Shown here: positions 1 through 64,000 of the stretch, piece by piece
Position numbering within the stretch: the first letter of the stretch is position 1
Layout of the letters: every line of letters begins with the position of its first letter
NCBI RefSeq assembly: GCF_014652455.1
Contig: NZ_BMYV01000001.1
Coordinates: 868,001-932,000, forward strand
Reading direction: 5' to 3'
From: Litorimonas cladophorae
Lineage (GTDB): Bacteria > Pseudomonadota > Alphaproteobacteria > Caulobacterales > Maricaulaceae
Length of the DNA stretch: 64,000 nucleotides
Position numbers and translations under genes: made by a program
Notes under the pieces: generated by a model
Database searches by the model: none
Told to the model about the DNA's origin: nothing
What the model saw: only the letters and a program-made list of their open reading frames with translations

Positions 1-472
1 CCTCAGCCGTATAACCTCCGAATTGATCGAGAAGTTCGATGTGTGTTGTCGGGTCCAGCAAGCCACGACCGTCGTGCTGACCGTGAACTTCGAGCAATTT
101 TCGTCCAAGCTCTGAGAGCAGTTTAACGCTCACGGCCTGATCATTTACGAAAGCCCGGCTACGCCCGTCCGCTGTCACCGTGCGACGGAGCGTCAGGTCC
201 TCGGATACGTCATACTCGATGTCTTGATCTTGCAAGATTGACCAAGCAACGTGCGTGTCGGACAATGTGAAACTTGCGCTGCATTGCGCTTTGTCTGTTC
301 CCGCGCGAACAAGCCCCCGGTCTGACCGCGCGCCCGTTGCCATGCCTAATGCATCCAGCAATATCGATTTACCCGCACCCGTTTCACCCGTTAAAGCGGT
401 AAGGCCCCGGGTAAAGTCCAGATCGAGTTGTTCGATCAGGACAACATTACGGACAGATAGCCCCGATAACAT
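1..472 (-). CDS. recN: DNA repair protein RecN, N-terminal part (gene runs off the window)
   Basis: SMC-like ATPase that organises broken DNA ends for recombinational repair in the cytoplasm. About 157 N-terminal codons are present. Reading on the minus strand from ATG at 472 the protein begins MLSGLSVRNVVLIEQLDLDF, followed at about residues 28-43 by a Walker A loop (GETGAGKSILLDAL) as in RecN, and near residue 127 by the VHGQHD motif typical of the RecN Q-loop/coiled-coil entry. The start lies 5 nt after the bamD stop, so it is probably co-transcribed with bamD; bamD-recN adjacency is common in alphaproteobacteria. The C-terminal coiled coil and Walker B are outside the window. Identification is firm, completeness cannot be judged. 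Confidence 0.93.
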   Translation of the reverse strand, partial: MLSGLSVRNVVLIEQLDLDFTRGLTALTGETGAGKSILLDALGMATGARSDRGLVRAGTDKAQCSASFTLSDTHVAWSILQDQDIEYDVSEDLTLRRTVTADGRSRAFVNDQAVSVKLLSELGRKLLEVHGQHDGRGLLDPTTHIELLDQFGGYTAE

Positions 473-477
473 CGGAC

Positions 478-1332
478 TTAGAACAAACGCTCTTTCAAGC
501 GTGTCCAATAGCCCTGTTTACGCGGCTTGTTAATTTCGTCGTCCAGATTGACGCCATAGTTTTGTAGTAGGTTATAGCTGTCTTTATACCATTCGCTGTT
601 TGGGTAATTATACCCAAGGACAGATCCCACAAGTTTGGCTTCTTGGATCACACCTATTGAGACATAGCTCTCGACCAAACGATGCAAAGCTTCTTCGGTT
701 TGAGATGTGGTCTCATATTTGGAAACAACGGACTTGAACCGACCAATGGCAGCAAGATGCTGATTTTGTCTGAGGTAGTAGCGGCCGATAGACATCTCTT
801 TACCGGCCAGATGATCCTGAGTTAGCTCAAGCTTCAAGCGCGCATCGCGAGCATAGTCGCTATCTGGGTAACGACGTACAACCTGTTGCAAGGCGGCTTC
901 TGCCGCAATTGTCGTCGCTTGGTCACGACCTACGTCGTAGATTTGATCGTAGTAGTTCATCGCGACAAGGTAATAGGCGTAAGGCGCAGAGTCTGAGCCC
1001 GGATGAAGACCGACAAAGCGCTGCGCCATAGCAACACTTTCGTCATGATCGGCGGAACGATAAGATGCGTAGGCGCTCATTAACATGGAGCGACGCGCCC
1101 ATTTTGAAAAGGGATGCTGGCGTTCAACTTCTTGAAAAAGCAATTTGGCGTCGGCCCAATCACTACGCGCCATCTCTTCAAGCGCCTGATTATAGATCAA
1201 TTCGGCAGGACGTTCGACGTAAGCGAGTTTTTCTTTTTTTCCGCCTAAGGACCCGCAGCCTGTTATTGCAAACAAAGTCGCACCTAGAATGGTGAGACGG
1301 AGCGTAGATGGTAAGCGCGAGACGATGGACAT
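478..1332 (-). CDS. bamD: Outer membrane protein assembly factor BamD (ComL)
   Basis: Lipoprotein of the BAM complex, which inserts beta-barrel proteins in the outer membrane; acts on the periplasmic face of the outer membrane. The 284-residue product has a signal peptide with lipobox ITGC (lipidated Cys26) followed by tetratricopeptide-like helices (for example around 45-80 and 80-125, with the family pattern LFQEVERQHPFSKWARRSML). Length matches BamD/YfiO proteins (about 240-290). It sits 115 bp after lpxC and just before recN, all on the minus strand. The gap 1333-1447 contains no other gene and may carry a promoter, but none is clear. The ATG at 1332 is the only start that gives a complete signal peptide. 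Confidence 0.95.
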   Translation of the reverse strand: MSIVSRLPSTLRLTILGATLFAITGCGSLGGKKEKLAYVERPAELIYNQALEEMARSDWADAKLLFQEVERQHPFSKWARRSMLMSAYASYRSADHDESVAMAQRFVGLHPGSDSAPYAYYLVAMNYYDQIYDVGRDQATTIAAEAALQQVVRRYPDSDYARDARLKLELTQDHLAGKEMSIGRYYLRQNQHLAAIGRFKSVVSKYETTSQTEEALHRLVESYVSIGVIQEAKLVGSVLGYNYPNSEWYKDSYNLLQNYGVNLDDEINKPRKQGYWTRLKERLF

Positions 1333-1447
1333 GAAACCCGTTCAATCTTTGATTTGCTCTGCAATCCTGACGGTCGAGTCAATGCGAGAGCTATTACTTT
1401 GAGATTGTCTTAGAGGTTTAGAAAGAGCGCGGAAAGTGAGAAAAGCG

Positions 1448-2365
1448 TTAGGCCGAAAGGGATGTCAGGTACCGCGCATCCGAAAAATCGACCTCATCCA
1501 TAGGCATCGTTGTAAATTCCCACGCAGATGGCGTGCCATATAGCTTCATCAAGAGATCATGGTTCAACCCGTGCCCCGACTTGACGGTCGTTACACGACC
1601 CAAAATCGGTCCGCCAAGATAGAGGTCGCCCATCAAATCCAGAGCCTTATGGCGTACAAACTCGTCGTCAAAACGCAAACCGCTCGGATTGAGAACTTTG
1701 TCTTCATCTACAACAATCGCATTGTCATAGGAGCCGCCTTTTGACAGCCCAGCAGCTTGAAGGGCTGCGACTTCATGCAAACGTGCAAAAGTTCGTGCAC
1801 TTGCCATGCGGTCGCGAAAAGATCGAACATCTGGAACGATTTCAAGGCGTTGTCGGCCGATTGCCTCTTCAGCAAAATCAATCGTCACATCTAACTCTAG
1901 GCGATCAGAGGGCTCTACGCGAGCAAACATGTCTCCGGAACCCACCTCAACAGTCTTCAACACTTTCACATAACGTCGCGGTGCTGGCTGGCGGTACACG
2001 CCCACCTGCTCGATCAACTTAAAGAAAGGCTCCGCTGACCCGTCCAAAGCAGGAAGTTCAGGACCGTCTAGTTCAATGTCCAAGTTATCGATGCCCGCTG
2101 CGCTTAACGCAGCTAACAAATGCTCAATTGTTGAGACGGTAATACCCGCCGCATTAGACAATGTTGTGCAGTTCCGCACACCTGTTACCAGATCAGGGCG
2201 CACTGGAATAATGTTGTCGCGATCCTGAATATCCGTGCGAACGAATCGCAGGCCCGACCCGACGGGCGCAGGACGCATCGCTAATCGCGCATGTTTTCCG
2301 CTATGTAACGCCACACTCGCTGTGACAGCGGGAGCACGTAAAGTGGATTGGCGACGGATATTCAT
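1448..2365 (-). CDS. lpxC: UDP-3-O-acyl-N-acetylglucosamine deacetylase LpxC
   Basis: Zinc enzyme that catalyses the committed step of lipid A synthesis (deacetylation of UDP-3-O-acyl-GlcNAc) in the cytoplasm. The 305-residue protein shows the expected motifs in order: ALHSGK near 20, the catalytic/zinc pair Glu81-His82 (TIEHLLAAL), the DGPELPALDGSAEPF loop near 100-114, zinc ligands His239 and Asp243 (RHKALDLMGD) and the general-acid His265 in GHGLNH. Length equals the family norm. The classical dcw partner ftsZ ends 161 bp upstream, but an intrinsic terminator lies between them, so lpxC probably has its own promoter in 2366-2460. All catalytic residues are intact. Confidence 0.97.
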   Translation of the reverse strand: MNIRRQSTLRAPAVTASVALHSGKHARLAMRPAPVGSGLRFVRTDIQDRDNIIPVRPDLVTGVRNCTTLSNAAGITVSTIEHLLAALSAAGIDNLDIELDGPELPALDGSAEPFFKLIEQVGVYRQPAPRRYVKVLKTVEVGSGDMFARVEPSDRLELDVTIDFAEEAIGRQRLEIVPDVRSFRDRMASARTFARLHEVAALQAAGLSKGGSYDNAIVVDEDKVLNPSGLRFDDEFVRHKALDLMGDLYLGGPILGRVTTVKSGHGLNHDLLMKLYGTPSAWEFTTMPMDEVDFSDARYLTSLSA

Positions 2366-2465
2366 GGTGAAAATTGGTCTCTTAATGTTTCATTGCGCAT
2401 AAGTTTGGTAACTTCTCAACGCCTCAACAACAAGAAACGCTCCATGTCGAATTGTTTCATTTCAT

Positions 2466-2498
2466 GACAAAAAGGCCATCCTTTTGACAGGACAGCCT
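2466..2498 (-). terminator. Intrinsic terminator after ftsZ
   Basis: On the minus strand AGGCTGTCC pairs with GGATGGCCT over 9 bp (two G-U pairs) across an 8-nt loop (stems 2490-2498 and 2473-2481), followed by a TTTTTGTC tract. It lies about 30 nt after the ftsZ stop and separates the dcw operon from lpxC. Confidence 0.75.
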
Positions 2499-2526
2499 CT
2501 TAGTTCAACATTTGCGGTTGATCAGA

Positions 2527-3963
2527 TTATCTATTTTGACGGCGCAGAAAGCTTGGAATTTCCAACTCATCATTTGCATCGCTTCCAAATAGATCACCAC
2601 TTGGCGCTGGACGACTTTGTACAGCGGGGCGTGGCGCAGGTGCCGGCGCTGCAGCTTTACGACGCCCAAAAAAGCCAAATGGGCTGCGGATATGACTTGC
2701 CGGTGCCGCTTCTGGAATTGGAGCAGGCGCTGGCGCAAGCGCTTGCGGTGCTGCCGCTTGATCCTCAGGTTGAATACGCGGCGGATATGGTTTCGGCGCC
2801 GTGTAAGGCGGCGGCGCATTCACAGCGACACGCGGTTCTTCACGGTCAAAATTATAATCATCGAATGCTTTGCGAGCCTCTGCTTCTGCAGCGGCTGCTT
2901 CTTGGGCGCGTTCGTGAACGCCCAATTCAACAACTTTTGGAGCCGCTGGCTTTTCAACTGGCGCGGTAAATGGGGCTGGGGCAGCTTCAACACGTGCAAC
3001 GGCATCAACGCCAGTTGCTACGACTGAAACGCGAATTATGCCATCCAAATCATTGTCTAGCGCTGAGCCGACGATGATATTCGCATTCTCGTCAACTTGG
3101 TTTCGGATCAATTGAGCGGCTTCATCGACTTCATAAAGCGTTAAATCGCGTCCACCCGTGATATTGATCAAAACGCCTTTTGCGCCTTTGAGAGACACGT
3201 CATCAAGGAGCGGATTGTTAATCGCGGCTTCGGCGGCTTCCACGGCACGGCGTTCGCCAGTGGCTTCACCCGTCCCCATCATCGCCTTGCCCATTTCATC
3301 CATAACGGTGCGGACGTCATTAAAGTCAAGATTGATCAAACCAGGCACAACCATAAGGTCGGTAACGCCCCGAACACCTGAATGAAGAACTTCATCAGCC
3401 ATCGCAAAGGCATCCGACATTGTCGTCTGCTCTGTCGCAACGCGGAAGAGGTTCTGATTTGGAATTGTAATCATTGTGTCGACGGCCGCATACAGGTTCT
3501 CGATCCCCTGCTCAGCCAATTTCATGCGACGGGAGCCTTCGAACATGAACGGCTTTGTGACGATGCCAACGGTTAGAATGCCACGTTCACGCGCCGCTCT
3601 CGCGATAACAGGCGCCGCGCCAGTGCCCGTACCGCCACCCATACCCGCTGCCACAAACAACATATGCGCACCATCAAGGTGCTCCATGATTTCGTCCATG
3701 CTTTCTTCAGCCGATTGTTCGCCAACTTCGGGACGCATGCCAGCGCCTAGCCCCTGAGTAATGCCGCCACCCATTTGGACTTTCCGCGTCGCCGCGTTTA
3801 GAGCCAAAGCTTGGGCATCTGTATTAGCGACGACAAAGTCGACGCCGTCGAGGCCCGATGCGATCATATTGTTGACGGCATTGCCGCCTGCACCGCCAAC
3901 GCCGATAACAACGATACGAGGCTTAAGCTCTACAGCTTGCGGGAGATGGAAGTTTATGGACAT
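2527..3963 (-). CDS. ftsZ: Cell division protein FtsZ
   Basis: Tubulin-like GTPase that polymerises into the Z-ring at the division site. With the ATG at 3963 the product is 478 residues and begins [17 protein letters not shown]. The GTPase core (about 15-320) contains the NTDAQAL loop and the tubulin signature GGGTGTG at about 109-115. A long Pro/Ala-rich linker (about 330-460), typical of Caulobacter-like FtsZ, leads to the conserved C-terminal peptide IPSFLRRQ, which binds FtsA and other partners. An in-frame TTG four codons upstream (3975) is possible but less likely. A 125-bp gap separates it from ftsA and carries a CtrA box and a GAATC methylation site, so ftsZ is probably cell-cycle controlled independently of the upstream operon. 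Confidence 0.97.
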
Positions 3964-4018
3964 AGCGGCACCCAAATTATGGTCAATGATTGGTGAATCA
4001 GACCTTGGGCGTAAAGAC

Positions 4019-4033
4019 TTAATGCCCTGTTAA
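4019..4033. promoter_or_regulatory. CtrA-type box upstream of ftsZ
   Basis: Exact TTAA-N7-TTAA (spacer TGCCCTG), 56-70 bp upstream of the ftsZ ATG at 3963. A third TTAA follows at 4039-4042. A GANTC site (GAATC, 3995-3999) lies between box and gene. In Caulobacter ftsZ transcription is repressed by CtrA and responds to CcrM methylation; the same logic is inferred here from site and position. Confidence 0.65.
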
Positions 4034-4088
4034 CCGCGTTAACTTTTGAGCAAAAACGCTGATAAAATCGTAAAGCCAAAAAAGCAGG

Positions 4089-5360
4089 TTAGAAATTTTC
4101 CTTCAACCACTGAACAGAGCGCGCCATAGCGTTGCCCGAATACCGCTGTGCGCGAAGCCGACGTCCCGATAAATCTGGGGGGCCTGTGACGACTTCGGGG
4201 CGATCATCGAAGACACCCTTCAATAGACCGGTCGCAACGGCAAAATCTGGCTGGCTCAATTCTTCAGACAAGCCAAACACCCCGTGGGGTTGCCCAATAC
4301 GCACGCGCTTACCTAAGACATGTGTTGCTAATTCTCGCACACCGTTCAAATGCGCGCCCCCACCTGTCAGAACGACTTGGCGGCCAGAGTAAGTTTCGAG
4401 ACCCGCTTTGTGAATACGCTCGCGTAAAAGCTCCAATGTCTCTTCGACACGAGAGCGGATAATATTTGTCACAAGAGAACGAGGCTCATGATGCAATTCG
4501 TCCTGCGCAGCGATTGGCGGACATGGCACCATCACAGTCTCATCATCAGCGCCGTGTAAACACGACCCGTAAATCATCTTGATACGCTCCGCCGCCTCGA
4601 AAGGCGTTGAAAGCCCACGAGCCATATCGGACGTAATATTTCTACCGCCAACGCCCAAAGCATCGACATGCACCAAAGTGTTGTCACGAAAAATGGCAGC
4701 CGACGTGATGCCTGCGCCCAAATCAATGAGTGTCACACCCAAATCACGCTCATCGTCTGTCAGCACAGATAGTGCCGCTGCATATGGACTGACTGTTACT
4801 GAGCGAATGGTCAGATGACAGCGTTCAATACAATGCGCCAGATTGCGTAGTGGACCAATCCCCCCCAAAATAAAGTGCATATCAACGCCTAATTGACGCC
4901 CATACATACCGCGGGGGTCACGGATACCATCCTCACCATCAACCTGCCAATTGAGCGGGATAGCGTGAAGGATAGCGTGTTCAGCTTGCGAAAGTTCTGA
5001 AAGCGATGAATTTAAGACGCGCTTCAAATCGCGATCTACTACGGCACCACTTGCGAATTCTGTTTGAACCGTCATATGCTTGGAACGAAGTGAGCGCAGG
5101 GCTACATTTACCGACACATCTTGGACGGTAACGCCGGCTGCGCGTTCGGCTTTTTCTACCGCCGCGCGGATACCAACTTCGGCAGCTTCAAGATCGACTA
5201 CTGCGCCGCCTTTCAGCCCTGCAGATACCCCGAAGCCTGACCCGATCAAACGCACACCCAACCCCGGCTCTTCGCGGCCAATCAAGCAAACGACTTTATT
5301 TGAGCCAATATCAAGAACGCAGACCGTCTCCGGCTGCCGCTTTTTAGAGGTTCCAAACAC
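4089..5360 (-). CDS. ftsA: Cell division protein FtsA
   Basis: Actin-like ATPase that tethers FtsZ to the inner membrane and recruits late division proteins. The 423-residue product starts from a GTG at 5360 and opens with the phosphate-1 motif VCVLDIGSNKVVCLIG (residues about 13-28). The SHS2 (1C) domain lies around 85-165, the second phosphate motif (LIDLGAGITS) near 215, and the adenosine motif (VVLTGGGAHL) near 330. The C-terminal 14 residues (ARSVQWLKENF) form the amphipathic membrane-targeting helix. It begins 3 nt after the ftsQ stop and is read in the same operon. Identification is certain; only the GTG start lacks a clear Shine-Dalgarno. Confidence 0.97.
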   Translation of the reverse strand: MFGTSKKRQPETVCVLDIGSNKVVCLIGREEPGLGVRLIGSGFGVSAGLKGGAVVDLEAAEVGIRAAVEKAERAAGVTVQDVSVNVALRSLRSKHMTVQTEFASGAVVDRDLKRVLNSSLSELSQAEHAILHAIPLNWQVDGEDGIRDPRGMYGRQLGVDMHFILGGIGPLRNLAHCIERCHLTIRSVTVSPYAAALSVLTDDERDLGVTLIDLGAGITSAAIFRDNTLVHVDALGVGGRNITSDMARGLSTPFEAAERIKMIYGSCLHGADDETVMVPCPPIAAQDELHHEPRSLVTNIIRSRVEETLELLRERIHKAGLETYSGRQVVLTGGGAHLNGVRELATHVLGKRVRIGQPHGVFGLSEELSQPDFAVATGLLKGVFDDRPEVVTGPPDLSGRRLRAQRYSGNAMARSVQWLKENF

Positions 5361-5363
5361 TGG

Positions 5364-6251
5364 CTATGTAGACTGAAGCGCGTCGGCAGTTTTGGCCTTC
5401 AAGCCAATACGGTCGGGCAAGCGTAAATCAATCGAACCCACTTCGCGCGAGAGGATAAAAGTTTCACGGTCCAAACTCGCTAATTTACGTAATGCTATGT
5501 CTACGTTTTCCGCAGGCAATTGAACAATCGTTTCATTTCGCAAGTGCAAATCCCATCGCCCCGACGGGAAGCGTACGAGGCTTTCAACGCGTGTCCAAAT
5601 TTCCTGATGCGGCGCCAGTGAGGCCTCAATGTTACGGGCGTCAGCGGGTGCGTCAGCTCCGACATAAGTTTTTAGACCCAAAGGAATGGAAATAGCTTCG
5701 GATACAGGAATGATAGGCTGACCCGAATCTGCGAGTAAATGCAGCACGCCCTCATGCTGCCAAAGCGCATAGGGCGTCGTTTCTACGACTTGGACAACGA
5801 TACGATTTGGCCAAAGACGACGAACGACCGCCTTTTCCACCCACGGCAAACTTTCTGTTCGATCGCGCGCTGCATCGAGGTCAACACCAAAGAAGTAAGT
5901 CCCGCGCTGAATTTGTGCTGCGATCCGAATGTCTCGCTCATTCAGACGTCCCTCGCCCATTACATCAACTTGCTCGACAACGAAGCCCGCAGCCATCAGG
6001 CGGTCAACTTTCCACGCATCCATGTTTTGACGGATAGCTGGCAAGTACCCACCCAACCACAAAGCTATGAAAATGAGAAATCCGAAAGTGCCGATTATTT
6101 TCAAGACGAAGCGCATAAACGCTTTCGGTGAATGCTTAGCCGCACGCATCTGCGCCGCCATCCAATTCTGAGAACCGCGCAACCCAGGTTTAAGAGGGCT
6201 GACTCGCATCATCCCACCAAATTTAGATTGTCCTTTTTTTATCGCGGCCAT
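5364..6251 (-). CDS. ftsQ: Cell division protein FtsQ
   Basis: Bitopic inner-membrane protein linking FtsA/FtsZ to the FtsB-FtsL complex and to FtsWI. The 295-residue protein has a basic cytoplasmic N-terminus, one transmembrane segment around 47-67 (IIGTFGFLIFIALWLGGYL), a POTRA domain around 80-150 (the V-x-V-x-G pattern VEQVDVMGEGRLNERDI) and the FtsQ beta domain to about 275. It starts at an ATG at 6251, overlapping the ddl stop by 13 nt, with GAGGA upstream. Sequence conservation of FtsQ is low, but topology, POTRA motif and position between ddl and ftsA make the assignment secure. Confidence 0.94.
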   Translation of the reverse strand: MAAIKKGQSKFGGMMRVSPLKPGLRGSQNWMAAQMRAAKHSPKAFMRFVLKIIGTFGFLIFIALWLGGYLPAIRQNMDAWKVDRLMAAGFVVEQVDVMGEGRLNERDIRIAAQIQRGTYFFGVDLDAARDRTESLPWVEKAVVRRLWPNRIVVQVVETTPYALWQHEGVLHLLADSGQPIIPVSEAISIPLGLKTYVGADAPADARNIEASLAPHQEIWTRVESLVRFPSGRWDLHLRNETIVQLPAENVDIALRKLASLDRETFILSREVGSIDLRLPDRIGLKAKTADALQST

Positions 6252-7162
6252 GAAGCGTCCTCAACCATCCAGCGACAAAGCTGGGCAAAATCGATCCCGA
6301 CATAAGCCGCTTGCTCAGGGACAAGCGATGTCGGGGTCATTCCGGGTTGAGTATTCACTTCAAGCATTACGATTTTGTTTACCACATTGTCGCGGGTGCA
6401 ATTTTCATCATTAAATCTGAAATCAGAACGTGAAACGCCACGACACCCTAACGCGTCGTGCGCTTTTTCGGCCCAATCGAGGCAAATTGCGGTCACATAG
6501 TCGGGCAATTCGGCTGGGCAGACATGTTTAGCGGCATTCGCTCCGTATTTTTCCTCATAATCGTACCAGCCATTCGGAATGATCTCCGTCACGCAAATGG
6601 CTTTGCCGTCTTGGACGGCCACTGTCAGTTCTCGACCTGGGATATAGCTTTCAACAACCACGTGTTCGCCCATTGCAACATCTGCAGCAATTGCCGCGCG
6701 CTGTTGGCTGTCTTCGCCCCGTATAATATAGACGGATTTAGAAGACCCCTGTCCATTAGGTTTTACGACATATGGTAAAGCGATCGGATGCTCTCTCGAG
6801 ATTTCAACACGGTCAAATAGGCCACCATCTGCGACGGTAATGCCGACAGATTTTAAGACATGTTTGGCGCGATGTTTATCCATCGCCAAGGAAGAAGCCA
6901 TCACACCTGAATGCGTGTAGGGTTTGCCGAACATATCCAGCACCCCTTGAACGCGACCATCTTCGCCCCAATCCCCGTGAAGCGCATTGAAAATCACATC
7001 CGGATTGGCGGCTTTCAATTGCTCCCAAAGGGCCTGGGTCACATCAATCTCAACGACATCATAATCCAAACCGCGCAAAGCTTCCGCACAGGCTGCGCCC
7101 GTGACGAGTGAAACGTCTCGCTCGGATGACATTCCGCCTTTAAGGACGGCAACGCGGGTCAT
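6239..7162 (-). CDS. ddl: D-alanine--D-alanine ligase
   Basis: Cytoplasmic ATP-grasp ligase that makes D-Ala-D-Ala for the peptidoglycan precursor. The 307-residue product starts [19 protein letters not shown], contains the [14 protein letters not shown] substrate loop (about 60-75), the ATP-binding segment [16 protein letters not shown] (about 128-145) and the C-terminal metal-binding [16 protein letters not shown] (about 273-290). Its ATG overlaps the murB stop in ATGA, and ftsQ overlaps its own stop. Substrate D-Ala is supplied by the alanine racemase encoded at 37.6 kb in this window. Confidence 0.97.
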
Positions 7163-8070
7163 GCCTGCTCTCCAATCCGGCGAACTTCCCAGTGTAGATC
7201 GACACCTTGAGTCTGTAAGACCTTCGCCCGAACCGTTTCGCCAAGCGTTTCAAGGTCCTTGGCCGTCGCGCCGTCAGCATTGATCATGAAGTTACAATGT
7301 TGTTCGCTCATTTGCGCACCGCCGACCCGCAATCCTCGACAACCGGCCGCGTCTATGACCTGCCATGCGCCACGACCGCCGCTTTCTTTCGGGTCTGGGT
7401 TTTTAAACGTTGAGCCGCCGGTCTTTTCACGAATAGGTTGACTGGCCTCGCGCTTGGCCGTGATCTCATCCATCCGCGCCTGAATAGTGGCTGGCGTGTC
7501 AGCCGTGCCTTCAAAGACGGCCTGCGTAAAGATAAGGTCTTTTGAAGCGCCACAGTGCCGATAGCTGTAGTCCATCTCCGCGAGATCCATAACCTGTCTG
7601 CGACCTGAGCGATCCAAGGCGACAACACTTTTCAATATGTCTTTTGTTTCGCCCCCATAGCACCCCGCATTCATCCGCAAGGCTCCGCCGATTGTGCCGG
7701 GTACACCTGCGTAAAATTCCAATCCCGAAATTCCTGCCTTGGCGGCGGCTTTTGCGACATTTTTATCTAAAGCAGCCGCGCCCGCCGTAACTAGCAAACC
7801 GTCTGTTTCAACCTGACCGAAAGCGGGACCCAAACGGATGACAACGCCTTTGACGCCGCCGTCGCGAACCAAGGTATTGGAGGCAACGCCTAGAACTTGA
7901 ATAGGGATATCGTCTGGCGTTGAGCTCAGAAAATGCGCAAGATCGGCTTCATCTTTCGGCATAAACAAAGCCTCTGCCACACCGCCCACGCGTAACCACG
8001 TAAATGGCGCGAGCGAGACGTTAGCTCTCAGGCTTCCACGGACCTCAGGTAATTGGTCGAGAAAGCTCAC
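7159..8070 (-). CDS. murB: UDP-N-acetylenolpyruvoylglucosamine reductase MurB
   Basis: FAD-dependent reductase forming UDP-MurNAc in the cytoplasm. The 303-residue protein contains the FAD-binding half ([10 protein letters not shown] near 27-36), the [10 protein letters not shown] segment near 132-141, and the GGSTFKNP motif around 218-225, whose Ser is the proton donor in the family. It uses a GTG start (8070) that overlaps the murC TGA in GTGA. Length and domain order match the murB of other alphaproteobacteria. Confidence 0.97.
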
Positions 8071-9512
8071 AACTTGCCGAGATTTTCAGGAAGTTCTGCC
8101 GCCCAATAGGTGATGTCACCTGCGCCGAGGCAAACGATAAGGTCGCCCGGTTCGAGATATGGATGGAGGTCTTTGGCCAGTGTGGCTTTGGACGTGAGGG
8201 CGACATCGCGGTGACCGTGACTCCGCAAGGACTCGGCAAGTGATGGCGCACTAATGCCCTCAATTGGGTCCTCGCCCGCCGCATACACGTCGGTTATATA
8301 GACGCGGTCTGCATCATTAAAACAGGTGGAGAAATCCTCAAACAAATCCCGCAAGCGGCTATAACGATGTGGCTGCATCACGGCATGAACTTTACCACCC
8401 GTTTCGCCCGAAGAGACGACTTGCCGTGCAGCTTGCAGAACCGCCGATATTTCGACAGGGTGATGACCGTAATCATCAATGACATTTACGCCGTTCCATT
8501 CACCAACATGGGTAAAACGTCGTTTGACGCCTGCGAAACTCGCCAGCCCAGTACGAACCTTGTCCGCATTCAAACCCAATTCACGAGAGACAGCAATCGC
8601 GGACAAAACATTCTGGACGTTATGTTTACCAGCCATGGGCAAGAATAAGTCGGACCAACGATCCTCTTCACCGTCTAAGCCTCGGAATACCACATCAAAT
8701 CGAGATCCCCCTGGCTCCAAGCGTAAGTTCTCTGCTCGAACATCAGCTTGAGGGTTAAAGCCGTAGGTGACAACGCGACGATCGCTGATACGACTAACGA
8801 GGCTTTGGACCTCGGGATGATCAATACACAAGACCGCAAAGCCATAAAATGGCAAGTTCTCTACAAAAGTAGCAAACGCCTTTCGCAAGGTTTCGAAGTC
8901 CCCGTAATGCTCCATATGTTCGGCATCGATATTTGTGACGACGGCGACAGTTGGCAGAAGCTTCAGAAACGTGCCATCACTCTCATCCGCTTCAACGACC
9001 ATCCAATCGCCCAAACCAAGTTTAGCGTTAGACGCATAGGCATTGATGATACCGCCATTAATGACGGTCGGGTCCAGATCGCCACCTTCAAGCAAGGCTG
9101 CGATCATTGTTGTTGTTGTCGTCTTGCCATGGGTCCCGCCGACAGCAATCGTCCACTTCAAACGCATCAACTCAGCGAGCATCTCGGCGCGGCGAACCAC
9201 AGGGATAGCGCGCGCGCGCGCTTCCATTAGTTCTGGGTTGTCTGCCTTAATCGCGGATGACATCACAATCGCGCCAGCGCCGTGAACCTGCTCGGCTTTT
9301 TGACCGATAAAAATGGTTGCACCGAGGCCTTTCAGACGGGCAGTATTTATACTTTCTCGGGCGTCGGAACCTTGAACTTGATATCCCAAATTCAACATAA
9401 CCTCGGCAATGCCAGACATACCAATACCGCCAATACCCACAAAGTGGATCGGCCCCAAATCAAATGGCACCTTCGTGGCAAGAGCGTTTTGTTTTAGCGT
9501 CGTGTTTGGCAT
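8067..9512 (-). CDS. murC: UDP-N-acetylmuramate--L-alanine ligase MurC
   Basis: First of the four Mur ligases; adds L-Ala to UDP-MurNAc with ATP in the cytoplasm. The start is placed at ATG 9512 ([11 protein letters not shown]), 7 nt after the murG stop with AGGG upstream; an upstream in-frame extension to 9623 would lie inside murG and is not supported. The product (481 residues) has the N-terminal Rossmann segment [16 protein letters not shown] near 22-37, the ATP loop [10 protein letters not shown] near 125-134 and the C-terminal domain with DDYGHHP near 355-361. All family motifs are intact. Confidence 0.96.
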
Positions 9513-9519
9513 GGGAACC

Positions 9520-10605
9520 CTAGGTGGTGGTGCAGATGACCAACTGTGTGAGATCGTGGGCCGCGTTCGGACGCCCAAGGGAACGGGCAGCAGTGGCGGC
9601 GGAAGAAAGCCAGCTCGAATCATTTAATCTGTCCTCTAAGATATTCGCGACAGACTCTGGGGTAAACTCTGATTCCGGCAGAATATCGGCAGCACCGTGA
9701 CGTTCCAATGACTGCGCATTGATGGTTTGATGGTCATCCATGGCAATGGCGAGCGGAATTAAGAGAGACGGCTTTCCCATCAGGGCGATTTCGGACACGG
9801 ATGAGGCGCCTGCCCGAGCCACAATATAATGTGCTTTAGCGAGATGAATTTCGATATCGGAGAAAAAAGTTTCACAGAGCGCAGAAACGCCTGCGTCATT
9901 ATAGGCTTGACGCGCCGTCGATTGCGCACTTTCCGTCGTTTGCTGAACAACGTTCAATCGCGAGCGTAGGTTAGGCGATAAAAGCGCGATCGCTTTTGGC
10001 AAAGTCTCAGAGAGGATTCTCGCGCCCAAACTTCCACCGACGATCAGCAGGTTTATCTCATTTTCGGGGGGATCATATGACGTGGGTACCGCGGCCGAAA
10101 TTTGTGCGCGCATCGGATTGCCCAGACAGGTGACATTCGCGTCAGCACTTACTTTTTTGAGGATCTCAAACCCAGACACAACATGGTTGGCTTTGGCCGC
10201 GAAGACTCGGTTCACACGACCCAAGACCGCGTTCTGCTCGTGCAATATCGTGGGCAACCCAGCTGACTGGGCGGCACGCATTGCCGGGAACGCTGGATAG
10301 CCGCCAAAGCCGACAACAATATCTGGCTTCCAATCACGGATGAACTGTTTGGCCTGACTTACACCTTTTGCAAGTTTCAACGCGCCCTTGATAGCTTGAA
10401 TAGGTTTTCGCGGTGAAATCGACGCCGCCTGCACCTCAACAATCGGATCAGCAGGAATTCGTCTCGAGTGCTTCAACCCGCGCGCATCCGTCATGAGCGC
10501 AATGTCCCAGCCCAGCGCTTTTAGACTTTCGGCAAGCGCCTGAGCGGGAAACATATGACCGCCTGTCCCGCCTGCGGCTAGGAGAATCTTACCGCCCATA
10601 TTCAT
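9520..10605 (-). CDS. murG: UDP-GlcNAc:undecaprenyl-PP-MurNAc-pentapeptide transferase MurG
   Basis: Peripheral inner-membrane GT28 glycosyltransferase that converts lipid I to lipid II. The 361-residue product carries the Gly-rich loop [14 protein letters not shown] at about 11-24, a second Gly loop ([12 protein letters not shown]) near 190 and the UDP-GlcNAc site [17 protein letters not shown] near 257-273. The ATG at 10605 (AGGGG upstream) overlaps the end of ftsW by 17 nt; an ATG two codons later (10599) is equally possible. Works directly downstream of MraY, encoded in the same operon. Confidence 0.96.
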
Positions 10606-11737
10606 ACGCCCCTGGACGACGACGTGTGAAGGATAAGATCAAACCTGCAGTGAAACAGAGCGCCAACATCGATGAGCCGCCATTTGAAATAAACGGCAAT
10701 GTCATCCCTTTACTAGGCGCCATGTTCAGATTCACGAAAAGGTTGATGATTGTTTGCATACCTACCATGGTCGCCAGACCTGCGGCAGCAAGTTGGCAAA
10801 AGTAGTCATTTAAGCGCAGCGCGTTGCGGAAGGTCTGCACAACAAAGGCGGCTAGGAGAATGACCAGAATTGCAGAAATCAAAAAGCCGAACTCTTCGAC
10901 GGTCACCGCAAAAATAAAATCTGTATTCCCGTCGGGTAGCGAATATTTCACGCGACCCTCACCAGGACCACGCCCGAAAAACCCGCCGGAAGAAATCGCT
11001 TCGAGCGCTTTATCTGTTTGATAACTATCAGCCGTATTTGGCGAGGTGAAGGCACTCACCCGCGCCCGAACATGAGGTAAGGTTATATAAGCCGCGATAG
11101 CCCCAACTACTGAGATGCCGAGCATGATCAGCAACCACCCCAAGGACAATCCCGCAAAAAAGAAAACGGCCGCAAATCCTAACGTCAAAAGGAAGGATTG
11201 ACCAAAATCGGGCTGCGAAATTAGAAGAGCCAAAAGCGTAATATAGACGCCAAACACGATGGCTACGGCGGGTACATTCTGGTCGCGATGACGGATCGAG
11301 AACATCCAAGCCGCGAAGACAATAAACGCAGGCTTTGCAAACTCAGAGGGCTGCAAACCCAAAGGCCCAATGCGCACCCAGCGCGTCGCGCCCTTAACCT
11401 CATACCCAATAAAAGGCAGCGCAAACATAACAATGATAGAGCCGATCAAAGTCAAAACTGCCAATCGCCGAGCGTTCACGGCGTCAAAAAGTGAGACGAT
11501 AAACATCCCAAAAATGCCCAAACCAACAAATATCATATGTTTATATAAAAAGAAGAAGGCGTTGTCGTAATCCAATCTTGCCGCAGCAGCGGGGCTGGAG
11601 GCCATGGACAGGATGAGACCTGCACCGAGCAAGCAAATTAAAATAGAGAGCGTTACCTGATCGACACTGCGCCACCATTCGCCAACCAAGTTTCTGCGAG
11701 AGCGAGAGGCAATCAAATTTGGGAGAGTGCCGATCAT
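10589..11737 (-). CDS. ftsW: Lipid II polymerase FtsW (SEDS family)
   Basis: Polytopic SEDS glycosyltransferase that polymerises septal peptidoglycan with FtsI. The 382-residue product has about ten hydrophobic segments, the invariant GPLGLQPSEFAKPAF region around 125-140 with the SEDS Glu/Lys pattern, the SLPDGNTDFIFAVTVEEFG loop near 265-283 that holds the catalytic Asp, and FISNGGSSML near 345-354. It overlaps murD by ATGA. Position between murD and murG is the usual dcw position for ftsW rather than rodA. Confidence 0.96.
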   Translation of the reverse strand: MIGTLPNLIASRSRRNLVGEWWRSVDQVTLSILICLLGAGLILSMASSPAAAARLDYDNAFFFLYKHMIFVGLGIFGMFIVSLFDAVNARRLAVLTLIGSIIVMFALPFIGYEVKGATRWVRIGPLGLQPSEFAKPAFIVFAAWMFSIRHRDQNVPAVAIVFGVYITLLALLISQPDFGQSFLLTLGFAAVFFFAGLSLGWLLIMLGISVVGAIAAYITLPHVRARVSAFTSPNTADSYQTDKALEAISSGGFFGRGPGEGRVKYSLPDGNTDFIFAVTVEEFGFLISAILVILLAAFVVQTFRNALRLNDYFCQLAAAGLATMVGMQTIINLFVNLNMAPSKGMTLPFISNGGSSMLALCFTAGLILSFTRRRPGAYEYGR

Positions 11738-13179
11738 GCTGCCTCTCCAGCTTCGGACGTGGCGACCGATCCAGTCACGTCAATTCCCATCAACTTTTGA
11801 GCCTGAGACCGAAATGCGTCACCCCGTATCTCGAAGTTTTTGAACTGATCAAAACTGGCGCACGCGGGAGAGAGCAAAACAATGGCATCTTTCAGACCCG
11901 ATTCTAGGGCATCCTTGGTCGCGCAGAGTAATGCCATTTCTAAGGTTTTCTTATTCTGATTTGGACATTTCGCGGTATTGAGTGACACACCAAAGTCCTC
12001 TGCGGCCTCACCAATCAGATAAGCGGCTCTTACATTCCCGAATAAGTCTTTTAGCGGATCAATTCCGCCCTCTTTTGCGACGCCACCCGCGATCCAGAAA
12101 ATGTTGTTATAACTCGCCAGCGCCTGCCGCGCCGCGTCTGCGTTTGTTGCCTTGCTATCGTTGACAAAGCGGACATTTCGCAAAGTCCCCACCGTCTCCA
12201 TACGATGCGCCAAGCCTGGAAAGGACAAAATCGCCTCGCCGATCTCTTTCGGATCAAGACCGAAAGCACTCACGGCCGCATAAGCGGCGGCAGCATTCTG
12301 CCAATTATGCTGGCCTTCCAATGCGGTTGCCTTTCGCAGATCGCAGACCTCGATAGATTTTTTGCTCATGTTGCAGAACAACTTGCCGCCCAAAACGCTG
12401 ACACCATGACCAACCGCCCGGCGAGCACTAATAGGAATAATACGGCGCCCATTTCGGACCTTCAATTCAGTGCAAAGCGCCTTGCCATATTCATCATCGA
12501 CGCCAATGACCACCGTATCCGCAGTGTCTTGGTTCGCGAAGATTGCCTGTTTGGCTTCGCCATAAGCCTCCAAACTTCCGTGACGATCCAAATGGTCAGG
12601 AGAAAGATTGAGAAAAACAGCCGAATTTGCGCGCAAAGAATGTGTCCGTTCAAGTTGGTAGCTGGAAAGTTCAATGACGTAGAACATTCCGCTGTGCATG
12701 CGGTCCAAATCTAGAACGCCCCGACCAATATTGCCGCCGATTTGCGCATCTTTTCCGCATGTCTTTAAGATATGCCCGATTAGAGATGTCGTCGTTGATT
12801 TTCCATTTGTCCCAGTAATGGCAATGATCTTCGGCCGCGCTCTGTCTGGCTTCGCGGCCACTTCTCGGGCGAGAATTTCGATGTCGCAAATGATTGGAAC
12901 ACCGGCCGCTTGCGCCGCCGTTGCAGACCAGTGCGGCTTTGGAAGGTGATGGGGCACTCCAGGCGACAAAACGAAATCATCAACCTCTGACCAGTCCACC
13001 TTTTTCAAATTCTTAAGCGGCACACCCTTTTGCTGTGCAGCCTCTCGTGTCTCCCGATTATCATCCCAAGCCCAAACGGTCGCGCCCCCCGCAACAAGCG
13101 AGAGTGCAGCCGAAACGCCTGTGCGTCCTAGCCCGAAGACAGCGACCGTGCGGCCGCGGAATGTGTCCGCCTTAATCAA
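11734..13179 (-). CDS. murD: UDP-N-acetylmuramoyl-L-alanine--D-glutamate ligase MurD
   Basis: Cytoplasmic Mur ligase adding D-Glu to UDP-MurNAc-L-Ala. The 481-residue product shows an N-terminal Rossmann motif (VAVFGLGRTGVSAALSL, about 11-27), the ATP loop ITGTNGKSTTTSLIGH near 124-139, and the C-terminal FVNDSKATNADAARQAL segment near 325-341 characteristic of MurD. It starts with TTG (13179) one nucleotide after the mraY TAG; no better ATG exists upstream. The protein is slightly longer than E. coli MurD (438) because of a C-terminal extension. Confidence 0.95.
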   Translation of the reverse strand: MIKADTFRGRTVAVFGLGRTGVSAALSLVAGGATVWAWDDNRETREAAQQKGVPLKNLKKVDWSEVDDFVLSPGVPHHLPKPHWSATAAQAAGVPIICDIEILAREVAAKPDRARPKIIAITGTNGKSTTTSLIGHILKTCGKDAQIGGNIGRGVLDLDRMHSGMFYVIELSSYQLERTHSLRANSAVFLNLSPDHLDRHGSLEAYGEAKQAIFANQDTADTVVIGVDDEYGKALCTELKVRNGRRIIPISARRAVGHGVSVLGGKLFCNMSKKSIEVCDLRKATALEGQHNWQNAAAAYAAVSAFGLDPKEIGEAILSFPGLAHRMETVGTLRNVRFVNDSKATNADAARQALASYNNIFWIAGGVAKEGGIDPLKDLFGNVRAAYLIGEAAEDFGVSLNTAKCPNQNKKTLEMALLCATKDALESGLKDAIVLLSPACASFDQFKNFEIRGDAFRSQAQKLMGIDVTGSVATSEAGEAA

Positions 13180-13180
13180 C

Positions 13181-14275
13181 CTAACGCAGCTTCAACGTGG
13201 AGAGACCAATTAGAGCGAGAATGATCGCAATAATCCAGAAACGAATAACAATCGTCGGCTCTTCCCACCCCTTCTTTTCGAAATGATGATGGATGGGCGC
13301 CATACGAAACACCCGCTTACCCGTAAGTTTAAACGAGGCGACTTGAACGATCACAGACACAGCTTCGAGGACAAATAGGCCACCGATAATCGCGAGTACG
13401 ATTTCGTGTTTCACGGCAACAGCCGTCACACCCAAAGCGCCCCCGAGCGCGAGCGACCCTGTGTCACCCATGAAGACCATTGCAGGTGGAGCATTGTACC
13501 AAAGAAAACCCAATGATGCGCCGATGATCGCGCCCAAGAATATCGTAATTTCTGCGCTTCCCGGAATGTGTGGAACGCCGAGGTAATTTGAGAAAATGAA
13601 ATTGCCAACAAGGTAAGCAATGAAAGCTAAACTCATACAAGCAATCATAACGGGCACAATTGCTAGACCGTCCAAACCATCTGTTAGGTTCACCGCATTG
13701 GCCGTGCCAACAACGACAAGGCATCCGAACGGAATGAAGAAAATACCGAGGTTAATCGTGAAGTTTTTAAGCAAAGGAATGGCTAGTCCTGTTGCAAAAT
13801 CATCGCCTTGCGGGAACGCCGTTGTCAAAACCCACACAGCGATTGCAGCGATGCCAAATTCAAGAATGAGGCGAATTTTTCCCGAAAATCCCTTGTGCGA
13901 CTGACGCGAGACTTTCAAATAGTCATCATAAAAACCAATTACGCCAAAACCGACGGTCACGAAGACAACGACCCAGAGAAACGGATTGCTTAAATCGGCC
14001 CAGAGCAATGTTGAAATCACAACGGCCAGAAGGATCATCAAGCCACCCATCGTAGGCGTGCCGGCTTTTTTTATAATATGGCCTTCTGGACCATCTTCAC
14101 GGATCGGCTGGCCCTTGCCTTGACGCGCGCGCAAAGCATTGATCATCTTCTCGCCAAACAGGAAGAATATGATGAGCGACGTCATCAGCGCCCCACCAAC
14201 TCGGAATGTGATGTAATTGAACAGGTTGAAGAGTTGAAACTCATCGCCCATCGGTGCGAGCCATTCATAGAGCAT
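13181..14275 (-). CDS. mraY: Phospho-N-acetylmuramoyl-pentapeptide transferase MraY
   Basis: Polytopic inner-membrane enzyme that transfers phospho-MurNAc-pentapeptide to undecaprenyl phosphate (lipid I). The 364-residue product has about ten membrane segments and the conserved Asp-rich loops: PTMGGLMIL near 74, FYDDYLKV near 116, [10 protein letters not shown] near 194-203 and the cytoplasmic HHHFEKKGW near 327-335. Its ATG shares one base with the murF stop (TAATG). Length and motifs match the family; no anomalies. Confidence 0.97.
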
Positions 14276-15636
14276 TAGACGCTCTCCCCTTTGAGTTGGG
14301 CTGCCACTGCCCCGACGCCCGACGCGTTAGACCCTTTGATCAGCAATATATCTCCGTCAAGGAGTTCGCCTTTCAGTTTGGTTAACAAAGTCTGAGGTTT
14401 AGTCGACCAACCTCCGCGCATAGGTTGCGGCATCGCTCCCATTAAGAACCGCATACATTCGCCAGCGACGAAAACACGCTCAAATCCCGCCGTGATTAAT
14501 GGCTCAGCCAATTCACGGTGGCGCTCTAATTCATCCGCGCCAAGCTCGAACATGTCGCCCAGCAGAGCTAATTTGCGCCCGGGCCGCAATGCCGAAGCAG
14601 CGAAAGCCGCACGCATGGATGTCGGATTAGCGTTATAACTCTCATCAATTAAAGTGATTTGCTTACCGTCAATAATTAGCGTGCGCGTGTCACCTCGACC
14701 TGGCGCAGGAACAATCTTTCGAAGGGCCATCGCGGCTTTGCGCAATGGCAAATCCGCGGCATAGGCGACAGCCATACAGGCCGCAGCATTCATAAACCAA
14801 TGCTCCCCCGGAACCATCAAGGTTACGTCGATTTGCTGCTTAGCAATTCGCAAACGAACATTGCCGCCCAAAGCATGAGAGTTAGCACTGACAATTGCGA
14901 CATCATCCGCGTCAGAATGCCCAAACGTTAGAACGCGAAGGTTTGCAGCTTCAGCCTTCGCCCGAATGCGAGGCGTATAAGGATTATCGCCATTTAGGAT
15001 AAGAAGACTACCTGGGACCATACCGTCAATAATTTCGGCCTTCGCATCAGCGATACCCTCCACATTTTCAAAATTTGCGAGATGCGCGCCGACGACATTG
15101 TTGATCAATGCGATTTGAGGTTGGACCCATTTCGAAAGCTGAGACATCTCCCCTGCGTGGTTCATGCCCATTTCGAATACGGCGTAATCCGCGCCCTCTG
15201 GCAGGGTCGCAAGTGTAATCGGCACACCGATATGATTGTTGAACGATTTTAAAGACTTATGCGACAGTCCAAAAGTCCCCAGCATCACCGCCAACGCCTC
15301 TTTAACCGATGTCTTCCCGACGCTTCCCGTCACACCAATACGCAGAGCTTTGCGTGTATCCCGCGCATGAACACCCAGCACCTCTAGGGCGTTTGAAACA
15401 TCATCAACGATGACCGCATTCACGCCTTTGTCTGAACGCTCACACAAAACGCCGCCTGCACCTGCCAAAACCGCAGCGGGAATAAAATCATGCCCGTCAC
15501 GAACATCTTTTAAGGCAACAAACAAATCACCCGGCTGCAGCGTTCGCGTATCTATAGACAAGCCTGTCACAGTGAAATCCTGTACCGCGACGCCACCTGT
15601 CGCCTGCGCAATTTCTGCCGATGTCCACAGCGTCAT
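14275..15636 (-). CDS. murF: UDP-MurNAc-tripeptide--D-Ala-D-Ala ligase MurF
   Basis: Cytoplasmic ligase that completes the UDP-MurNAc-pentapeptide by adding the D-Ala-D-Ala made by Ddl. The 453-residue product has the substrate domain (1-95), ATP loop [15 protein letters not shown] near 103-117, the [11 protein letters not shown] motif near 154-164, and [15 protein letters not shown] near 327-341 that marks MurF. Overlaps murE by ATGA. Confidence 0.96.
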
Positions 15637-17051
15637 GAGAGAAGCCCTCTGGCAACATCGACATCGGAAAAAGGAATAATTTTGTCGCCAACAATTTGAC
15701 CTTGTTCATGGCCTTTCCCCGCGATGACGAGACAATCTTGAGGTTTCAGTCGTTCAATACCCGCCGCGATAGCCATCGCCCGGTCTCCGATTTCGGTCGC
15801 ATCGGGACACCCAATTAATACAGCTTTGCGAATTTCCGCTGCGTTTTCAGTTCTTGGATTATCATCTGTGACAATGACTTGATCAGCCAGCTTAGCCGCG
15901 ACAGCGCCCATTTTTGCACGCTTGCCAGCGTCGCGATCGCCGCCGCACCCGAAGACGACAATGATGTCCCCAGCGGTGTGCGGACGCACAGAACGCAAGA
16001 GTTTGTCCAGCCCGTCTTCCGTATGCGCAAAGTCGACATAGACAGAAGCACCGTTCTTTACGCCAGCCAATTCCAAACGTCCTGCCACGCCTTTTAGATG
16101 AGCAAGTGCGTCTAAGGCCGTCGAGACTTCGACACCCGTTTTCAATGCCAAACCGAGAGCCGCTACCGCATTTAATGCTTGGAACTCGCCCGCCAAAGGG
16201 AGATCAACGATATGTCGCTCGCCACGCACGATGAGCGTGAGTTTTTGACCCGTTGAATGCGGCATGACTTCATCGATACGAATGTCCGTACCCGTCCATC
16301 CAACTTGCAAGACGTCTTGACCCAACCCTTGGCAAACCTCCACCAAATGCTGTCCATATTTATCATTCGTGTTGATGACGACAGGCGCGCCCCGTGGCGT
16401 AAGGTCAATAAATAATCGCGCCTTTGCGGCGAAGTAATCTTGCATACTCGGGTGATAATCAAAATGATCTTGAGTTAGGTTGGAAAAGCCTGAGGCCGTA
16501 ATGTTGACCGCGTCCATTCTATATTGCTTCAGACCGTGGGAACTGGCCTCCATTGCAACATGGGTAACCCCTTCTTTCTCCAAAGATGACAGAGTTTGAT
16601 GTAGTGCCAAAGCATCGGGTGTTGTGTGTGTCATGGGCTTATACCCAGCAGGAGACGTCGCACCCAGAGTACCGAAACAGGCCGCGTTGAGGCCCGCATG
16701 CACCCAAATTTGACGCAGAAAATCAACCGTGGAAGACTTCCCATTTGTTCCAGTCATCGCCACCAAAGTCTTTGGCTGGCCTGGGAATAGCTTTGCAGCT
16801 GCACGCGCATAGGCCAAGCGAGGCTTTGCGCTTTCCACGACTGGAACGTCAGCCTTGGTTCCTGGAATTGAAAGAATCCCAACGGCCCCCTGATCAACAG
16901 CCTTTGAAATAAAATCTCGTCCATCCATTGCCACCCCAGGCAACGCCGCGAAGACCATACCCGTTTTGATTTGACGACTATCGGCACTCAGGCCCGTTAC
17001 GGCCGTATCGTCATCCAAGCCAAACAAACTGCGGAGGGTGTGCTGAATCAT
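15633..17051 (-). CDS. murE: UDP-MurNAc-L-Ala-D-Glu--2,6-diaminopimelate ligase MurE
   Basis: Cytoplasmic ligase adding the third amino acid. The 472-residue product has the ATP loop TGTNGKSSTVDFLRQ near 105-119, the THTTPDAL segment near 137-144, the carbamylated-Lys region, and DDNPRTENA near 396-404. The DNPR motif is the known signature for meso-diaminopimelate specificity, so the cell wall is inferred to be of the meso-DAP type expected in this phylum. ATG at 17051 overlaps the ftsI stop by ATGA. Confidence 0.96.
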   Translation of the reverse strand: MIQHTLRSLFGLDDDTAVTGLSADSRQIKTGMVFAALPGVAMDGRDFISKAVDQGAVGILSIPGTKADVPVVESAKPRLAYARAAAKLFPGQPKTLVAMTGTNGKSSTVDFLRQIWVHAGLNAACFGTLGATSPAGYKPMTHTTPDALALHQTLSSLEKEGVTHVAMEASSHGLKQYRMDAVNITASGFSNLTQDHFDYHPSMQDYFAAKARLFIDLTPRGAPVVINTNDKYGQHLVEVCQGLGQDVLQVGWTGTDIRIDEVMPHSTGQKLTLIVRGERHIVDLPLAGEFQALNAVAALGLALKTGVEVSTALDALAHLKGVAGRLELAGVKNGASVYVDFAHTEDGLDKLLRSVRPHTAGDIIVVFGCGGDRDAGKRAKMGAVAAKLADQVIVTDDNPRTENAAEIRKAVLIGCPDATEIGDRAMAIAAGIERLKPQDCLVIAGKGHEQGQIVGDKIIPFSDVDVARGLLS

Positions 17052-18706
17052 GGCTGTACCTGTGCGTATTTACTGGTGTCACGCGCGCCAGGCAAAATCG
17101 GCCCAATCCGACGGATCACGTTCCCAGCAGTTGGTGTCGCATTCCAGCCTGCCGTCGCATACCCATATGTTCCCTCAATAGGTTTCGGCTCATCAAGCGT
17201 TACGATCATGGCGTAGCGAGGATTTGAATGAGGAAAGGCCGCGACAAAGCTGGTAACCAGCCGTTTCTGATCATATCCGCCCGTTGCAGAAGGTTTTTCA
17301 GCTGTGCCAGTTTTACCCATCACACCATATCCGGGGACATTGGCTCTGCGCCCTGTTCCATCCGTCACAACATAACGCATCATATCGACCATATCGCGGG
17401 AGACTTCAGAGCGGAACACACGACGCCCTACGGGCGGGGTCGCCATAGACGCTTTTCGGACAGTTGGCGTCACATAGACGCCATCATTCAACATTGCCGA
17501 AATTGCCGAAGTCAACGCCAAAGGTGTCACGGACAAACCATGACCATAGGACACAGTGACCGTCGCCATCTCACCCCAGCGCTTTTGCACTTGCGGCTTG
17601 GCGCTCTCAGCCAATTCATATCCGACGCGATCTAATAGACCTAGATTTCTTAAGTGATGCCGCTGACGCTCCGCACCGATGCGTTGCGCAATCATAGCTG
17701 TGCCTCGGTTAGAACTTTCACCCAAAACGCCCCACATATTCAGAGGCACTTCCGAGGGATGATCATCACGAATATATTTGTTCAGCACACGGTAAGGCTT
17801 CTGCACGTCGAACATCTCCACTTGATCTGCAACACCATCCTCTAAAGCCATCGCCATGGTGAGCGGCTTGAAGACACTGCCTAAGTCATAAGTGGACATT
17901 GCGGCATGATTAAAGCGAGTAGCAGGCAATGTTGCGCCAGGGTCATTTGGATTGAAGTTCGGAACTGAGGCCATTGCGATGATTTCACCGGTCTGAATAT
18001 CCATGACAACGCCACTAGCATCCAAAGCGTCAAACTTCTCGCGCGCTTTTGTCAATTCATCCGTGAGCGCAAATTGCACACGCAAATCAATCGACAATGC
18101 GATGGACGGCGCATTGTCGGCGATTAACTCGTCATCGAACGCTCGCTCAGCGCCTGCCACACCAGCCATATCCACATCGGTAAATCCGACAACGTGAGAG
18201 GCCAAAGCCTCGCGGGGGTAGACGCGCTTGGGCTCTTTCCGAAAATCTAAACCAGGGAGACCTAAGTTGAAAACAGCTTGTCGCTCTTTCGGCGTCAGAC
18301 CGCGCTCCAGCCAAACAAAACTGCGGTCGAGCTCTAATTTTTGCTGTAGTGTGGACCTATCCAAATGCGGACGCAGACGCTGTAGCACTTCAGCCGTTTC
18401 AGATGGGTTCCAAACGCGCCGCGGCTCAGCATATAGAGAATAAGTCTCCAACGTTGTCGCGAGCAATTCACCATTCCGGTCCGTTAAATCCGCGCGCTGC
18501 ATTTGCACCGCCTGCGGTAGAACGCGCTGGTGCGCACCATCCGAAAACAACGAAATTTCCGCCAAGCGAACAATTGCCACGAGCAACATAAAAAGAAAGG
18601 CAACAACACCAATACGGATACGGATACGCCCCTCAGACACCGCCCGATATTCTTCATCTGCCAAAGTTAAGGTTTGCTGATTTTGAAACGTGTAAGACTG
18701 GGTCAT
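17048..18706 (-). CDS. ftsI: Peptidoglycan transpeptidase FtsI (PBP3)
   Basis: Class B penicillin-binding protein that cross-links septal peptidoglycan. The 552-residue product has a short cytoplasmic tail, one transmembrane anchor around 31-50, a pedestal domain, and the transpeptidase domain with the three active-site motifs: SVFK (SxxK, around 275), SSN (GESSNRGT, around 330) and KTGT (MGKTGTAEKP, around 468). It overlaps ftsL and murE by ATGA on each side. Partner of FtsW in the same operon. Confidence 0.97.
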   Translation of the reverse strand: MTQSYTFQNQQTLTLADEEYRAVSEGRIRIRIGVVAFLFMLLVAIVRLAEISLFSDGAHQRVLPQAVQMQRADLTDRNGELLATTLETYSLYAEPRRVWNPSETAEVLQRLRPHLDRSTLQQKLELDRSFVWLERGLTPKERQAVFNLGLPGLDFRKEPKRVYPREALASHVVGFTDVDMAGVAGAERAFDDELIADNAPSIALSIDLRVQFALTDELTKAREKFDALDASGVVMDIQTGEIIAMASVPNFNPNDPGATLPATRFNHAAMSTYDLGSVFKPLTMAMALEDGVADQVEMFDVQKPYRVLNKYIRDDHPSEVPLNMWGVLGESSNRGTAMIAQRIGAERQRHHLRNLGLLDRVGYELAESAKPQVQKRWGEMATVTVSYGHGLSVTPLALTSAISAMLNDGVYVTPTVRKASMATPPVGRRVFRSEVSRDMVDMMRYVVTDGTGRRANVPGYGVMGKTGTAEKPSATGGYDQKRLVTSFVAAFPHSNPRYAMIVTLDEPKPIEGTYGYATAGWNATPTAGNVIRRIGPILPGARDTSKYAQVQP

Positions 18707-19062
18707 TGACCACCCTCCACACTCGAAGATTTAATCAAAGGAAAAAGCTGCTCGATCGCATCGGCAGAACGTTCTTGGTCTGGCCGAATGGGAGCCAAGT
18801 TTAGGTGCAAATCGTTTAACTCGGACAGTCGTGTCGGACTCTCTAAATAAGCCAATTCAGCCCGCAAAACGCGAATAGCGGCATCCTCTGCAGCTATCGC
18901 TCGGGTTAAGACCCGCACATCTCGCTTCGCAGATTGCGCGTGAGTTTTGACAAAATAGAGAGTCACAGTTAGCGCGACTCCGACGAGAAAAAGCAGGAAC
19001 CATGACACACGGCGCGCCGCGCGTGTTGGACCAACATATGACCCTAAGTGAGAAAAGCTCAT
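18703..19062 (-). CDS. ftsL: Cell division protein FtsL
   Basis: Small bitopic inner-membrane protein of the FtsQLB complex that activates FtsWI. The 119-residue product has one membrane segment (about 20-38, VSWFLLFLVGVALTVTLYFV) followed by a periplasmic heptad-type coiled coil (about 48-78: VLTRAIAAEDAAIRVLRAEL) and the ESPTRLSELNDLHL stretch typical of alphaproteobacterial FtsL. Sequence identity of FtsL is always low, so the call rests on topology and its fixed position between rsmH and ftsI. ATGA overlaps at both ends. Confidence 0.9.
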   Translation of the reverse strand: MSFSHLGSYVGPTRAARRVSWFLLFLVGVALTVTLYFVKTHAQSAKRDVRVLTRAIAAEDAAIRVLRAELAYLESPTRLSELNDLHLNLAPIRPDQERSADAIEQLFPLIKSSSVEGGQ

Positions 19063-20042
19063 AACCGAGCCTCCAACTCAGATAATGATAGAACATTTGG
19101 CAGCAAACGATCATCGGCTTCAAAAACACCAGCCTCGGTTCGCACGGCAAGCCTCAGCTTCGCAGACCGTGAACGCGCATTTTCACGGACTTCTAAATCG
19201 GACGGCTTGGTCACGCTTCGTTTTGGCAACGTAAAACTGGCGGCAGGACCAAGATTGACGACCTCTGGTGCATAACGCGACCCACCGCTAACCTCGCCGG
19301 CGCGACGACGGAAAAACGACTTAACAATGCGATCCTCCAAAGAATGAAACGTCACAACCACGAGACGCCCACCTGGAGCCAGAATTCGCTCAGCCGCACA
19401 AAGACCTTGATAGAGCTCTCCCAGCTCATCATTTACGAAGATACGCAGAGCTTGAAACACGCGTGTCGCAGGATGAGTTTTACCCCGGCGCCCTAGCGCT
19501 TTCTCCAAAATCGCCGCCAAATCCGCGGTCGTCACAATGTCTTCAGCCTCTCGAGCAGAGACGATACAATTAGCAACATGTCGCGCGCGTTTCTCTTCTC
19601 CATAAACTTGGAAAACCCGAGTTAACTCAGCCACGCTCAGATGCATCACCGCATCGCGCGCAGAGGGCCCTCCACCCTGTTCCATGCGCATATCCAACGG
19701 ACCCTCGCGCATGAATGAGAACCCACGCTCGGCTTGATCTAGCTGCATCGACGATACACCGATATCTAAAACCACCGCATCCACAGAAGCCAAGCCAACT
19801 TCATCCATTTTCGAAAAGGGCGTTTGAATGAGTCGGAACCGATCGCCCCACTCCGCAGCCAACTCCTGAGCGCGCGGCAAAACATTTGGATCACGATCCA
19901 ACCCCACCACAGAGCATGCGGCGCTATCGAGAATCGCCGCGCAATACCCGCCATTTCCAAAAGTGCCATCGACACACGTTTCGCCATCCACCATAGACAG
20001 TGACGTCAGGACCTCTGGCAGCATGACCGGATAGTGTTTCAT
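19059..20042 (-). CDS. rsmH: 16S rRNA (cytosine(1402)-N(4))-methyltransferase RsmH (MraW)
   Basis: SAM-dependent methyltransferase that modifies C1402 in the decoding centre of 16S rRNA. The 327-residue product starts HYPVMLPEVL, has the SAM loop VDGTFGNGGYCAAIL near 23-37, acidic motif LDRDPNVL near 47, DAVVLDIGVSSMQLD near 88-102, and the C-terminal TFHSLEDRIVKSFF signature near 228-241. Overlaps mraZ and ftsL by ATGA. Complete, with all catalytic motifs. Confidence 0.97.
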   Translation of the reverse strand: MKHYPVMLPEVLTSLSMVDGETCVDGTFGNGGYCAAILDSAACSVVGLDRDPNVLPRAQELAAEWGDRFRLIQTPFSKMDEVGLASVDAVVLDIGVSSMQLDQAERGFSFMREGPLDMRMEQGGGPSARDAVMHLSVAELTRVFQVYGEEKRARHVANCIVSAREAEDIVTTADLAAILEKALGRRGKTHPATRVFQALRIFVNDELGELYQGLCAAERILAPGGRLVVVTFHSLEDRIVKSFFRRRAGEVSGGSRYAPEVVNLGPAASFTLPKRSVTKPSDLEVRENARSRSAKLRLAVRTEAGVFEADDRLLPNVLSLSELEARL

Positions 20043-20479
20043 ACTGGCTTCATTCGATGACGATTAGCCAGCGCCCTGGCTTTGAGTTCAGTCCGCCGCG
20101 CCTCATGGGCGCCCTCATCCCAGATTTCAAATTTGCGGCCACGCCCCACGAATGTCACCTTGCCGTCCAATCCTGCGTACTCCCGAAATTTTGCAGGCAA
20201 GCTCACGCGACCCGTTGAATCGAATGTGAGCGTCTCGCTCTCACCGAAAATCACGAGCTCTAATGCCTCACGCCCCGGATCGTACATATCCATTTGATCG
20301 AGCATATCTTGGTAGTGCCGAAGAATGGATTGATCACCACCCTCCAAATAAGCACCATCCAAACTTGGCCAAAGGACGATACCTTCGAACCCGACACTTG
20401 CGCATTGCGTACGGAAATTAGCAGGCACGGAAATCCGTCCCTTGGCATCTAGGTTGTTTGTAACACTGGAGACAAACAC
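20039..20479 (-). CDS. mraZ: Transcriptional regulator MraZ
   Basis: AbrB-fold DNA-binding protein that forms rings and regulates its own operon. The product has two SpoVT-AbrB repeats, each with the D-x-K/T-G-R-x-x-x-P-x-x-F/Y-R pattern: NLDAKGRISVPANFR near the N-terminus and FDSTGRVSLPAKFREY near 87-102. The start is placed at GTG 20479 (VFVSSVTNNLD), which has AAAGGTGG eight bases upstream and matches the usual MraZ N-terminus (146 residues); another GTG four codons upstream (20491) is possible. First gene of the dcw operon. Three TGGGA repeats 50-75 bp upstream are its probable operator. Confidence 0.95.
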   Translation of the reverse strand: MFVSSVTNNLDAKGRISVPANFRTQCASVGFEGIVLWPSLDGAYLEGGDQSILRHYQDMLDQMDMYDPGREALELVIFGESETLTFDSTGRVSLPAKFREYAGLDGKVTFVGRGRKFEIWDEGAHEARRTELKARALANRHRMKPV

Positions 20480-20528
20480 GCAGCAGGCCACCTTTCCGCA
20501 AGTCTCTCGAACATCTCGAGATCACGTA

Positions 20529-20569
20529 TGGGATAGTATGGGATTTCATGGGAAACAACGCCATTGGGA
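20529..20569. promoter_or_regulatory. Probable MraZ operator: three in-phase TGGGA repeats
   Basis: TGGGA occurs at 20529-20533, 20539-20543 and 20549-20553, exact copies each separated by 5 nt (10-bp period), with a fourth TGGGA out of phase at 20565-20569. Series of TGGGN repeats with 5-nt spacers upstream of mraZ are the established MraZ binding site in E. coli. Located 50-75 bp before the mraZ start. Confidence 0.75.
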
Positions 20570-20652
20570 ACGATCTGTTAACCTTACCTGCTCTTACTCC
20601 ACACCCTGTGAATCATGTGGACAACTTCAAGATCACCATAGGATTCAGGCAG

Positions 20653-20667
20653 TTAAACTGTGGTTAA
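20653..20667. promoter_or_regulatory. CtrA-type box upstream of the dcw operon
   Basis: Exact TTAA-N7-TTAA (spacer ACTGTGG on the plus strand) in the short gap between the 3' end of rnpB and mraZ, about 175-190 bp before the mraZ start. Two GANTC sites (20610-20614 and 20642-20646) lie nearby. Suggests cell-cycle input into the whole wall/division operon. Confidence 0.6.
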
Positions 20668-20700
20668 CCATACAAATTTTGATGAATAAAATTAAAAAAT

Positions 20701-21083
20701 GTCAGGAGGCCTATAAGCCGGGTTTTGTCCCTGTCCGAAAACAGGTGACGATCATTCATCTAGGACCCGTCTTGCGACGTGCCTCATGCAACCAACCCGG
20801 ACGACGGTGACGCGACACACAATGTCGTCCCTATTTGGTTTTGCTCCGGATGGGGTTTACCTTGCGGCGACTGTTGCCAGTCGCCCGGTGCGCTCTTACC
20901 GCACCCTTTCAGCTTTTCCCTCGTGTTTGCAAGCAAAGCACTTGGGTAGTCTCCTCTCTGTGGCACTGTCCCTCAGCCCAGACTTTACGTCTAAACCGGC
21001 CGGGCGTTACCCGGCATCCTGTACGCGATGGAGCCCGGACTTTCCTCAGATGCAAGCACCCGCGATCGTCCAGCCTCCTGACA
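20701..21083 (-). ncRNA. rnpB: RNase P RNA (class A)
   Basis: Catalytic RNA that matures the 5' ends of tRNAs. On the minus strand the RNA begins near GTCAGGAGGCTG (21082-21071), whose complement closes helix P1 at the 3' end (GGCCTCCTGAC, 20711-20701). The universally conserved CR I/P4 segment GAGGAAAGTCCGGGCTCC lies at 21047-21030, and the 3' part has the typical GATGAATGATCGTCA and ACCCGGCTTATAGGCC stretches. Length of about 383 nt fits. A T-rich run (ATTTTTTAATTTTATT) follows immediately. Short open frames in this interval are not genes. Confidence 0.95.
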
Positions 21084-21089
21084 AGCGGC

Positions 21090-21118
21090 TAAGTGTTTGC
21101 CGCAGCGCCCAATGTCAA
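21090..21118 (-). promoter_or_regulatory. Sigma70-type promoter of rnpB
   Basis: Minus-strand -35 TTGACA (21118-21113), 17-nt spacer, -10-like CACTTA (21095-21090). The predicted start about 7 nt further on (near 21083) coincides with the expected 5' end of RNase P RNA. The -10 is weak, the -35 perfect. It lies just before and on the opposite strand to the amidohydrolase start at 21133. Confidence 0.6.
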
Positions 21119-21132
21119 GCTATGCACACCTT

Positions 21133-22833
21133 ATGAAACACCTTGCACTGCTTACGACATCTCTAATTTTGGCGGCCTGTACTGCGCCTGAACCCGATGG
21201 CACGATCATTTACCCAGCACAGAGCGTCGTTACTGTCGACATATCGCAACCCACGGCCGCAGCGATAGCTGTGCGAGATGGAAGGATCGTCGGCGTTGGG
21301 ACGCTGGAGTCTTTAAAGTCTGACTTCAAAGCCGCAGACATAGATAGGCGTTACGAGAAAAATGTCTTGGTCCCAGGCCTAATCGACCCGCACATCCACA
21401 TGACATTAGGTGCAATGATGTATGGTCTGGACTGGGTACCTCCTTGGGACATGCCCCACCCGAACGGTTTGGTTAAGGGTATCGACAATAAAACCGATTT
21501 ATTACAAAGCATTGCTAAGCAGGCTTCGCGTAAATCAGACGAAAGCCCCTTGATCCTTTACGGTTACCACAACCTCGTTCAGGGTGACATTGACCGTTCC
21601 GACTTGGACAAAATTTCGGACACACGGCCAATCATTATCTGGCATTATTCAGGTCATGATTTCTACATGAATACGCCCGCATTGGAGTTGTTTGAAATCA
21701 CGGCAGACATGCACGAACGTTATGAAGGCGTTGCGCTAGACGCTTCGGGAGAGTTGACAGGGCGAATTTTTGAAGACGCGCTCGCGCCATTGCTCTCGAA
21801 ACTTGGACCCTATCTCTTGAACCCCGCACATATTGAAAAAGGGTTTGACGGTTACGAGATTCTTCTCGCCCAAGGCGGCGTCACAACTGTGGCTGAGATG
21901 GGATATGGAATATTTGGACGTCTGCTGGAAGACAGCTATCTTTCGAAACACCACACGAAAGAAGATCCTTACAGTCTGTATCTCGTTCCAGAACACAGGG
22001 CTTTCGCACAAGAATTTGGCGACGCTAGCGCACAAACGATGGTCGATATGGCCGCCGCGGACCCGCGCATCCTGCCCCAGGTCAAACTTTTTACGGATGC
22101 TGCATTTTACTCGCAAACAATGAAACTCGCAGCGCCAGGGTATTTGTCAGGACAGTCTGCAGGAACCGACGGATTATGGGTCACCCAACCGCAGGACTTA
22201 TCGGGCCTAATGTCTCGCTATTGGGATGCGGGGTTGGACATCCACATCCATTCCAATGGCGATGCGGCTCAAGATTCGACGCTAGCAGCATTTGCAAAGC
22301 AATCGAAAGGGCAGCCCAAACAGCGTCTGATCATTGAACATGGCGGGTTGATCACACCTGCACAGCTTGAAAAAGCCGCAAAGCTAGAGATTGGCATTTC
22401 TGCCGCGTCGCATTACGTCAATTACATGGGAGCGGATTACCGCCCCGTCATTGCTGAAAAGGCCGATTACATCACACCGCTCGCGTCAGCTTTTGCGGCG
22501 GGACTTCGGGTTACGTTGCATTCCGATGCGCCTCTCGCACCGCCCATGCCGCTCGTTGCGGCTGGCCGACACATGACCCGCTCGACTCGCGAAGGCGGCG
22601 TAAGTACCGCGAGAGAGCGGTTGAATGCCGAACAAGCGTTGCGAGCGATAACTCTAGACGCGGCTTGGTCTCTCGGATTGGAAGATGAAATTGGGTCAAT
22701 AGAAGTCGGAAAGCGCGCCGATCTTACAATTCTTGCCGCAAATCCAATGAGCCTACCGGGCGAAAGCTGGGGCGCGATTCCAGTTAAAGGCGTTATGCTG
22801 GGCGGCCAAAATCACGTTTTAAGTAATAAATAA
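21133..22833 (+). CDS. Amidohydrolase family 3 lipoprotein (YtcJ-like)
   Basis: Predicted metal-dependent hydrolase, probably lipid-anchored outside the cytoplasm. Starting at ATG 21133 the protein (566 residues) opens with a signal peptide and lipobox LAAC (Cys16). The composite TIM-barrel begins with the metal site DPHIHMTLG around residue 80; further ligand-type positions are HIHSNGDAAQ near 370 and HSDAPLAPP near 460, and the C-terminus shows the amidohydrolase closing pattern GSIEVGKRADLTIL. Substrate cannot be deduced; YtcJ-like proteins hydrolyse N-substituted amides. An upstream in-frame ATG at 21097 would overlap the rnpB promoter and would not give a signal peptide. Divergent from rnpB. 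Confidence 0.85.
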   Translation: MKHLALLTTSLILAACTAPEPDGTIIYPAQSVVTVDISQPTAAAIAVRDGRIVGVGTLESLKSDFKAADIDRRYEKNVLVPGLIDPHIHMTLGAMMYGLDWVPPWDMPHPNGLVKGIDNKTDLLQSIAKQASRKSDESPLILYGYHNLVQGDIDRSDLDKISDTRPIIIWHYSGHDFYMNTPALELFEITADMHERYEGVALDASGELTGRIFEDALAPLLSKLGPYLLNPAHIEKGFDGYEILLAQGGVTTVAEMGYGIFGRLLEDSYLSKHHTKEDPYSLYLVPEHRAFAQEFGDASAQTMVDMAAADPRILPQVKLFTDAAFYSQTMKLAAPGYLSGQSAGTDGLWVTQPQDLSGLMSRYWDAGLDIHIHSNGDAAQDSTLAAFAKQSKGQPKQRLIIEHGGLITPAQLEKAAKLEIGISAASHYVNYMGADYRPVIAEKADYITPLASAFAAGLRVTLHSDAPLAPPMPLVAAGRHMTRSTREGGVSTARERLNAEQALRAITLDAAWSLGLEDEIGSIEVGKRADLTILAANPMSLPGESWGAIPVKGVMLGGQNHVLSNK

Positions 22834-22858
22834 GCCAGTCCCGCAGCGCGGGTCTGGC
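22834..22858. terminator. Hairpin between convergent genes
   Basis: GCCAGTCCCGC and GCGGGTCTGGC pair over 11 positions with one mismatch around a 3-nt loop. Read on the minus strand it is followed by the T-rich run TTATTTATTACTT, so it can terminate the PfpI gene; on the plus strand no T tract follows. Confidence 0.5.
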
Positions 22859-22905
22859 GTGAAAGTTGTCAAAAAGTGCGATTACATCCGCACGTCGCGT
22901 CTGGG

Positions 22906-23472
22906 TTAGGCAACTTGCGTCAAGGCGTCTCGCTCATGCTTGCCTTCTCGTATCTCTTCCGCAATTTTCGCATTAAAAGCAGGAATGTCATCAGGGTTGC
23001 GGCTGGTCACGATCGCATTGTCGCAGACAACCTGCTCGTCAATCCAATTTGCTCCCGCATTTTCTAGATCTGTTCGGATAGAAGGAAATGATGTCATTTC
23101 TCGCCCGTGCGTTAATTGCGCCTCGACCAACAGCCACGGCGCGTGACAGATCGCGCCAATGACCTTACCTGCTTCGGCAAATTCACGAATAAGAGAAATC
23201 GCCTTTTTATTCTGTCGCAAGACATCAGGATTGGCCAATCCGCCCGGCAGAATTAGAGCGTCGTAATCACCCACAACGACCCCTTCGATAGTCATGTCTG
23301 GCTTGATTTCTCGATCATCGCCCTCACCTGCTTGAATTTTTTCAGCTTCCGGCGAGGCCAATAACACCGTTGCATTTTTTTCTTCAAAGTAAGCTTTAGG
23401 TTCGAACAACTCCTCTTGCTGAAAACCGTTTGTCGAAAGAATGAGAATTTTGGAGTCTTTTAGGTCTGTCAT
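22906..23472 (-). CDS. DJ-1/PfpI family protein (type 1 glutamine amidotransferase-like)
   Basis: Cytoplasmic alpha/beta protein of the PfpI/YhbO branch, which are associated with stress protection and with deglycase or protease-like activity. The 188-residue product carries the nucleophile elbow AICHAPWLLVEA (Cys around residue 110, His next to it), the acidic partner in NGFQQEELFEP (around 15-25) and the GGLANPD loop near 76-82. Length matches PfpI proteins. Start ATG 23472 has AAAGGA upstream. Monocistronic, convergent with the amidohydrolase. Confidence 0.88.
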   Translation of the reverse strand: MTDLKDSKILILSTNGFQQEELFEPKAYFEEKNATVLLASPEAEKIQAGEGDDREIKPDMTIEGVVVGDYDALILPGGLANPDVLRQNKKAISLIREFAEAGKVIGAICHAPWLLVEAQLTHGREMTSFPSIRTDLENAGANWIDEQVVCDNAIVTSRNPDDIPAFNAKIAEEIREGKHERDALTQVA

Positions 23473-23646
23473 GATGTCCTTTCAGAAATGAAGGTCCGCG
23501 GTAGATTGAGTCTTAAGGTCGGAATTGGCGGCCAACACAAATCCACTATTGCGTTTCGACGCGGCGCCAGACAACGTCGTCGGCATGTTACCCCTCTATA
23601 ATGTTCCAGCGTCTTTTTTGGTTCCAAAAAATGACAGTCGCCCATC

Positions 23647-24561
23647 ATGAGCGCTGATACATTAGATAATTTTCAACTTGACCTGGGCACGGCGTCAGAA
23701 GCGGGTATGGCTATCGTTCTCGCCGTTATGATGTTCGCTGTCGCACTCGGACTTCGTCCTAACAGCTTTTCCTTTTTTAGAACTCAGCCCCGCCTTTATT
23801 TGACAGGCGTGTTAGCGCAGATCGTCGGGCTCCCACTCTTGACGCTCTTCCTCTGTTTTCTGATTAATCCCCATCCAAGTGTCGCGCTCGGAATGATTTT
23901 GATTGCCTGTTGCCCTGGTGGAAACACATCAAATTTGATTGCGCTTTTCGCCCGCGCAAATACGGCACTCTCAGTCAGCCTAACCGCAACTTCCTCTATT
24001 TTTGCAGCCTTTTTGACGCCAATATCCATTTTATTTTGGAGCGGCCTCTATCCGCCAACGCGAGAACTTCTGACGCAAATTGACATAGATGTGGTGGCTT
24101 TCCTCATCCAAACCTTGGTCATTCTGGCCTTGCCACTTTTACTCGGAATGCTGTTGAGGCATTTTGCACCGAAGATTGCGGACACGCTCCAAACGCCATT
24201 AGCGGTTCTCTCAGGCTTGGCTCTACTCGCCATCATACTAATCGCGAGTGCACGGCTCTACCCTGTCTTTATCGCATTAGGCCTTGGGTTATTCGGGATC
24301 GTCATCTTGCACAATCTTTGCGCGTTTGCGCTCGGCAACGTTGCGGCGCGTTTGATCAAATCTGATACACCAAGCCGTAGGGCGCTCACGATCGAAGTTG
24401 GCATCCAAAACTCAGGGCTTGGAATTGTAATCTTGCTTACTCAGCTTGACGGATTGGGCGGCGCGGCCGCGGTTGCAGGATTATGGGGAGTCTGGCATCT
24501 TATCGGAGGCGGGCTACTGGCATTCATGTGGAGATGGAAAGATGCACGATTTACTCATTAA
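23647..24561 (+). CDS. Bile acid:sodium symporter (BASS) family transporter
   Basis: Inner-membrane secondary transporter of organic anions coupled to Na+. The 304-residue product has about nine to ten hydrophobic segments and the BASS fingerprint ACCPGGNTSNL near 84-94, followed by SVSLTATSSIFA, both part of the sodium/substrate crossover site. The substrate is unknown; bacterial members carry diverse carboxylates. The following amidohydrolase gene overlaps its 3' end by 20 nt, so the two may act on one metabolite. No clear Shine-Dalgarno precedes the ATG. The gap 23473-23646 holds the divergent promoters, no gene. Confidence 0.85.
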   Translation: MSADTLDNFQLDLGTASEAGMAIVLAVMMFAVALGLRPNSFSFFRTQPRLYLTGVLAQIVGLPLLTLFLCFLINPHPSVALGMILIACCPGGNTSNLIALFARANTALSVSLTATSSIFAAFLTPISILFWSGLYPPTRELLTQIDIDVVAFLIQTLVILALPLLLGMLLRHFAPKIADTLQTPLAVLSGLALLAIILIASARLYPVFIALGLGLFGIVILHNLCAFALGNVAARLIKSDTPSRRALTIEVGIQNSGLGIVILLTQLDGLGGAAAVAGLWGVWHLIGGGLLAFMWRWKDARFTH

Positions 24562-26320
24562 AAACGGCACTGTTTTTGACGGATCTGGCACAGAAGGGCG
24601 GATCGCCGATATTGCGATTTCAAATGGTCACATCGTCGCCATCGGGCAAAACTTAGGAGAAGCCAAAGACATCTTAGACGCCAGCGGGCATATTGTGACG
24701 CCAGGCTTCATCGATCTTCATACACATTATGACGGACAGGTCAGTTGGGATGATGCGTTACAACCCAGCGTCAATCACGGCGTGACCACCGCAGTTATGG
24801 GCAATTGCGGGGTCGGTTTTGCACCCTGCCGCGCAGAAGACCGTGATAAACTCATCCGCTTGATGGAAGGCGTTGAAGACATTCCTGGCACGGCCCTACA
24901 CGAAGGCATCAAATGGGAATGGGAAAGTTTCCCAGAATATCTGGACGCCCTCGACTCTCACCCACGTACGATCAACATTGCCGCCATGATCCCGCATGAC
25001 CCACTTCGGGTCTTTGCGATGGGTGATCGCGCAGTTTTTAATCAACCCGCAAACGACCAAGACATTGCCACAATGGAAACACTCGTCCGCGAAGCCATGG
25101 ACGCAGGCGCAATCGGCCTTTCCACAGGCCGAAGCGACTTTCATAAATCAAGCGATGGGGGTTGGACGCCCGCCTCAGAAGCTGGAAAAGATGAGCTTGA
25201 AGGCCTGGCCCGCGCCGTTGCAGCATCTGGTCACGGCGTCCTGCAAGCGGTTAATGATTTTGATATGGTCCGTCCCGGCGAGACCTTCGAGACGGAATTT
25301 GCGTTGATGGAGGCCTTCTTCCGCGCGGGGGCAGGTCGGCCAGGTTCAATGAGCCTTATGGAACGAGACTTCGCGCCTGATGACTGGAAGAAAATTATCA
25401 CTAGTACCGAAGCTTTGAATGCGGACGGACTGAATATTTCATTCCAAGTCGCACCACGTGCAATTGGCGCAATCAACGGCCTGAACTGTACCTTCCACCC
25501 GATTATGGCTTTCCCGAGCTATCTTGGTATCGCTAACCTCCCGCTCGCAAAGAGGGTCGAGAAATTGCGTGACCCAGCATTCAAGACGCAGCTTCTTTCT
25601 GAAAAACCTATTCAATTATCTGGTGATGACAGCCCCGTACCGCCTCTTGTTGACATGATGATCGCGACGTTCCCGCATTTGTCTGAAAAAATATTTCCCA
25701 TGAACCGCCATGAAGGGTCCGTTGATTACGAACCAAGTTCTGAAGCCTCAATTGCAGGTTTGGCGCGCGACGCCGGCGTTAGCGTTTGGGAAATGGCGTA
25801 CGACCTACTGCTTGAAGATGAAGGCAAGGCCCTCTTCTATTTTCCCGTCTACAATTACACCAATATGAATTACGACAACGTCCTGACTATGATGCGTCAT
25901 CCGAAAGCCCTACCTGGTCTTTCCGACGGTGGCGCACATGTCGGCACCATCTGCGACGCAAGTTTTCCAACTTACCTGCTGGCACATTGGACCAGAGATC
26001 GCATGAAGCGTGGAAAAGCAGGCATAGAGCTCTCACGCGCAGTGCAAATGCTGAGCGCAGATGCTGCTGATTACCTTGGCCTCGCAGACCGCGGACGCAT
26101 CGCTGTCGGTCAAAAAGCGGATATCAATGTGATAAATTACGAAGGTCTGAGCCTTGGCGTCCCGGTAATGGTCGAAGACTTACCTGCAGGTGGACAACGA
26201 CTTCTACAACCCGTCGAGGGATATATGGCGACCTTCGTAAATGGCGAACAGGTCATCACCAATGACGAATTGACAAAAGCAAGGCCCGGACGCTTGGTGC
26301 GCAGCGGTGTAAGCGCATGA
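24542..26320 (+). CDS. N-acyl-D-amino-acid deacylase-type amidohydrolase
   Basis: Predicted zinc amidohydrolase of the D-aminoacylase/dihydroorotase-like superfamily, cytoplasmic. From ATG 24542 (GGAAAG upstream) the product has 592 residues: small beta-sandwich at the N-terminus ([13 protein letters not shown]), metal site DLHTHYDGQ around 60-68, NCGVGFAP near 94-101, a catalytic Asp region LSDGGAHVG near 455-463, and a C-terminal [10 protein letters not shown] strand. The enzyme shape fits hydrolysis of N-acyl-D-amino acids, but the substrate is not proven by sequence. Overlap with the upstream BASS transporter and with the downstream DUF1304 gene (ATGA) indicates one operon. Confidence 0.82.
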
Positions 26321-26670
26321 AAAAACTCGCCGCGATACTCGCAGGTTTCGTCGCCTGCCAGCATGTTGGCTTTATGGTCGTCGAGATGTTTTTATGGGAA
26401 CATGAAGTTGGTCGAGCCATGTTCAATACAACCGCGGAATTCGCCGCGGAAACGGCCTTCATGGCGCAAAATCAGGGACTCTATAACGGGTTCCTAGCAG
26501 CGGGGTTAATCTGGAGCCTAATCGCCGCGAAGCGCGACGTTCGGATTTTCTTTTTGCTCTGCGTAATCGTAGCTGGTGTTTTCGGTGCCATTACCGTCAG
26601 TCCAACCATCTTCGTCGTTCAGGCTATTCCCGCGCTCTTAGCCCTGAGCCTGACTTTGTTAAAACGTTAA
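26317..26670 (+). CDS. DUF1304 family membrane protein
   Basis: Small integral membrane protein (117 residues) with four hydrophobic segments. It shows the DUF1304 pattern: a Glu in the first/second helix (VVEMFLWE), AEFAAETAFMAQNQGLYNGFLAAGL in the middle (Asn-Gln-Gly and Tyr-Asn-Gly conserved), and a basic KR at the cytoplasmic loop. Function of the family is unknown. ATG overlaps the preceding amidohydrolase stop (ATGA); its own stop overlaps the convergent amidase stop by 4 nt. Confidence 0.85.
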   Translation: MKKLAAILAGFVACQHVGFMVVEMFLWEHEVGRAMFNTTAEFAAETAFMAQNQGLYNGFLAAGLIWSLIAAKRDVRIFFLLCVIVAGVFGAITVSPTIFVVQAIPALLALSLTLLKR

Positions 26671-27401
26671 GCGGCAACCGCGCGGGCCAAGAGACTTAAG
26701 CGCTTAAGCACGTCTAAAATCTGCATATCAATCACGCCATTAATTTTGCCCGGGCGATAGCGACGTTGAACGGCCCGAATAACGGCTTGTGTCTGATCAT
26801 CCAAGCAACCTGTCACACTGACCCCATACCCAAGATCGGCGAGACCGCGCTGAATGATTGATATACCCCGATCACGGTCACCCGCTTCAAATACGATCCG
26901 CTCATCTTCGGTCAGGTCACTCGGCCAATGCCCAATGCCGGCTGCAGCCAGTCCAGCCCAAGGAAAATGCTCACCTGGGTCTTCTTTGCGGTCTGGTGCA
27001 ATGTCCGAGTGCCCAACGATATTTGCGGGCCTTATGTTATGACGCGCGACAATTTCTTTACACAGCTTGATAACAGCGAGAATTTGCACGTCGGGGTAAG
27101 CTGGCAATTTTCCGTCTGCCGTCAGCACATTATGCCCGCCGTTTACGATCTCAATGCCAATGCTGGCTGAATTCACATCGGAGATGCCATTCCAGCTGCC
27201 GACGCCCGCATGCCAAGCCCGCTTATCTTCATCGACGAGGCTCTCGACCTCGCCGGCTTCTGTGACAAGCCAATGCGCGCTGACCTCGGCTTGTGGGTCG
27301 CACAGACGTTCACGGGCACAATCAGCCGTCTCCATACCCGTATAATGCAATACAACCATGGTAATCGGCAGCTTACGATCATTGAAGTTCCGGCTCTTCA
27401 T
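26667..27401 (-). CDS. N-acetylmuramoyl-L-alanine amidase (Amidase_2, AmiD-like) with peptidoglycan-binding tail
   Basis: Zinc amidase that cleaves the MurNAc-L-Ala bond or scavenged muropeptides. The 244-residue product has the Amidase_2 domain (about 10-160) with zinc ligands His19 (VVLHYTG), His131 (VGHSDIAP) and Asp141 (KEDPGEHFPW), and a C-terminal PG_binding_1-like helical domain (about 180-240). No signal peptide is visible, so it is probably cytoplasmic like AmpD, although the binding tail is more usual in exported AmiD. Gene order EamA-DUF1801-amidase with ATGA overlaps indicates an operon. Confidence 0.9.
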   Translation of the reverse strand: MKSRNFNDRKLPITMVVLHYTGMETADCARERLCDPQAEVSAHWLVTEAGEVESLVDEDKRAWHAGVGSWNGISDVNSASIGIEIVNGGHNVLTADGKLPAYPDVQILAVIKLCKEIVARHNIRPANIVGHSDIAPDRKEDPGEHFPWAGLAAAGIGHWPSDLTEDERIVFEAGDRDRGISIIQRGLADLGYGVSVTGCLDDQTQAVIRAVQRRYRPGKINGVIDMQILDVLKRLSLLARAVAA

Positions 27402-27826
27402 CGCGGGTATTTTTCATCCATCTGCCGTAGACCTTCAACAAGCATCTCGTGCAGCACAGCCTCATCAATATCACTTAAGCGTTTGATATAGAGACAAGAC
27501 TTCCCAATTTTGTGCGTTCCCAATCGCGCAAGCTGATCGGAGAAATCCTGATACCCGGGCATGATGTAGATTGAAATATTCTGCGCACGACTTGCAAACC
27601 CCAAACGCAAATGATCGCCCTCTCGGCCGCTCTCATACTTATAGTGATATTCTCCAAAGCCCACGATACCACTTGAGAGTTTACTCCCCCAAATTTTCGC
27701 TGGCTCACCAACAATCTTTAGCATCATATCATGTATACGTTGGCAATCGGCCTGCCGAGATGGATCTTCAATTTGATCCAAGTAATCCCTCACCTTCAAA
27801 CCCGCAGGCACAGTTTTGTTCGGCAT
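27398..27826 (-). CDS. DUF1801 domain protein
   Basis: Small soluble protein (142 residues) with the DUF1801 (YdhG-like) pattern: N-terminal helix VRDYLDQIEDPSRQADC, then KIWGSKLSSGIVGFGEYHYKY with the family Gly-Phe-Gly, and a C-terminal KIGKSCLYIKRLSDID strand-helix. Function is unknown. The ATG at 27826 shares a base with the stop of the upstream transporter gene (TGATG), suggesting translational coupling; a TTG one codon earlier is less likely. Confidence 0.85.
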   Translation of the reverse strand: MPNKTVPAGLKVRDYLDQIEDPSRQADCQRIHDMMLKIVGEPAKIWGSKLSSGIVGFGEYHYKYESGREGDHLRLGFASRAQNISIYIMPGYQDFSDQLARLGTHKIGKSCLYIKRLSDIDEAVLHEMLVEGLRQMDEKYPR

Positions 27827-28701
27827 CAATCTATCTCCACAGGTGCAGGCCCGCCCCTACGTGCAATGAACCAGACACAAGGCAAAATTAGAGCTGCCCC
27901 AATGATATAACGGAAGTGAAGTGTCTCGTCCAATATGACCACGCCAAGGATCGTGGCGAAAACGGTGACCATGATTGTAAGGGGCACAACCAAGTTTACT
28001 GGGTTTGATTGCAATATTCGGAAGTATTGGCCGTGGGCGATGATGGATACGCTGATCGCAGCATAGGTCGCCGCAATCAAGAGCGGGCCCTTGTCCACAT
28101 TCCAAATTTCGGCGTGATCTCGTTCCAATAGCAGTGAGGCCATGACGCAAAAAACGAATACAACGACAGATGTCCACGCGACATATACGCGCCAATCAAC
28201 GTCAGGAACGCGGCGGATTGCGACTGTTCCTACGGCCAACGCCGCGTAAGCGCCAAGAATATACAATAGTCCGACATCCAGCCTTAGCGCCCCAGGTTCA
28301 TAGATCATGACACAGACGCCGAGCAGCGCCCCTATAATGGCCAAGCTGCGCCGCCACCCGATGCGTTCTTTCAACCAAGTCACGGATAAGATGGAAGCGA
28401 GAGGAATTAGCGATTGAGAGATGATAGATGCGCCAGAGGCCGGTGCTGTTTGCAATCCAGTGTAGAGCAAGCCCAGATGCAACGGGCCCACGCAAAAACA
28501 GACAAACAGAAGCCGTAAAAACTGCTTAGGCAATGGGCGGAATAGGAAAAACCCCATCAAAATTAGGACAAGAAGTGCCCGAGTTGCGGCCAACATAAAG
28601 GGCGGAACGGAAGACCCGCCTAACGCCCATGCCGTCATAACGAAGTTCCCCCCCCAGCAGAGGCAACACAACATCATAACCCAAAAATCAAAAGCCCGCA
28701 T
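27826..28701 (-). CDS. EamA/DMT family transporter
   Basis: Inner-membrane transporter of the drug/metabolite superfamily with ten predicted segments in two EamA repeats (291 residues). The first repeat begins with the classic CLCWGGNFV motif (about 13-21) and ends near LKERIGWRRSLAIIGALLGV (about 112-131); the second repeat ends VVILDETLHFRYIIGAALI. Substrate unknown. Oddity: its ATG lies in the loop of the hairpin that terminates the upstream gene, so the first codons are part of a terminator stem. Confidence 0.85.
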   Translation of the reverse strand: MRAFDFWVMMLCCLCWGGNFVMTAWALGGSSVPPFMLAATRALLVLILMGFFLFRPLPKQFLRLLFVCFCVGPLHLGLLYTGLQTAPASGASIISQSLIPLASILSVTWLKERIGWRRSLAIIGALLGVCVMIYEPGALRLDVGLLYILGAYAALAVGTVAIRRVPDVDWRVYVAWTSVVVFVFCVMASLLLERDHAEIWNVDKGPLLIAATYAAISVSIIAHGQYFRILQSNPVNLVVPLTIMVTVFATILGVVILDETLHFRYIIGAALILPCVWFIARRGGPAPVEID

Positions 28702-28712
28702 GAAGCGGGCTT
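28682..28712 (-). terminator. Intrinsic terminator overlapping the next start codon
   Basis: On the minus strand AAGCCCGC and GCGGGCTT form a perfect 8-bp stem (28705-28712 with 28692-28699) around a 5-nt loop TTCAT, followed by TTTTGATTTTTG. The loop and 3' arm contain ATG CGG GCT, the first codons of the DMT transporter gene (start 28701). Confidence 0.75.
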
Positions 28713-28739
28713 AGCAGGCAAAATTTCGAATGAAAGTCT

Positions 28740-29126
28740 TTAGTCGTCGACGGACCAGCCATCAGGCGTCCGGTGTGCGTCCACCACAGGGCCTTGCGCA
28801 GATTTAGGGCCCGAAGCCTTGGTTTCAAAACTTGTTTGTGGTGATCCACCAAGCTGAGATTCCATATCTCTTCGCATTTGCTCGAATTGTGCCCCCATCA
28901 TCGCTTTTGGACCAAAGGGTTTTCCTAGCAATTTTGCCTTAGCCCAGAAGAAGGCAAAGACAAGAAATCCGATTACCGCGATACCCGCGACGGCGAAGAG
29001 CGCAAAGGCGGCCGAGAAAACAATCATAAATAGCCCACCAATAGCGGCAACAGCTAGGAATGCCGTACGTGCAACTGTGGAGATAAACCCGGGACGGCGG
29101 CCTTGAATGTAAAAAGTCTGTGTCAT
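28740..29126 (-). CDS. Hypothetical membrane protein
   Basis: I do not recognise the family. The 128-residue product has a short N-terminus, two or three adjacent hydrophobic stretches (about 18-65: TAFLAVAAIGGLFMIVFSAA and following VAGIAVIGFLVFAFFWA), then a cytoplasmic-looking tail containing MGAQFEQMRRDMESQ and an acidic end DGWSVDD. Codon use resembles neighbours. It lies between a DjlA-like gene and the DMT transporter and ends at a strong terminator, so it is probably a single transcription unit or shared with the upstream gene 64 bp away. Confidence 0.7.
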   Translation of the reverse strand: MTQTFYIQGRRPGFISTVARTAFLAVAAIGGLFMIVFSAAFALFAVAGIAVIGFLVFAFFWAKAKLLGKPFGPKAMMGAQFEQMRRDMESQLGGSPQTSFETKASGPKSAQGPVVDAHRTPDGWSVDD

Positions 29127-29190
29127 GCCCTATATGTCGTTGCGAAAGCGCCATTCGTCAAGACAAGCTTTCGTGTCAAATTCTACACAT

Positions 29191-29886
29191 TTAAGCCAAA
29201 CGTGGTTTTCGAGACTTTCTTTCGTCCAAAATCTGGGCGTAAGCACGGTTGATGATCGCCATTTTATGCGTTGCCAACCCCACCATTTCTTTGGGTAGAC
29301 CCCGCGCCATCAGGCGGTCGGGATGATTGGCGGCGGCTTGTCTGCGATAGGCTCGTTTTAAGTTTGAGTCAGATATATCAGGATCTACACCTAAAATGAG
29401 ATAAGGGTCATCGGCATCTTGGCCCAAATGACCGCTTTTTATGCGTTTAAATTCACGTTCCGAAAACCCAAAGACACGTGAGACAGTCTCTAAAAACTCA
29501 GCTTCATCTTGGGTTACGATGCCGTCTGCCAAGGCGATGTGAAACAATCCGTCCATGACATCTTCGAGAATCCCCGGCTGCGCGCGAAAGGCTTTTGCTA
29601 CAATTCGCGCGTAACGCTCGAATCCCAGTGTCGTTTGACGCGCGAGGTCAAAAAACCTTCCAATGGTGGCTTCAGTCTGCGGGTCGGTTCGAAACACCTG
29701 TCGAAACGCAAGGATGTCTTCGCGCCGAACCTGTCCGTCGGCCTTGGCCATTTTTGCGCCCAATGCCACAAGCGCGGCGACGAGCTTCGCTTCGTCCACA
29801 TTTGCGGCGCGTCCATTCCCATCATCTTGGTTAGGGGGACCAAATAGGCGGGCGGCTGCGGTTGATATGTTGGTCCAGAGAGACAT
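29191..29886 (-). CDS. DjlA-like co-chaperone: TerB-type domain plus C-terminal J domain
   Basis: Predicted DnaK co-chaperone. The 231-residue product has a helical TerB-like domain (about 30-150, with AKADGQVRREDILAF and ALADGIVTQDEAEFLE acidic loops) and a J domain at about 165-225 with DPYLILGVDPDISDSNLKRA and the invariant HPD (ANHPDRLM). E. coli DjlA has an N-terminal membrane anchor, which is missing here; instead the N-terminus MSLWTNISTAAARLFG is only weakly hydrophobic, so it may be soluble. Separate promoter expected in 29887-29924. Confidence 0.85.
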   Translation of the reverse strand: MSLWTNISTAAARLFGPPNQDDGNGRAANVDEAKLVAALVALGAKMAKADGQVRREDILAFRQVFRTDPQTEATIGRFFDLARQTTLGFERYARIVAKAFRAQPGILEDVMDGLFHIALADGIVTQDEAEFLETVSRVFGFSEREFKRIKSGHLGQDADDPYLILGVDPDISDSNLKRAYRRQAAANHPDRLMARGLPKEMVGLATHKMAIINRAYAQILDERKSRKPRLA

Positions 29887-29924
29887 CGGAGGGCGCGACT
29901 ATCCCGACTCGCCTTGCTTTGTCA

Positions 29925-30560
29925 CTAGTCTGCGACGGCCGCGCGCAGATAAAGCGAACCCGTATAAACCGAGAGCAAGGCAGCCAACCAAAGAAGGACG
30001 AGTCCGACAGAACGCGACATGTCCATGATAACGGGCACTGCATCATCAAAAGGCAGTGTCGCGCGTCCCACTGTCCAGAGGATCAATGCCGCAATAGATG
30101 CCATCTCGAAGGCTGTTTTCCATTTCGCTAATTTTGTTGGCGGCATGACCCGTCCCGTCAGGGCCGCGTGTTCTCGAGCGCCTGAAACCAAAATATCTCG
30201 AAAAATTATGGCTACGGCGGGATACATAAATATCCAACTACCGCGCGCTACAATGACTAACGCTATTAAGCAACCTGCGACCAGTAATTTGTCGGCAATC
30301 GGGTCGATCATGCGCCCGAAACCAGACACAACCTTCCATTTGCGCGCCAGATATCCGTCCAGCCAATCCGTGGCGGTCGCGGCAATGAAAAGACCGCCAA
30401 CGATAGGCACACTCGCGAAAAGACTGTCCTGCCGCAAACCCAGTGCCAAAATTCCCGCCATCAAGATGGGAACCACCATAATACGACCGATGGTCAAAGC
30501 ATTGGGCACCCACCACAGCTTGTGCCGGTCACTTGGTGCGGTAATCAAAGGCTCGCTCAC
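29925..30560 (-). CDS. pgsA: CDP-diacylglycerol--glycerol-3-phosphate 3-phosphatidyltransferase PgsA
   Basis: Integral membrane enzyme forming phosphatidylglycerophosphate, first step to phosphatidylglycerol and cardiolipin. The 211-residue product has about five to six membrane segments and a full CDP-alcohol phosphatidyltransferase motif: D-WL-D-G-YL-A-R near 68-76, then G and two Asp in GRMIDPIADKLLV near 84-97. Starts at a GTG (30560) that overlaps the stop of a related upstream gene (GTGA). This copy has all catalytic residues and is taken as the functional PgsA. Confidence 0.93.
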   Translation of the reverse strand: MSEPLITAPSDRHKLWWVPNALTIGRIMVVPILMAGILALGLRQDSLFASVPIVGGLFIAATATDWLDGYLARKWKVVSGFGRMIDPIADKLLVAGCLIALVIVARGSWIFMYPAVAIIFRDILVSGAREHAALTGRVMPPTKLAKWKTAFEMASIAALILWTVGRATLPFDDAVPVIMDMSRSVGLVLLWLAALLSVYTGSLYLRAAVAD

Positions 30561-31279
30561 GCCGCGTCACCTGTATTCTTGACGACCTCGGGCTCAATTG
30601 CGCTTTCGGAAAAATCCATCTGGAATATTGCGATAGCTGTCACAACTGACAATAGGGCTGCTATCCAAAGACAGACCTCACCCGCGATCCAGACCCAGGG
30701 TGAGGTTGTCGCAAAAACCTCCGCAACTTGCGCGTCGCCCGCCCGAATTTTATCAAACCACGTTTGTAGCCAAGGAGAAGCCAGCAATAGACAGGTCGCC
30801 AACATGGACAAACCCGATTTCCAATTGGAGAGGCGCGTGTCGGGAAGAATATAGCGTGAAAGCTCAAAGCCTTTGAGCAATCCAACAACCACTTCTCGTC
30901 CGATAAGGATCACAGCAGGAATCATGAAAGTCCAGCTTAGGAAGTCCGCTCTCGCAACAACGAAGAGTAGCGCTGCCAAAGTCCCGACCACTAAAACCGT
31001 ATCTGCAACGTCGTCCAGATAGCCAAAACGCCTGTGAATAGAGCGTTCATTCCCGCCCATAAAGTCGTCAAAAATGTCAGTGATCGCCGCGATGGCAAAT
31101 AAAACGGAAGCTAATATTGTCAGGCCAAGGTCGATACCGCCCACTTCAACAGGCTGCCAGCCCTTCCATGTTAAAAATACAACGACGGGCATGAGCAACA
31201 TCCGCAGCCATGTCAGCGCATCCGCAAAAGCCCCGCCCGCGGCTTCAGGTGAGTCGACGTTCTCATCAGAATCATTCAT
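30557..31279 (-). CDS. Degenerate CDP-alcohol phosphatidyltransferase-family membrane protein
   Basis: Paralogue of the adjacent pgsA. From ATG 31279 (overlapping the uvrC stop by 8 nt) the product has 240 residues and several membrane segments. The family motif is altered: [11 protein letters not shown] replaces the usual DxxDGxxAR (Gly to Asp, Ala-Arg to Gly-Gly), and YLDDVADT keeps the last two Asp but shifts the preceding Gly. The four metal-site Asp positions are therefore present while the residues that shape the CDP site are not canonical. It may act on another alcohol, or be a non-catalytic partner. In-frame starts at 31291 (ATG) and 31321 (GTG) are alternatives. Confidence 0.8.
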
Positions 31280-33155
31280 GGAAATAGTCATGGATTGTCT
31301 GTGCCAGCTTTTGGCTGACACCCTCTACCGACGCCAAATCAGCGACTGTGGCCCCTTTGACCGCTTTCGCCGAACCGAAATGGCTCAATAAGGCTTTCTT
31401 GCGCCCCGGACCGATGCCGTCAATCCCGTCTAGTGGATTTGCCACCATTGATTTCTTCCGCCGTGCCCGATGTGTCCCAATGGCAAAACGATGGGCTTCA
31501 TCGCGCAAACGTTGAAGATAATAGAGAGATGGCGTTCGAAGCGGCAGTGTAAACGGTTCACGCCCGTTCATGTGAAAGGTTTCACGCCCTGCATTTCTGT
31601 CTGGACCTTTTGCGATAGCCACCAAGGTCACCCGCGCCAAAACTCCCAATTTCTCCAAAGTTTCGGTCACAGCCGATAGCTGCCCCTTCCCGCCATCAAT
31701 GATGATGAGATCGGGCCATTCAAGTTTTGGATCCTTGGACAGGCGCGCAAATCGTCGATACAAAACTTCGCGCATCATCCCATAGTCATCGCCTGGCGTT
31801 ATACTTTCATCCTGTATATTGAATGTTCGATAATCGCGTTTTCGGAACCCTTCCTCGCCGGCAACAATGAAAGCGCCAATCGCATTCGTGCCTTGGATGT
31901 GGCTATTATCATAAACTTCGATACGGCTCGGAACCTCATCCATATTAAAGAGGTCTTTGACTTCGGTTAGAAGTCTCTTCTGCGCGCCCGTTTCGGCCAA
32001 TTTACGACCTAAAGCTTCCTGCGCATTCTTAACCGCTTGCCCAACAATCTTTTTCTTCTCACCGCGCTGCGGGATAAGTGCCTCAACTTTATGTCCCGCG
32101 CGCTCTGATAGAGCGCTGACGAGAAGGTCAAAAGAATCCACCTCGTGAGACAGCAAAAGTTGTTTTGGGATAGGCTTGTTCGAATAGAACTGAGCGATGA
32201 AGGCGCTCAAAACTTGAGCGATAGAGTCATCGGATGAGTGTCTCGGGAAGTAGGAATTTGTCCCCCAATTTTGCCCTGCGCGGAAAAAGAACACTTGAAT
32301 ACAGGTTTGCCCACCGGCCGTGTGCAAGCCAAAAACATCCGCATTTGAGAAGGTTTTTGGATTAACATTCGACGCCCCTGATTTGGTGAGAACTTGCGCG
32401 ATTGCATCTAATCTATCGCGTAGCTCTGCAGCTTTCTCAAACTCCAACGCTTTCGATGCGGCCTGCATCTCCGCTTGCAACTTTTGCCGTAGACTATCGG
32501 ATTTACCCTTCAAAAAGTCCTCGGACTCATCGATCAATTCCTGATAGGCGGCCTCGGAAATTTCGCCTGTACAGGGCGCAGAGCAGCGCTTGATCTGATA
32601 TTGCAGGCATGGGCGGGTCCGCGAGTCGTAAATACTATCCGAACAGTTCCGCAATCGAAATGCACGCTGCAGCGTGTCCAACGTTCGGTTTACAGCTCCC
32701 GCACTCGCAAAAGGTCCATAATATGTCCCCTTAATTTTGCGCGCACCGCGATGTTTGGTCACTTGCGCGACGGGATGGTCCTTACGCACTAAAATATATG
32801 GGAAGCTCTTATCGTCCCGTAGCAAGATATTATAGCGCGGCTTAAGGCGCTTGATCAGCGACGCTTCCAAAATCAACGCCTCGGTCTCGCTCTCGGTAAT
32901 CACAAATTCCATTGCCGAAGTTGCACGTATCATGCGGCGCAATCGCGAAGGGTGACGATCGTAGCTCGTGTAAGCGGTAACCCGTTTTTTTAGATCCTTG
33001 GCTTTGCCGACATACAGCACAGTGCCATATTGATCGAACATGCGATACACGCCCGGCTTATTCGGCAAGCGTTTAACATAATTCGCGATCAGCTTTGGCC
33101 CATATTTCGGAACCTCTGATACGTTCGGTTTATCTTGGGACGAGTCGTTGGCCAT
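31272..33155 (-). CDS. uvrC: Excinuclease ABC subunit C (UvrC)
   Basis: Dual nuclease of nucleotide excision repair. The 627-residue product has the N-terminal GIY-YIG nuclease (about 30-110, with GVYRMF and [14 protein letters not shown]), Cys-containing middle, a UVR domain (about 220-255) that binds UvrB, the RNase H-like endonuclease domain (about 390-540, with [15 protein letters not shown] and [14 protein letters not shown]) and a C-terminal double helix-hairpin-helix ([17 protein letters not shown]). Length matches the family (about 610-640). Uses ATG 33155; the downstream pgsA-like gene overlaps its stop. Confidence 0.97.
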
Positions 33156-33164
33156 CGGCCCTAG

Positions 33165-33551
33165 TTAGGGTGTGTTTGCATCAACCGCAAATGCTTGGAA
33201 CGTCGCAAGAGAAACACGCTCCAACGCGATTTGATGCGTTGCCTCCAGGACAACCTTCGGAGCGCACCCCGCTGCATAAGCGTCTTTCCAGCGTTCCAAA
33301 CATAGACACCACTGATCTCCCGCCTTCAAACCAGGGAAGGCATATTCAGGTCGCGGCGTCGACAAATCATTACCCTGACGCTTTGAAAACGTCAGAAAAT
33401 CATCCGTCATCACAGCGCAGACTAGGTGCCGCCCGCGATCATTGGCCTGTGTTTCGCAGCATCCATCGCGAAACCAACCGGTCATGGGATCGGTCGAACA
33501 GCTTTGAAGTACGCCGCCGAGAATGTTCTTACTACCGCGTGTTGAAGTCAT
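33165..33551 (-). CDS. DUF2237 family protein
   Basis: Small soluble protein of 128 residues that matches the DUF2237 pattern: NILGGVLQSCSTDPMTGWFR near 8-28 followed by DGCCET, a conserved CAVMTDDFL stretch near 45-53, GNDLSTPRPEYAFPGL near 60-75, and DQWCLCLERW near 79-88 with C-terminal VVLEATH. The many conserved Cys (DGCC, WCLC) suggest metal or redox chemistry, but the function is unknown. ATG overlaps the folB stop (ATGA), so it is read with the pteridine block. Confidence 0.88.
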   Translation of the reverse strand: MTSTRGSKNILGGVLQSCSTDPMTGWFRDGCCETQANDRGRHLVCAVMTDDFLTFSKRQGNDLSTPRPEYAFPGLKAGDQWCLCLERWKDAYAAGCAPKVVLEATHQIALERVSLATFQAFAVDANTP

Positions 33552-33958
33552 CGGCTTTTGACGACCTCGACGCCCGCTGTGTCGGCTTTCAAAAGCGCTT
33601 GTGGCTTTGCGATACGCACCGCCACACTTTGCACACGGGCATCAGCAGAGAGTGCCCAATCGGCAATACGCTCAGCCAATGTTTCAACCAGTTGGACGTG
33701 AGCCTCTAGAGCTAGCTCTTCACATTTTTCCGCAACAAAGCCATAATCCAACGTCTCGTGGAGGCGATCATCTTTGGGTAGAACCATGTCCGCCATGTCC
33801 AATTCCACGTCGATAATAATGGGTTGGGCCGCCTCATATTCATGCGGGTGCACGCCGATACTGGCTTGGATCATCAGACCTTTGACAAATATACGCGTCG
33901 ATACGGGTAAGGCTTTGCGTTCGCGAAAACGTTGAAGCATGGTTTTCCGGTCGCTCAT
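33548..33958 (-). CDS. folB: Dihydroneopterin aldolase FolB
   Basis: Cytoplasmic enzyme of tetrahydrofolate synthesis that cleaves 7,8-dihydroneopterin. The start is placed at ATG 33958, which overlaps the upstream stop in ATGA; a longer frame to 33994 is not supported. The product (136 residues) has the FolB fold markers IFVKGLMIQASIGVHPHEYE near 23-42, a Glu-containing ETLDYGFVAEKCEEL segment near 70 and a C-terminal KPQALLKADTAGVEV with the family Lys-Pro. Length is a little above the usual 120 because of an N-terminal extension. Context with a FolM-like and PTPS-like gene indicates pteridine metabolism. Confidence 0.9.
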   Translation of the reverse strand: MSDRKTMLQRFRERKALPVSTRIFVKGLMIQASIGVHPHEYEAAQPIIIDVELDMADMVLPKDDRLHETLDYGFVAEKCEELALEAHVQLVETLAERIADWALSADARVQSVAVRIAKPQALLKADTAGVEVVKSR

Positions 33959-34698
33959 AGCGCACCTCCAAAAGCCAAGTCTGGCGTTTGCCAAACGAGG
34001 TGTTGCCCGCCATCGACGGCAATCATTTGACCTGTCACCGCCTCGGCCGACAACAGATAGCGGACGCTATGCAGAATGGTATCAGGTGGGCTGCCCTCAC
34101 CTAACAATGTGGCTTTAGCTTCGGCGGAGAACTCACCCGCTGCCTGTTCTGTGTTTTCCAGCGTTGGTCCCGGACCGATACCATTTACGCGAACGTGTGG
34201 CGCAAAGCTTTGTGCCATTGTTTTTGTTGCCCAATAAAGCCCTGCCTTCGCCAGACTATAGGTAAAAAACTGCGGGTTTGGCTTCAGGACGCGTTGATCA
34301 ATCATGTTTATAATTGATGACCCAGCTTTGGCTTGCGCAGCGAAATCGGCGGATAATCGCAAAGGCGCATCCAAATTGACCGCACGATGATAATCCCAAG
34401 TGGCCGTCGTAAAATTTTGAGCGGTATCTGGCGCGAAAGTCGAGGCATTATTGATCAAGGCATCCAGCGGCCGTTCACAACGTTCGATCAAACTATTGAT
34501 CTCTTGCGGGACGGAGAGGTTCGCTTTGACAGTCGAGGCGGTTCCCCCCGCAGCGGTGATTTGATCTGCAAGTGCCTGAGCGCGGGTTTCACTGCGCAGA
34601 TAATGTATGCAAATGTGCCAGCCATCAGCGGCCAGGCCTTGGGCTAAATGCGCCCCAACACGCGCGCCCGCGCCTGTGATGAGAACACTACGCCCCAT
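33955..34698 (-). CDS. SDR family oxidoreductase, FolM-like pteridine reductase
   Basis: Predicted NADPH-dependent short-chain reductase. From ATG 34698 the product has 247 residues: cofactor loop TGAGARVG near 8-15, NNAS near 88-91, catalytic Tyr-x-x-x-Lys in TYSLAKAG near 147-154 and VNGIGPGPTL near 173-182. FolM (dihydromonapterin/dihydrofolate reductase) and pteridine reductases belong to this branch, and the neighbours folB and a PTPS-like gene point the same way. An extended frame to 34812 would lie inside the upstream gene and is rejected. Exact substrate is inferred from context only. Confidence 0.82.
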   Translation of the reverse strand: MGRSVLITGAGARVGAHLAQGLAADGWHICIHYLRSETRAQALADQITAAGGTASTVKANLSVPQEINSLIERCERPLDALINNASTFAPDTAQNFTTATWDYHRAVNLDAPLRLSADFAAQAKAGSSIINMIDQRVLKPNPQFFTYSLAKAGLYWATKTMAQSFAPHVRVNGIGPGPTLENTEQAAGEFSAEAKATLLGEGSPPDTILHSVRYLLSAEAVTGQMIAVDGGQHLVWQTPDLAFGGAL

Positions 34699-35062
34699 CG
34701 GATACCCTGACCCGAGCCCGTTCGCCACAACTCGGACGGCCAACCTCGACACATGCCAAGCCCGGTAATTGCGGCGCAAGACGTTCGAATATCCAGGCGG
34801 CAATGCGCTCAAGCGCGGGCTGCTCTAAGCCTTCAACCTCGTTCAACAAAGCATGGTCGAGCGGCGCGACCACTTCTTTGACGATTTGTTCGATTTTCCA
34901 AAGGTCGCGCACCCAACCTTTATCTTCTTGCGCGTCACCAATGATAGTCACTGTTCCGCGAAAGCTGTGTCCGTGAACATGCTTAAATACATCATTGGCG
35001 TCGGGGTGGCCGAAGTAATGGGCCGCTTCAAATTGGAAGTCTTTTTCTATCTCGAACCGCAT
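34688..35062 (-). CDS. 6-pyruvoyl/6-carboxytetrahydropterin synthase-like protein, active-site Cys missing
   Basis: PTPS/QueD-family T-fold protein, 124 residues. The zinc histidines are present (FEAAH near 14-17 and VHGHSF near 29-34), as is the DLWKIE and LDHALLNEVEGLEQPALE stretch. The catalytic Cys that normally precedes the HGH motif (KCGRLHGH in QueD) is replaced: the sequence reads VFKHVHGH. The pterin-anchoring Glu near the C-terminus (VKET in QueD) also appears changed (VGRPSCGE). It is therefore not a canonical QueD. ATG 35062 overlaps the antiporter stop (TGATG); a GTG one codon upstream is possible. Followed by FolM-like and folB genes. Confidence 0.82.
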   Translation of the reverse strand: MRFEIEKDFQFEAAHYFGHPDANDVFKHVHGHSFRGTVTIIGDAQEDKGWVRDLWKIEQIVKEVVAPLDHALLNEVEGLEQPALERIAAWIFERLAPQLPGLACVEVGRPSCGERARVRVSDGA

Positions 35063-36030
35063 CACATCACGCGGGCGACAACCGCCAAGATATAGAGCGC
35101 ATAAGCAACGGTGAAGGCTAATCCTGTTTTGCGCCCAATCGGCTGACGCCGCAGCACAAATAAGAGCAAGACAAAGCTCGACACAAGCATGACCCAGAAG
35201 TCGAAGACTTTGAGGGTATTGTCGATTGCGATGGGGCCGGCCAGAGCAGACGCCCCCATAACGGCAAAGACGTTGAAGACGTTGGAGCCGAGAACGTTGC
35301 CAATCGCGACCTCAGGATGCCCCCGATATGTCGCCACAACAACCGTCGCGATTTCTGGTAGTGACGTTCCGACCGCAACAATGGTCAAACCAATAATCGT
35401 TTCAGAAATGCCGAAGCCTTCGGCAATCGCTACTGCATTATCGACGATTAATTTGCCGCCTAAAATCAGGCCTGCAATGCCCAAGATGACATAAACCAGT
35501 GACTTGACCATATTGGTCGGCAGTCCATCTTCACCTTCATCAATCTCTGTCATCTCTTCCAAGATCGGGTCATCGGCTCCAGCTTTGGCGAGGCTGAACA
35601 TGAAGATCAGGTAAGCAATTATGCCCCCGAATAGAATTGCACCTTGCCACTTCATCAGCGGAGATTGGATGAAAGCAAGTACAACGAATAAGGTTGCCGC
35701 AAAAACCGCAATAAAGCTGTTCCGCGCAACGCCAGACATATTTGTTGGGATAGCCAGTATCAGCGCCGGTAACCCCAACGCCAACAGCACATTGGCGATA
35801 TTGGATCCGACGACATTGCCGGCGGCCAAATCACCCTGCCCTATGAGCGCGGCTTGGACGCCTACGACCATTTCGGGAGCAGATGTCCCGAAGGCAACAA
35901 TCGTCAGTCCGACGATAAGCGCAGGCACGCCCCAATGCCGCGCCAGCGCTGCTGCACCACGCACCATTATGTCGCCAGCGATGATTAAAACCACCAAGCC
36001 AATGACGAGAATTAGAAATTCAGTAATCAC
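35062..36030 (-). CDS. Calcium/sodium antiporter (CaCA family, YrbG-like)
   Basis: Inner-membrane cation exchanger. The 322-residue product has ten hydrophobic segments in two inverted repeats, each with an alpha signature: VAFGTSAPEMVVGVQAAL near 46-63 and VAVGTSLPEIATVVVATY near 217-234, containing the acidic residue in GTS-x-PE that binds the ions, each followed by GN-VGSNI/GNVLGSN. Length matches bacterial YrbG proteins. Starts at GTG 36030, 24 nt after a tiny membrane protein gene and just ahead of the PTPS-like gene. Confidence 0.92.
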   Translation of the reverse strand: MITEFLILVIGLVVLIIAGDIMVRGAAALARHWGVPALIVGLTIVAFGTSAPEMVVGVQAALIGQGDLAAGNVVGSNIANVLLALGLPALILAIPTNMSGVARNSFIAVFAATLFVVLAFIQSPLMKWQGAILFGGIIAYLIFMFSLAKAGADDPILEEMTEIDEGEDGLPTNMVKSLVYVILGIAGLILGGKLIVDNAVAIAEGFGISETIIGLTIVAVGTSLPEIATVVVATYRGHPEVAIGNVLGSNVFNVFAVMGASALAGPIAIDNTLKVFDFWVMLVSSFVLLLFVLRRQPIGRKTGLAFTVAYALYILAVVARVM

Positions 36031-36054
36031 AAGAGCAACCTCCCAAAGAGGTCT

Positions 36055-36183
36055 CTAATCGAAGCGTTTGAACTCGAGCAGATTCAAGCCACCGAAAACG
36101 ATGATGATAAACGCAAATGCGAACAGGGCCGGATCCATATGGAACAGACCGAAAATAGAAATGCCTGCTTGAACGAGTGTCAT
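36055..36183 (-). CDS. Small single-pass membrane protein (42 residues), hypothetical
   Basis: Open frame from ATG 36183 to TAG 36055. Product begins MTLVQAGISIFGLFHMDP and has a hydrophobic stretch (ALFAFAFIIIVFGGLNLL, about 19-36) ending with EFKRFD, the profile of a small inner-membrane protein with a charged C-terminus. AAGGG lies about ten bases before the ATG and the stop is 24 nt before the antiporter GTG, so it could be an accessory subunit or leader of the antiporter. No family recognised. Support is the reading frame, the ribosome site and the operon-like spacing only. Confidence 0.45.
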   Translation of the reverse strand: MTLVQAGISIFGLFHMDPALFAFAFIIIVFGGLNLLEFKRFD

Positions 36184-36388
36184 GTCAAAAGCCCTTAAGC
36201 GATGGTTTGCGCCGCTCTATAGACATTAGACTAACAAAGGCCAAGCCTTATGGCAGATCACCGCGCACTTGCTTATGAGGAATTTTCCAGCGCCAGACCC
36301 AAGTTTCGCTTGGTTTTCACCCCGTCCCCGTGACAGACTGTTCTTAGCGAGCTTTTTTGTTCGCGCGCCTCAGATTAAAGGACCTGAT

Positions 36389-36844
36389 ATGTTTGGAATG
36401 ATTCCGTTTGCAAAAGCCGCTGGCAAAGCCATGGGCAATATTTTCAAAGGCAAAGACGCCGATGAAAAATTGAAGAAAGAGGTTGAAGGCTATGGCCTCG
36501 ACACACAGGGCATGGACATCTCCGTGGATGAAGATGGTGTCGTGACAGTCAAAGGCGAAGCCGCAACGCAGGAAATGAAAGAGAAAATCATTCTCGCAGT
36601 TGGCAATGTCGAAGGTGTTGGAGGCGTGAAAGACGAATCCGCATCTCGCACGGGCGGTCGCGAATCACAATTCCACACAGTTGTGTCCGGCGATTCTCTT
36701 TCGGCCATTTCCAAGAAATATTACGGCACTTGGAAGCTCTACCCCGAGATCTTCGAAGCCAACAAGCCGATGCTGTCCGATCCAGATAAGATTTATCCTG
36801 GCCAAGTTCTTCGCATTCCTGCGATCAGCACAGCTTCGTCCTAG
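36389..36844 (+). CDS. kbp: BON-LysM protein, Kbp/YgaU-like
   Basis: Small protein like E. coli Kbp (YgaU), a potassium-binding BON-LysM protein made under osmotic stress. From ATG 36389 (AAAGGA upstream) the product has 151 residues, the same length as Kbp: N-terminal MFGMIPFAKAAGKAMG, a BON domain around 30-90 with DISVDEDGVVTVKGEA and KEKIILAVGNVEGV, and a LysM domain around 100-148 with TVVSGDSLSAISKKYYG, FEANKPML and KIYPGQVLRIP. No signal peptide. A longer frame to 36269 is not supported. Followed by a hairpin terminator. Confidence 0.92.
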   Translation: MFGMIPFAKAAGKAMGNIFKGKDADEKLKKEVEGYGLDTQGMDISVDEDGVVTVKGEAATQEMKEKIILAVGNVEGVGGVKDESASRTGGRESQFHTVVSGDSLSAISKKYYGTWKLYPEIFEANKPMLSDPDKIYPGQVLRIPAISTASS

Positions 36845-36863
36845 GACTGATAGATAAACATTA

Positions 36864-36882
36864 GGCCCGACACGTTCGGGCC
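36864..36882 (+). terminator. Hairpin after the Kbp-like gene
   Basis: GGCCCGA and TCGGGCC form a perfect 7-bp stem around a 5-nt loop, 20 nt after the stop, followed by a short TTAAAAG. The T tract is poor, so termination strength is uncertain. Confidence 0.5.
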
Positions 36883-36887
36883 TTAAA

Positions 36888-37110
36888 AGACAGAAGCCGG
36901 GTTGTCCGGGGGAGAGAGTTCCTCGGACAACCACGGCCCTGCTACGCGAAACCGTGGGTCATTGTGCCAGTCACTCGCGTCCGTGCCAGGACAATTGCTA
37001 GAAGCAATCAAGTGTCTGCGTCGACCTAATCCGGACAGGGAGAGAACCGGAAGGTTTCGTTCACGGAGTGGACGCGCGCATCTCTCATTATGAGAAATTC
37101 ATTGAACAGA
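36888..37110. ncRNA. Structured intergenic region, possible small RNA
   Basis: No protein gene in the 290 bp between two convergent genes. It is packed with strong local pairings: GGTTGTCCG with CGGACAACC (36900-36943), CCACGG with CCGTGG (36941-36967 area), ATTGCT with AGCAAT near 37000, and CGCGTCC with GGACGCG spanning most of the stretch. On the minus strand a CATAAT box lies near 37090, compatible with a promoter for an RNA read toward 36890. I could not match it to tmRNA, SRP RNA or 6S RNA with confidence, and the strand is uncertain. Confidence 0.35.
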
Positions 37111-37135
37111 AGCTGAACATCCGTTTGCGCTCAAA

Positions 37136-37588
37136 TTACTTATTCTCCACCTCATCCTGCGCCTCGCCCTTTTCGGCGTCGTCGCTGGCATCCTCATTCC
37201 ACTCATAAATCGCATCTACCCAACATGTGTCGGGACCAAGCGGGGTTTGGCCAGACAGCGAAAACGCAGAATCACTCACGATCAGCCTGTCTGAACGGCG
37301 CAGACAACTTGTTGAGCTTGTAAGCCCAATGGATTGCGCGTCATCCAATCGCGGACACCCCTTAACTGTGACCAGGTAGTCCGAATTTGCGCCGCGCGTC
37401 AGCACGACACTATCTCGCGTATTCTCGCGAAACCCATCGATGGTTCGCGCGAAGCAAACTTTGTCAACGGGCTCGCCAACGCGTCGGTCCGCCAAGATTT
37501 CCGCAATATGCTCTGACGACGACGCCCCGCCCGCACTCGCGCACCCCGTCATTAGCGCAATTGTCCCAAGTAAAATTATGTATCGCAT
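37136..37588 (-). CDS. Hypothetical lipoprotein, DUF6491-like
   Basis: Exported lipoprotein of unknown function. Start is placed at ATG 37588, which has AGGAG six bases upstream; an ORF extending to 37654 lacks support. The 150-residue product has a signal peptide with lipobox MTGC (Cys16), a Ser/Gly linker, and a small Cys-containing domain (CFARTIDGF, VKGCPRLDDAQ, SSTSCLRR, GPDTCWVDAIYEW) with four spaced Cys that could form two disulfides, then a highly acidic tail. The pattern resembles DUF6491 proteins of this phylum. Divergent from alr with only 47 bp between the starts. Confidence 0.75.
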   Translation of the reverse strand: MRYIILLGTIALMTGCASAGGASSSEHIAEILADRRVGEPVDKVCFARTIDGFRENTRDSVVLTRGANSDYLVTVKGCPRLDDAQSIGLTSSTSCLRRSDRLIVSDSAFSLSGQTPLGPDTCWVDAIYEWNEDASDDAEKGEAQDEVENK

Positions 37589-37635
37589 CTGCATCTCCTG
37601 TTCCTGTCTCCCCCAAAACCGTCTACGCCCCTCAA

Positions 37636-38775
37636 ATGGCCCATGACAATTCACAATCTTATCAACCTAGCTACTCGACGCGGCCGACCCTGCGTGTCGA
37701 TCTGCCTCAAATTCGCATAAATTATGAAGCGCTGAAGCTCAAAGTTGGCGTCGCTAAAATTGGGGCGTCCATCAAAGCGGACGCTTACGGCCTTGGCGCG
37801 GTCCCCGTTGCCAAGACACTTTATGGCGCAGGGTGCAGGATTTTCTTCGTCGCCACAGCTGGTGAAGGCAAAATGGTCCGCGATGGCGTCGGCCCTAATG
37901 CTGCCATCTATGTTCTGAACGGCCCTGCCCCGCGTGATAAAGGCGTCCTGCTTGGTGCGAAACTCAAACCCGTAATCAATTCCCTTGAGCAAGCCCGGTA
38001 TTGGGCGGATGTTTCGCGCAGTATCAACGAGCCGCCATATACAGCCATCCACATTGATACGGGCATGAACCGGCTGGGCCTGAGCTTTGACGATGTCGTT
38101 GAGCTGGGTCGTGACAAGTCCATGTGGAGCGCGCTAAACCCCGAATGGGTCATGAGCCACCTCGCCTGCGCGAGTGATGCGGAAAACCCGATGAACAAAA
38201 CGCAACTTGCGCGGTTCCGTAAAGCGGCCGCTCAATTACCTTTAACGCCGCTTTCATTGGCAAATACTGCGGGCATTTATCTCGGCAAGCCCTATCATTT
38301 CCAAATGGTTCGCCCAGGCATTGGGCTGTATGGCGGTGTGGCGACGAATAAACCCGAACAAGAAATTGGCCGCCCCGTGGCCACACTGATGGCGCCAATT
38401 TTACAGGTCAAATGGGTAAAAGCTGGCGAAGCCATCGGGTATAATGGCACCTATATCGCACCGCGTGACATGCGTGTCGCGATTGTGGGCGCAGGATACG
38501 CAGATGGCGTTCCGGTCAGTATGAGCAATAAAGGGACAGCGATCCTCCATGACGAAGAAGTCAAAATCGTAGGTCGCGTTAGCATGGACCTGACAATGAT
38601 TGACGCGACGGATGCCAATCTCTCCGTTGAGGTTGGCGGCGTGGTGATTTTCCGAGGTGACCATTTGGAAACTGAAGCCCGCGAGGCCGGCACCCTTAAT
38701 TACGAACTTCTCGTGCGCCTTGGTCAACGCTGCCGTCGCGATTATTGGAAGCCAAAGAAAAAAGAGTCAGAGTAA
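37636..38775 (+). CDS. alr: Alanine racemase
   Basis: PLP enzyme interconverting L- and D-alanine; supplies D-Ala to the Ddl enzyme encoded at 6-7 kb. From ATG 37636 the product has 379 residues: the PLP-binding Lys in SIKADAYGLGAVPVA near 46-60, LANTAGIYL near 208-216, RPGIGLYGG near 227-235, and the catalytic Tyr in GEAIGYNGTYIA near 262-273. The reading frame extends further upstream to 37387 but that part overlaps the divergent lipoprotein gene and has no alr similarity. No Shine-Dalgarno is visible. Confidence 0.93.
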   Translation: MAHDNSQSYQPSYSTRPTLRVDLPQIRINYEALKLKVGVAKIGASIKADAYGLGAVPVAKTLYGAGCRIFFVATAGEGKMVRDGVGPNAAIYVLNGPAPRDKGVLLGAKLKPVINSLEQARYWADVSRSINEPPYTAIHIDTGMNRLGLSFDDVVELGRDKSMWSALNPEWVMSHLACASDAENPMNKTQLARFRKAAAQLPLTPLSLANTAGIYLGKPYHFQMVRPGIGLYGGVATNKPEQEIGRPVATLMAPILQVKWVKAGEAIGYNGTYIAPRDMRVAIVGAGYADGVPVSMSNKGTAILHDEEVKIVGRVSMDLTMIDATDANLSVEVGGVVIFRGDHLETEAREAGTLNYELLVRLGQRCRRDYWKPKKKESE

Positions 38776-38898
38776 CTCGTCTCTGCTCGGCGGATGTAAA
38801 AAACCTTCCGCTCGAATTGCATTGCAACGGTCTTCATTTCTGTGCGTATTAGACACGGGTGCGCTATCAAGCGCGCTACACACGGTTAAGGTAGTTCC

Positions 38899-40311
38899 AT
38901 GAATGCGCGGTTTATCAAATTCTGGAACGACCTACAAAGTAGCTATTATTTCATCCCTGGATTAATGGTGCTTGGCGCTATCCTTCTCGCCGCCCTGACA
39001 AGCTATATTGATAAGAATTTTGACTATAGCGGGGCTAAAAATTTAGGCTGGTTCTACGCGAACAAAGCCGACGGGGCCCGTGCGATCCTAACGACCATAG
39101 CGGGGTCTATGATGACTGTTGCGGCTGTAACCTTCTCCATCACGATGGTCGCTGTTACAAGCGCCGCAGGTCAGTATGGCCCCCGTTTGATCGGCAACTT
39201 TATGCGCGATCGCGCAAACCAAGTGACACTGGGTACTTTCACATCCACCTTTGTCTACTGTCTCCTAATTTTACGCGTCGCTCGCACAGGGGATGGCGCT
39301 GATGTTGAAAATGCCGTTGCGGAATTTGTACCCAACGCCTCTCTCCTGGTCGCAATGACCCTGACCCTGTTCAGCGTGGGCGTGATGATCTTTTTTATCC
39401 ACCACATCCCTGAAACGCTGAACGTTGGGAACATCACAGGACAAGTTGGCAGAAAGTTACGCAAACGGATCAATGAAATGTTCCCCGACAACTTCGGTGC
39501 AGACAGCGAAACTTCGACTAACGATCACACCGTAGATCTGGAGTCTTATACGCATGAAAATTGCCACGCAATCAAGGCCGAAGCAGAAGGCTATGTTCAG
39601 GCCGTGAACGAAGACGGCATCATGCAATGGGCCATCGACCATCATGCGATTGTCCGTCTTCAATTCCGTCCCGGCGACTTCGCGGTAAAAGGCAACACTT
39701 TGATGCAGGTCTGGGCCGACGAAGCGGGCGGTAAAGACATTGACGACGCGGCATTAAAGGCGTTGCTCGGGAAATACGCAATGGGTCAAGATCGAACGGA
39801 GCATCAGAACGTTCTGTTTCTCGCCGACGAACTCGTCGAAATCCTAGCGCGGGCACTTTCGCCTGGAATCAACGACCCATTCACGGCGATAAATTGCATC
39901 AACTGGTTCCACAGTGCGATCAGCGCCATGGAAGGCGTCACCCTGCCCAGCCCCTTTCGTCAAGATGAAGATGGCAAGCTGCGGGTGATTGCCTACCCCG
40001 TCTCATTTGAGCGCTTCGTGAGCGTCATCTGCGATCAAAGCCGTCCATATATTGCGACCGACCGAAACGTTAGCATCAAAATGCTCACCGTCCTGACTGA
40101 GCTGACGGCTGAGGCCACGCATCCTCAACATGTTGAAATTTTGAAGGGGCAAATTCAAAAGCTTAGGCACGCGACGGAAGACAAGTTGCTGTCCAAAGTC
40201 GAAAAAGGCGAACTGAAAACACGCTTCGATCAGGCAGATAAGATGATTGCTGACCGCGCCTTTTACGATCAAGTGGTGGCCTCCGAAGACTGGGGTACTG
40301 GTCGCGCATAA
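38899..40311 (+). CDS. DUF2254 family membrane protein
   Basis: Predicted inner-membrane protein of unknown function, 470 residues. Four hydrophobic segments lie in the N-terminal 175 residues (about 17-37, 70-95, 113-130, 148-168), with the family stretch AGSMMTVAAVTFSITMVAVT followed by SAAGQYGPRLIGNFM. The C-terminal soluble half contains the DUF2254 pattern IMQWAIDHHAIVRLQFRPGD, LSPGINDPFTAINC and RPYIATDRNV. Preceded by AAGGTAG. Monocistronic; a 120-bp gap separates it from alr and holds no gene. Confidence 0.88.
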   Translation: MNARFIKFWNDLQSSYYFIPGLMVLGAILLAALTSYIDKNFDYSGAKNLGWFYANKADGARAILTTIAGSMMTVAAVTFSITMVAVTSAAGQYGPRLIGNFMRDRANQVTLGTFTSTFVYCLLILRVARTGDGADVENAVAEFVPNASLLVAMTLTLFSVGVMIFFIHHIPETLNVGNITGQVGRKLRKRINEMFPDNFGADSETSTNDHTVDLESYTHENCHAIKAEAEGYVQAVNEDGIMQWAIDHHAIVRLQFRPGDFAVKGNTLMQVWADEAGGKDIDDAALKALLGKYAMGQDRTEHQNVLFLADELVEILARALSPGINDPFTAINCINWFHSAISAMEGVTLPSPFRQDEDGKLRVIAYPVSFERFVSVICDQSRPYIATDRNVSIKMLTVLTELTAEATHPQHVEILKGQIQKLRHATEDKLLSKVEKGELKTRFDQADKMIADRAFYDQVVASEDWGTGRA

Positions 40312-41000
40312 ATTCCCTGCACTGCGAATGTTTGGTGCTCTTCCAAGACCCTCTTTGCGACAGGATAGTGTTGAAGTCGTTCCATGCGTCTTCCCTCACA
40401 GCCCATCTGGTGGCAACTAACCGATTTCAACTCAACGCGCGGGTTGGGGGGCGGCAACCCGCAAATCAAGGGCGAAGCCCTTGTGAAAAGGGACAGTCCG
40501 CGTGGTCGATATTCGCGACGGAATACCAGAATAGAAATTTTGTTTTACGCAAAGACCGAACATGTTTGGTTGCTAATCAAACATGCCCCGCATTCAAGCT
40601 TTCGCTTAAGTGCTAGGCCACGCGGCAATGGTTTTTGAAGAAGCGGCCAGTCATAAACCCCCGAGTTCAGACACTTGGACTGACGGGTCGGCTCTCACTT
40701 CTAAAGTCCCGGCACACTCGGATGTCTCACCACCCAACGCTCAGACCCACCGTCTTCCGAACGAGATAGAGAGCGCTACCCTGTCCCCTGTCCGAAAGAA
40801 CCTGTTTAAGGTATCACAGGTTTTGGTAGCGGGGATCATTCTCTTAAAAATAGAGGTAAGGCATTGAAATAGATATTTTCTATATTTCTATAATCGCGGA
40901 AAGAGTTTCGAAATACCGAGTAAGAGGGCGGAGCAGACGTTAGTGAGTGTTTTAAAACGCCAAAAATAGGCCGCTCGTTGTTTACTGCCAATCCCACAAA
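40312..41000. other. Gene-poor stretch with tandem strong hairpins
   Basis: No convincing gene in about 690 bp. Two perfect hairpins stand side by side: GCGGGTTG/CAACCCGC (40439-40462) and CAAGGGC/GCCCTTG with a 3-nt loop (40468-40484). A third inverted repeat, CATGTTTG/CAAACATG with 9-nt loop, lies at 40561-40585. The right end (40860-40960) turns A+T-rich. Short open frames here lack ribosome sites and recognisable similarity. Could be a remnant, a structured RNA or a mobile-element scar; none can be shown. Confidence 0.4.
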
Positions 41001-41024
41001 CTAAAACACCCCCTATCGGGGGTG
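41000..41024 (-). terminator. Intrinsic terminator of the exported protein gene
   Basis: CACCCCC (41007-41013) pairs perfectly with GGGGGTG (41018-41024) around a 4-nt loop; on the minus strand it is followed by TTTTAG. It lies 29 nt after the stop at 41053. Confidence 0.7.
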
Positions 41025-41052
41025 CGGCCCAATTATGTACCCGATATCGATA

Positions 41053-41547
41053 TTAGCCCTGTAAGCAGGTTCCGTCTTTTTGAGTCGTTGTTCCTCTGGG
41101 ACATGCCGCTATCAAGTTGGTGGCTGGCGCGCGCTTCATCTGAGGACGTGTGAATGGTTTACCCGGTTTGACGCAACGCGGGCCAGTACAGGTGTTACCG
41201 TTAGCATCAGGGGCGACATTGCCTATGACAGGAGCTGCCGCGCGAACTTTAGAAGTGGACTGACTTATATTTACTGCATCTTTATATTTATCGGGGTCTT
41301 CAATTTTAATAACTCCCCCATATTGGCCGCATCTACTAGGTCCAATCCGAGTCATATCTCCACTATACCACCCCATGTCTGTTCCATCATTACAGATAAG
41401 GTGATGCGACTGTTTTATTTCCCCTGTATTTTTGTCTTTATACGATACAGTTTCCTTTATCGTGTATGCACTTGCAGTTTGAGCTAACCCAATAAAACAG
41501 CCTCCACTTACTAATGCGACTGTAAAAAGTTTTGCTAGCTTTTTCAT
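41053..41547 (-). CDS. Exported Cys-containing protein, hypothetical
   Basis: Family not recognised. From ATG 41547, preceded by a near-perfect AAGGAGGG, the product has 164 residues: signal peptide (MKKLAKLFTVALVSGG.. to about 27, cleavage after TASA), then a polar mature part with evenly spaced Cys (HLICNDG, PSRCGQYGG, GNTCTGPRCVKPG, AACPRG, DGTCLQG), probably disulfide-bonded in the periplasm or outside. Base composition is visibly more A+T-rich than neighbours, which with the adjoining unknown lipoprotein gene suggests acquired DNA. It ends at a strong terminator. Confidence 0.75.
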   Translation of the reverse strand: MKKLAKLFTVALVSGGCFIGLAQTASAYTIKETVSYKDKNTGEIKQSHHLICNDGTDMGWYSGDMTRIGPSRCGQYGGVIKIEDPDKYKDAVNISQSTSKVRAAAPVIGNVAPDANGNTCTGPRCVKPGKPFTRPQMKRAPATNLIAACPRGTTTQKDGTCLQG

Positions 41548-41691
41548 TTGTTGCCCTCCTTGTTTGGCCATATCTAAATAGATAAATGAAACTTAGTCAA
41601 TGCTGAAGCAATTATTCATTTTACATTCATGAGACTTTATTCTTTAGCTTTGCTTACTCTACAAAAAGCCAGTAATCGTCAAAGCTCTTTT

Positions 41692-42351
41692 ATGAAAAAC
41701 TTCTCTATCACTACTTTAGCTCTCATCACACTTCTGACAGCTTGTGGAAAGGACGGGGGCGCAGAAAACCAAAAAGTGTCGGGGGCGCAAAACCTTCCAA
41801 AGCATTCACAAATGCAACTTTCGACAGCCCCCATTCAAATCATAAAAACAGAATTGGGAGTTTTTGCGGACGGGTTCGAGTCTTGTGTTTTTAGCGACGA
41901 AGCTTTGGTATCTCTCTTTAATTTACCAGCAGATACACACGTCTCGCAGCGTCAAAAAGACAGACGCTGTTTCTATACGCTGCAAAGACAAGAACCCGAA
42001 AACAGTGGGCCTTATGCAAATTTTTACGCGTCGATTGCAGTTATTTTTGATGGGTATGCTCCCAAAAATGATACGGAACTTGCTGCTTTTACAAATTTGC
42101 ACAAAACGCCAGCATTACTATCTGGCTTCACCGAAAAGACTTATTCCGTTACAACCAGTAGCAATGCGGATAATCAAATTATCGGCTTTCCTCCCGGAGG
42201 GTCATATTATTTAACCCTCAGGTCTTCTGGTGTAAGGCAGGGTCAGAATGGGCCGTTGGTAAGCAGAGTCTATAAATTGGATCAAACCCAGTTTCGCAAA
42301 TTAGCCCAAAATCTAAACGCCCGCTTACAAACTCCGCCACTCACGCAATAA
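41692..42351 (+). CDS. Hypothetical lipoprotein
   Basis: Family not recognised. From ATG 41692 the product has 219 residues with a clear lipoprotein signal (MKNFSITTLALITLLTACGK, lipidated Cys18), a polar linker and a globular part with two Cys (FESCVFSD and RRCFYTLQR). An ORF start 21 codons upstream would bury the signal peptide and is rejected. Lower G+C and different codon choice (many AAA, TTT, TTA codons) than surrounding genes. Divergent from the exported Cys protein gene with a 144-bp gap. Followed at 42394-42408 by a small CACGAC/GTCGTG hairpin with TTT. Confidence 0.72.
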   Translation: MKNFSITTLALITLLTACGKDGGAENQKVSGAQNLPKHSQMQLSTAPIQIIKTELGVFADGFESCVFSDEALVSLFNLPADTHVSQRQKDRRCFYTLQRQEPENSGPYANFYASIAVIFDGYAPKNDTELAAFTNLHKTPALLSGFTEKTYSVTTSSNADNQIIGFPPGGSYYLTLRSSGVRQGQNGPLVSRVYKLDQTQFRKLAQNLNARLQTPPLTQ

Positions 42352-42625
42352 TTATTTTTAATTCAAGCGGTGCTTCGTTCTCCGACATAATTCCACGACA
42401 ACGTCGTGTTTAGACTTTGGTGCTTTTGATATTGGTTAGGGCGTTGGTTAGCCATCGTTAAAGTCTGACTTCAGTGAGTTTACATGGCTATGCTTTAGTC
42501 GGCATCAACCGAGCGTCCTAAAATCGCCCAAAGTAAGACACTGGGCTAAGGTCTGCTGTGGAAATAAATTAGCCGTTTTCCAAAATTCTCTGCATGTCAG
42601 CTTCCACTAAAAAATCAGCGAGACC
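42352..42625. other. Intergenic stretch without recognisable gene
   Basis: 274 bp between the unknown lipoprotein gene and the convergent acylase gene. Apart from the 6-bp hairpin at 42394-42408 I see no gene, RNA or promoter. It is A+T-rich like the two genes to its left. Confidence 0.5.
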
Positions 42626-44791
42626 CTACCGCCCGTCTTGTGGACGATAATCGGCCGTGGCTTCTTTCAGCACATCTTCGAGTGTCATCGCCACCCGCTT
42701 ATATTTCCCATCAGAGAACATTTGCACTTGATCGTTATAATGCGGGGATGTTTCGTCGAGCGTGGCGCTGCCGTAATTGTGGATGCTATCGACAAGCGCG
42801 GTGCCGTCAGGCGCCCAATCCGCAACGATAATATGCGTGTCGCCCGCGAACGCGTTCATGACGCCATCGGTCGCGACGCCGTCACGATCTGCGTAAATAG
42901 CGCGCAAAACATCAGGTGCGCCATCAATGGGAACGCTGACGTCTCCGCGGATAATGCGATTAACCTCGCCCCATTCCGGATCAACGCGGCCGAATTTATC
43001 CATCAGATCATTTGCACTCTGGGCCAAAACTGTCATCGGGTCGTCGACTTCGCGTTCCATATATTCATAGCCCAAAACACGCGTGCCTGTGATAACGGCC
43101 AGCGCTGCGCCGCGACTGGTCCGCACGGTGTCGCCGTCCCAATTCCGCAAAACCTCCTGCGCAGATTTCACCAGCGGATCCTCACTCGGCGTCGCCACCA
43201 ATTCCACGACGAGTTTCATCAGGTCGCTCTCGGGGGCGTATCGCGTATCGGCACGGTATCTCAGCAGCTCTTCGCGACTAATCGACTTGTCATTTCGAAA
43301 GAGTTCCAAGGCGCGGCGGGACCGATTGGTGACGCGGTCTTCTAGGCCGAATGTGTCCGAAAAATCAGCTTTGTCATTGTCGCAGTCTTCATCCGTCAAA
43401 TCGAATGGCGTGGCATTGGCCGAAAATAACCAGCCACAATCAGGGTTCCAGATTTGTGGCATGTCCGACAGAGGACGGAACCCATCCCAGATAAGTTCCG
43501 AGCGATCGCCGGGCAGAATTTCTTGCCACTCTGGGCCTTCTATACGGTTTGGCATACGCGCATTATATACGCTGCCGATGTTCCCTTCTCTGTCGGCGTA
43601 AACAATGTTGAAGGACAAAACGCCCCGCGGCTCCAGCGCGGCCCGCCACTCTGCCATATTGGCGGCTTTGTTCATGGCAAACCATTGATCCAGTGCGCCA
43701 AGACCGCCCGGCTCCAATGTCCCCAACCCTGCAAATCGAATGGCGTAATACCCTGTTTCCGTTGGCAGGACCGGCCCATGTTCAGACCATAAGATATCGC
43801 GTTTGATAGGGAGCGAGAACGGCCCCCAAAGTTTCACGCGGAAATCCGATTTCGTCCGTTCAAAATCCACCCACGCGCCATCTAACTTATATTGCGTCGG
43901 TGCTTTGGGGTCATTGACCTCCAACGCGTAAATATCAATCAGATCGGGGCGGTTGACCGTGTGCGTCCAACCGAGATTTGGCGTCACGCCTTGGGACATG
44001 ATCGGCGAGCCGGGGAATGTCGCACCCAGCGTATTTAGGCCCTCCTCGCTGACGAGATGGGCCTCGTACCACGCATAGGGTCCAGACATAGGTTGATGAG
44101 AATTCGCGATCAGTCGGGTATGACCATCGGCGCTGCGTGAGGGTGCAATCGCAAAGGCATTCGAACCGCGAACCGCATCAGGCAAATCCAAAGAGGACGT
44201 TTGGCCCCAAGGCGAGACATTCGGGCGGTCTTCCGCAGTAAACAGGTCCTCTAAATACCCATCCAGACGATAGAAAAAGGGTGTGGCCCAAACGAAGCCT
44301 GCCAGCACATCCTTTTCCGTGACAGGCAAAAGCCCCGGTAGAACCTCATCTGGATGCTCTGTCCCATACAAATTGATCGCGGCAGCATAGGCTTGCGCCA
44401 CCGCTTTGACCTCTGGGCTGACTTGATCGTCATAATTTAACGCGACCACTTCGTCGACTTTGAACAAATCGAACAGGTAATCCTGCGGGGCAACATTTTT
44501 ACCTTTATATTGCGCGCTCATCCCGCGTGCTGCGATAACCACGTCTTGGATGGTCGCCCAATCATCTTCGGCATGGGCATAGCCGAACCCAAAAGACGCA
44601 TCCGCATCTGTCTGCCCGAAAATATGGGGGACGCCGAATTTGTCCCTGATAATACGCGCGTCGTAACTCGCGGCGACGGCTTGCGCTTTTGACGCACTAT
44701 AGGCTGGCGATGCTGGCGTCCGCAGGTAAACCGCCGAGCCGATTAGGCCAACAGAGATGAGCGCCGCCGCCCCGTAGAGATATTTTTTCAT
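42626..44791 (-). CDS. Penicillin acylase family protein (N-terminal nucleophile hydrolase)
   Basis: Predicted periplasmic Ntn amidase; relatives cleave penicillins or acyl-homoserine lactones (PvdQ/QuiP-like). From ATG 44791 the precursor has 721 residues with a signal/anchor segment (about 5-22), an alpha-chain region with IIRDKFGVPHIFGQTDADA near 47-65, a spacer, and the beta-chain start at Ser210 in RGSNAFAIAP, where self-cleavage before Ser would expose the nucleophile. Later family positions include GVTPNLGWTHTVNRPD near 300 and an Asn-rich FNIVYADREGNIG near 415. Quorum quenching is possible, but no signal-synthase gene is near. Confidence 0.87.
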   Translation of the reverse strand: MKKYLYGAAALISVGLIGSAVYLRTPASPAYSASKAQAVAASYDARIIRDKFGVPHIFGQTDADASFGFGYAHAEDDWATIQDVVIAARGMSAQYKGKNVAPQDYLFDLFKVDEVVALNYDDQVSPEVKAVAQAYAAAINLYGTEHPDEVLPGLLPVTEKDVLAGFVWATPFFYRLDGYLEDLFTAEDRPNVSPWGQTSSLDLPDAVRGSNAFAIAPSRSADGHTRLIANSHQPMSGPYAWYEAHLVSEEGLNTLGATFPGSPIMSQGVTPNLGWTHTVNRPDLIDIYALEVNDPKAPTQYKLDGAWVDFERTKSDFRVKLWGPFSLPIKRDILWSEHGPVLPTETGYYAIRFAGLGTLEPGGLGALDQWFAMNKAANMAEWRAALEPRGVLSFNIVYADREGNIGSVYNARMPNRIEGPEWQEILPGDRSELIWDGFRPLSDMPQIWNPDCGWLFSANATPFDLTDEDCDNDKADFSDTFGLEDRVTNRSRRALELFRNDKSISREELLRYRADTRYAPESDLMKLVVELVATPSEDPLVKSAQEVLRNWDGDTVRTSRGAALAVITGTRVLGYEYMEREVDDPMTVLAQSANDLMDKFGRVDPEWGEVNRIIRGDVSVPIDGAPDVLRAIYADRDGVATDGVMNAFAGDTHIIVADWAPDGTALVDSIHNYGSATLDETSPHYNDQVQMFSDGKYKRVAMTLEDVLKEATADYRPQDGR

Positions 44792-44898
44792 GCAGTGACC
44801 ATTCATGTGAGTTCGAATAAAAATCAAGAGCCGTTTGTCACCACCCCGCCCTGCGGGTATGAAGGCAAGACGCGACGCATCAGCCTAAAGGATTTCTC

Positions 44899-45624
44899 AT
44901 GACCAATTCGACACTCTCTTCGGCGCAAGACTTGCTAGAACAAATTTTAGGCCCCGAAATTTTGGGCAAAGGTCAAGAGCTGATAAATAAGGCCAAATCG
45001 ACCGACACCGCAGAATTGACCACCAAAGGCAAAGCGATGTTCAAACAGGCTGAAGATGCGCTGGCGGACAAACTCGGTGTCGATGATAGTGCAGACTCGC
45101 GAAAAAAATTACGCCTTGGAACAGCCGTCACCGCAGGCGCGCTCGCCCTCATTCTGCGCGATAGATCAAACCGTAAGCTCGCCGCGCTGGGCGGATTGGG
45201 GGGCTTAGGTTTCCTCGCTTATAAGGCGCAACAAGCGGGAAAAATGCCACAATCTTTCGATGAGGTTATGGCTCTGCTGAAAGGTAGAACGCCCGCCAAC
45301 CACGCAGATATCTTACTGCAAGCAATGGTGGCCGCAGCAAAAGCCGATGGCGATATTTCTGATGACGAGTTGGCTATGCTCGACACCTTAGAAGGCGTTG
45401 AAGCCCAAGACGTCCGTGAAGTCCTATCGGCGCAGGCCGACCCGTCCGCCATTGCGGCTTTGGCGAAATCCGATCAAATGGCGTTAGAAATTTACGGCGT
45501 GTCCTGCCGAATTGCCAATGGCCTAAACCCCCGCGAGCGGGACTATTTGGACCGACTGGCCATGGAGCTCCGCCTCGACCCAGAGATGGCGGCGCGGATC
45601 GAAACTGATGTGAGGACTGGCTGA
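44899..45624 (+). CDS. DUF533 (TerB-like) family protein
   Basis: The 241-residue product matches DUF533/YebE: an N-terminal helical part, a Gly-rich hydrophobic stretch (about 75-115, LRLGTAVTAGALALIL then KLAALGGLGGLGFLAYKA) likely membrane-associated, and a C-terminal TerB-like helical domain with LLQAMVAAAKADGDISDDEL near 140-160 and LDRLAMELRLDPEMAARIE. Function unknown; members are found in envelope stress regulons. AAGGA precedes the ATG. Its stop overlaps the next ATG (TGATG), so it heads the lipoprotein operon. Confidence 0.87.
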   Translation: MTNSTLSSAQDLLEQILGPEILGKGQELINKAKSTDTAELTTKGKAMFKQAEDALADKLGVDDSADSRKKLRLGTAVTAGALALILRDRSNRKLAALGGLGGLGFLAYKAQQAGKMPQSFDEVMALLKGRTPANHADILLQAMVAAAKADGDISDDELAMLDTLEGVEAQDVREVLSAQADPSAIAALAKSDQMALEIYGVSCRIANGLNPRERDYLDRLAMELRLDPEMAARIETDVRTG

Positions 45625-46022
45625 TGTCCCTTCGCACAACTTTCAAAGCTCTCGTTTTCTCTTTAACGGCAGTTGTCCTGATGGCCTGCGCCGCACCAAA
45701 CACGCCGACGGAGCATGAGAATCAGCCCCACCTGCCACCGCCAGGGTTTCCTGTTAGTGAAGCTCCTGCTGATGCCCGATATTGCGGCGTGCGCATGGTG
45801 GGCGGCGGCGCGGATGTATGCGAAACAGGTGAATTTTGTCGCCGGACGATTGGCGATATGTGCGGCGCGGCGGACGCGCCTGGCATCTGTACACCTATCC
45901 CAGAGATGTGCACGCGAGAATATCGCCCCGTATGCGGCTGTGACGGAAAAACCTATAGCAATGAATGTGTGGCCAATTCGAACGGTGTGAGCGCATCAAC
46001 CGCTGGAGCTTGCGAGACATGA
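45624..46022 (+). CDS. Lipoprotein with Kazal-type protease inhibitor domain
   Basis: Cell-surface or periplasmic lipoprotein, 132 residues. Lipobox LMAC (Cys22), a Pro-rich linker, a Cys-rich module (YCGVRMVGGGADVC, EFCRRTIGDMCGAA) and at the C-terminus a Kazal-like fold with six Cys (from MCTREYRPVCGCDGKTYSNE through the final GACET), including the CDGKTYSN signature. Kazal domains inhibit serine proteases in animals; in bacteria they are uncommon and thought to protect against host or competitor proteases. TGATG overlap with the DUF533 gene and ATGA overlap with the next lipoprotein gene. Confidence 0.88.
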   Translation: MSLRTTFKALVFSLTAVVLMACAAPNTPTEHENQPHLPPPGFPVSEAPADARYCGVRMVGGGADVCETGEFCRRTIGDMCGAADAPGICTPIPEMCTREYRPVCGCDGKTYSNECVANSNGVSASTAGACET

Positions 46023-46513
46023 GACAGTTCACCAAATTCACGCTGGTCTCCCTATGTGTGTTGGCAATGAACGCTTGCGGTGCTGGTGAAGACACAAACT
46101 CCATAACAGAAAACACGGCGGGCCAATCCGTCATCCTCTCGCAATCTGAGGTGACCGGGAATGTTGGAGACTGGGGAACCTTTTTCCCCTACTTCACCGA
46201 GGACACACATGTCCTGAAACCTGTTCTTGTGGGTGTGGCTAAAATTGATGCAGGCCAAGAAGTTCACCCTGCTCACCGTCATGCCGATGAAGAATACCTG
46301 ATGGTCACGAAAGGTCGCGGAACGTGGTATCTCAACGGCGTCGAAACAGAGGCCAAAGAAGGCGATATTCTGTTTGCACGGGCTTGGGATTATCATGGGG
46401 TGAGAGCGGCTGCAGATAGCCCATTAGAATTTGTCGTGTTTAAATATTCAGGCAAGTCTATACAGGCTCCATCTGATCCTGACCCCACCTTGCCGGAAGA
46501 ATTAAAGCCATAA
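46019..46513 (+). CDS. Cupin-domain lipoprotein
   Basis: From ATG 46019 (ATGA overlap with the Kazal gene) the product has 164 residues: signal peptide with lipobox MNAC (Cys20), then a single cupin barrel with metal ligands in HPAHRHADEEYLMVTKGRG (two His and Glu) and WDYHGVRA (His), i.e. the standard cupin motif 1 and motif 2. Role unknown: extracytoplasmic metal-dependent enzyme or binding protein. The stop is followed immediately by the CoxE-like gene. Confidence 0.85.
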   Translation: MRQFTKFTLVSLCVLAMNACGAGEDTNSITENTAGQSVILSQSEVTGNVGDWGTFFPYFTEDTHVLKPVLVGVAKIDAGQEVHPAHRHADEEYLMVTKGRGTWYLNGVETEAKEGDILFARAWDYHGVRAAADSPLEFVVFKYSGKSIQAPSDPDPTLPEELKP

Positions 46514-47701
46514 ATGTTTCATCATTTTTTCAGTGAATTGCGCCGCGCGCGTGTCCCCGTCTCTATTCGCGAATATTTGACGCTACTTGAGGGGGTAGAA
46601 AAAAACGTTCCAGATGAGAGTCTGGACGGCTTTTACTACCTTTCGCGCACCGCATTGGTGAAAGATGAGCGCGATCTGGATAAATTTGATCAAGTCTTTA
46701 GCCATGTATTTCGCGGCGTCGATTATCTGGCTGATATCTTCGGCCAAGACGATGCTGATATTCCCGCCGACTGGCTCAAGAAAATGGCGGAACTTCACCT
46801 CACGCCCGAAGAAATGGCAGAGATTGAAGCCCTCGGCGATCTCGACAAAATTATGGAAGCGCTGAAAGAGCGCTTAGACAACCAAGACAAACGCCATGAA
46901 GGCGGCAATAAGAACATTGGCACGGCGGGCAGATCGCCCTTCGGCGCCTATGGCTACAACCCAGAAGGCGTGCGTATCGGCCAGAAAGAAGGCCGCCACG
47001 GTAAAGCGGTTAAAGTCTGGGATAAACGCGTTTTCAAAAACCTAGACGGCGACCGAGAGATCGGCACACGAAATATCAAAGTCGCCCTTCGTCGCCTCCG
47101 TAAATTTGCGCGCGATGGAGCCGCCGATGAATTAGACTTGGCGGGCACGATTAATGGCACCGCCAAGCAAGGCTGGCTCGATATAAAAATGCGTCCTGAA
47201 CGCCGTAACGCTGTCAAAGTCATGGCCTTTTTCGATATTGGTGGATCGATGGACGGCCACATCAAACAGGTCGAAGAATTATTTTCCGCTGCCCGTTCCG
47301 AATTCAAACGCCTAGAATATTTCTATTTCCACAACTGTCTTTATGAGCAAGTTTGGAAAGACAATAAGCGCCGCATGAGCGAGGTCACGCCGACATGGGA
47401 TATTTTCCATAAGTTCGGGTCTGACCACCGCGTTGTCATCGTCGGAGATGCCGCGATGAGCCCCTATGAAATCGCCATGCGTGGCGGGTCAGTCGAACAT
47501 TGGAACGAAGAGCCCGGAGCTGTCTGGTTGAAACGCTTAACGGACATTTATCCGCACATTGTTTGGATCAATCCGACTGAAGAAAAATATTGGGCTTATT
47601 CGCAATCAACGAAAATGGTTCAGGATATTATCGGGGCAGATCGCATGTTCCCTATGACCCTCAGCGGGCTAGAGTCCGCCATGAAAGAACTTGCGCGCTA
47701 G
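46514..47701 (+). CDS. VWA-domain protein, CoxE-like
   Basis: The 395-residue product belongs to the VWA/CoxE-like family that usually pairs with a MoxR-type AAA ATPase to mature metalloenzymes or remodel complexes. N-terminal helical region (RRARVPVSIREYLTLLEGVE), a charged middle, and a C-terminal VWA domain with a MIDAS-type FFDIGGSMDG near 237-246 and a Thr/Asp region further on (VVIVGDAAMSPYEIA). No MoxR ATPase gene is in the neighbourhood, so the partner must be encoded elsewhere. Starts directly after the cupin gene with no gap. Confidence 0.86.
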   Translation: MFHHFFSELRRARVPVSIREYLTLLEGVEKNVPDESLDGFYYLSRTALVKDERDLDKFDQVFSHVFRGVDYLADIFGQDDADIPADWLKKMAELHLTPEEMAEIEALGDLDKIMEALKERLDNQDKRHEGGNKNIGTAGRSPFGAYGYNPEGVRIGQKEGRHGKAVKVWDKRVFKNLDGDREIGTRNIKVALRRLRKFARDGAADELDLAGTINGTAKQGWLDIKMRPERRNAVKVMAFFDIGGSMDGHIKQVEELFSAARSEFKRLEYFYFHNCLYEQVWKDNKRRMSEVTPTWDIFHKFGSDHRVVIVGDAAMSPYEIAMRGGSVEHWNEEPGAVWLKRLTDIYPHIVWINPTEEKYWAYSQSTKMVQDIIGADRMFPMTLSGLESAMKELAR

Positions 47702-47736
47702 CGCTTTCTAAACTCAGATTTACTTTGGAGAATACA

Positions 47737-48315
47737 ATGAAACATGTCTTGATTTTAGGTGCTGCGGCACTTGCCCTCGCCGCTTGTGGCGCAGGCGAAA
47801 CTGAAGCTGAAACAACAGAGGTTGCCCCCGCCGTGGTGGAAACGCCCGCTGTCGAGACACCTGCAACAATTGGCGCCGCATGGTTGGCCGATAATGCTAA
47901 AGAAGACGGCGTTGTCACGACAGATTCTGGTTTGCAGTATAAGGTGATCCAAGCCGGACTAGAAAATGGTGCTGCCGCCGCGCCTGGTCAGACAATTGCC
48001 GCGAATTACCACGGCTTTTTCCTTGATGAAGAAGTCTTCGATAGTTCTTACACGCGTGGGCAACCGCTGGTCGGCCCCTCAAACGGATTTATCAAAGGTT
48101 GGAATGAAGCGCTAGGCGAGATGAAAGTCTGTGAAGCGCGCACGCTCTATATTAATTCTGACCTCGCTTATGGTCCGCGTGGACGCGGGTCTATCCCGGG
48201 TGGCGCAACACTCCTATTCCACATGCAGCTATTGGCAGTCGACGGACCGAAAGATGGTGACCTAGAGATGGTTTGCCCAGAGGATAAAATTCTGTCGGGA
48301 CCAGAAGACTACTAA
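47737..48315 (+). CDS. FKBP-type peptidyl-prolyl cis-trans isomerase, lipoprotein
   Basis: Folding catalyst anchored in the envelope. Start at ATG 47737 with GGAG upstream (the frame extends to 47590 inside the previous gene, rejected). The 192-residue product has a lipobox LAAC (Cys16), a Glu/Thr/Pro-rich linker, and one FKBP domain with YKVIQAG, GQTIAANYHGFFLDEEVFD, PLVGPSNGFIKGWNEALGEM, AYGPRGRGSIPGGATL and LLFHMQLLAV, covering the usual active-site aromatics (Tyr, Phe, Trp). Ends 33 bp before a strong bidirectional terminator. Confidence 0.92.
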   Translation: MKHVLILGAAALALAACGAGETEAETTEVAPAVVETPAVETPATIGAAWLADNAKEDGVVTTDSGLQYKVIQAGLENGAAAAPGQTIAANYHGFFLDEEVFDSSYTRGQPLVGPSNGFIKGWNEALGEMKVCEARTLYINSDLAYGPRGRGSIPGGATLLFHMQLLAVDGPKDGDLEMVCPEDKILSGPEDY

Positions 48316-48347
48316 CCCTCTTTTCCTACAGTTTATTGAAATAGAAA

Positions 48348-48378
48348 AGCCGCCTCATGTGACATGAGACGGCTTTTT
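48348..48378 (+). terminator. Intrinsic terminator, probably bidirectional
   Basis: AGCCG-C-CTCATGT pairs with ACATGAG-A-CGGCT (one mismatch) and is followed by TTTTT on the plus strand; the minus strand side also has a CTTTTC run. Sits between the convergent FKBP and TadG-like genes. Confidence 0.85.
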
Positions 48379-48399
48379 AGTCTGTAGATCGAAATCGCC

Positions 48400-49755
48400 T
48401 TAGGCAGAGATACGAAGCTCGTTTAGCGCATCTCCAATATCTTGAAACGCCTTGTTCAATTCGCTCGCATTGCTGGCGTCAAAGAATTTGGAATTGTCAG
48501 ACGCGCAACGGCTGAGCATGTTTTTCGTTGTGCTGTCACTTACGTCATAAGCAATCGTGTAGATCGTGACCTTGTCGCGCTTAGCTTCTGAGCAAAGCTT
48601 ATCGGTTTTTGCATTGGCGGCATTTATATCTTTCCCGTTGTGATACTCGCCATTCTTGGACCGTTGGTTTTCGCCATCTGTCATCACGATCATCACTTTC
48701 TCACGATCTGGGTTTACTTTGGTGCCTGCGGAAGACAGCGGTAGGCTCTCGTCCAATGTGCGCCATCCCCAAAGAATACCGGCTGGGATGTAAGTTTCTT
48801 GGCGCGCCTTAAGGCCTGAGACTGTGGCTTTGGCTGTCTTCATGCTTTTATTCAAAGGCTGTAGTTCCGTCGCGCAGCTAACGCTTAATAGACCAGGGAT
48901 TTTCCGCCCATTAAATTCGACGCGTTCATCATATCCTGCTGTCCGCGATCCGACACACCCCTGCCATTTTCGCGTAGAGCACTTTTCATAAGGCGCGCTG
49001 TAAGTTTTGTCACATTTGTTATATGAACAGTCATAAGACACGCCGTCATTTGTGCAGGTTTTTTGGATGCGGCGACAGTTAGAGCTGGAGAGAACGTCTC
49101 TCTTCATCCAACAGACCTTCTCATCCGCTGGCACGTCCAGCCATGCCGCATTGCGGCGGCTTTTTCCGACATTGATGTACTCAGAGAACGGAACAACTGC
49201 GACCCGAAGATTTTTATTGTTAAGATCATCAAATGTGTCGAGCAACCCACCCGCGGCGGCCTTCAGGCTGCCAATCTTATTTTTATCGGACATGGAGAAA
49301 GTCGTATCTAGGACAAGGGCAACATCCATAGCTTTGTCCGCATAAGTGGCGGTTGATTGAACACCGACATTCATATCCTTGCGATTAAAGATGCCCGTAA
49401 AATAAGTATCGATATTATTTTTGGTTGTGACGGTGACGGCATCGCCTACCCGAACAACATCCTGCACTTCGATTCGAATACCGGCTTGGTCGGGGTAAGT
49501 AGCATCGTAAAGTGCCTGCGCCGCCTCTGTGAGCTTCACTTTTGTGTCCAAGGTTTTATCTTTGGCAGCCATTAAAGCCACAGCGTCTGTAGTGTCTTGC
49601 AACCGCTGTTTGGCGAAAAAGGCGTTGGAGCCATCAACAGCAATTGCCAAGCATCCAATGATGAAAAATGTACTAATCGCGAACATAACCGCGACATTGC
49701 CGCGTGTTTCAGTCCGGTATTGGTCAGCGATATGATTAAAGGTCCGTTTCATCAT
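48400..49755 (-). CDS. TadG-like pilus assembly protein with VWA domain
   Basis: Exported, membrane-anchored VWA protein. Start is taken at ATG 49755, with AAGGA five bases upstream; ATG 49752 and 49761 are close alternatives. The 451-residue product has an N-terminal TadE/TadG signal segment (RGNVAVMFAISTFFIIGCLAI, about 17-40), the conserved AVDGSNAFFAKQRLQDTTDA, a VWA domain with MIDAS-like VALVLDTTFSMSDKNK near 143-158, a Cys-rich insert (about 220-300), and MTDGENQRSKNG in the second VWA half. Related to TadG/pilus-linked VWA proteins of Caulobacterales. No other tad genes are in the window. A CtrA box lies about 140 bp upstream. Confidence 0.85.
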   Translation of the reverse strand: MMKRTFNHIADQYRTETRGNVAVMFAISTFFIIGCLAIAVDGSNAFFAKQRLQDTTDAVALMAAKDKTLDTKVKLTEAAQALYDATYPDQAGIRIEVQDVVRVGDAVTVTTKNNIDTYFTGIFNRKDMNVGVQSTATYADKAMDVALVLDTTFSMSDKNKIGSLKAAAGGLLDTFDDLNNKNLRVAVVPFSEYINVGKSRRNAAWLDVPADEKVCWMKRDVLSSSNCRRIQKTCTNDGVSYDCSYNKCDKTYSAPYEKCSTRKWQGCVGSRTAGYDERVEFNGRKIPGLLSVSCATELQPLNKSMKTAKATVSGLKARQETYIPAGILWGWRTLDESLPLSSAGTKVNPDREKVMIVMTDGENQRSKNGEYHNGKDINAANAKTDKLCSEAKRDKVTIYTIAYDVSDSTTKNMLSRCASDNSKFFDASNASELNKAFQDIGDALNELRISA

Positions 49756-49892
49756 CCACATCCTTATTTAGTCACTTCGCCCGACTTGGGCCCGTTTTGG
49801 AACGGTGTGACTGCGTTATGGGAGTGATGTTGCATCCGCTCTGCCAGAAGGAGAAACTGTCCAACTGTGAAACACAAAGGTGGAAAACGTGG

Positions 49893-49907
49893 TTAAAAAG
49901 CTCTTAA
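49893..49907. promoter_or_regulatory. CtrA-type box upstream of the TadG-like gene
   Basis: Exact TTAA-N7-TTAA (spacer AAAGCTC), about 138-152 bp before the ATG at 49755, in the 246-bp gap before the M16 peptidase gene. Caulobacter pilus genes are CtrA targets, which fits. Confidence 0.55.
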
Positions 49908-50001
49908 TTCTAAACAGAGTGTGACAAAAAATGGTTTAATTTCAGTCACTCTCGGAGGTTTGCAAAGGCCAAGCCAAATTCAACCGTGAGCTCATTTGAC
50001 C

Positions 50002-52857
50002 TTAGCCGCCAGGCAAAATCTGTATCTCAACCGCTGATGCATTGATAAACACTTGTTCCGCCAAAGGTTTCAGGTCCTCAAGTGTCATATTTTGATACGT
50101 GTCTTCTCGCGAGCGAAAACGCTCAAGGCCTGAAGGGTCGGATTGGGCTTCGCGCAAGACGCTCATCCAAAGACTGTTATTTTCAAGACTTGTTTCAAGG
50201 TTTTCCAATATGGGTTTGATTGCGCGCTCGAAAACATCGGGATCAATATCTCCAGCCCGAAAACTCTCCGCAACTTCGCGAATTTCTTCTGCCATCAAAT
50301 CAATCCGGTCCGGGCTGACCTCAATTTGCGCGCCGATAAAACCATATCCGGGGTAAAGACGAGAACTCGATTGCGACACACCGGGGGAATAGGTCGCCCC
50401 CTCGTCTTCGCGCAAAACTTCCGTCAACCGCAGCTCAAACAAATTGGATAGCATTTGCGCATGGCGAGATTGTAAAACATCGCTTCCGTCGGGCGCAGGC
50501 CAATAAATATATAGGCGCGCTGTTTCTGCATCGCCTGCGTGAGTCAATTTAATGGGACGCTTGGTCCCAGCGGGAAACTTGATTGCCGTTAACGCAGGAT
50601 CAGGCACGTAACTTTGGGCCGGACGTTCTGGCAACGCGCCGAAAGTCTTGGCAACGGCGTCGACTAAAACATCTTCCTCGACGTCCCCGACGACAGTGAG
50701 TTCAATCGCGCCGTTGAGAACATTCTCGTCCATCCAGCTTTTAATCAAATCGAAATCTACATCCAAAAGATCAGCTTCATCTGGTAGGCCCCAGCGCTTG
50801 TCTCCTGAACGCAAGATCCGTCCAAGATCGCGGCTGGCAACGCCAGCAGGCGTGCTGTCCAGCGTCGGATACCAAGATCGAATATACTTGTCATATTGGG
50901 CTTGCGCCTCTGGGCGGTAGCCCGGGTCGGTGGCATAAGCCGCCATGAGCTTAAATTGCAGTTCAAGGTCGTCTGGCGTTGTCGAACCTGACAAGGTCAT
51001 TGTTGTATCGCCTAGCCCGCGGCCAACGCCCACGGACCGTCCCGCCATCAATGTTCTGATGTCATCCACGGAATGCTGACCCAATCCAGAAAGAGAGAGC
51101 ATGTTCGTCGCATAAGTCTCAAACCCAGGCGCATCGGCGATGGGTGCGCTCAACGTGCCGGCACCGAGCCTTGCGGACATGCGAATTACATTTTCTTCAA
51201 AATCAGAATTTTTGAAATTCAAACGCACATTATTGTCGAAGGTGATGAGCGTCGCGTCTAAATCGTCAATCCGCTCGCGTTTAGTGACGGTTCCTGCGGG
51301 CCCAAAGTCATTATAGGCGAAGGATAATTGCTTATCCTCTGCACGTGGTGAAACCTCGACAGCGGCGGATTTTCTATAAGCTGCCAAAAGCTTGGTCTCG
51401 CCCTCTTCCAAAATGTCAGAAGTTTGCAAATATAGCTGGGGCGCGGCGTCGAGACCGGCCCAGCCTTCGCGGAAGGCTTCGGTGACAGCGTCCAAGGTGA
51501 TCTCATCTTTACTCGCCATGAAACGTTCCAGCGCCGTTTCAGGCGTAGTGACAACCGCTTCTCCGCCAAATGCGCCAATAATTTGACGCGCCAGCCGTGG
51601 CGTACGGCGTGTAGGCGAAGTTTGTACGGAGACTTTGAGAGAATTTTCGTCATTGGCGAGTTGTTCGTCCAATTCCGCTTGCGTGAAGCCGAACTCCAAA
51701 GCTTGACGAAGCGTTTGTTCACCTTGGGCCAGCGCCGCTTCCCAATTTTCGGGTTGCGCGTTGACTGTCAAAGACGACACCTCAGCCACGTCGAAGAAGT
51801 TGCTGCGCCCAACACCCGCCGAAATGAAGGCCGCACTTTCAGTACGCGCCAACTTACCCAACCGTCGATTGAGCATTCGATTTCCCATAGCTTCGATTCG
51901 GCCTGTTTTGCGGGTGGCAACCGTGTCGCGTTCCTCTTCAACCGCTTTCAACACCGCCAAATTGACAGAGGTTTGGATTTCTGGATCGGAATAAACACGC
52001 GCGCGTGGAGTGGTAATCGCAACAGAGTCGATTTCGACATTCATACCGGCCTCAAATTCTGCAGAAGCGGTCCAATCCCCAAAAAATTCTTCAATCTTCT
52101 GAACGGCAAAAGCGGGCTCTAAATCACCAACGAGTGTGATGAAGGTCTTTTCAGGACGGTAAAAGCGACGATAGAATTCCCTGAACTGCTCGGGTTGAAT
52201 AGTGTCAATCGTGGCTTCAGTGCCTATCGGTAAGCGCGCAGGTAAAACTGTATGACCTGCGTAAAAATCCAGTTGATCCAGAAAGGCGCGAAACGCTGGA
52301 TTGGAGCGCGCCCGACGTTCGGCTTGAATAACGCCACGTTCTTTCTCAATCGCATCAGGAGCCAGAAGCAAACGCTCCGCTGTTTCCCGCATGATCCCTA
52401 GCGTCTCATTGAGCATCTCTTCTGAGACGTCAGGGAGTTCCAACTGATAGGTTGTTTCGGTGAACCCAGTAGACGCATTCGTATCAGCACCAAAGGCCAA
52501 GCCAAAACGCTCCAGACGCTTTGTCATTTCACCTTCTGGGATATTCTCTGATCCGTTAAAGGCCATATGCTCAAGAAAATGTGCTAACCCGCGTGTCTCA
52601 TCTGTTTCGTTCAAAGACCCGGTATCGACCCGCATCAAAAGAGACGCGGTTTTCGTTGGCGTCGCATTCTGACGGACAGCGTAGCGAAGCCCATTTGGCA
52701 ATTCACCATAGGTAATTGCGGGATCAACCGGCAAATCGGACGCCATATGCGCAAAAGGCGCATCGAGGCTGGGATCTATTTCAGGCGACGCCGCCCTGCA
52801 CCCGCCAAGGAAAACAAGAGCGACAACAGAGACTTGGGTCAAAAATGAGATACGCAT
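50002..52857 (-). CDS. M16 family zinc metallopeptidase (insulinase-type), lipoprotein
   Basis: Large envelope peptidase, 951 residues, with lipobox LGGC (Cys20) so lipid-anchored. The active half begins around 45; the inverted zinc motif HxxEH is HFLEH (His93, Glu96, His97), with the distal Glu in EKERGVIQAERRA near 170. Further M16 halves follow (about 215-400, 520-700, 730-930), giving the clam-shell of four alpha/beta domains; the C-terminal RLY-type substrate region (TYSPGVSQSSSRLYPGYGF) is present. Probably clears peptides or misfolded proteins in the periplasm. Monocistronic. Confidence 0.93.
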   Translation of the reverse strand: MRISFLTQVSVVALVFLGGCRAASPEIDPSLDAPFAHMASDLPVDPAITYGELPNGLRYAVRQNATPTKTASLLMRVDTGSLNETDETRGLAHFLEHMAFNGSENIPEGEMTKRLERFGLAFGADTNASTGFTETTYQLELPDVSEEMLNETLGIMRETAERLLLAPDAIEKERGVIQAERRARSNPAFRAFLDQLDFYAGHTVLPARLPIGTEATIDTIQPEQFREFYRRFYRPEKTFITLVGDLEPAFAVQKIEEFFGDWTASAEFEAGMNVEIDSVAITTPRARVYSDPEIQTSVNLAVLKAVEEERDTVATRKTGRIEAMGNRMLNRRLGKLARTESAAFISAGVGRSNFFDVAEVSSLTVNAQPENWEAALAQGEQTLRQALEFGFTQAELDEQLANDENSLKVSVQTSPTRRTPRLARQIIGAFGGEAVVTTPETALERFMASKDEITLDAVTEAFREGWAGLDAAPQLYLQTSDILEEGETKLLAAYRKSAAVEVSPRAEDKQLSFAYNDFGPAGTVTKRERIDDLDATLITFDNNVRLNFKNSDFEENVIRMSARLGAGTLSAPIADAPGFETYATNMLSLSGLGQHSVDDIRTLMAGRSVGVGRGLGDTTMTLSGSTTPDDLELQFKLMAAYATDPGYRPEAQAQYDKYIRSWYPTLDSTPAGVASRDLGRILRSGDKRWGLPDEADLLDVDFDLIKSWMDENVLNGAIELTVVGDVEEDVLVDAVAKTFGALPERPAQSYVPDPALTAIKFPAGTKRPIKLTHAGDAETARLYIYWPAPDGSDVLQSRHAQMLSNLFELRLTEVLREDEGATYSPGVSQSSSRLYPGYGFIGAQIEVSPDRIDLMAEEIREVAESFRAGDIDPDVFERAIKPILENLETSLENNSLWMSVLREAQSDPSGLERFRSREDTYQNMTLEDLKPLAEQVFINASAVEIQILPGG

Positions 52858-53037
52858 GATAAATCCGGAAACAGGTCAATATTAGATTCGCTGAGCACTT
52901 CTCTGAAGGGGACCGCTTTTCAGAGCAAGAGCTGTTAAGCAGTCCAGTTTTCCACAACTTTACAGAGATTAGCATTTTGGAAATCACGGTGCTATTTGGC
53001 GCTTGCAAGATTTCCATTTCGAAGTATCACGCGCCCA

Positions 53038-53730
53038 ATGCCAAGCACGACCACTACGTCCCTGAAAGTCAGCGCCCTTGATTCGTCTAATGCAGATGAC
53101 GAGCATGGGATCATTGTATTTGACTTCGACGGAACCATTACAACTCGAGACACATTCGCACTTTTCCTTCGGTATTATGCGGGGCCTTTTGGATGGGCAG
53201 GCAATATTCTACGCCTCCTCCCCACCTTTGCTGCTTATAAGCTAGGCGGTATCGATCGCCACGCAGTCAAGAAAGCCGTGGTCAAACGCTTCTTTACGGG
53301 AAAATCGGCCAAAGATGTAGACAACCGCGCCGCAGACTTTGCGCGCGATGTTATACCGGGCCTGATCCGCCCAGCTGCACTGCAACATATCAACGCAAAA
53401 TTAGCCGATAAAAATTATGGTCCAGAGTCATTATATATATGCAGCGCTTCGATCGGCCCATATCTCCGTTATTGGGCAGGTTCATGTGGCATTCAGGCAA
53501 ATCACGTCATGGCCACAGAATTAGCCGTCAAAGACGACAGAATCACTGGCGAATTGGATGGTTATAATGTTTGGGGTGCAAACAAGGTTCGCCGCATTTT
53601 AGACCAATTTGCACCACACACTGTGAGCATACTTGAGGCTTATGGTGATACGAGAGGAGATCAGGAGATGTTACACGCCGCTAAGGCGTCTTTCTTCCGA
53701 CCTTTTCGCGTAACACCATTTAGCCGTTGA
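53038..53730 (+). CDS. HAD-IB family phosphatase
   Basis: Soluble haloacid-dehalogenase phosphatase of the SerB/PGP type, 230 residues from ATG 53038; a TTG-started frame reaches 52996. Motif I is VFDFDGTITTRDTF (nucleophile and general acid Asp), motif II is YICSASIGPYL, motif III Lys in NKVRRIL, motif IV GDTRGDQEML. The helical cap follows motif I (LFLRYYAGPFGW). HAD-IB members dephosphorylate phosphoserine, phosphatidylglycerophosphate (PgpC) or sugar phosphates; PgpC-type activity would fit the pgsA genes here but is inference. The giant repeat gene follows after a hairpin. Confidence 0.85.
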   Translation: MPSTTTTSLKVSALDSSNADDEHGIIVFDFDGTITTRDTFALFLRYYAGPFGWAGNILRLLPTFAAYKLGGIDRHAVKKAVVKRFFTGKSAKDVDNRAADFARDVIPGLIRPAALQHINAKLADKNYGPESLYICSASIGPYLRYWAGSCGIQANHVMATELAVKDDRITGELDGYNVWGANKVRRILDQFAPHTVSILEAYGDTRGDQEMLHAAKASFFRPFRVTPFSR

Positions 53731-53747
53731 ATTACCTTCCTCAGAGT

Positions 53748-53762
53748 TTAAGAGGAAGTTAA
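53748..53762. promoter_or_regulatory. CtrA-type box upstream of the giant repeat gene
   Basis: Exact TTAA-N7-TTAA (spacer GAGGAAG), 96-110 bp before the ATG at 53858. The same bases take part in a 7-bp hairpin CTTCCTC/GAGGAAG (53736-53758 area) that could end the HAD gene. Suggests cell-cycle control of the giant protein. Confidence 0.55.
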
Positions 53763-53857
53763 CGCCCTAGGTCCGCTTACGCGGTCGATTTGGGCTATTT
53801 TGAGATATCCGCATGTCGCGGATAACGAAACTGGAAGACTTTGGGGGTTTTCGTAAT

Positions 53858-56800
53858 ATGAAACGCACTCTTTTACTGGCCGCATCGGCCGCGGTTTTAG
53901 CCGCACCAACACTCGCTCAGGAGCTGCCACCGGGCAATCCGCTCCCAGGCGAATGCTTTGCTCGTGTTATCGTACCAGCACAGTATCAAACTTCGACTGA
54001 GCAGGTTGTTCTGCGCCAAGCCGGTGAAGAGATCAAAAAGATCCCTGCTCAGCTTGAAACAGTCACAGAACGCGTTCTTGTCCAAGAAGAGAGCTATGAG
54101 CTCTTCGTTGCTGGCGGCGGTTCTGTCGTTCCAGGCCGGGGCCGTGTAACTGTCACGATTGACGGAACACCCTACACAATCGATTCCTCCAGAACTGTTA
54201 CGAATGCTGCGGGCGCGCGCATCGGTAACGTTGATGCCTCCGGTAATATTGTTGCTTCGAATGGCAGCGTATTGGCCGCAAATGCCGTTAACCCCCTCAC
54301 ACTCATCGGCACAGGGTCTTCACGTACACGTCTCGTCGTCGGCGGCACCACTTACTCGGTTGCCTCTAACGGGACTGTTTACAACGCCTCAGGCTCCAGC
54401 ATTGGTTCACTTGACGGATCAGGCAACATCGTCGCATCTGGTGGCAACATTGTTTCACGCTCCGCTGTGAATGCTTATCAAGGTGGTAACACATCTGGCC
54501 GCGCATCCTTCCGCACAGTCTCCGAGACTGTTGTCGTTCAGGAAGCCAGCACAGAACTCGTTGCTATCCCGCCTGTATACGAAACAGTTTCCGAAACTGT
54601 CGTCGTTCAGCCAGAGTCGGTTGAATACGTCACGATCCCAGCTGTCTACGAAAACTACACAGAAACAGTCGTTGTTCAGGAAGCCAGCACAGAGCTCGTC
54701 ACTGTCCCAGCTGTTTTTGAAACAGTTCAAGAAACAATCGTTGCTCAGGAATCTGCAACTCAGCTCGTCACAATTCCTGCAACTTATGAAACAGTTTCCG
54801 AGACAGTTGTCGTTCAGCCTGCGTCTGTTGAGTACACAGTCATCCCTGCGGAGTTTGAAACTGTAACTGAGCAAGTTGTTGCACAAGAAGCGGCAACAGA
54901 GCTCGTCACTGTACCAGCGACCTACGAAACAGTCACAGAGACTGTGGTTGTCCAAGAAGCTTCAACTCAGCTCGTCACTGTACCGCCCGTTTTTGAAACA
55001 GTCAGCGAAACAGTTGTCGCACAAGAAGCGTCTACTGAGCTTGTGACAATCCCAGCGGTCTTCGAAACCGTCACTGAAACAGTTGTCGTTCAGCCAGCTG
55101 GCGTCGAATATGTAACTGTTCCAGCCGTCTTCGAGACAGTTTCAGAAACAATCGTTGTTCAAGACGCCTCGACAGAGCTCGTCACAATCCCAGCGACATT
55201 TGAAACAGTCAGCGAAACAGTTGTTGTTCAGGAAGCGTCAACAGAGCTTGTCACAGTTCCAGCTGTGTTCGAAACTGTCACTGAAAGCGTCCTCGTCCAA
55301 GCAGCAAGCACGCAGTTGGTCACAATTCCAGCGACGTTCGAAAACGTTACTGAAACCGTTGTCGTTCAGCCAGCTGGTGTAGAGTATTCAGTTCTACCTG
55401 CTGAGTACGAAGACTATGCAGAAACGATCGTTGTTCAGGAAGCTAGCACTGAGCTGGTCACAATCCCTGCATCCTTCGAGACTGTCACTGAAACAGTCGT
55501 CGTTCAGCCAGCAACTGTTGAGTATCAAGTTGTCCCACCTGTTTATGAAACAGTGTCGGAAACAATGGTTGTTCAAGAGGCCTCTACAGAGCTTGTCTCT
55601 ATTCCAGCGACATTCGAAACAGTCAGCGAAACAGTTGTTGTTCAGCCTGCTACGGTTGAATATGTAACTGTTCCAGCCGTTTATGAGACAGTCTCCGAGC
55701 CAGTTATCGTTCAAGAAGCTTCAACTGAACTCGTTACAATCCCAGCGACATTCGAAACGGTCACTGAAACAATCGTCGTTCAGCCTGCTGGCGTCGAATA
55801 TGTGTCTGTCCCTGCTGAGTATGAAAACTACACGGAGACTTTGGTCGTTCAGGAAGCGTCAACCGAACTGGTTACGATCCCTGCGACATTCGAAACTGTC
55901 TCCGAGACTGTTGTTGTTCAGCCTGCAACAGTTGAATATGTCTCTGTCCCTGCGGTCTATGAGACCGTGTCAGAGGCCGTCGTTGTTCAAGAAGCCTCTT
56001 CCGAGATGGTTACTATTCCAGCGTCCTTCGAAACTGTGACTGAAACCGTCGTCGTCCAGCCTGCTGGCGTCGAATATGTAACGGTTCCAGCTGTCTTTGA
56101 GACTGTATCCGAAGCTGTTGTCGTTCAAGAAGCGTCAACTGAACTCGTCACAATCCCAGCGACATTCGAAACAGTGAACGAAACAATCGTCGTTCAGCCA
56201 GCGTCCGTCGAGTATGTCTCGGTCCCTGCTGTTTATGAGACAATTCAAGAGCCAGTCGTTGTTCAAGAAGCGTCCACGACACTCGTAACTGTCCCTGCGA
56301 CTTATGAGACTGTGACTGAAACCGTCGTCGTTCAGCCTGCTACGGTTGAATATGCAGCTGTCCCAGCCAAGTACGAAACCTACAACGAAACGATCGTTGT
56401 TCAGGAAGCGTCCACAGAGCTCGTCTCTGTCCCAGCTGTCTATGAAACAGTCACTGAAACCGTTGTCGTCCAGCCTGCTGGCGTCGAATATGTAACGGTT
56501 CCAGCTGTCTTTGAGACTGTGTCCGAAGCCATCGTCGTTCAAGAAGCGTCGACTGAACTCGTTACAATCCCAGCGACATTCGAAACTGTGACTGAAACTG
56601 TTGTCGTTCAGCCAGCATCCGTCGAGTACGTCTCTGTCCCAGCTGTCTATGAGACAGTGTCAGAGCCAGTTGTCGTTCAAGAAGCATCGACCGAACTCGT
56701 CACAATCCCAGCGACATTCGAAACTGTAACTGAGACTATCGTCGTTCAGCCTGCTGGCGTCGAATATGTGTCCGTTCCAGCTGTTTTTGAAACCGTCTCT

Positions 56801-59800
56801 GAGACTATCGTTGTCCAGGAAGCGTCCACAACACTCGTAACTGTCCCGCCTGTCTTTGAGACAGTGACAGAAACAGTTGTCGTTCAACCGGCGTCCGTCA
56901 CATATGAAACAGTCCCGGCTGTCTTCGAAACTGTGTCCGAAGCCATCGTCGTTCAAGAAGCATCGACTGAACTCGTCACAATCCCAGCGACATTCGAAAC
57001 TGTCACTGAGACCGTTGTCGTTCAGCCAGCGTCCGTCACTTACGCGTCTGTCCCAGCTGTCTATGAGACAGTTTCAGAAGCGATTGTTGTTCAAGAAGCA
57101 TCAACTGAACTCGTTGTTGTTCCAGCAACCTTCCGTGACGTCACTGAAACAGTGGTTGTTCAAGATGCCAGCACAGAGCTCGTCTCTATTCCGGCAACTT
57201 ACGAGAACGTGACTGAAACAGTCGTCGTTCAGGAAGCCACAACAGAGCTCGTCACTGTGCCCGCTACGTTTGAAACAGTGACTGAAACAGTCGTCGTTCA
57301 GCCTGAAACAGTCGAATATGTCTCTGTTCCAGCGCAATATGAGACTTTCTCTGAAACCGTTGTTGTTCAGGAAGCCAGCACAGAGCTCGTTTCTATCCCA
57401 GCGACTTATGAGAACGTGACTGAAACAGTCGTGGTTCAGGAAGCTGCAACAGAACTTGTCGTCATCCCAGCAACTTATGAGACCGTGTCTCAAACTGTTG
57501 TTGTTAAGGAAGCGACAGCCGAGCTGATCACGGTCCCAGCGACATTCAAAAATGTTACTGAAACTGTTGTCGTGCAGCCTGCATCTGTCACTTATGAGAC
57601 TGTCCCTGCTGTATACGAAACATACAATGAGACACTCGTTGTTCAGGAAGCGTCGACTGAACTCGTCGTCACGCCTGCAACATATCGCGATGTCACAGAA
57701 ACAATTGTTGTTCAGGAAGCCAGCACAGAGCTCGTCTCTATTCCGGCCGAATACGAGACTGTTACAGAAACAGTCGTCGTTCAGCCTGAAACTGTTGAGT
57801 ATGTGTCCGTTCCAGCGCAGTTCCGCACTGAGAACCAGCAATATGTCCAACAGGAAGCGGCTAACACGCTGACAATCATCCCAGCTGTCTATGAGACAGT
57901 GACGGAAACGATTGTGACGCAAGAAGCCTCCACACGTATTGAGGTCGTTCCAGCGACATACAAAACCGTCACTGAGACGATTGTTGTCACCCCAGAGCGC
58001 ACCGAAATCGACGTGATCCCGGCGAAATACGAAACACGTTCAGAGCGCGTTTTGATTGAACCAGCTCGCGAAGAGTGGAAGCCAGGCTCACAAGCCATCA
58101 ACTCCGGCGTTTTCTCTGGCGGACGTGTGAACACTGCAACACGCGGTCAATTCACTGTCTTTAACGGCGTATCTAACCAGGTCGTCGAATCCACAGAGAC
58201 TATCGTGAACCAGACGGGTGAAATCCTTTGCCGCGTCTTGATCCCTGCGAAATACAAAACAATCACAAAACAGGTTGTTGTCTCCCCGGCTCGTGCCGTT
58301 GAGCGTCGTATTCCAGCTGTCACACGTACAATCAGCAAACGTGTTGTTGATCGCGAAGCGTCGACACGCGAAGTTGCTGTTCCAGCCGTCACAGACACAT
58401 TGACACGTCGCGTTGTTAAGACACCAGCTCGCGTCGTTGACGCATCTGGCGCTTCCTTCGCTGGCGGAACACGTATCCGTGGCTTCGTTGATGCAAACCG
58501 CGACGGTCGTGATGACCGTGATGGTTTGGGTGAACGCGATGCGCTGAACGCGGATCGTACAGCCGGTGGTGAGCGTCTTGTCGGCGCAAGCAACTCCGGC
58601 GGTCAGTTCGGTCAGAAGATGGGCTCCGTTTCAACACGTGTTGTTGCAGAAGCAGCAAAAGTTGTTGAGCGCCGCGTCCCAGCTGTAACGAAAACACTCA
58701 GCAAGCGCGTTGTGAAAACTCCAGCCCGCACAGTTGAGCGTACTGTCCCAGCCGTGACGTCCACAGTGACACGCCGTGTTGTTGACCGCCCAGCCGCTAC
58801 GGTTGAGCGCTCGATCCCAGCCGTCACAAAAACGGAAACACGTCGTCGCATCAAGACGCCGGCTCGCACAGTTGAACGCGCTATCCCAGCCGTCACAAAA
58901 ACTGTGTCCCGTCGTGTTGTTGACCGTCCAGCGTCCACACAGGAACGTATGATCCCAGCCGTGACTAAGGTTGAGACACGCCGCGTCGTTAAGACACCGG
59001 CCCGCACGCAAGAGCGGACAATCCCTGCGAAAACATCGACTGTCACACGTCGCGTCGTGAAGACGCCTGCGTCGACACAAGAGCGGACAATCCCAGCTGT
59101 GACTAAAGTTGAGACCCGTCGTCGTGTGAAGACACCGGCAGCAACTGTTGAGCGTCGCGTTCCAGCGGTCACGAAGCAGGTTTCTCGTCGTGTTGTGAAA
59201 ACACCAGCCTCCACGGTTGAGCGTGCGGTTCCAGCGGTTACGAAAACCCGGACACGTCGCGTCGTTAAGACACCAGCGTCGACACAAGAGCGGACAATCC
59301 CAGCCGTAACACAAACTGTTACGCGCCGCGTTGTTGACCGCCCTGCGTCTACTCAGGAACGTGTCATCCCAGCTGTCACGAAGATGGAAACACGCCGCGT
59401 CGTTAAGACACCGGCTGCGACTGTCGAACGTTCAGTTCCAGCTGTGACCAAGCAAGTGTCCCGTCGTGTTGTTAAGACACCAGCACGGACACAAGAGCGC
59501 TCAATCCCAGCTGTTACGAAGATGGAAACACGCCGCGTCGTTAAGACACCAGCGCGTACTGTCGAGCGTAGTATCCCAGCTGTAACCAAGCAGGTCACAC
59601 GTCGTGTGGTGAAAACGCCAGCCTCTGTTGCTGAACGTACGATCCCAGCTGTGACCAAGCAGGAAACACGTCGCGTCGTTAAGACACCGGCTCGCACAAT
59701 CGAACGTGCAACACCGGCTGTAACGAAGCAGGTTTCCCGTCGTGTTGTTAAGACACCAGCGCGGACACAAGAGCGTTCAATCCCAGCTGTCACAAAGATG

Positions 59801-62800
59801 GAAACACGCCGCGTCGTTAAGACACCAGCGGCAACCATTGAACGTGCAATCCCAGCTGTGACCAAGCAAGTGTCCCGTCGTGTCGTTAAGACACCGGCAC
59901 GGACACAAGAGCGTTCAATCCCAGCTGTCACAAAGATGGAAACACGCCGCGTCGTTAAGACACCAGCGTCAACCATCGAACGTGCAACACCGGCTGTGAC
60001 CAAGCAGGTCTCCCGTCGTGTCGTGAAAACGCCAGCCAGCACAATCCAACGTGCCGTCCCAGCTATCACGAAGACAGAAGCTCGCCGTCGTGTCGCCACG
60101 CCAGCAGCCACTGTTGAGCGTCGTGTCCCAGCTGTGACCAAGCAAATCAGCCGCCGCGTCGTGAAAACGCCAGCGTCGACTGTTGAGCGTGTTGTTCCAG
60201 CCGTCACCAAGATGGAAGCGCGTCGTGTCATCAAGACACCAGCGTCAACTATCGAACGTGCAATCCCAGCTGTGACCAAGCAAGTGTCCCGTCGTGTTGT
60301 TAAGACACCGGCACGGACACAAGAGCGTTCAATCCCAGCTGTTACAAAGATGGAAACACGCCGCGTCGTTAAGACACCAGCGTCAACTATCGAACGTGCA
60401 ACACCAGCTGTGACCAAGCAGGTCTCCCGTCGTGTCGTGAAAACGCCAGCGCGGACAACTGAACGTGCCATCCCAGCTGTCACAAAGATGGAAACACGCC
60501 GTGTCGTTAAGACACCAGCGTCAACTATCGAGCGGACAGTACCGGCGGTCACAAAAGTTGTTTCTCGTCGTGTTGTTAAGACACCGGCCTCTACACAAGA
60601 GCGTCGCGTCCCAGCCATCACGAAGACGGAAACACGTCGTCGCATCAAGACACCGGCGCGCACAGTCGAACGTGCAACACCGGCCGTTACGAAGCAGGTC
60701 TCCCGTCGTGTCGTGAAAACGCCAGCGCGGACAACTGAACGTGCCATCCCAGCTGTCACAAAGATGGAAACACGCCGCGTCGTTAAGACACCAGCGTCAA
60801 CTATCGAACGGACTGTACCAGCGGTCACGAAGCAGGTATCTCGCCGCGTCGTGAAAACACCAGCGTCTACGCAAGAGCGGACGATCCCAGCGGTCACGAA
60901 AGTGGAAACACGTCGTGTCGTTAAGACGCCAGCTCGCACTGTAGAGCGCACTGTCCCAGCTGTGACGAAACAAGTCTCTCGTCGTGTTGTTAAGACACCG
61001 GCCTCTACACAAGAGCGTCGTGTCCCAGCGATCACGAAGACGGAAACACGTCGTCGCATCAAGACACCGGCTCGCACAGTCGAACGTGCAACACCGGCCG
61101 TTACGAAGGCTGTCACACGCCGCGTCGTCAAGACACCGGCAAGCGTCACAGAGCGTACGGTTCCAGCCATCAGCAAGCCTGTCACACGCCGCGTCGTGAA
61201 GACACCGGCCCGCGTGACTGAGCGTCGTATCCCTGCGGTCACGAAGGTGGAAACACGTCGCGTCGTCAAGACACCGGCCAGCACGCAAGAGCGTACGATC
61301 CCGGCTGTTACGAAGACGGAAACACGTCGTGTGGTCAAAACACCAGCGTCCACAATCGAACGCGCTATCCCAGCGGTCACCAAGCAAGTCTCCCGCCGTG
61401 TTGTTAAGACACCAGCGCGTGTGACTGAGCGGTCGATCCCAGCGGTAACGCGTCAGGTTGAACGCCGTGTGATGCGTACGCCAGCGTCAACTCAGGAACG
61501 TACGATCCCAGCTGTAACCAAGCAGGTCAGCCGTCAGGTCGTCAAAACACCTGCACGCACTGTTGAGCGGACTATTCCGGCAACAATGCAGGCTGTTACG
61601 CGCCGCGTCGTCAAGACACCGGCTCGTACGGTTGAACGCACAATCCCAGCTGTGACCAAGCAAGTTACTCGCCGCGTCGTCAAGACACCGGCTCAAGTAA
61701 CAGAGCGGACGATCCCAGCTGTGACGAAACAGGTCGCGCGTCGTGTCATGAAGACACCAGCGTCAACTGTTGAGCGTACGATCCCAGCCGTGACAAAGAC
61801 GGAAACTCGCCGTCGCATCAAGACACCGGCATCGACGCAAGAGCGTCGTATCCCGGCTGTTACGAAGCAGGTCACACGTCGTGTTGTTAAGACACCAGCG
61901 CGGACGACAGAGCGCACGATCCCAGCGGTCACCAAGCAGATCACACGTCGTGTGGTTGATGGTGCCCCACGTATCGAGCGCCGCGTCATCCCTGCCCGTT
62001 ATGACACAGTCCAAGTTCAGCGCGTGGTTCAGCCCGCACGGACAGAAACTGTTGTTATCCCGGCGCAGTTCGGAACGATCGAACGTCGTACACAAACAAG
62101 CCCGGAAAAAGCCGAATGGCGCCAGGTTCTTTGTGAAGCCAACGCAAGCCCAACTGTCATTCGCGCCATCCAGCGCGCTCTACAGACAGAAGGCTTCTAC
62201 TCTGGCGCACTTGACGGACAGCTAGGTCGCGCGACCTACGCCGCAGTCGAGCGCTTCCAAGAGGCTCGTGGACTGTCCACGGGTGGCCTGACGCTCCGTA
62301 CGGTCGACGCTTTGGGTGTTAACTGGCGCTCAATGGTCTCTGGCAACCAGCTTAGCTCGGGTGGCTTCACTTCAGGTGGCGTCGCAACGGGTACAACTGG
62401 TGGCTTCACTACAGGCACCACAGTCACAACAACGACTGGCGGTGCAAGCGGTGGCGCAGCAGGGTACACAATCGGCTCCGATAACTCGGTCCGCAACGCA
62501 AGCGGCGTCATGATTGGCACACTTCGTGCGAATGGCGACGTTGTGAACAGTGCAGGTCAAGTCATCCTTCGCGGTCTATCCGCAACGGGCGGCGCGGTGA
62601 CAACGGGCTCTATGTCCGGTGGCTCTATGACAACTGGCGGCTTGAACACACGTTCAAACGTTGGACGCTCCGGCGGCACGGTCCTTAACAATGGTACAGC
62701 CACGACAACAACGTCGGGCGCCATGTCTGCGGGTGACTTCACAGTCCGCGCTGACGGTACGGTTGTGAACACATCCGGTGCTGTTATCGGTCGCGTCAAT

Positions 62801-62860
62801 GCGAACGGCGAAATCATCGCCAATGGCCAAGTCATTGGTCGGGTTCGCCCACGTAACTAG
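53858..62860 (+). CDS. Giant exported repeat protein (3000 residues) with C-terminal peptidoglycan-binding domain
   Basis: Intact single frame, start at ATG 53858, which gives a clean signal peptide (cleavage after Ala20); an upstream ATG at 53813 would bury it. Layout: Cys33 head with two repeats; Gly/Asn modules (102-210); 51 exact 23-residue repeats plus a terminal one (218-1410), acidic, typified by ETVVVQ and ELVTIPA; linker and second head with Cys1458; an Asp-rich insert (DANRDGRDD, about 1545); 50 basic 23-residue repeats (1611-2760), typified by RRVVKTPA and ERTIPAV; Cys2759 and a PG_binding_1 domain (2764-2822, VIRAIQRALQTEGFYSGALD); Gly/Asn modules again (2869-2997). Only three Cys in the mature chain. 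The head-repeat-PG-binding plan matches much shorter proteobacterial proteins, here hugely amplified in both halves. Role: probably a wall-anchored fibre or matrix; unproven. Confidence 0.9.
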   Translation: MKRTLLLAASAAVLAAPTLAQELPPGNPLPGECFARVIVPAQYQTSTEQVVLRQAGEEIKKIPAQLETVTERVLVQEESYELFVAGGGSVVPGRGRVTVTIDGTPYTIDSSRTVTNAAGARIGNVDASGNIVASNGSVLAANAVNPLTLIGTGSSRTRLVVGGTTYSVASNGTVYNASGSSIGSLDGSGNIVASGGNIVSRSAVNAYQGGNTSGRASFRTVSETVVVQEASTELVAIPPVYETVSETVVVQPESVEYVTIPAVYENYTETVVVQEASTELVTVPAVFETVQETIVAQESATQLVTIPATYETVSETVVVQPASVEYTVIPAEFETVTEQVVAQEAATELVTVPATYETVTETVVVQEASTQLVTVPPVFETVSETVVAQEASTELVTIPAVFETVTETVVVQPAGVEYVTVPAVFETVSETIVVQDASTELVTIPATFETVSETVVVQEASTELVTVPAVFETVTESVLVQAASTQLVTIPATFENVTETVVVQPAGVEYSVLPAEYEDYAETIVVQEASTELVTIPASFETVTETVVVQPATVEYQVVPPVYETVSETMVVQEASTELVSIPATFETVSETVVVQPATVEYVTVPAVYETVSEPVIVQEASTELVTIPATFETVTETIVVQPAGVEYVSVPAEYENYTETLVVQEASTELVTIPATFETVSETVVVQPATVEYVSVPAVYETVSEAVVVQEASSEMVTIPASFETVTETVVVQPAGVEYVTVPAVFETVSEAVVVQEASTELVTIPATFETVNETIVVQPASVEYVSVPAVYETIQEPVVVQEASTTLVTVPATYETVTETVVVQPATVEYAAVPAKYETYNETIVVQEASTELVSVPAVYETVTETVVVQPAGVEYVTVPAVFETVSEAIVVQEASTELVTIPATFETVTETVVVQPASVEYVSVPAVYETVSEPVVVQEASTELVTIPATFETVTETIVVQPAGVEYVSVPAVFETVSETIVVQEASTTLVTVPPVFETVTETVVVQPASVTYETVPAVFETVSEAIVVQEASTELVTIPATFETVTETVVVQPASVTYASVPAVYETVSEAIVVQEASTELVVVPATFRDVTETVVVQDASTELVSIPATYENVTETVVVQEATTELVTVPATFETVTETVVVQPETVEYVSVPAQYETFSETVVVQEASTELVSIPATYENVTETVVVQEAATELVVIPATYETVSQTVVVKEATAELITVPATFKNVTETVVVQPASVTYETVPAVYETYNETLVVQEASTELVVTPATYRDVTETIVVQEASTELVSIPAEYETVTETVVVQPETVEYVSVPAQFRTENQQYVQQEAANTLTIIPAVYETVTETIVTQEASTRIEVVPATYKTVTETIVVTPERTEIDVIPAKYETRSERVLIEPAREEWKPGSQAINSGVFSGGRVNTATRGQFTVFNGVSNQVVESTETIVNQTGEILCRVLIPAKYKTITKQVVVSPARAVERRIPAVTRTISKRVVDREASTREVAVPAVTDTLTRRVVKTPARVVDASGASFAGGTRIRGFVDANRDGRDDRDGLGERDALNADRTAGGERLVGASNSGGQFGQKMGSVSTRVVAEAAKVVERRVPAVTKTLSKRVVKTPARTVERTVPAVTSTVTRRVVDRPAATVERSIPAVTKTETRRRIKTPARTVERAIPAVTKTVSRRVVDRPASTQERMIPAVTKVETRRVVKTPARTQERTIPAKTSTVTRRVVKTPASTQERTIPAVTKVETRRRVKTPAATVERRVPAVTKQVSRRVVKTPASTVERAVPAVTKTRTRRVVKTPASTQERTIPAVTQTVTRRVVDRPASTQERVIPAVTKMETRRVVKTPAATVERSVPAVTKQVSRRVVKTPARTQERSIPAVTKMETRRVVKTPARTVERSIPAVTKQVTRRVVKTPASVAERTIPAVTKQETRRVVKTPARTIERATPAVTKQVSRRVVKTPARTQERSIPAVTKMETRRVVKTPAATIERAIPAVTKQVSRRVVKTPARTQERSIPAVTKMETRRVVKTPASTIERATPAVTKQVSRRVVKTPASTIQRAVPAITKTEARRRVATPAATVERRVPAVTKQISRRVVKTPASTVERVVPAVTKMEARRVIKTPASTIERAIPAVTKQVSRRVVKTPARTQERSIPAVTKMETRRVVKTPASTIERATPAVTKQVSRRVVKTPARTTERAIPAVTKMETRRVVKTPASTIERTVPAVTKVVSRRVVKTPASTQERRVPAITKTETRRRIKTPARTVERATPAVTKQVSRRVVKTPARTTERAIPAVTKMETRRVVKTPASTIERTVPAVTKQVSRRVVKTPASTQERTIPAVTKVETRRVVKTPARTVERTVPAVTKQVSRRVVKTPASTQERRVPAITKTETRRRIKTPARTVERATPAVTKAVTRRVVKTPASVTERTVPAISKPVTRRVVKTPARVTERRIPAVTKVETRRVVKTPASTQERTIPAVTKTETRRVVKTPASTIERAIPAVTKQVSRRVVKTPARVTERSIPAVTRQVERRVMRTPASTQERTIPAVTKQVSRQVVKTPARTVERTIPATMQAVTRRVVKTPARTVERTIPAVTKQVTRRVVKTPAQVTERTIPAVTKQVARRVMKTPASTVERTIPAVTKTETRRRIKTPASTQERRIPAVTKQVTRRVVKTPARTTERTIPAVTKQITRRVVDGAPRIERRVIPARYDTVQVQRVVQPARTETVVIPAQFGTIERRTQTSPEKAEWRQVLCEANASPTVIRAIQRALQTEGFYSGALDGQLGRATYAAVERFQEARGLSTGGLTLRTVDALGVNWRSMVSGNQLSSGGFTSGGVATGTTGGFTTGTTVTTTTGGASGGAAGYTIGSDNSVRNASGVMIGTLRANGDVVNSAGQVILRGLSATGGAVTTGSMSGGSMTTGGLNTRSNVGRSGGTVLNNGTATTTTSGAMSAGDFTVRADGTVVNTSGAVIGRVNANGEIIANGQVIGRVRPRN
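54161..54454 (+). repeat. Gly/Asn-rich module, two N-terminal copies inside the giant gene
   Basis: Two copies (54161-54277 and 54341-54454) of a roughly 38-residue unit with the pattern Y-T-I/V ... T-V-x-N-A-x-G-x-x-I-G-x-x-D-x-S-G-N-I-V-A-S. The same unit occurs twice near the 3' end (62462-62566 and 62735-62848). Confidence 0.75.
54509..58027 (+). repeat. Acidic array: 51 tandem 69-bp units (23 residues each)
   Basis: Unit boundaries fall exactly every 69 bp from 54509; a degenerate 52nd unit starts at 58028. Each encodes aromatic-E-T/N-V, ETVVVQ, then either EASTEL-VTIPA or PA-S/G/T-VEYV-VPA; the two types alternate over much of the array, giving a 138-bp super-period. Units 2-38 contain three to four Glu each and only one Lys, no Arg. 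Confidence 0.9.
58490..58516 (+). other. Dockerin/EF-hand-like Asp-rich loop in the giant protein
   Basis: Encodes DANRDGRDD (D-x-N-x-D-G-x-x-D), the spacing of calcium-binding loops, inside a repeat-free insert (58435-58625) that separates three leading basic units from the main basic array. Only one loop is present, so calcium binding is a suggestion. Confidence 0.4.
58688..62068 (+). repeat. Basic array: 49 tandem 69-bp units (23 residues each)
   Basis: Exact 69-bp register from 58688 to 62068, with a 50th, diverging unit at 62069. Units read T-K-x-V/E-x-R-R-V-V-K-T-P-A then ER-x-I/V-PAV; a V-S type and an M-E-T type alternate (138-bp super-period). Each carries about five to six Lys/Arg against one or two Glu. 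Blocks such as 59851-60035 and 60265-60449 differ at only 4 of 185 bases, showing recent duplication. Confidence 0.9.
62462..62848 (+). repeat. Gly/Asn-rich module, two C-terminal copies inside the giant gene
   Basis: Copies at 62462-62566 and 62735-62848 share the N-A/T-S-G-x-x-I-G and A-N-G-x-x pattern with the two N-terminal modules, so the same unit brackets the whole repeat region. A Thr/Gly/Ser-rich linker lies between them. Confidence 0.7.
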
Positions 62861-62867
62861 GCTTTCT

Positions 62868-62934
62868 TCTAACGCTTCGGCGTTAGATTAAGACTTTCAG
62901 ACCTCGCTGGCGTTCACCGTCAGCGGGGTTTTTT
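62868..62934 (+). terminator. Tandem terminators after the giant gene
   Basis: First hairpin TCTAACGC-TTCG-GCGTTAGA (62868-62887), perfect 8 bp with a UUCG loop. Second hairpin CCTCGCTGGCG (62902-62912) with CGTCAGCGGGG (62918-62928), 11 bp with G-U pairs, followed by six T. A strong double stop 8 bp after the stop codon. Confidence 0.9.
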
Positions 62935-63026
62935 GGTGCCAGTATCTTGCTTTTGATCCTGTCGTAGACCTATCGATTTGGTTTTGGATGCCCTCCCTGT
63001 CTTCTGACAAGTTTGGCCCAAGCGGA

Positions 63027-63054
63027 TTGACAGGCCGACACGAGGGCTTATAAG
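63027..63054 (+). promoter_or_regulatory. Sigma70-type promoter of rplU-rpmA
   Basis: TTGACA (63027-63032), 16-nt spacer, TATAAG (63049-63054). Predicted start near 63061 gives an 87-nt leader before rplU. The stretch 62935-63026 contains no gene. Confidence 0.65.
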
Positions 63055-63147
63055 GGCGTCGAATTGGCCGCCGTGGGATTCGCCCAGCGCGGCTTTTATG
63101 TATTTTGATGGTAGGGTTCGTCCCACCAAGACTTATAGGACAAGACC

Positions 63148-63459
63148 ATGTTCGCAGTCATCCAGACCGGTGGTAAGCAGTACAAAGTCGCTAAAGACGA
63201 CATCATCATCGTCGAGAAACTCGACGGCGAAACGGGCGGAAACGTCACTTTCGGTGATGTTCTCATGCACGGCGCAGAGGGCGACGTAAAAGTCGGTGCT
63301 CCGCTCGTCAAAGGCGCAAGCGTAACAGGCGAAGTCCTGGAACAACGCAAAGGCGATAAAGTTATCGTTTTCAAGAAGAAGCGTCGTCAAAACTATCGTC
63401 GTAAGCAAGGCCACCGTCAGTTTGAGACAGTGGTCCGCATCACAGGCATTAAGGGCTAA
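63148..63459 (+). CDS. rplU: 50S ribosomal protein L21
   Basis: Large-subunit ribosomal protein, 103 residues, full length. Begins [18 protein letters not shown], contains [11 protein letters not shown] and the basic [17 protein letters not shown] region that contacts 23S rRNA. The start has AGGA nine bases upstream. Followed by rpmA after 55 bp, the standard order, and served by the TTGACA/TATAAG promoter. Confidence 0.98.
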
Positions 63460-63514
63460 GGCTCAAACCTTCAATTTTGGGGTCTCGCCCCTCTACTAAT
63501 TTCAGGAGTGCGTC

Positions 63515-63781
63515 ATGGCACATAAAAAAGCTGGTGGTTCATCCAATAACGGTCGCGATAGTGCTGGCCGTCGCCTCGGCGTAAAAAAAGCGGGTGGCCA
63601 AGCTGTCATTCCAGGTAACATCATTATTCGCCAACGCGGTACGAAGTACTATCCTGGTGCCAATGTTGGCATGGGTAAAGATCACACACTCTTCGCATTG
63701 ACCGAAGGTCGCGTATCTTTCCAACGCAAACGCAACGAGCGCATGTATGTTTCTGTCGACCTCCCAGAGGCCGCTGAATAG
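63515..63781 (+). CDS. rpmA: 50S ribosomal protein L27
   Basis: Large-subunit protein whose N-terminus reaches the peptidyl-transferase centre. 88 residues beginning [20 protein letters not shown], followed by [15 protein letters not shown] and [11 protein letters not shown]; all standard. CAGGAG lies about ten bases before the ATG. No N-terminal extension, so no proteolytic processing as in Firmicutes is expected. Co-transcribed with rplU and followed by a strong terminator. Confidence 0.98.
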
Positions 63782-63835
63782 AGACCTGAGCTTTTTCGGG
63801 TCAACCGCCACAAGGCGACCCGTATCGAAATAGCA

Positions 63836-63867
63836 GGGAGATCGGGTCCGCCCGGTCTCCCTTTTTT
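63836..63867 (+). terminator. Intrinsic terminator after rpmA
   Basis: GGGAGATCGGG (63836-63846) pairs with CCCGGTCTCCC (63851-63861), 11 bp with one G-U pair and a 4-nt loop, followed by six T. Confidence 0.9.
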
Positions 63868-63910
63868 ATTGCCTCGAAACGGGGCCCTGCTGACGATCAA
63901 GGAGATTGTC

Positions 63911-64000
63911 ATGCGTGATCAAATCGAAACTGAACGGCTCGTCCTACGCCAATTAGAGGACCGTGATGCTGTGCCATTCTCAAAATATGGCTCGGATTTT
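63911..64000 (+). CDS. GNAT family N-acetyltransferase, N-terminal fragment
   Basis: Thirty codons before the window ends. ATG 63911 has AAGGAG seven bases upstream and the product begins MRDQIETERLVLRQLEDRDA, the standard first strand and helix of RimJ/RimL-type acetyltransferases (E-T-x-R-L-x-L-R). Such a gene frequently lies between rpmA and obgE in alphaproteobacteria. Substrate cannot be judged. Confidence 0.8.
   Translation, partial: MRDQIETERLVLRQLEDRDAVPFSKYGSDF

Follow-up and report, generated by a model that had tools for sequence, protein, structure and literature searches.

The locus and its protein

The window, by which we mean the whole stretch of 64,000 nucleotides of Litorimonas cladophorae analysed here (contig NZ_BMYV01000001.1, positions 868,001 to 932,000; host genome G000, 3.02 Mb), carries an open reading frame of 3015 aa on the forward strand (53813..62860) without internal stop. 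Similarity to the orthologue L019 begins only at the start codon at 53858 (MKRTLL), and translation likely starts there, though the frame is open from 53813. An initial annotation of this DNA had placed the start of a single uninterrupted frame at the same codon and had read in it a signal peptide, 2+52 and 4+50 repeat units and a C-terminal PG_binding_1 domain; all of these were borne out (the signal peptide by eye), the units amounting to 54 per half when counted from the head Cys to the closing Trp. The parts of the protein are as follows.

53858..53920 (+), signal peptide of Sec type without a lipobox at the cleavage site (by eye; compared with L015 and L019)
53954..53956 (+), Cys1 (residue 48), at the base of the proposed hairpin, one of just three Cys in the protein
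53972..54109 (+), N arm, units 1-2
54110..54496 (+), N-arm insert close to the base, overlapping a match to the 5-fold beta-flower PF21785 below its cut-off (23.9 bits against 38)
54497..58084 (+), N arm, units 3-54, acidic (about -3.3 per unit), with Trp at the close
58085..58240 (+), tip loop with the conserved QFTVFNG..GEILC, including Cys2 (residue 1473, 58229-58231)
58241..58447 (+), C arm, units 1-3, basic
58448..58606 (+), C-arm insert close to the tip with an Asp-rich DANRDGRDDRDG motif, found in 15 of 26 full-length orthologues
58607..62125 (+), C arm, units 4-54, basic, with Trp at the close
62132..62134 (+), Cys3 (residue 2774), which would adjoin Cys1 at the base if the hairpin is correct
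62159..62314 (+), PG_binding_1 domain, residues 2783-2834 (38.5 bits, cut-off 23)
62315..62860 (+), Gly/Ser/Thr-rich tail with motifs resembling those of the N insert (by eye)

PG_binding_1 (PF01471) was the sole domain over its Pfam cut-off in the window protein and reached 45.5 bits in the genome search. A match to HxsA (TIGR03979) over residues 2755-2836, a stretch made up of the last part of the C arm plus the PG-binding domain, scored 41.5 bits against an equivalog cut-off of 121.65. The lipobox of an outer-membrane-to-wall tether lipoprotein is absent, the signal ending in ...APTLAQ/ELPPG (by eye) and the first Cys being residue 48. We take the Asp-rich DANRDGRDDRDG motif of the C insert to resemble a calcium loop. 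The regions 54110-54496 and 62315-62860 share similar beta-flower-like motifs (by eye; PF21785 below its cut-off in the first) and would lie together at the base of the hairpin proposed below. Antisense open reading frames of up to 676 aa within the arrays were taken as by-products of the repeats. Another PG_binding_1 domain lies elsewhere in the window (26706-26867, reverse strand, 32.5 bits, in a frame of 248 residues).

Split at its 'PA' anchors, the protein resolves into 23-residue units in nearly perfect phase. The consensus of the N half is IPAxFETVTETVVVQ(E/P)ASxExVT, with a charge of about -3.3, and that of the basic C half is IPAVTKxxxRRVVKTPAxTxERx, with an approximate charge of +4.1 from a tally that mixed two phases; summed over the units found, the N arm carries -174 and the C arm +207. 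The arms are old and constrained, given a dN/dS of 0.06-0.12 and synonymous differences of 0.50-0.61 per site against three relatives (L015-L017). In a comparison of seven species, orthologous units were 72-92% alike between species, against 61-69% for the remaining units of equal parity. In the window protein and the five relatives scanned, the arms drew no Pfam or NCBIfam match over its cut-off; matches to Caudo_bapla_N (24.5 of 26.7 bits), ARM_TT21_5th (21.3 of 27.8) and PRK14069 (23.1 of 123) fell below theirs and were taken as chance.

Distribution of giant and short forms

Of the 48 loci from searches with the C-terminal end, 32 aligned along most of the query at 63-93% identity; the records of these close relatives mainly bear the labels Hellea, Robiginitomaculum, Caulobacterales or Hyphomonadaceae. 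Within the host family, 51 of 131 genomes match at E <= 1e-20, 37 of them with the giant type (eight genera) and 14 with a short form of 395-418 aa (a single genus, g241); the other 80 are without a match at this threshold, which may miss diverged short forms. The frame is open over 2465-3052 aa in 26 of the 37 giant-type genomes, while among the 11 shorter ones nine reach the end of the contig or of the sequence examined and two (L044, L128) have a disrupted frame containing unread bases. The count of 26 full-length giants used throughout leaves out 13 partial or broken loci (L018, L020-L022, L024-L026, L035, L039, L043, L044, L050 and L128). At class level, a short homologue as query matched 30 of 289 genomes at 1e-6, many through the PG-binding end alone, and at phylum level an arm-containing query matched 18 of 398 genomes (host genome included) at 1e-10.

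Across 22 loci, the gene is flanked by a HAD-type gene (19/22), rplU (21/22) and rpmA (20/22), and these shared flanks suggest vertical inheritance at one place. None of six candidate viral stretches was confirmed as a relative. A plasmid search with rplU returned no close relative of the host, and one with the short homologue returned a single weak and partial match. The host genome also encodes a 462-aa paralogue (L063:1031-2419, contig 2 of G000) with 4/4 arms by hand count and without a Pfam or NCBIfam match.

Equal numbers of units in both arms

Units were counted from the head Cys to the closing Trp. The window protein has 54 units in each arm, and among the 26 full-length giants 18 are 54/54, five are 46/46 and three, all from MAGs, are unequal (L023 54/50, L046 52/48, L033 42/41), by either a bulge or assembly loss. 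Some arms came out one or two units short in the program count, degenerate units having been missed and left as 46-residue gaps, and arm lengths settle these cases; in L029 one spurious unit was called within the insert. When units are numbered backwards from the Trp, the first to follow the C insert takes its expected place in 26 of 26 giants, and so does the first to follow the N insert, the third N unit serving as checkpoint in the four species without an N insert.

The 46/46 forms occupy two branches of a tree built from the tip and C-terminal segments, in which several forks are open: L029/L031/L032/L036 (support 100/100) and L019, with L024 and L035 (88/87). The latter two have C arms of 48 units and cut N arms. 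On a third branch, L128 (G331:C4) has 46 N-arm units and a C arm broken in the record into separate frames with unread bases. The site of the 8-unit loss in the 46/46 forms was tried as an orientation test; alignments to seven 54/54 references scatter, often near the middle, and with so variable a placement the loss cannot separate the orientations.

Equality extends to the short homologues. The program counted 4/4 in 25 of them, and hand counts gave 4/4 in L189-L192, L194, L154, L195, L197, L199, L201, L202 and the paralogue L063:1031-2419, 3/3 in L203, 11/11 in L188 and 12/12 in L054 (both of Bacteroidetes type with an OmpA end); for L054 the program gave 8/11 and the figure is that of the hand count. 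L198 (G569:C37) has two tiers, 3+3 against 3+3 by hand count, with breaks at mirrored places, and this nested form suggests growth by hairpin insertion at or near the tip. No usable count was obtained for L147 (8 units, midpoint unrecognised), L149 (no row), L205 (no full module) and L193 (a fragment).

Copying of one arm to the other does not account for this equality, because the arms are built of different unit types. An assembly artefact is also unlikely, since two genomes assembled as one contig, G293 (L124) and G332 (L125), have 54/54 and the type-strain DSM records give 46/46 (L019) and 54/54 (L037). The initial annotation had named a collapsed or expanded repeat number with frameshifts as a possible error, which the single-contig genomes make unlikely. 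It had also supposed kinship with short proteins of the plan Cys head, units, Trp, Cys head, units, Trp, LC and PG-binding domain, from which both repeat segments had been amplified more than tenfold. The search for homologues and repeat counts that it advised, yielding the 26 giants and the short homologues with the PG-binding end, supports this kinship and gives 54 units per arm against 4 in the short relatives.

Mirrored covariation between the arms

Two residues served as markers, Tyr or Phe instead of Val at position 8 of N units and Arg or Lys instead of Val at position 12 of C units. They were chosen after inspection of consensus strings of a few unit positions, whereas the mutual-information map described below scans all pairs. 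In the window protein the marked units are N 5, 16, 22, 30, 44 and 48 and C 7, 11, 25, 33, 39, 50 and 53, and each marked N unit is 55 minus a marked C unit; the partner of C unit 53 precedes the N insert and was not scored. With unit i facing unit n+1-i, all marked N units of the 23 equal-count species face a marked C unit (110/110), a figure that, the species being related, does not stand for 110 independent events. In the reverse direction, 110 of 115 marked C units face a marked N unit and five have no marked partner. Of the 107 registers offering 40 or more comparisons, the runner-up reached 46/71 (at most 65%), and a parallel pairing of the arms was rejected, its best registers being 46/71 and 53/94 against 110/110 for the antiparallel one. 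Within single species, where the test is independent of kinship, hypergeometric p ranged from 4.5e-5 to 2.7e-10 (six tested).

Marker positions vary by lineage, with nine pairs in L037 and pairs at 18 and 36 in L027 and L028, and the 46/46 species obey 47-i. At the 11 positions with an N mark in any of the 18 species with 54/54 arms, partners agree except in two one-sided cells, both in L127; three further partnerless C marks lie outside those 11. Tyr8-type and Arg12-type members of a pair are gained and lost together across lineages. In the three unequal MAGs, marker pairs match if those on one side are numbered from the tip and those on the other from the base; the two blocks are offset by 4, 4 and 1 units.

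Mutual information pooled from the 23 species, with 12 shifted registers as reference, is strongest for N8-C12, N6-C14, N11-C7 and N9-C7 (position sums 20, 20, 18 and 16), followed by N6-C15, N1-C20 (both sum 21) and N4-C14 (18). The mean excess is highest at sums 20, 18, 16 and 21, and total mutual information was 29.0 at the true register against 20.2-25.9 at the shifted ones. This is the pattern expected of an antiparallel beta-ladder with its diagonals. In the same register Glu6 and Glu10 of the N unit would adjoin Lys6, Arg10 and Lys14 of the C unit. Conservation is lowest in N51 (0.46) and C4 (0.50), two units that lie opposite one another next to the C insert.

Structure models

In the AF2 model of the short homologue L049 (mean pLDDT 83.8), the residue numbers of all nine strand pairs sum to 228, and both arrays share a pattern of 12- and 7-residue strands. 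The model of the window protein's tip gave strand sums of 370 (one end 369) and then, past the C insert, 423 (one end 422), with a single long interruption of the N strand facing the C insert. Strand pairing was taken from DSSP output and the ranges of the alignments. The pTM values were low (0.31 and 0.22), as a long thin model may give. Expressed in unit numbering, the AF2 strand sum is 19 and the centre of the covariation ladder 18, a difference of one; sum 21 also shows some excess.

VIA-align of the L049 model returned fits including two-stranded hairpin stems (lysenin 5gaq, iota Ib) with first and last aligned residues summing to 227-228. For the tip model the sums were 416-427, which ranges spanning the whole model (e.g., 1..425) would give anyway. 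Z for the arms was only 2.0-2.9, and some of the rows are not hairpins. Foldseek gave no match at E 0.001 or below, a result that says nothing on the fold. A PDB sequence profile search found the PG-binding end, and the weaker hits, admitted up to E 10, likewise fall on this end or close to it.

Of the six giants examined, four have exactly three Cys (head, tip and after the last Trp; 48, 1473 and 2774 in the window protein), while L125 carries four additional Cys and L034 one additional Cys near the start. All six retain Cys2 at the tip. In L049 the Cys are residues 9, 123 and 221, and since Cys 9 and Cys 221 sum to 230, against a strand sum of 228, they lie close in the modelled ladder and a base-closing disulfide is plausible. 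A tip-loop motif of FTVFNG type occurs in 23 of the 26 giants and, with a widened pattern, the Asp-rich loop of the C insert in 15 of 26.

A proposed zipped hairpin and alternative readings

Unit counts, mirrored covariation and the ladder are read from the sequences themselves, and the models support a hairpin geometry. We therefore regard it as highly probable that the protein is one chain folded into a PG-anchored beta-hairpin of two strands zipped by charge, each arm about 1240 residues long. In this proposal the exported chain would fold back at the conserved tip loop, and each of the 54 acidic N units would pair antiparallel with a basic C unit (i with 55-i), so that the arms zip into one two-stranded beta-ribbon bending at facing 'PA' pairs. 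The register would be held by salt bridges from Glu 6/10 to Lys 6, Arg 10 and Lys 14 and by the Tyr8-Arg12 pairs. Cys1 and Cys3 may close the base, where the PG-binding domain would sit, and the tip loop would form the opposite end. A straight ribbon would measure about 0.4 micrometres (1242 residues x 0.33 nm), and the PA bends could shorten it much. Under the proposal, an unpaired unit would break the zipper, and unit number would thus shift in both arms jointly.

The arms might instead pair between molecules, as a domain-swapped antiparallel dimer or a larger ribbon polymer. The covariation register is identical for intra- and intermolecular contacts, and the Cys2 conserved in six giants could link tips. 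However, the AF2 single chains of L049 and of the window tip have strands mirrored about the tip, and in the related module of L051 the tip is so tight ('GYEYNGQT' between the arms) that a swap would be less natural; we consider pairing between molecules unlikely. Less likely again is that each array folds alone, as a beta-meander or solenoid, the two bodies lying face to face and their equal length reflecting a size match. The 12/7-residue strand pattern common to both arrays would suit such an arrangement, but a meander of 12- and 7-residue strands with two-residue joints should leave unpaired strand ends, whereas DSSP marks whole strands; moreover, the one long break of the N strand lies opposite the C insert and the covariation obeys a single antiparallel ladder.

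The initial annotation had read an extended fibre or matrix of 108 like units. The single frame, the wall-binding end and the repeats in both halves fit this, but with independent arrays the equal counts across changing n and the 110/110 mirrored pairs, both of which that annotation missed, are unexplained, so that it is strongly disfavoured and, in our judgement, very improbable. The structure prediction that it had advised, run on L049 and the window tip, gave strands mirrored about the tip. The stalk, sheath or adhesion structure that the annotation suggested drew no support from the results. Hardly more credible are by-products of DNA-level duplication such as copying between arrays: tandem repeats do recombine and amplification must have occurred sometime, but the arms consist of different unit types, copying predicts parallel and not mirrored order (best parallel register 46/71), and today orthologous units resemble each other more closely than other units do, with no sign of recent homogenisation.

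Relation to known systems and possible role

Nearest to the zipped hairpin proposed here are the short 4/4 PG_binding_1 proteins (L049, 363 aa; L047, 382 aa; L129-L142, 395-418 aa), which likewise have Cys heads, equal arms each closing in Trp, 'PA' bends and a PG-binding end (PG_binding_1 over its cut-off in L047, L048 and L049). The window protein follows their plan of Cys head, n units, Trp, tip Cys, n units, Trp, LC and wall-binding domain, with 54 and 54 units and Cys at 48, 1473 and 2774. The short proteins differ in having 4 units per arm, against 46-54 in the giants, in arms that are not charge-polarised where computed (N +1 to +2 and C +12 in L049 and L052), and in a lipobox-like motif present in 24 of the 26 checked and absent from the window protein. 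Relatives from Bacteroidetes (L054, L188-L192) have the same heads, units and equal arms (4/4, 11/11 and 12/12 by hand) and differ in carrying an OmpA end instead of PG_binding_1 (PF00691, 58.5 bits in L054; by eye in the rest).

In the cytoplasmic coiled coils of SMC and Rad50 the chain folds back at a tip and equal N and C halves pair antiparallel; the fold-back plan is alike, although here it would be built of beta-strands in an exported protein. The beta-hairpin stems of pore-forming proteins (lysenin, iota Ib) offer a similar geometry of a long, two-stranded antiparallel ribbon. Among giant repeat adhesins, MpAFP of a Gram-negative cold-water bacterium is described as having roughly 120 tandem Ig-like repeats of 104 residues (PMC4083281). 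It shares with the window protein a very large size and repetitiveness. As regards Ig-like or RTX adhesin repeats, no Pfam family of any kind exceeded its cut-off on the arms. We know of no paired arms in giant adhesins of this type. A literature search recovered no description of a protein like the one in the window; one may exist in subscription papers.

The signal peptide and the wall-binding end would place the protein in the envelope. For its cellular job, our best guess is a mechanical one, an envelope strut or fibre, elastic on the wall, and the lipobox-like motif suggests that the short 4/4 homologues may be outer-membrane-to-wall struts of like design. More tentatively, and with considerable doubt, the giant may form a largely straight intramolecular beta-zipper of 0.3-0.4 micrometres with its base on the wall and a conserved binding tip, acting as a strut or ruler (e.g., along a prostheca or outward from the cell) whose length is set by the paired unit number. 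The link to the prostheca would be an analogy from the habit of the family, of which Algimonas porphyrae is described as prosthecate (PMC11556061).

Tandem-repeat proteins are usually read as single arrays with drifting copy number, whereas in these proteins one chain holds two arrays locked together unit by unit. Such arms range from 3/3 to 54/54, in records with the labels Alphaproteobacteria, Bacteriovoracaceae and Bacteroidetes kin, and their pairing is readable from sequence alone, giving a testable rule that unit i touches unit n+1-i. The proteins would represent a natural charge-complementary beta-zipper of scalable length and an envelope structural family whose arms match no domain model in either of the libraries scanned. 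They raise the questions of how two arrays grow in step and how they are exported and zipped without tangling, and of arms of 42-54 units being seen in this one family only.

Hairpin-type units also occur in other protein contexts. Two von Willebrand A-like proteins (by eye; L053:1490-3901 and L055:9356-11779) carry them N-terminally, L053 with a Tyr8 unit alongside an Arg12 unit and L055 with neither seen, and a SIMPL-like protein (by eye; L051:9533-10366) has a C-terminal 3/3 hairpin module with a very short tip.
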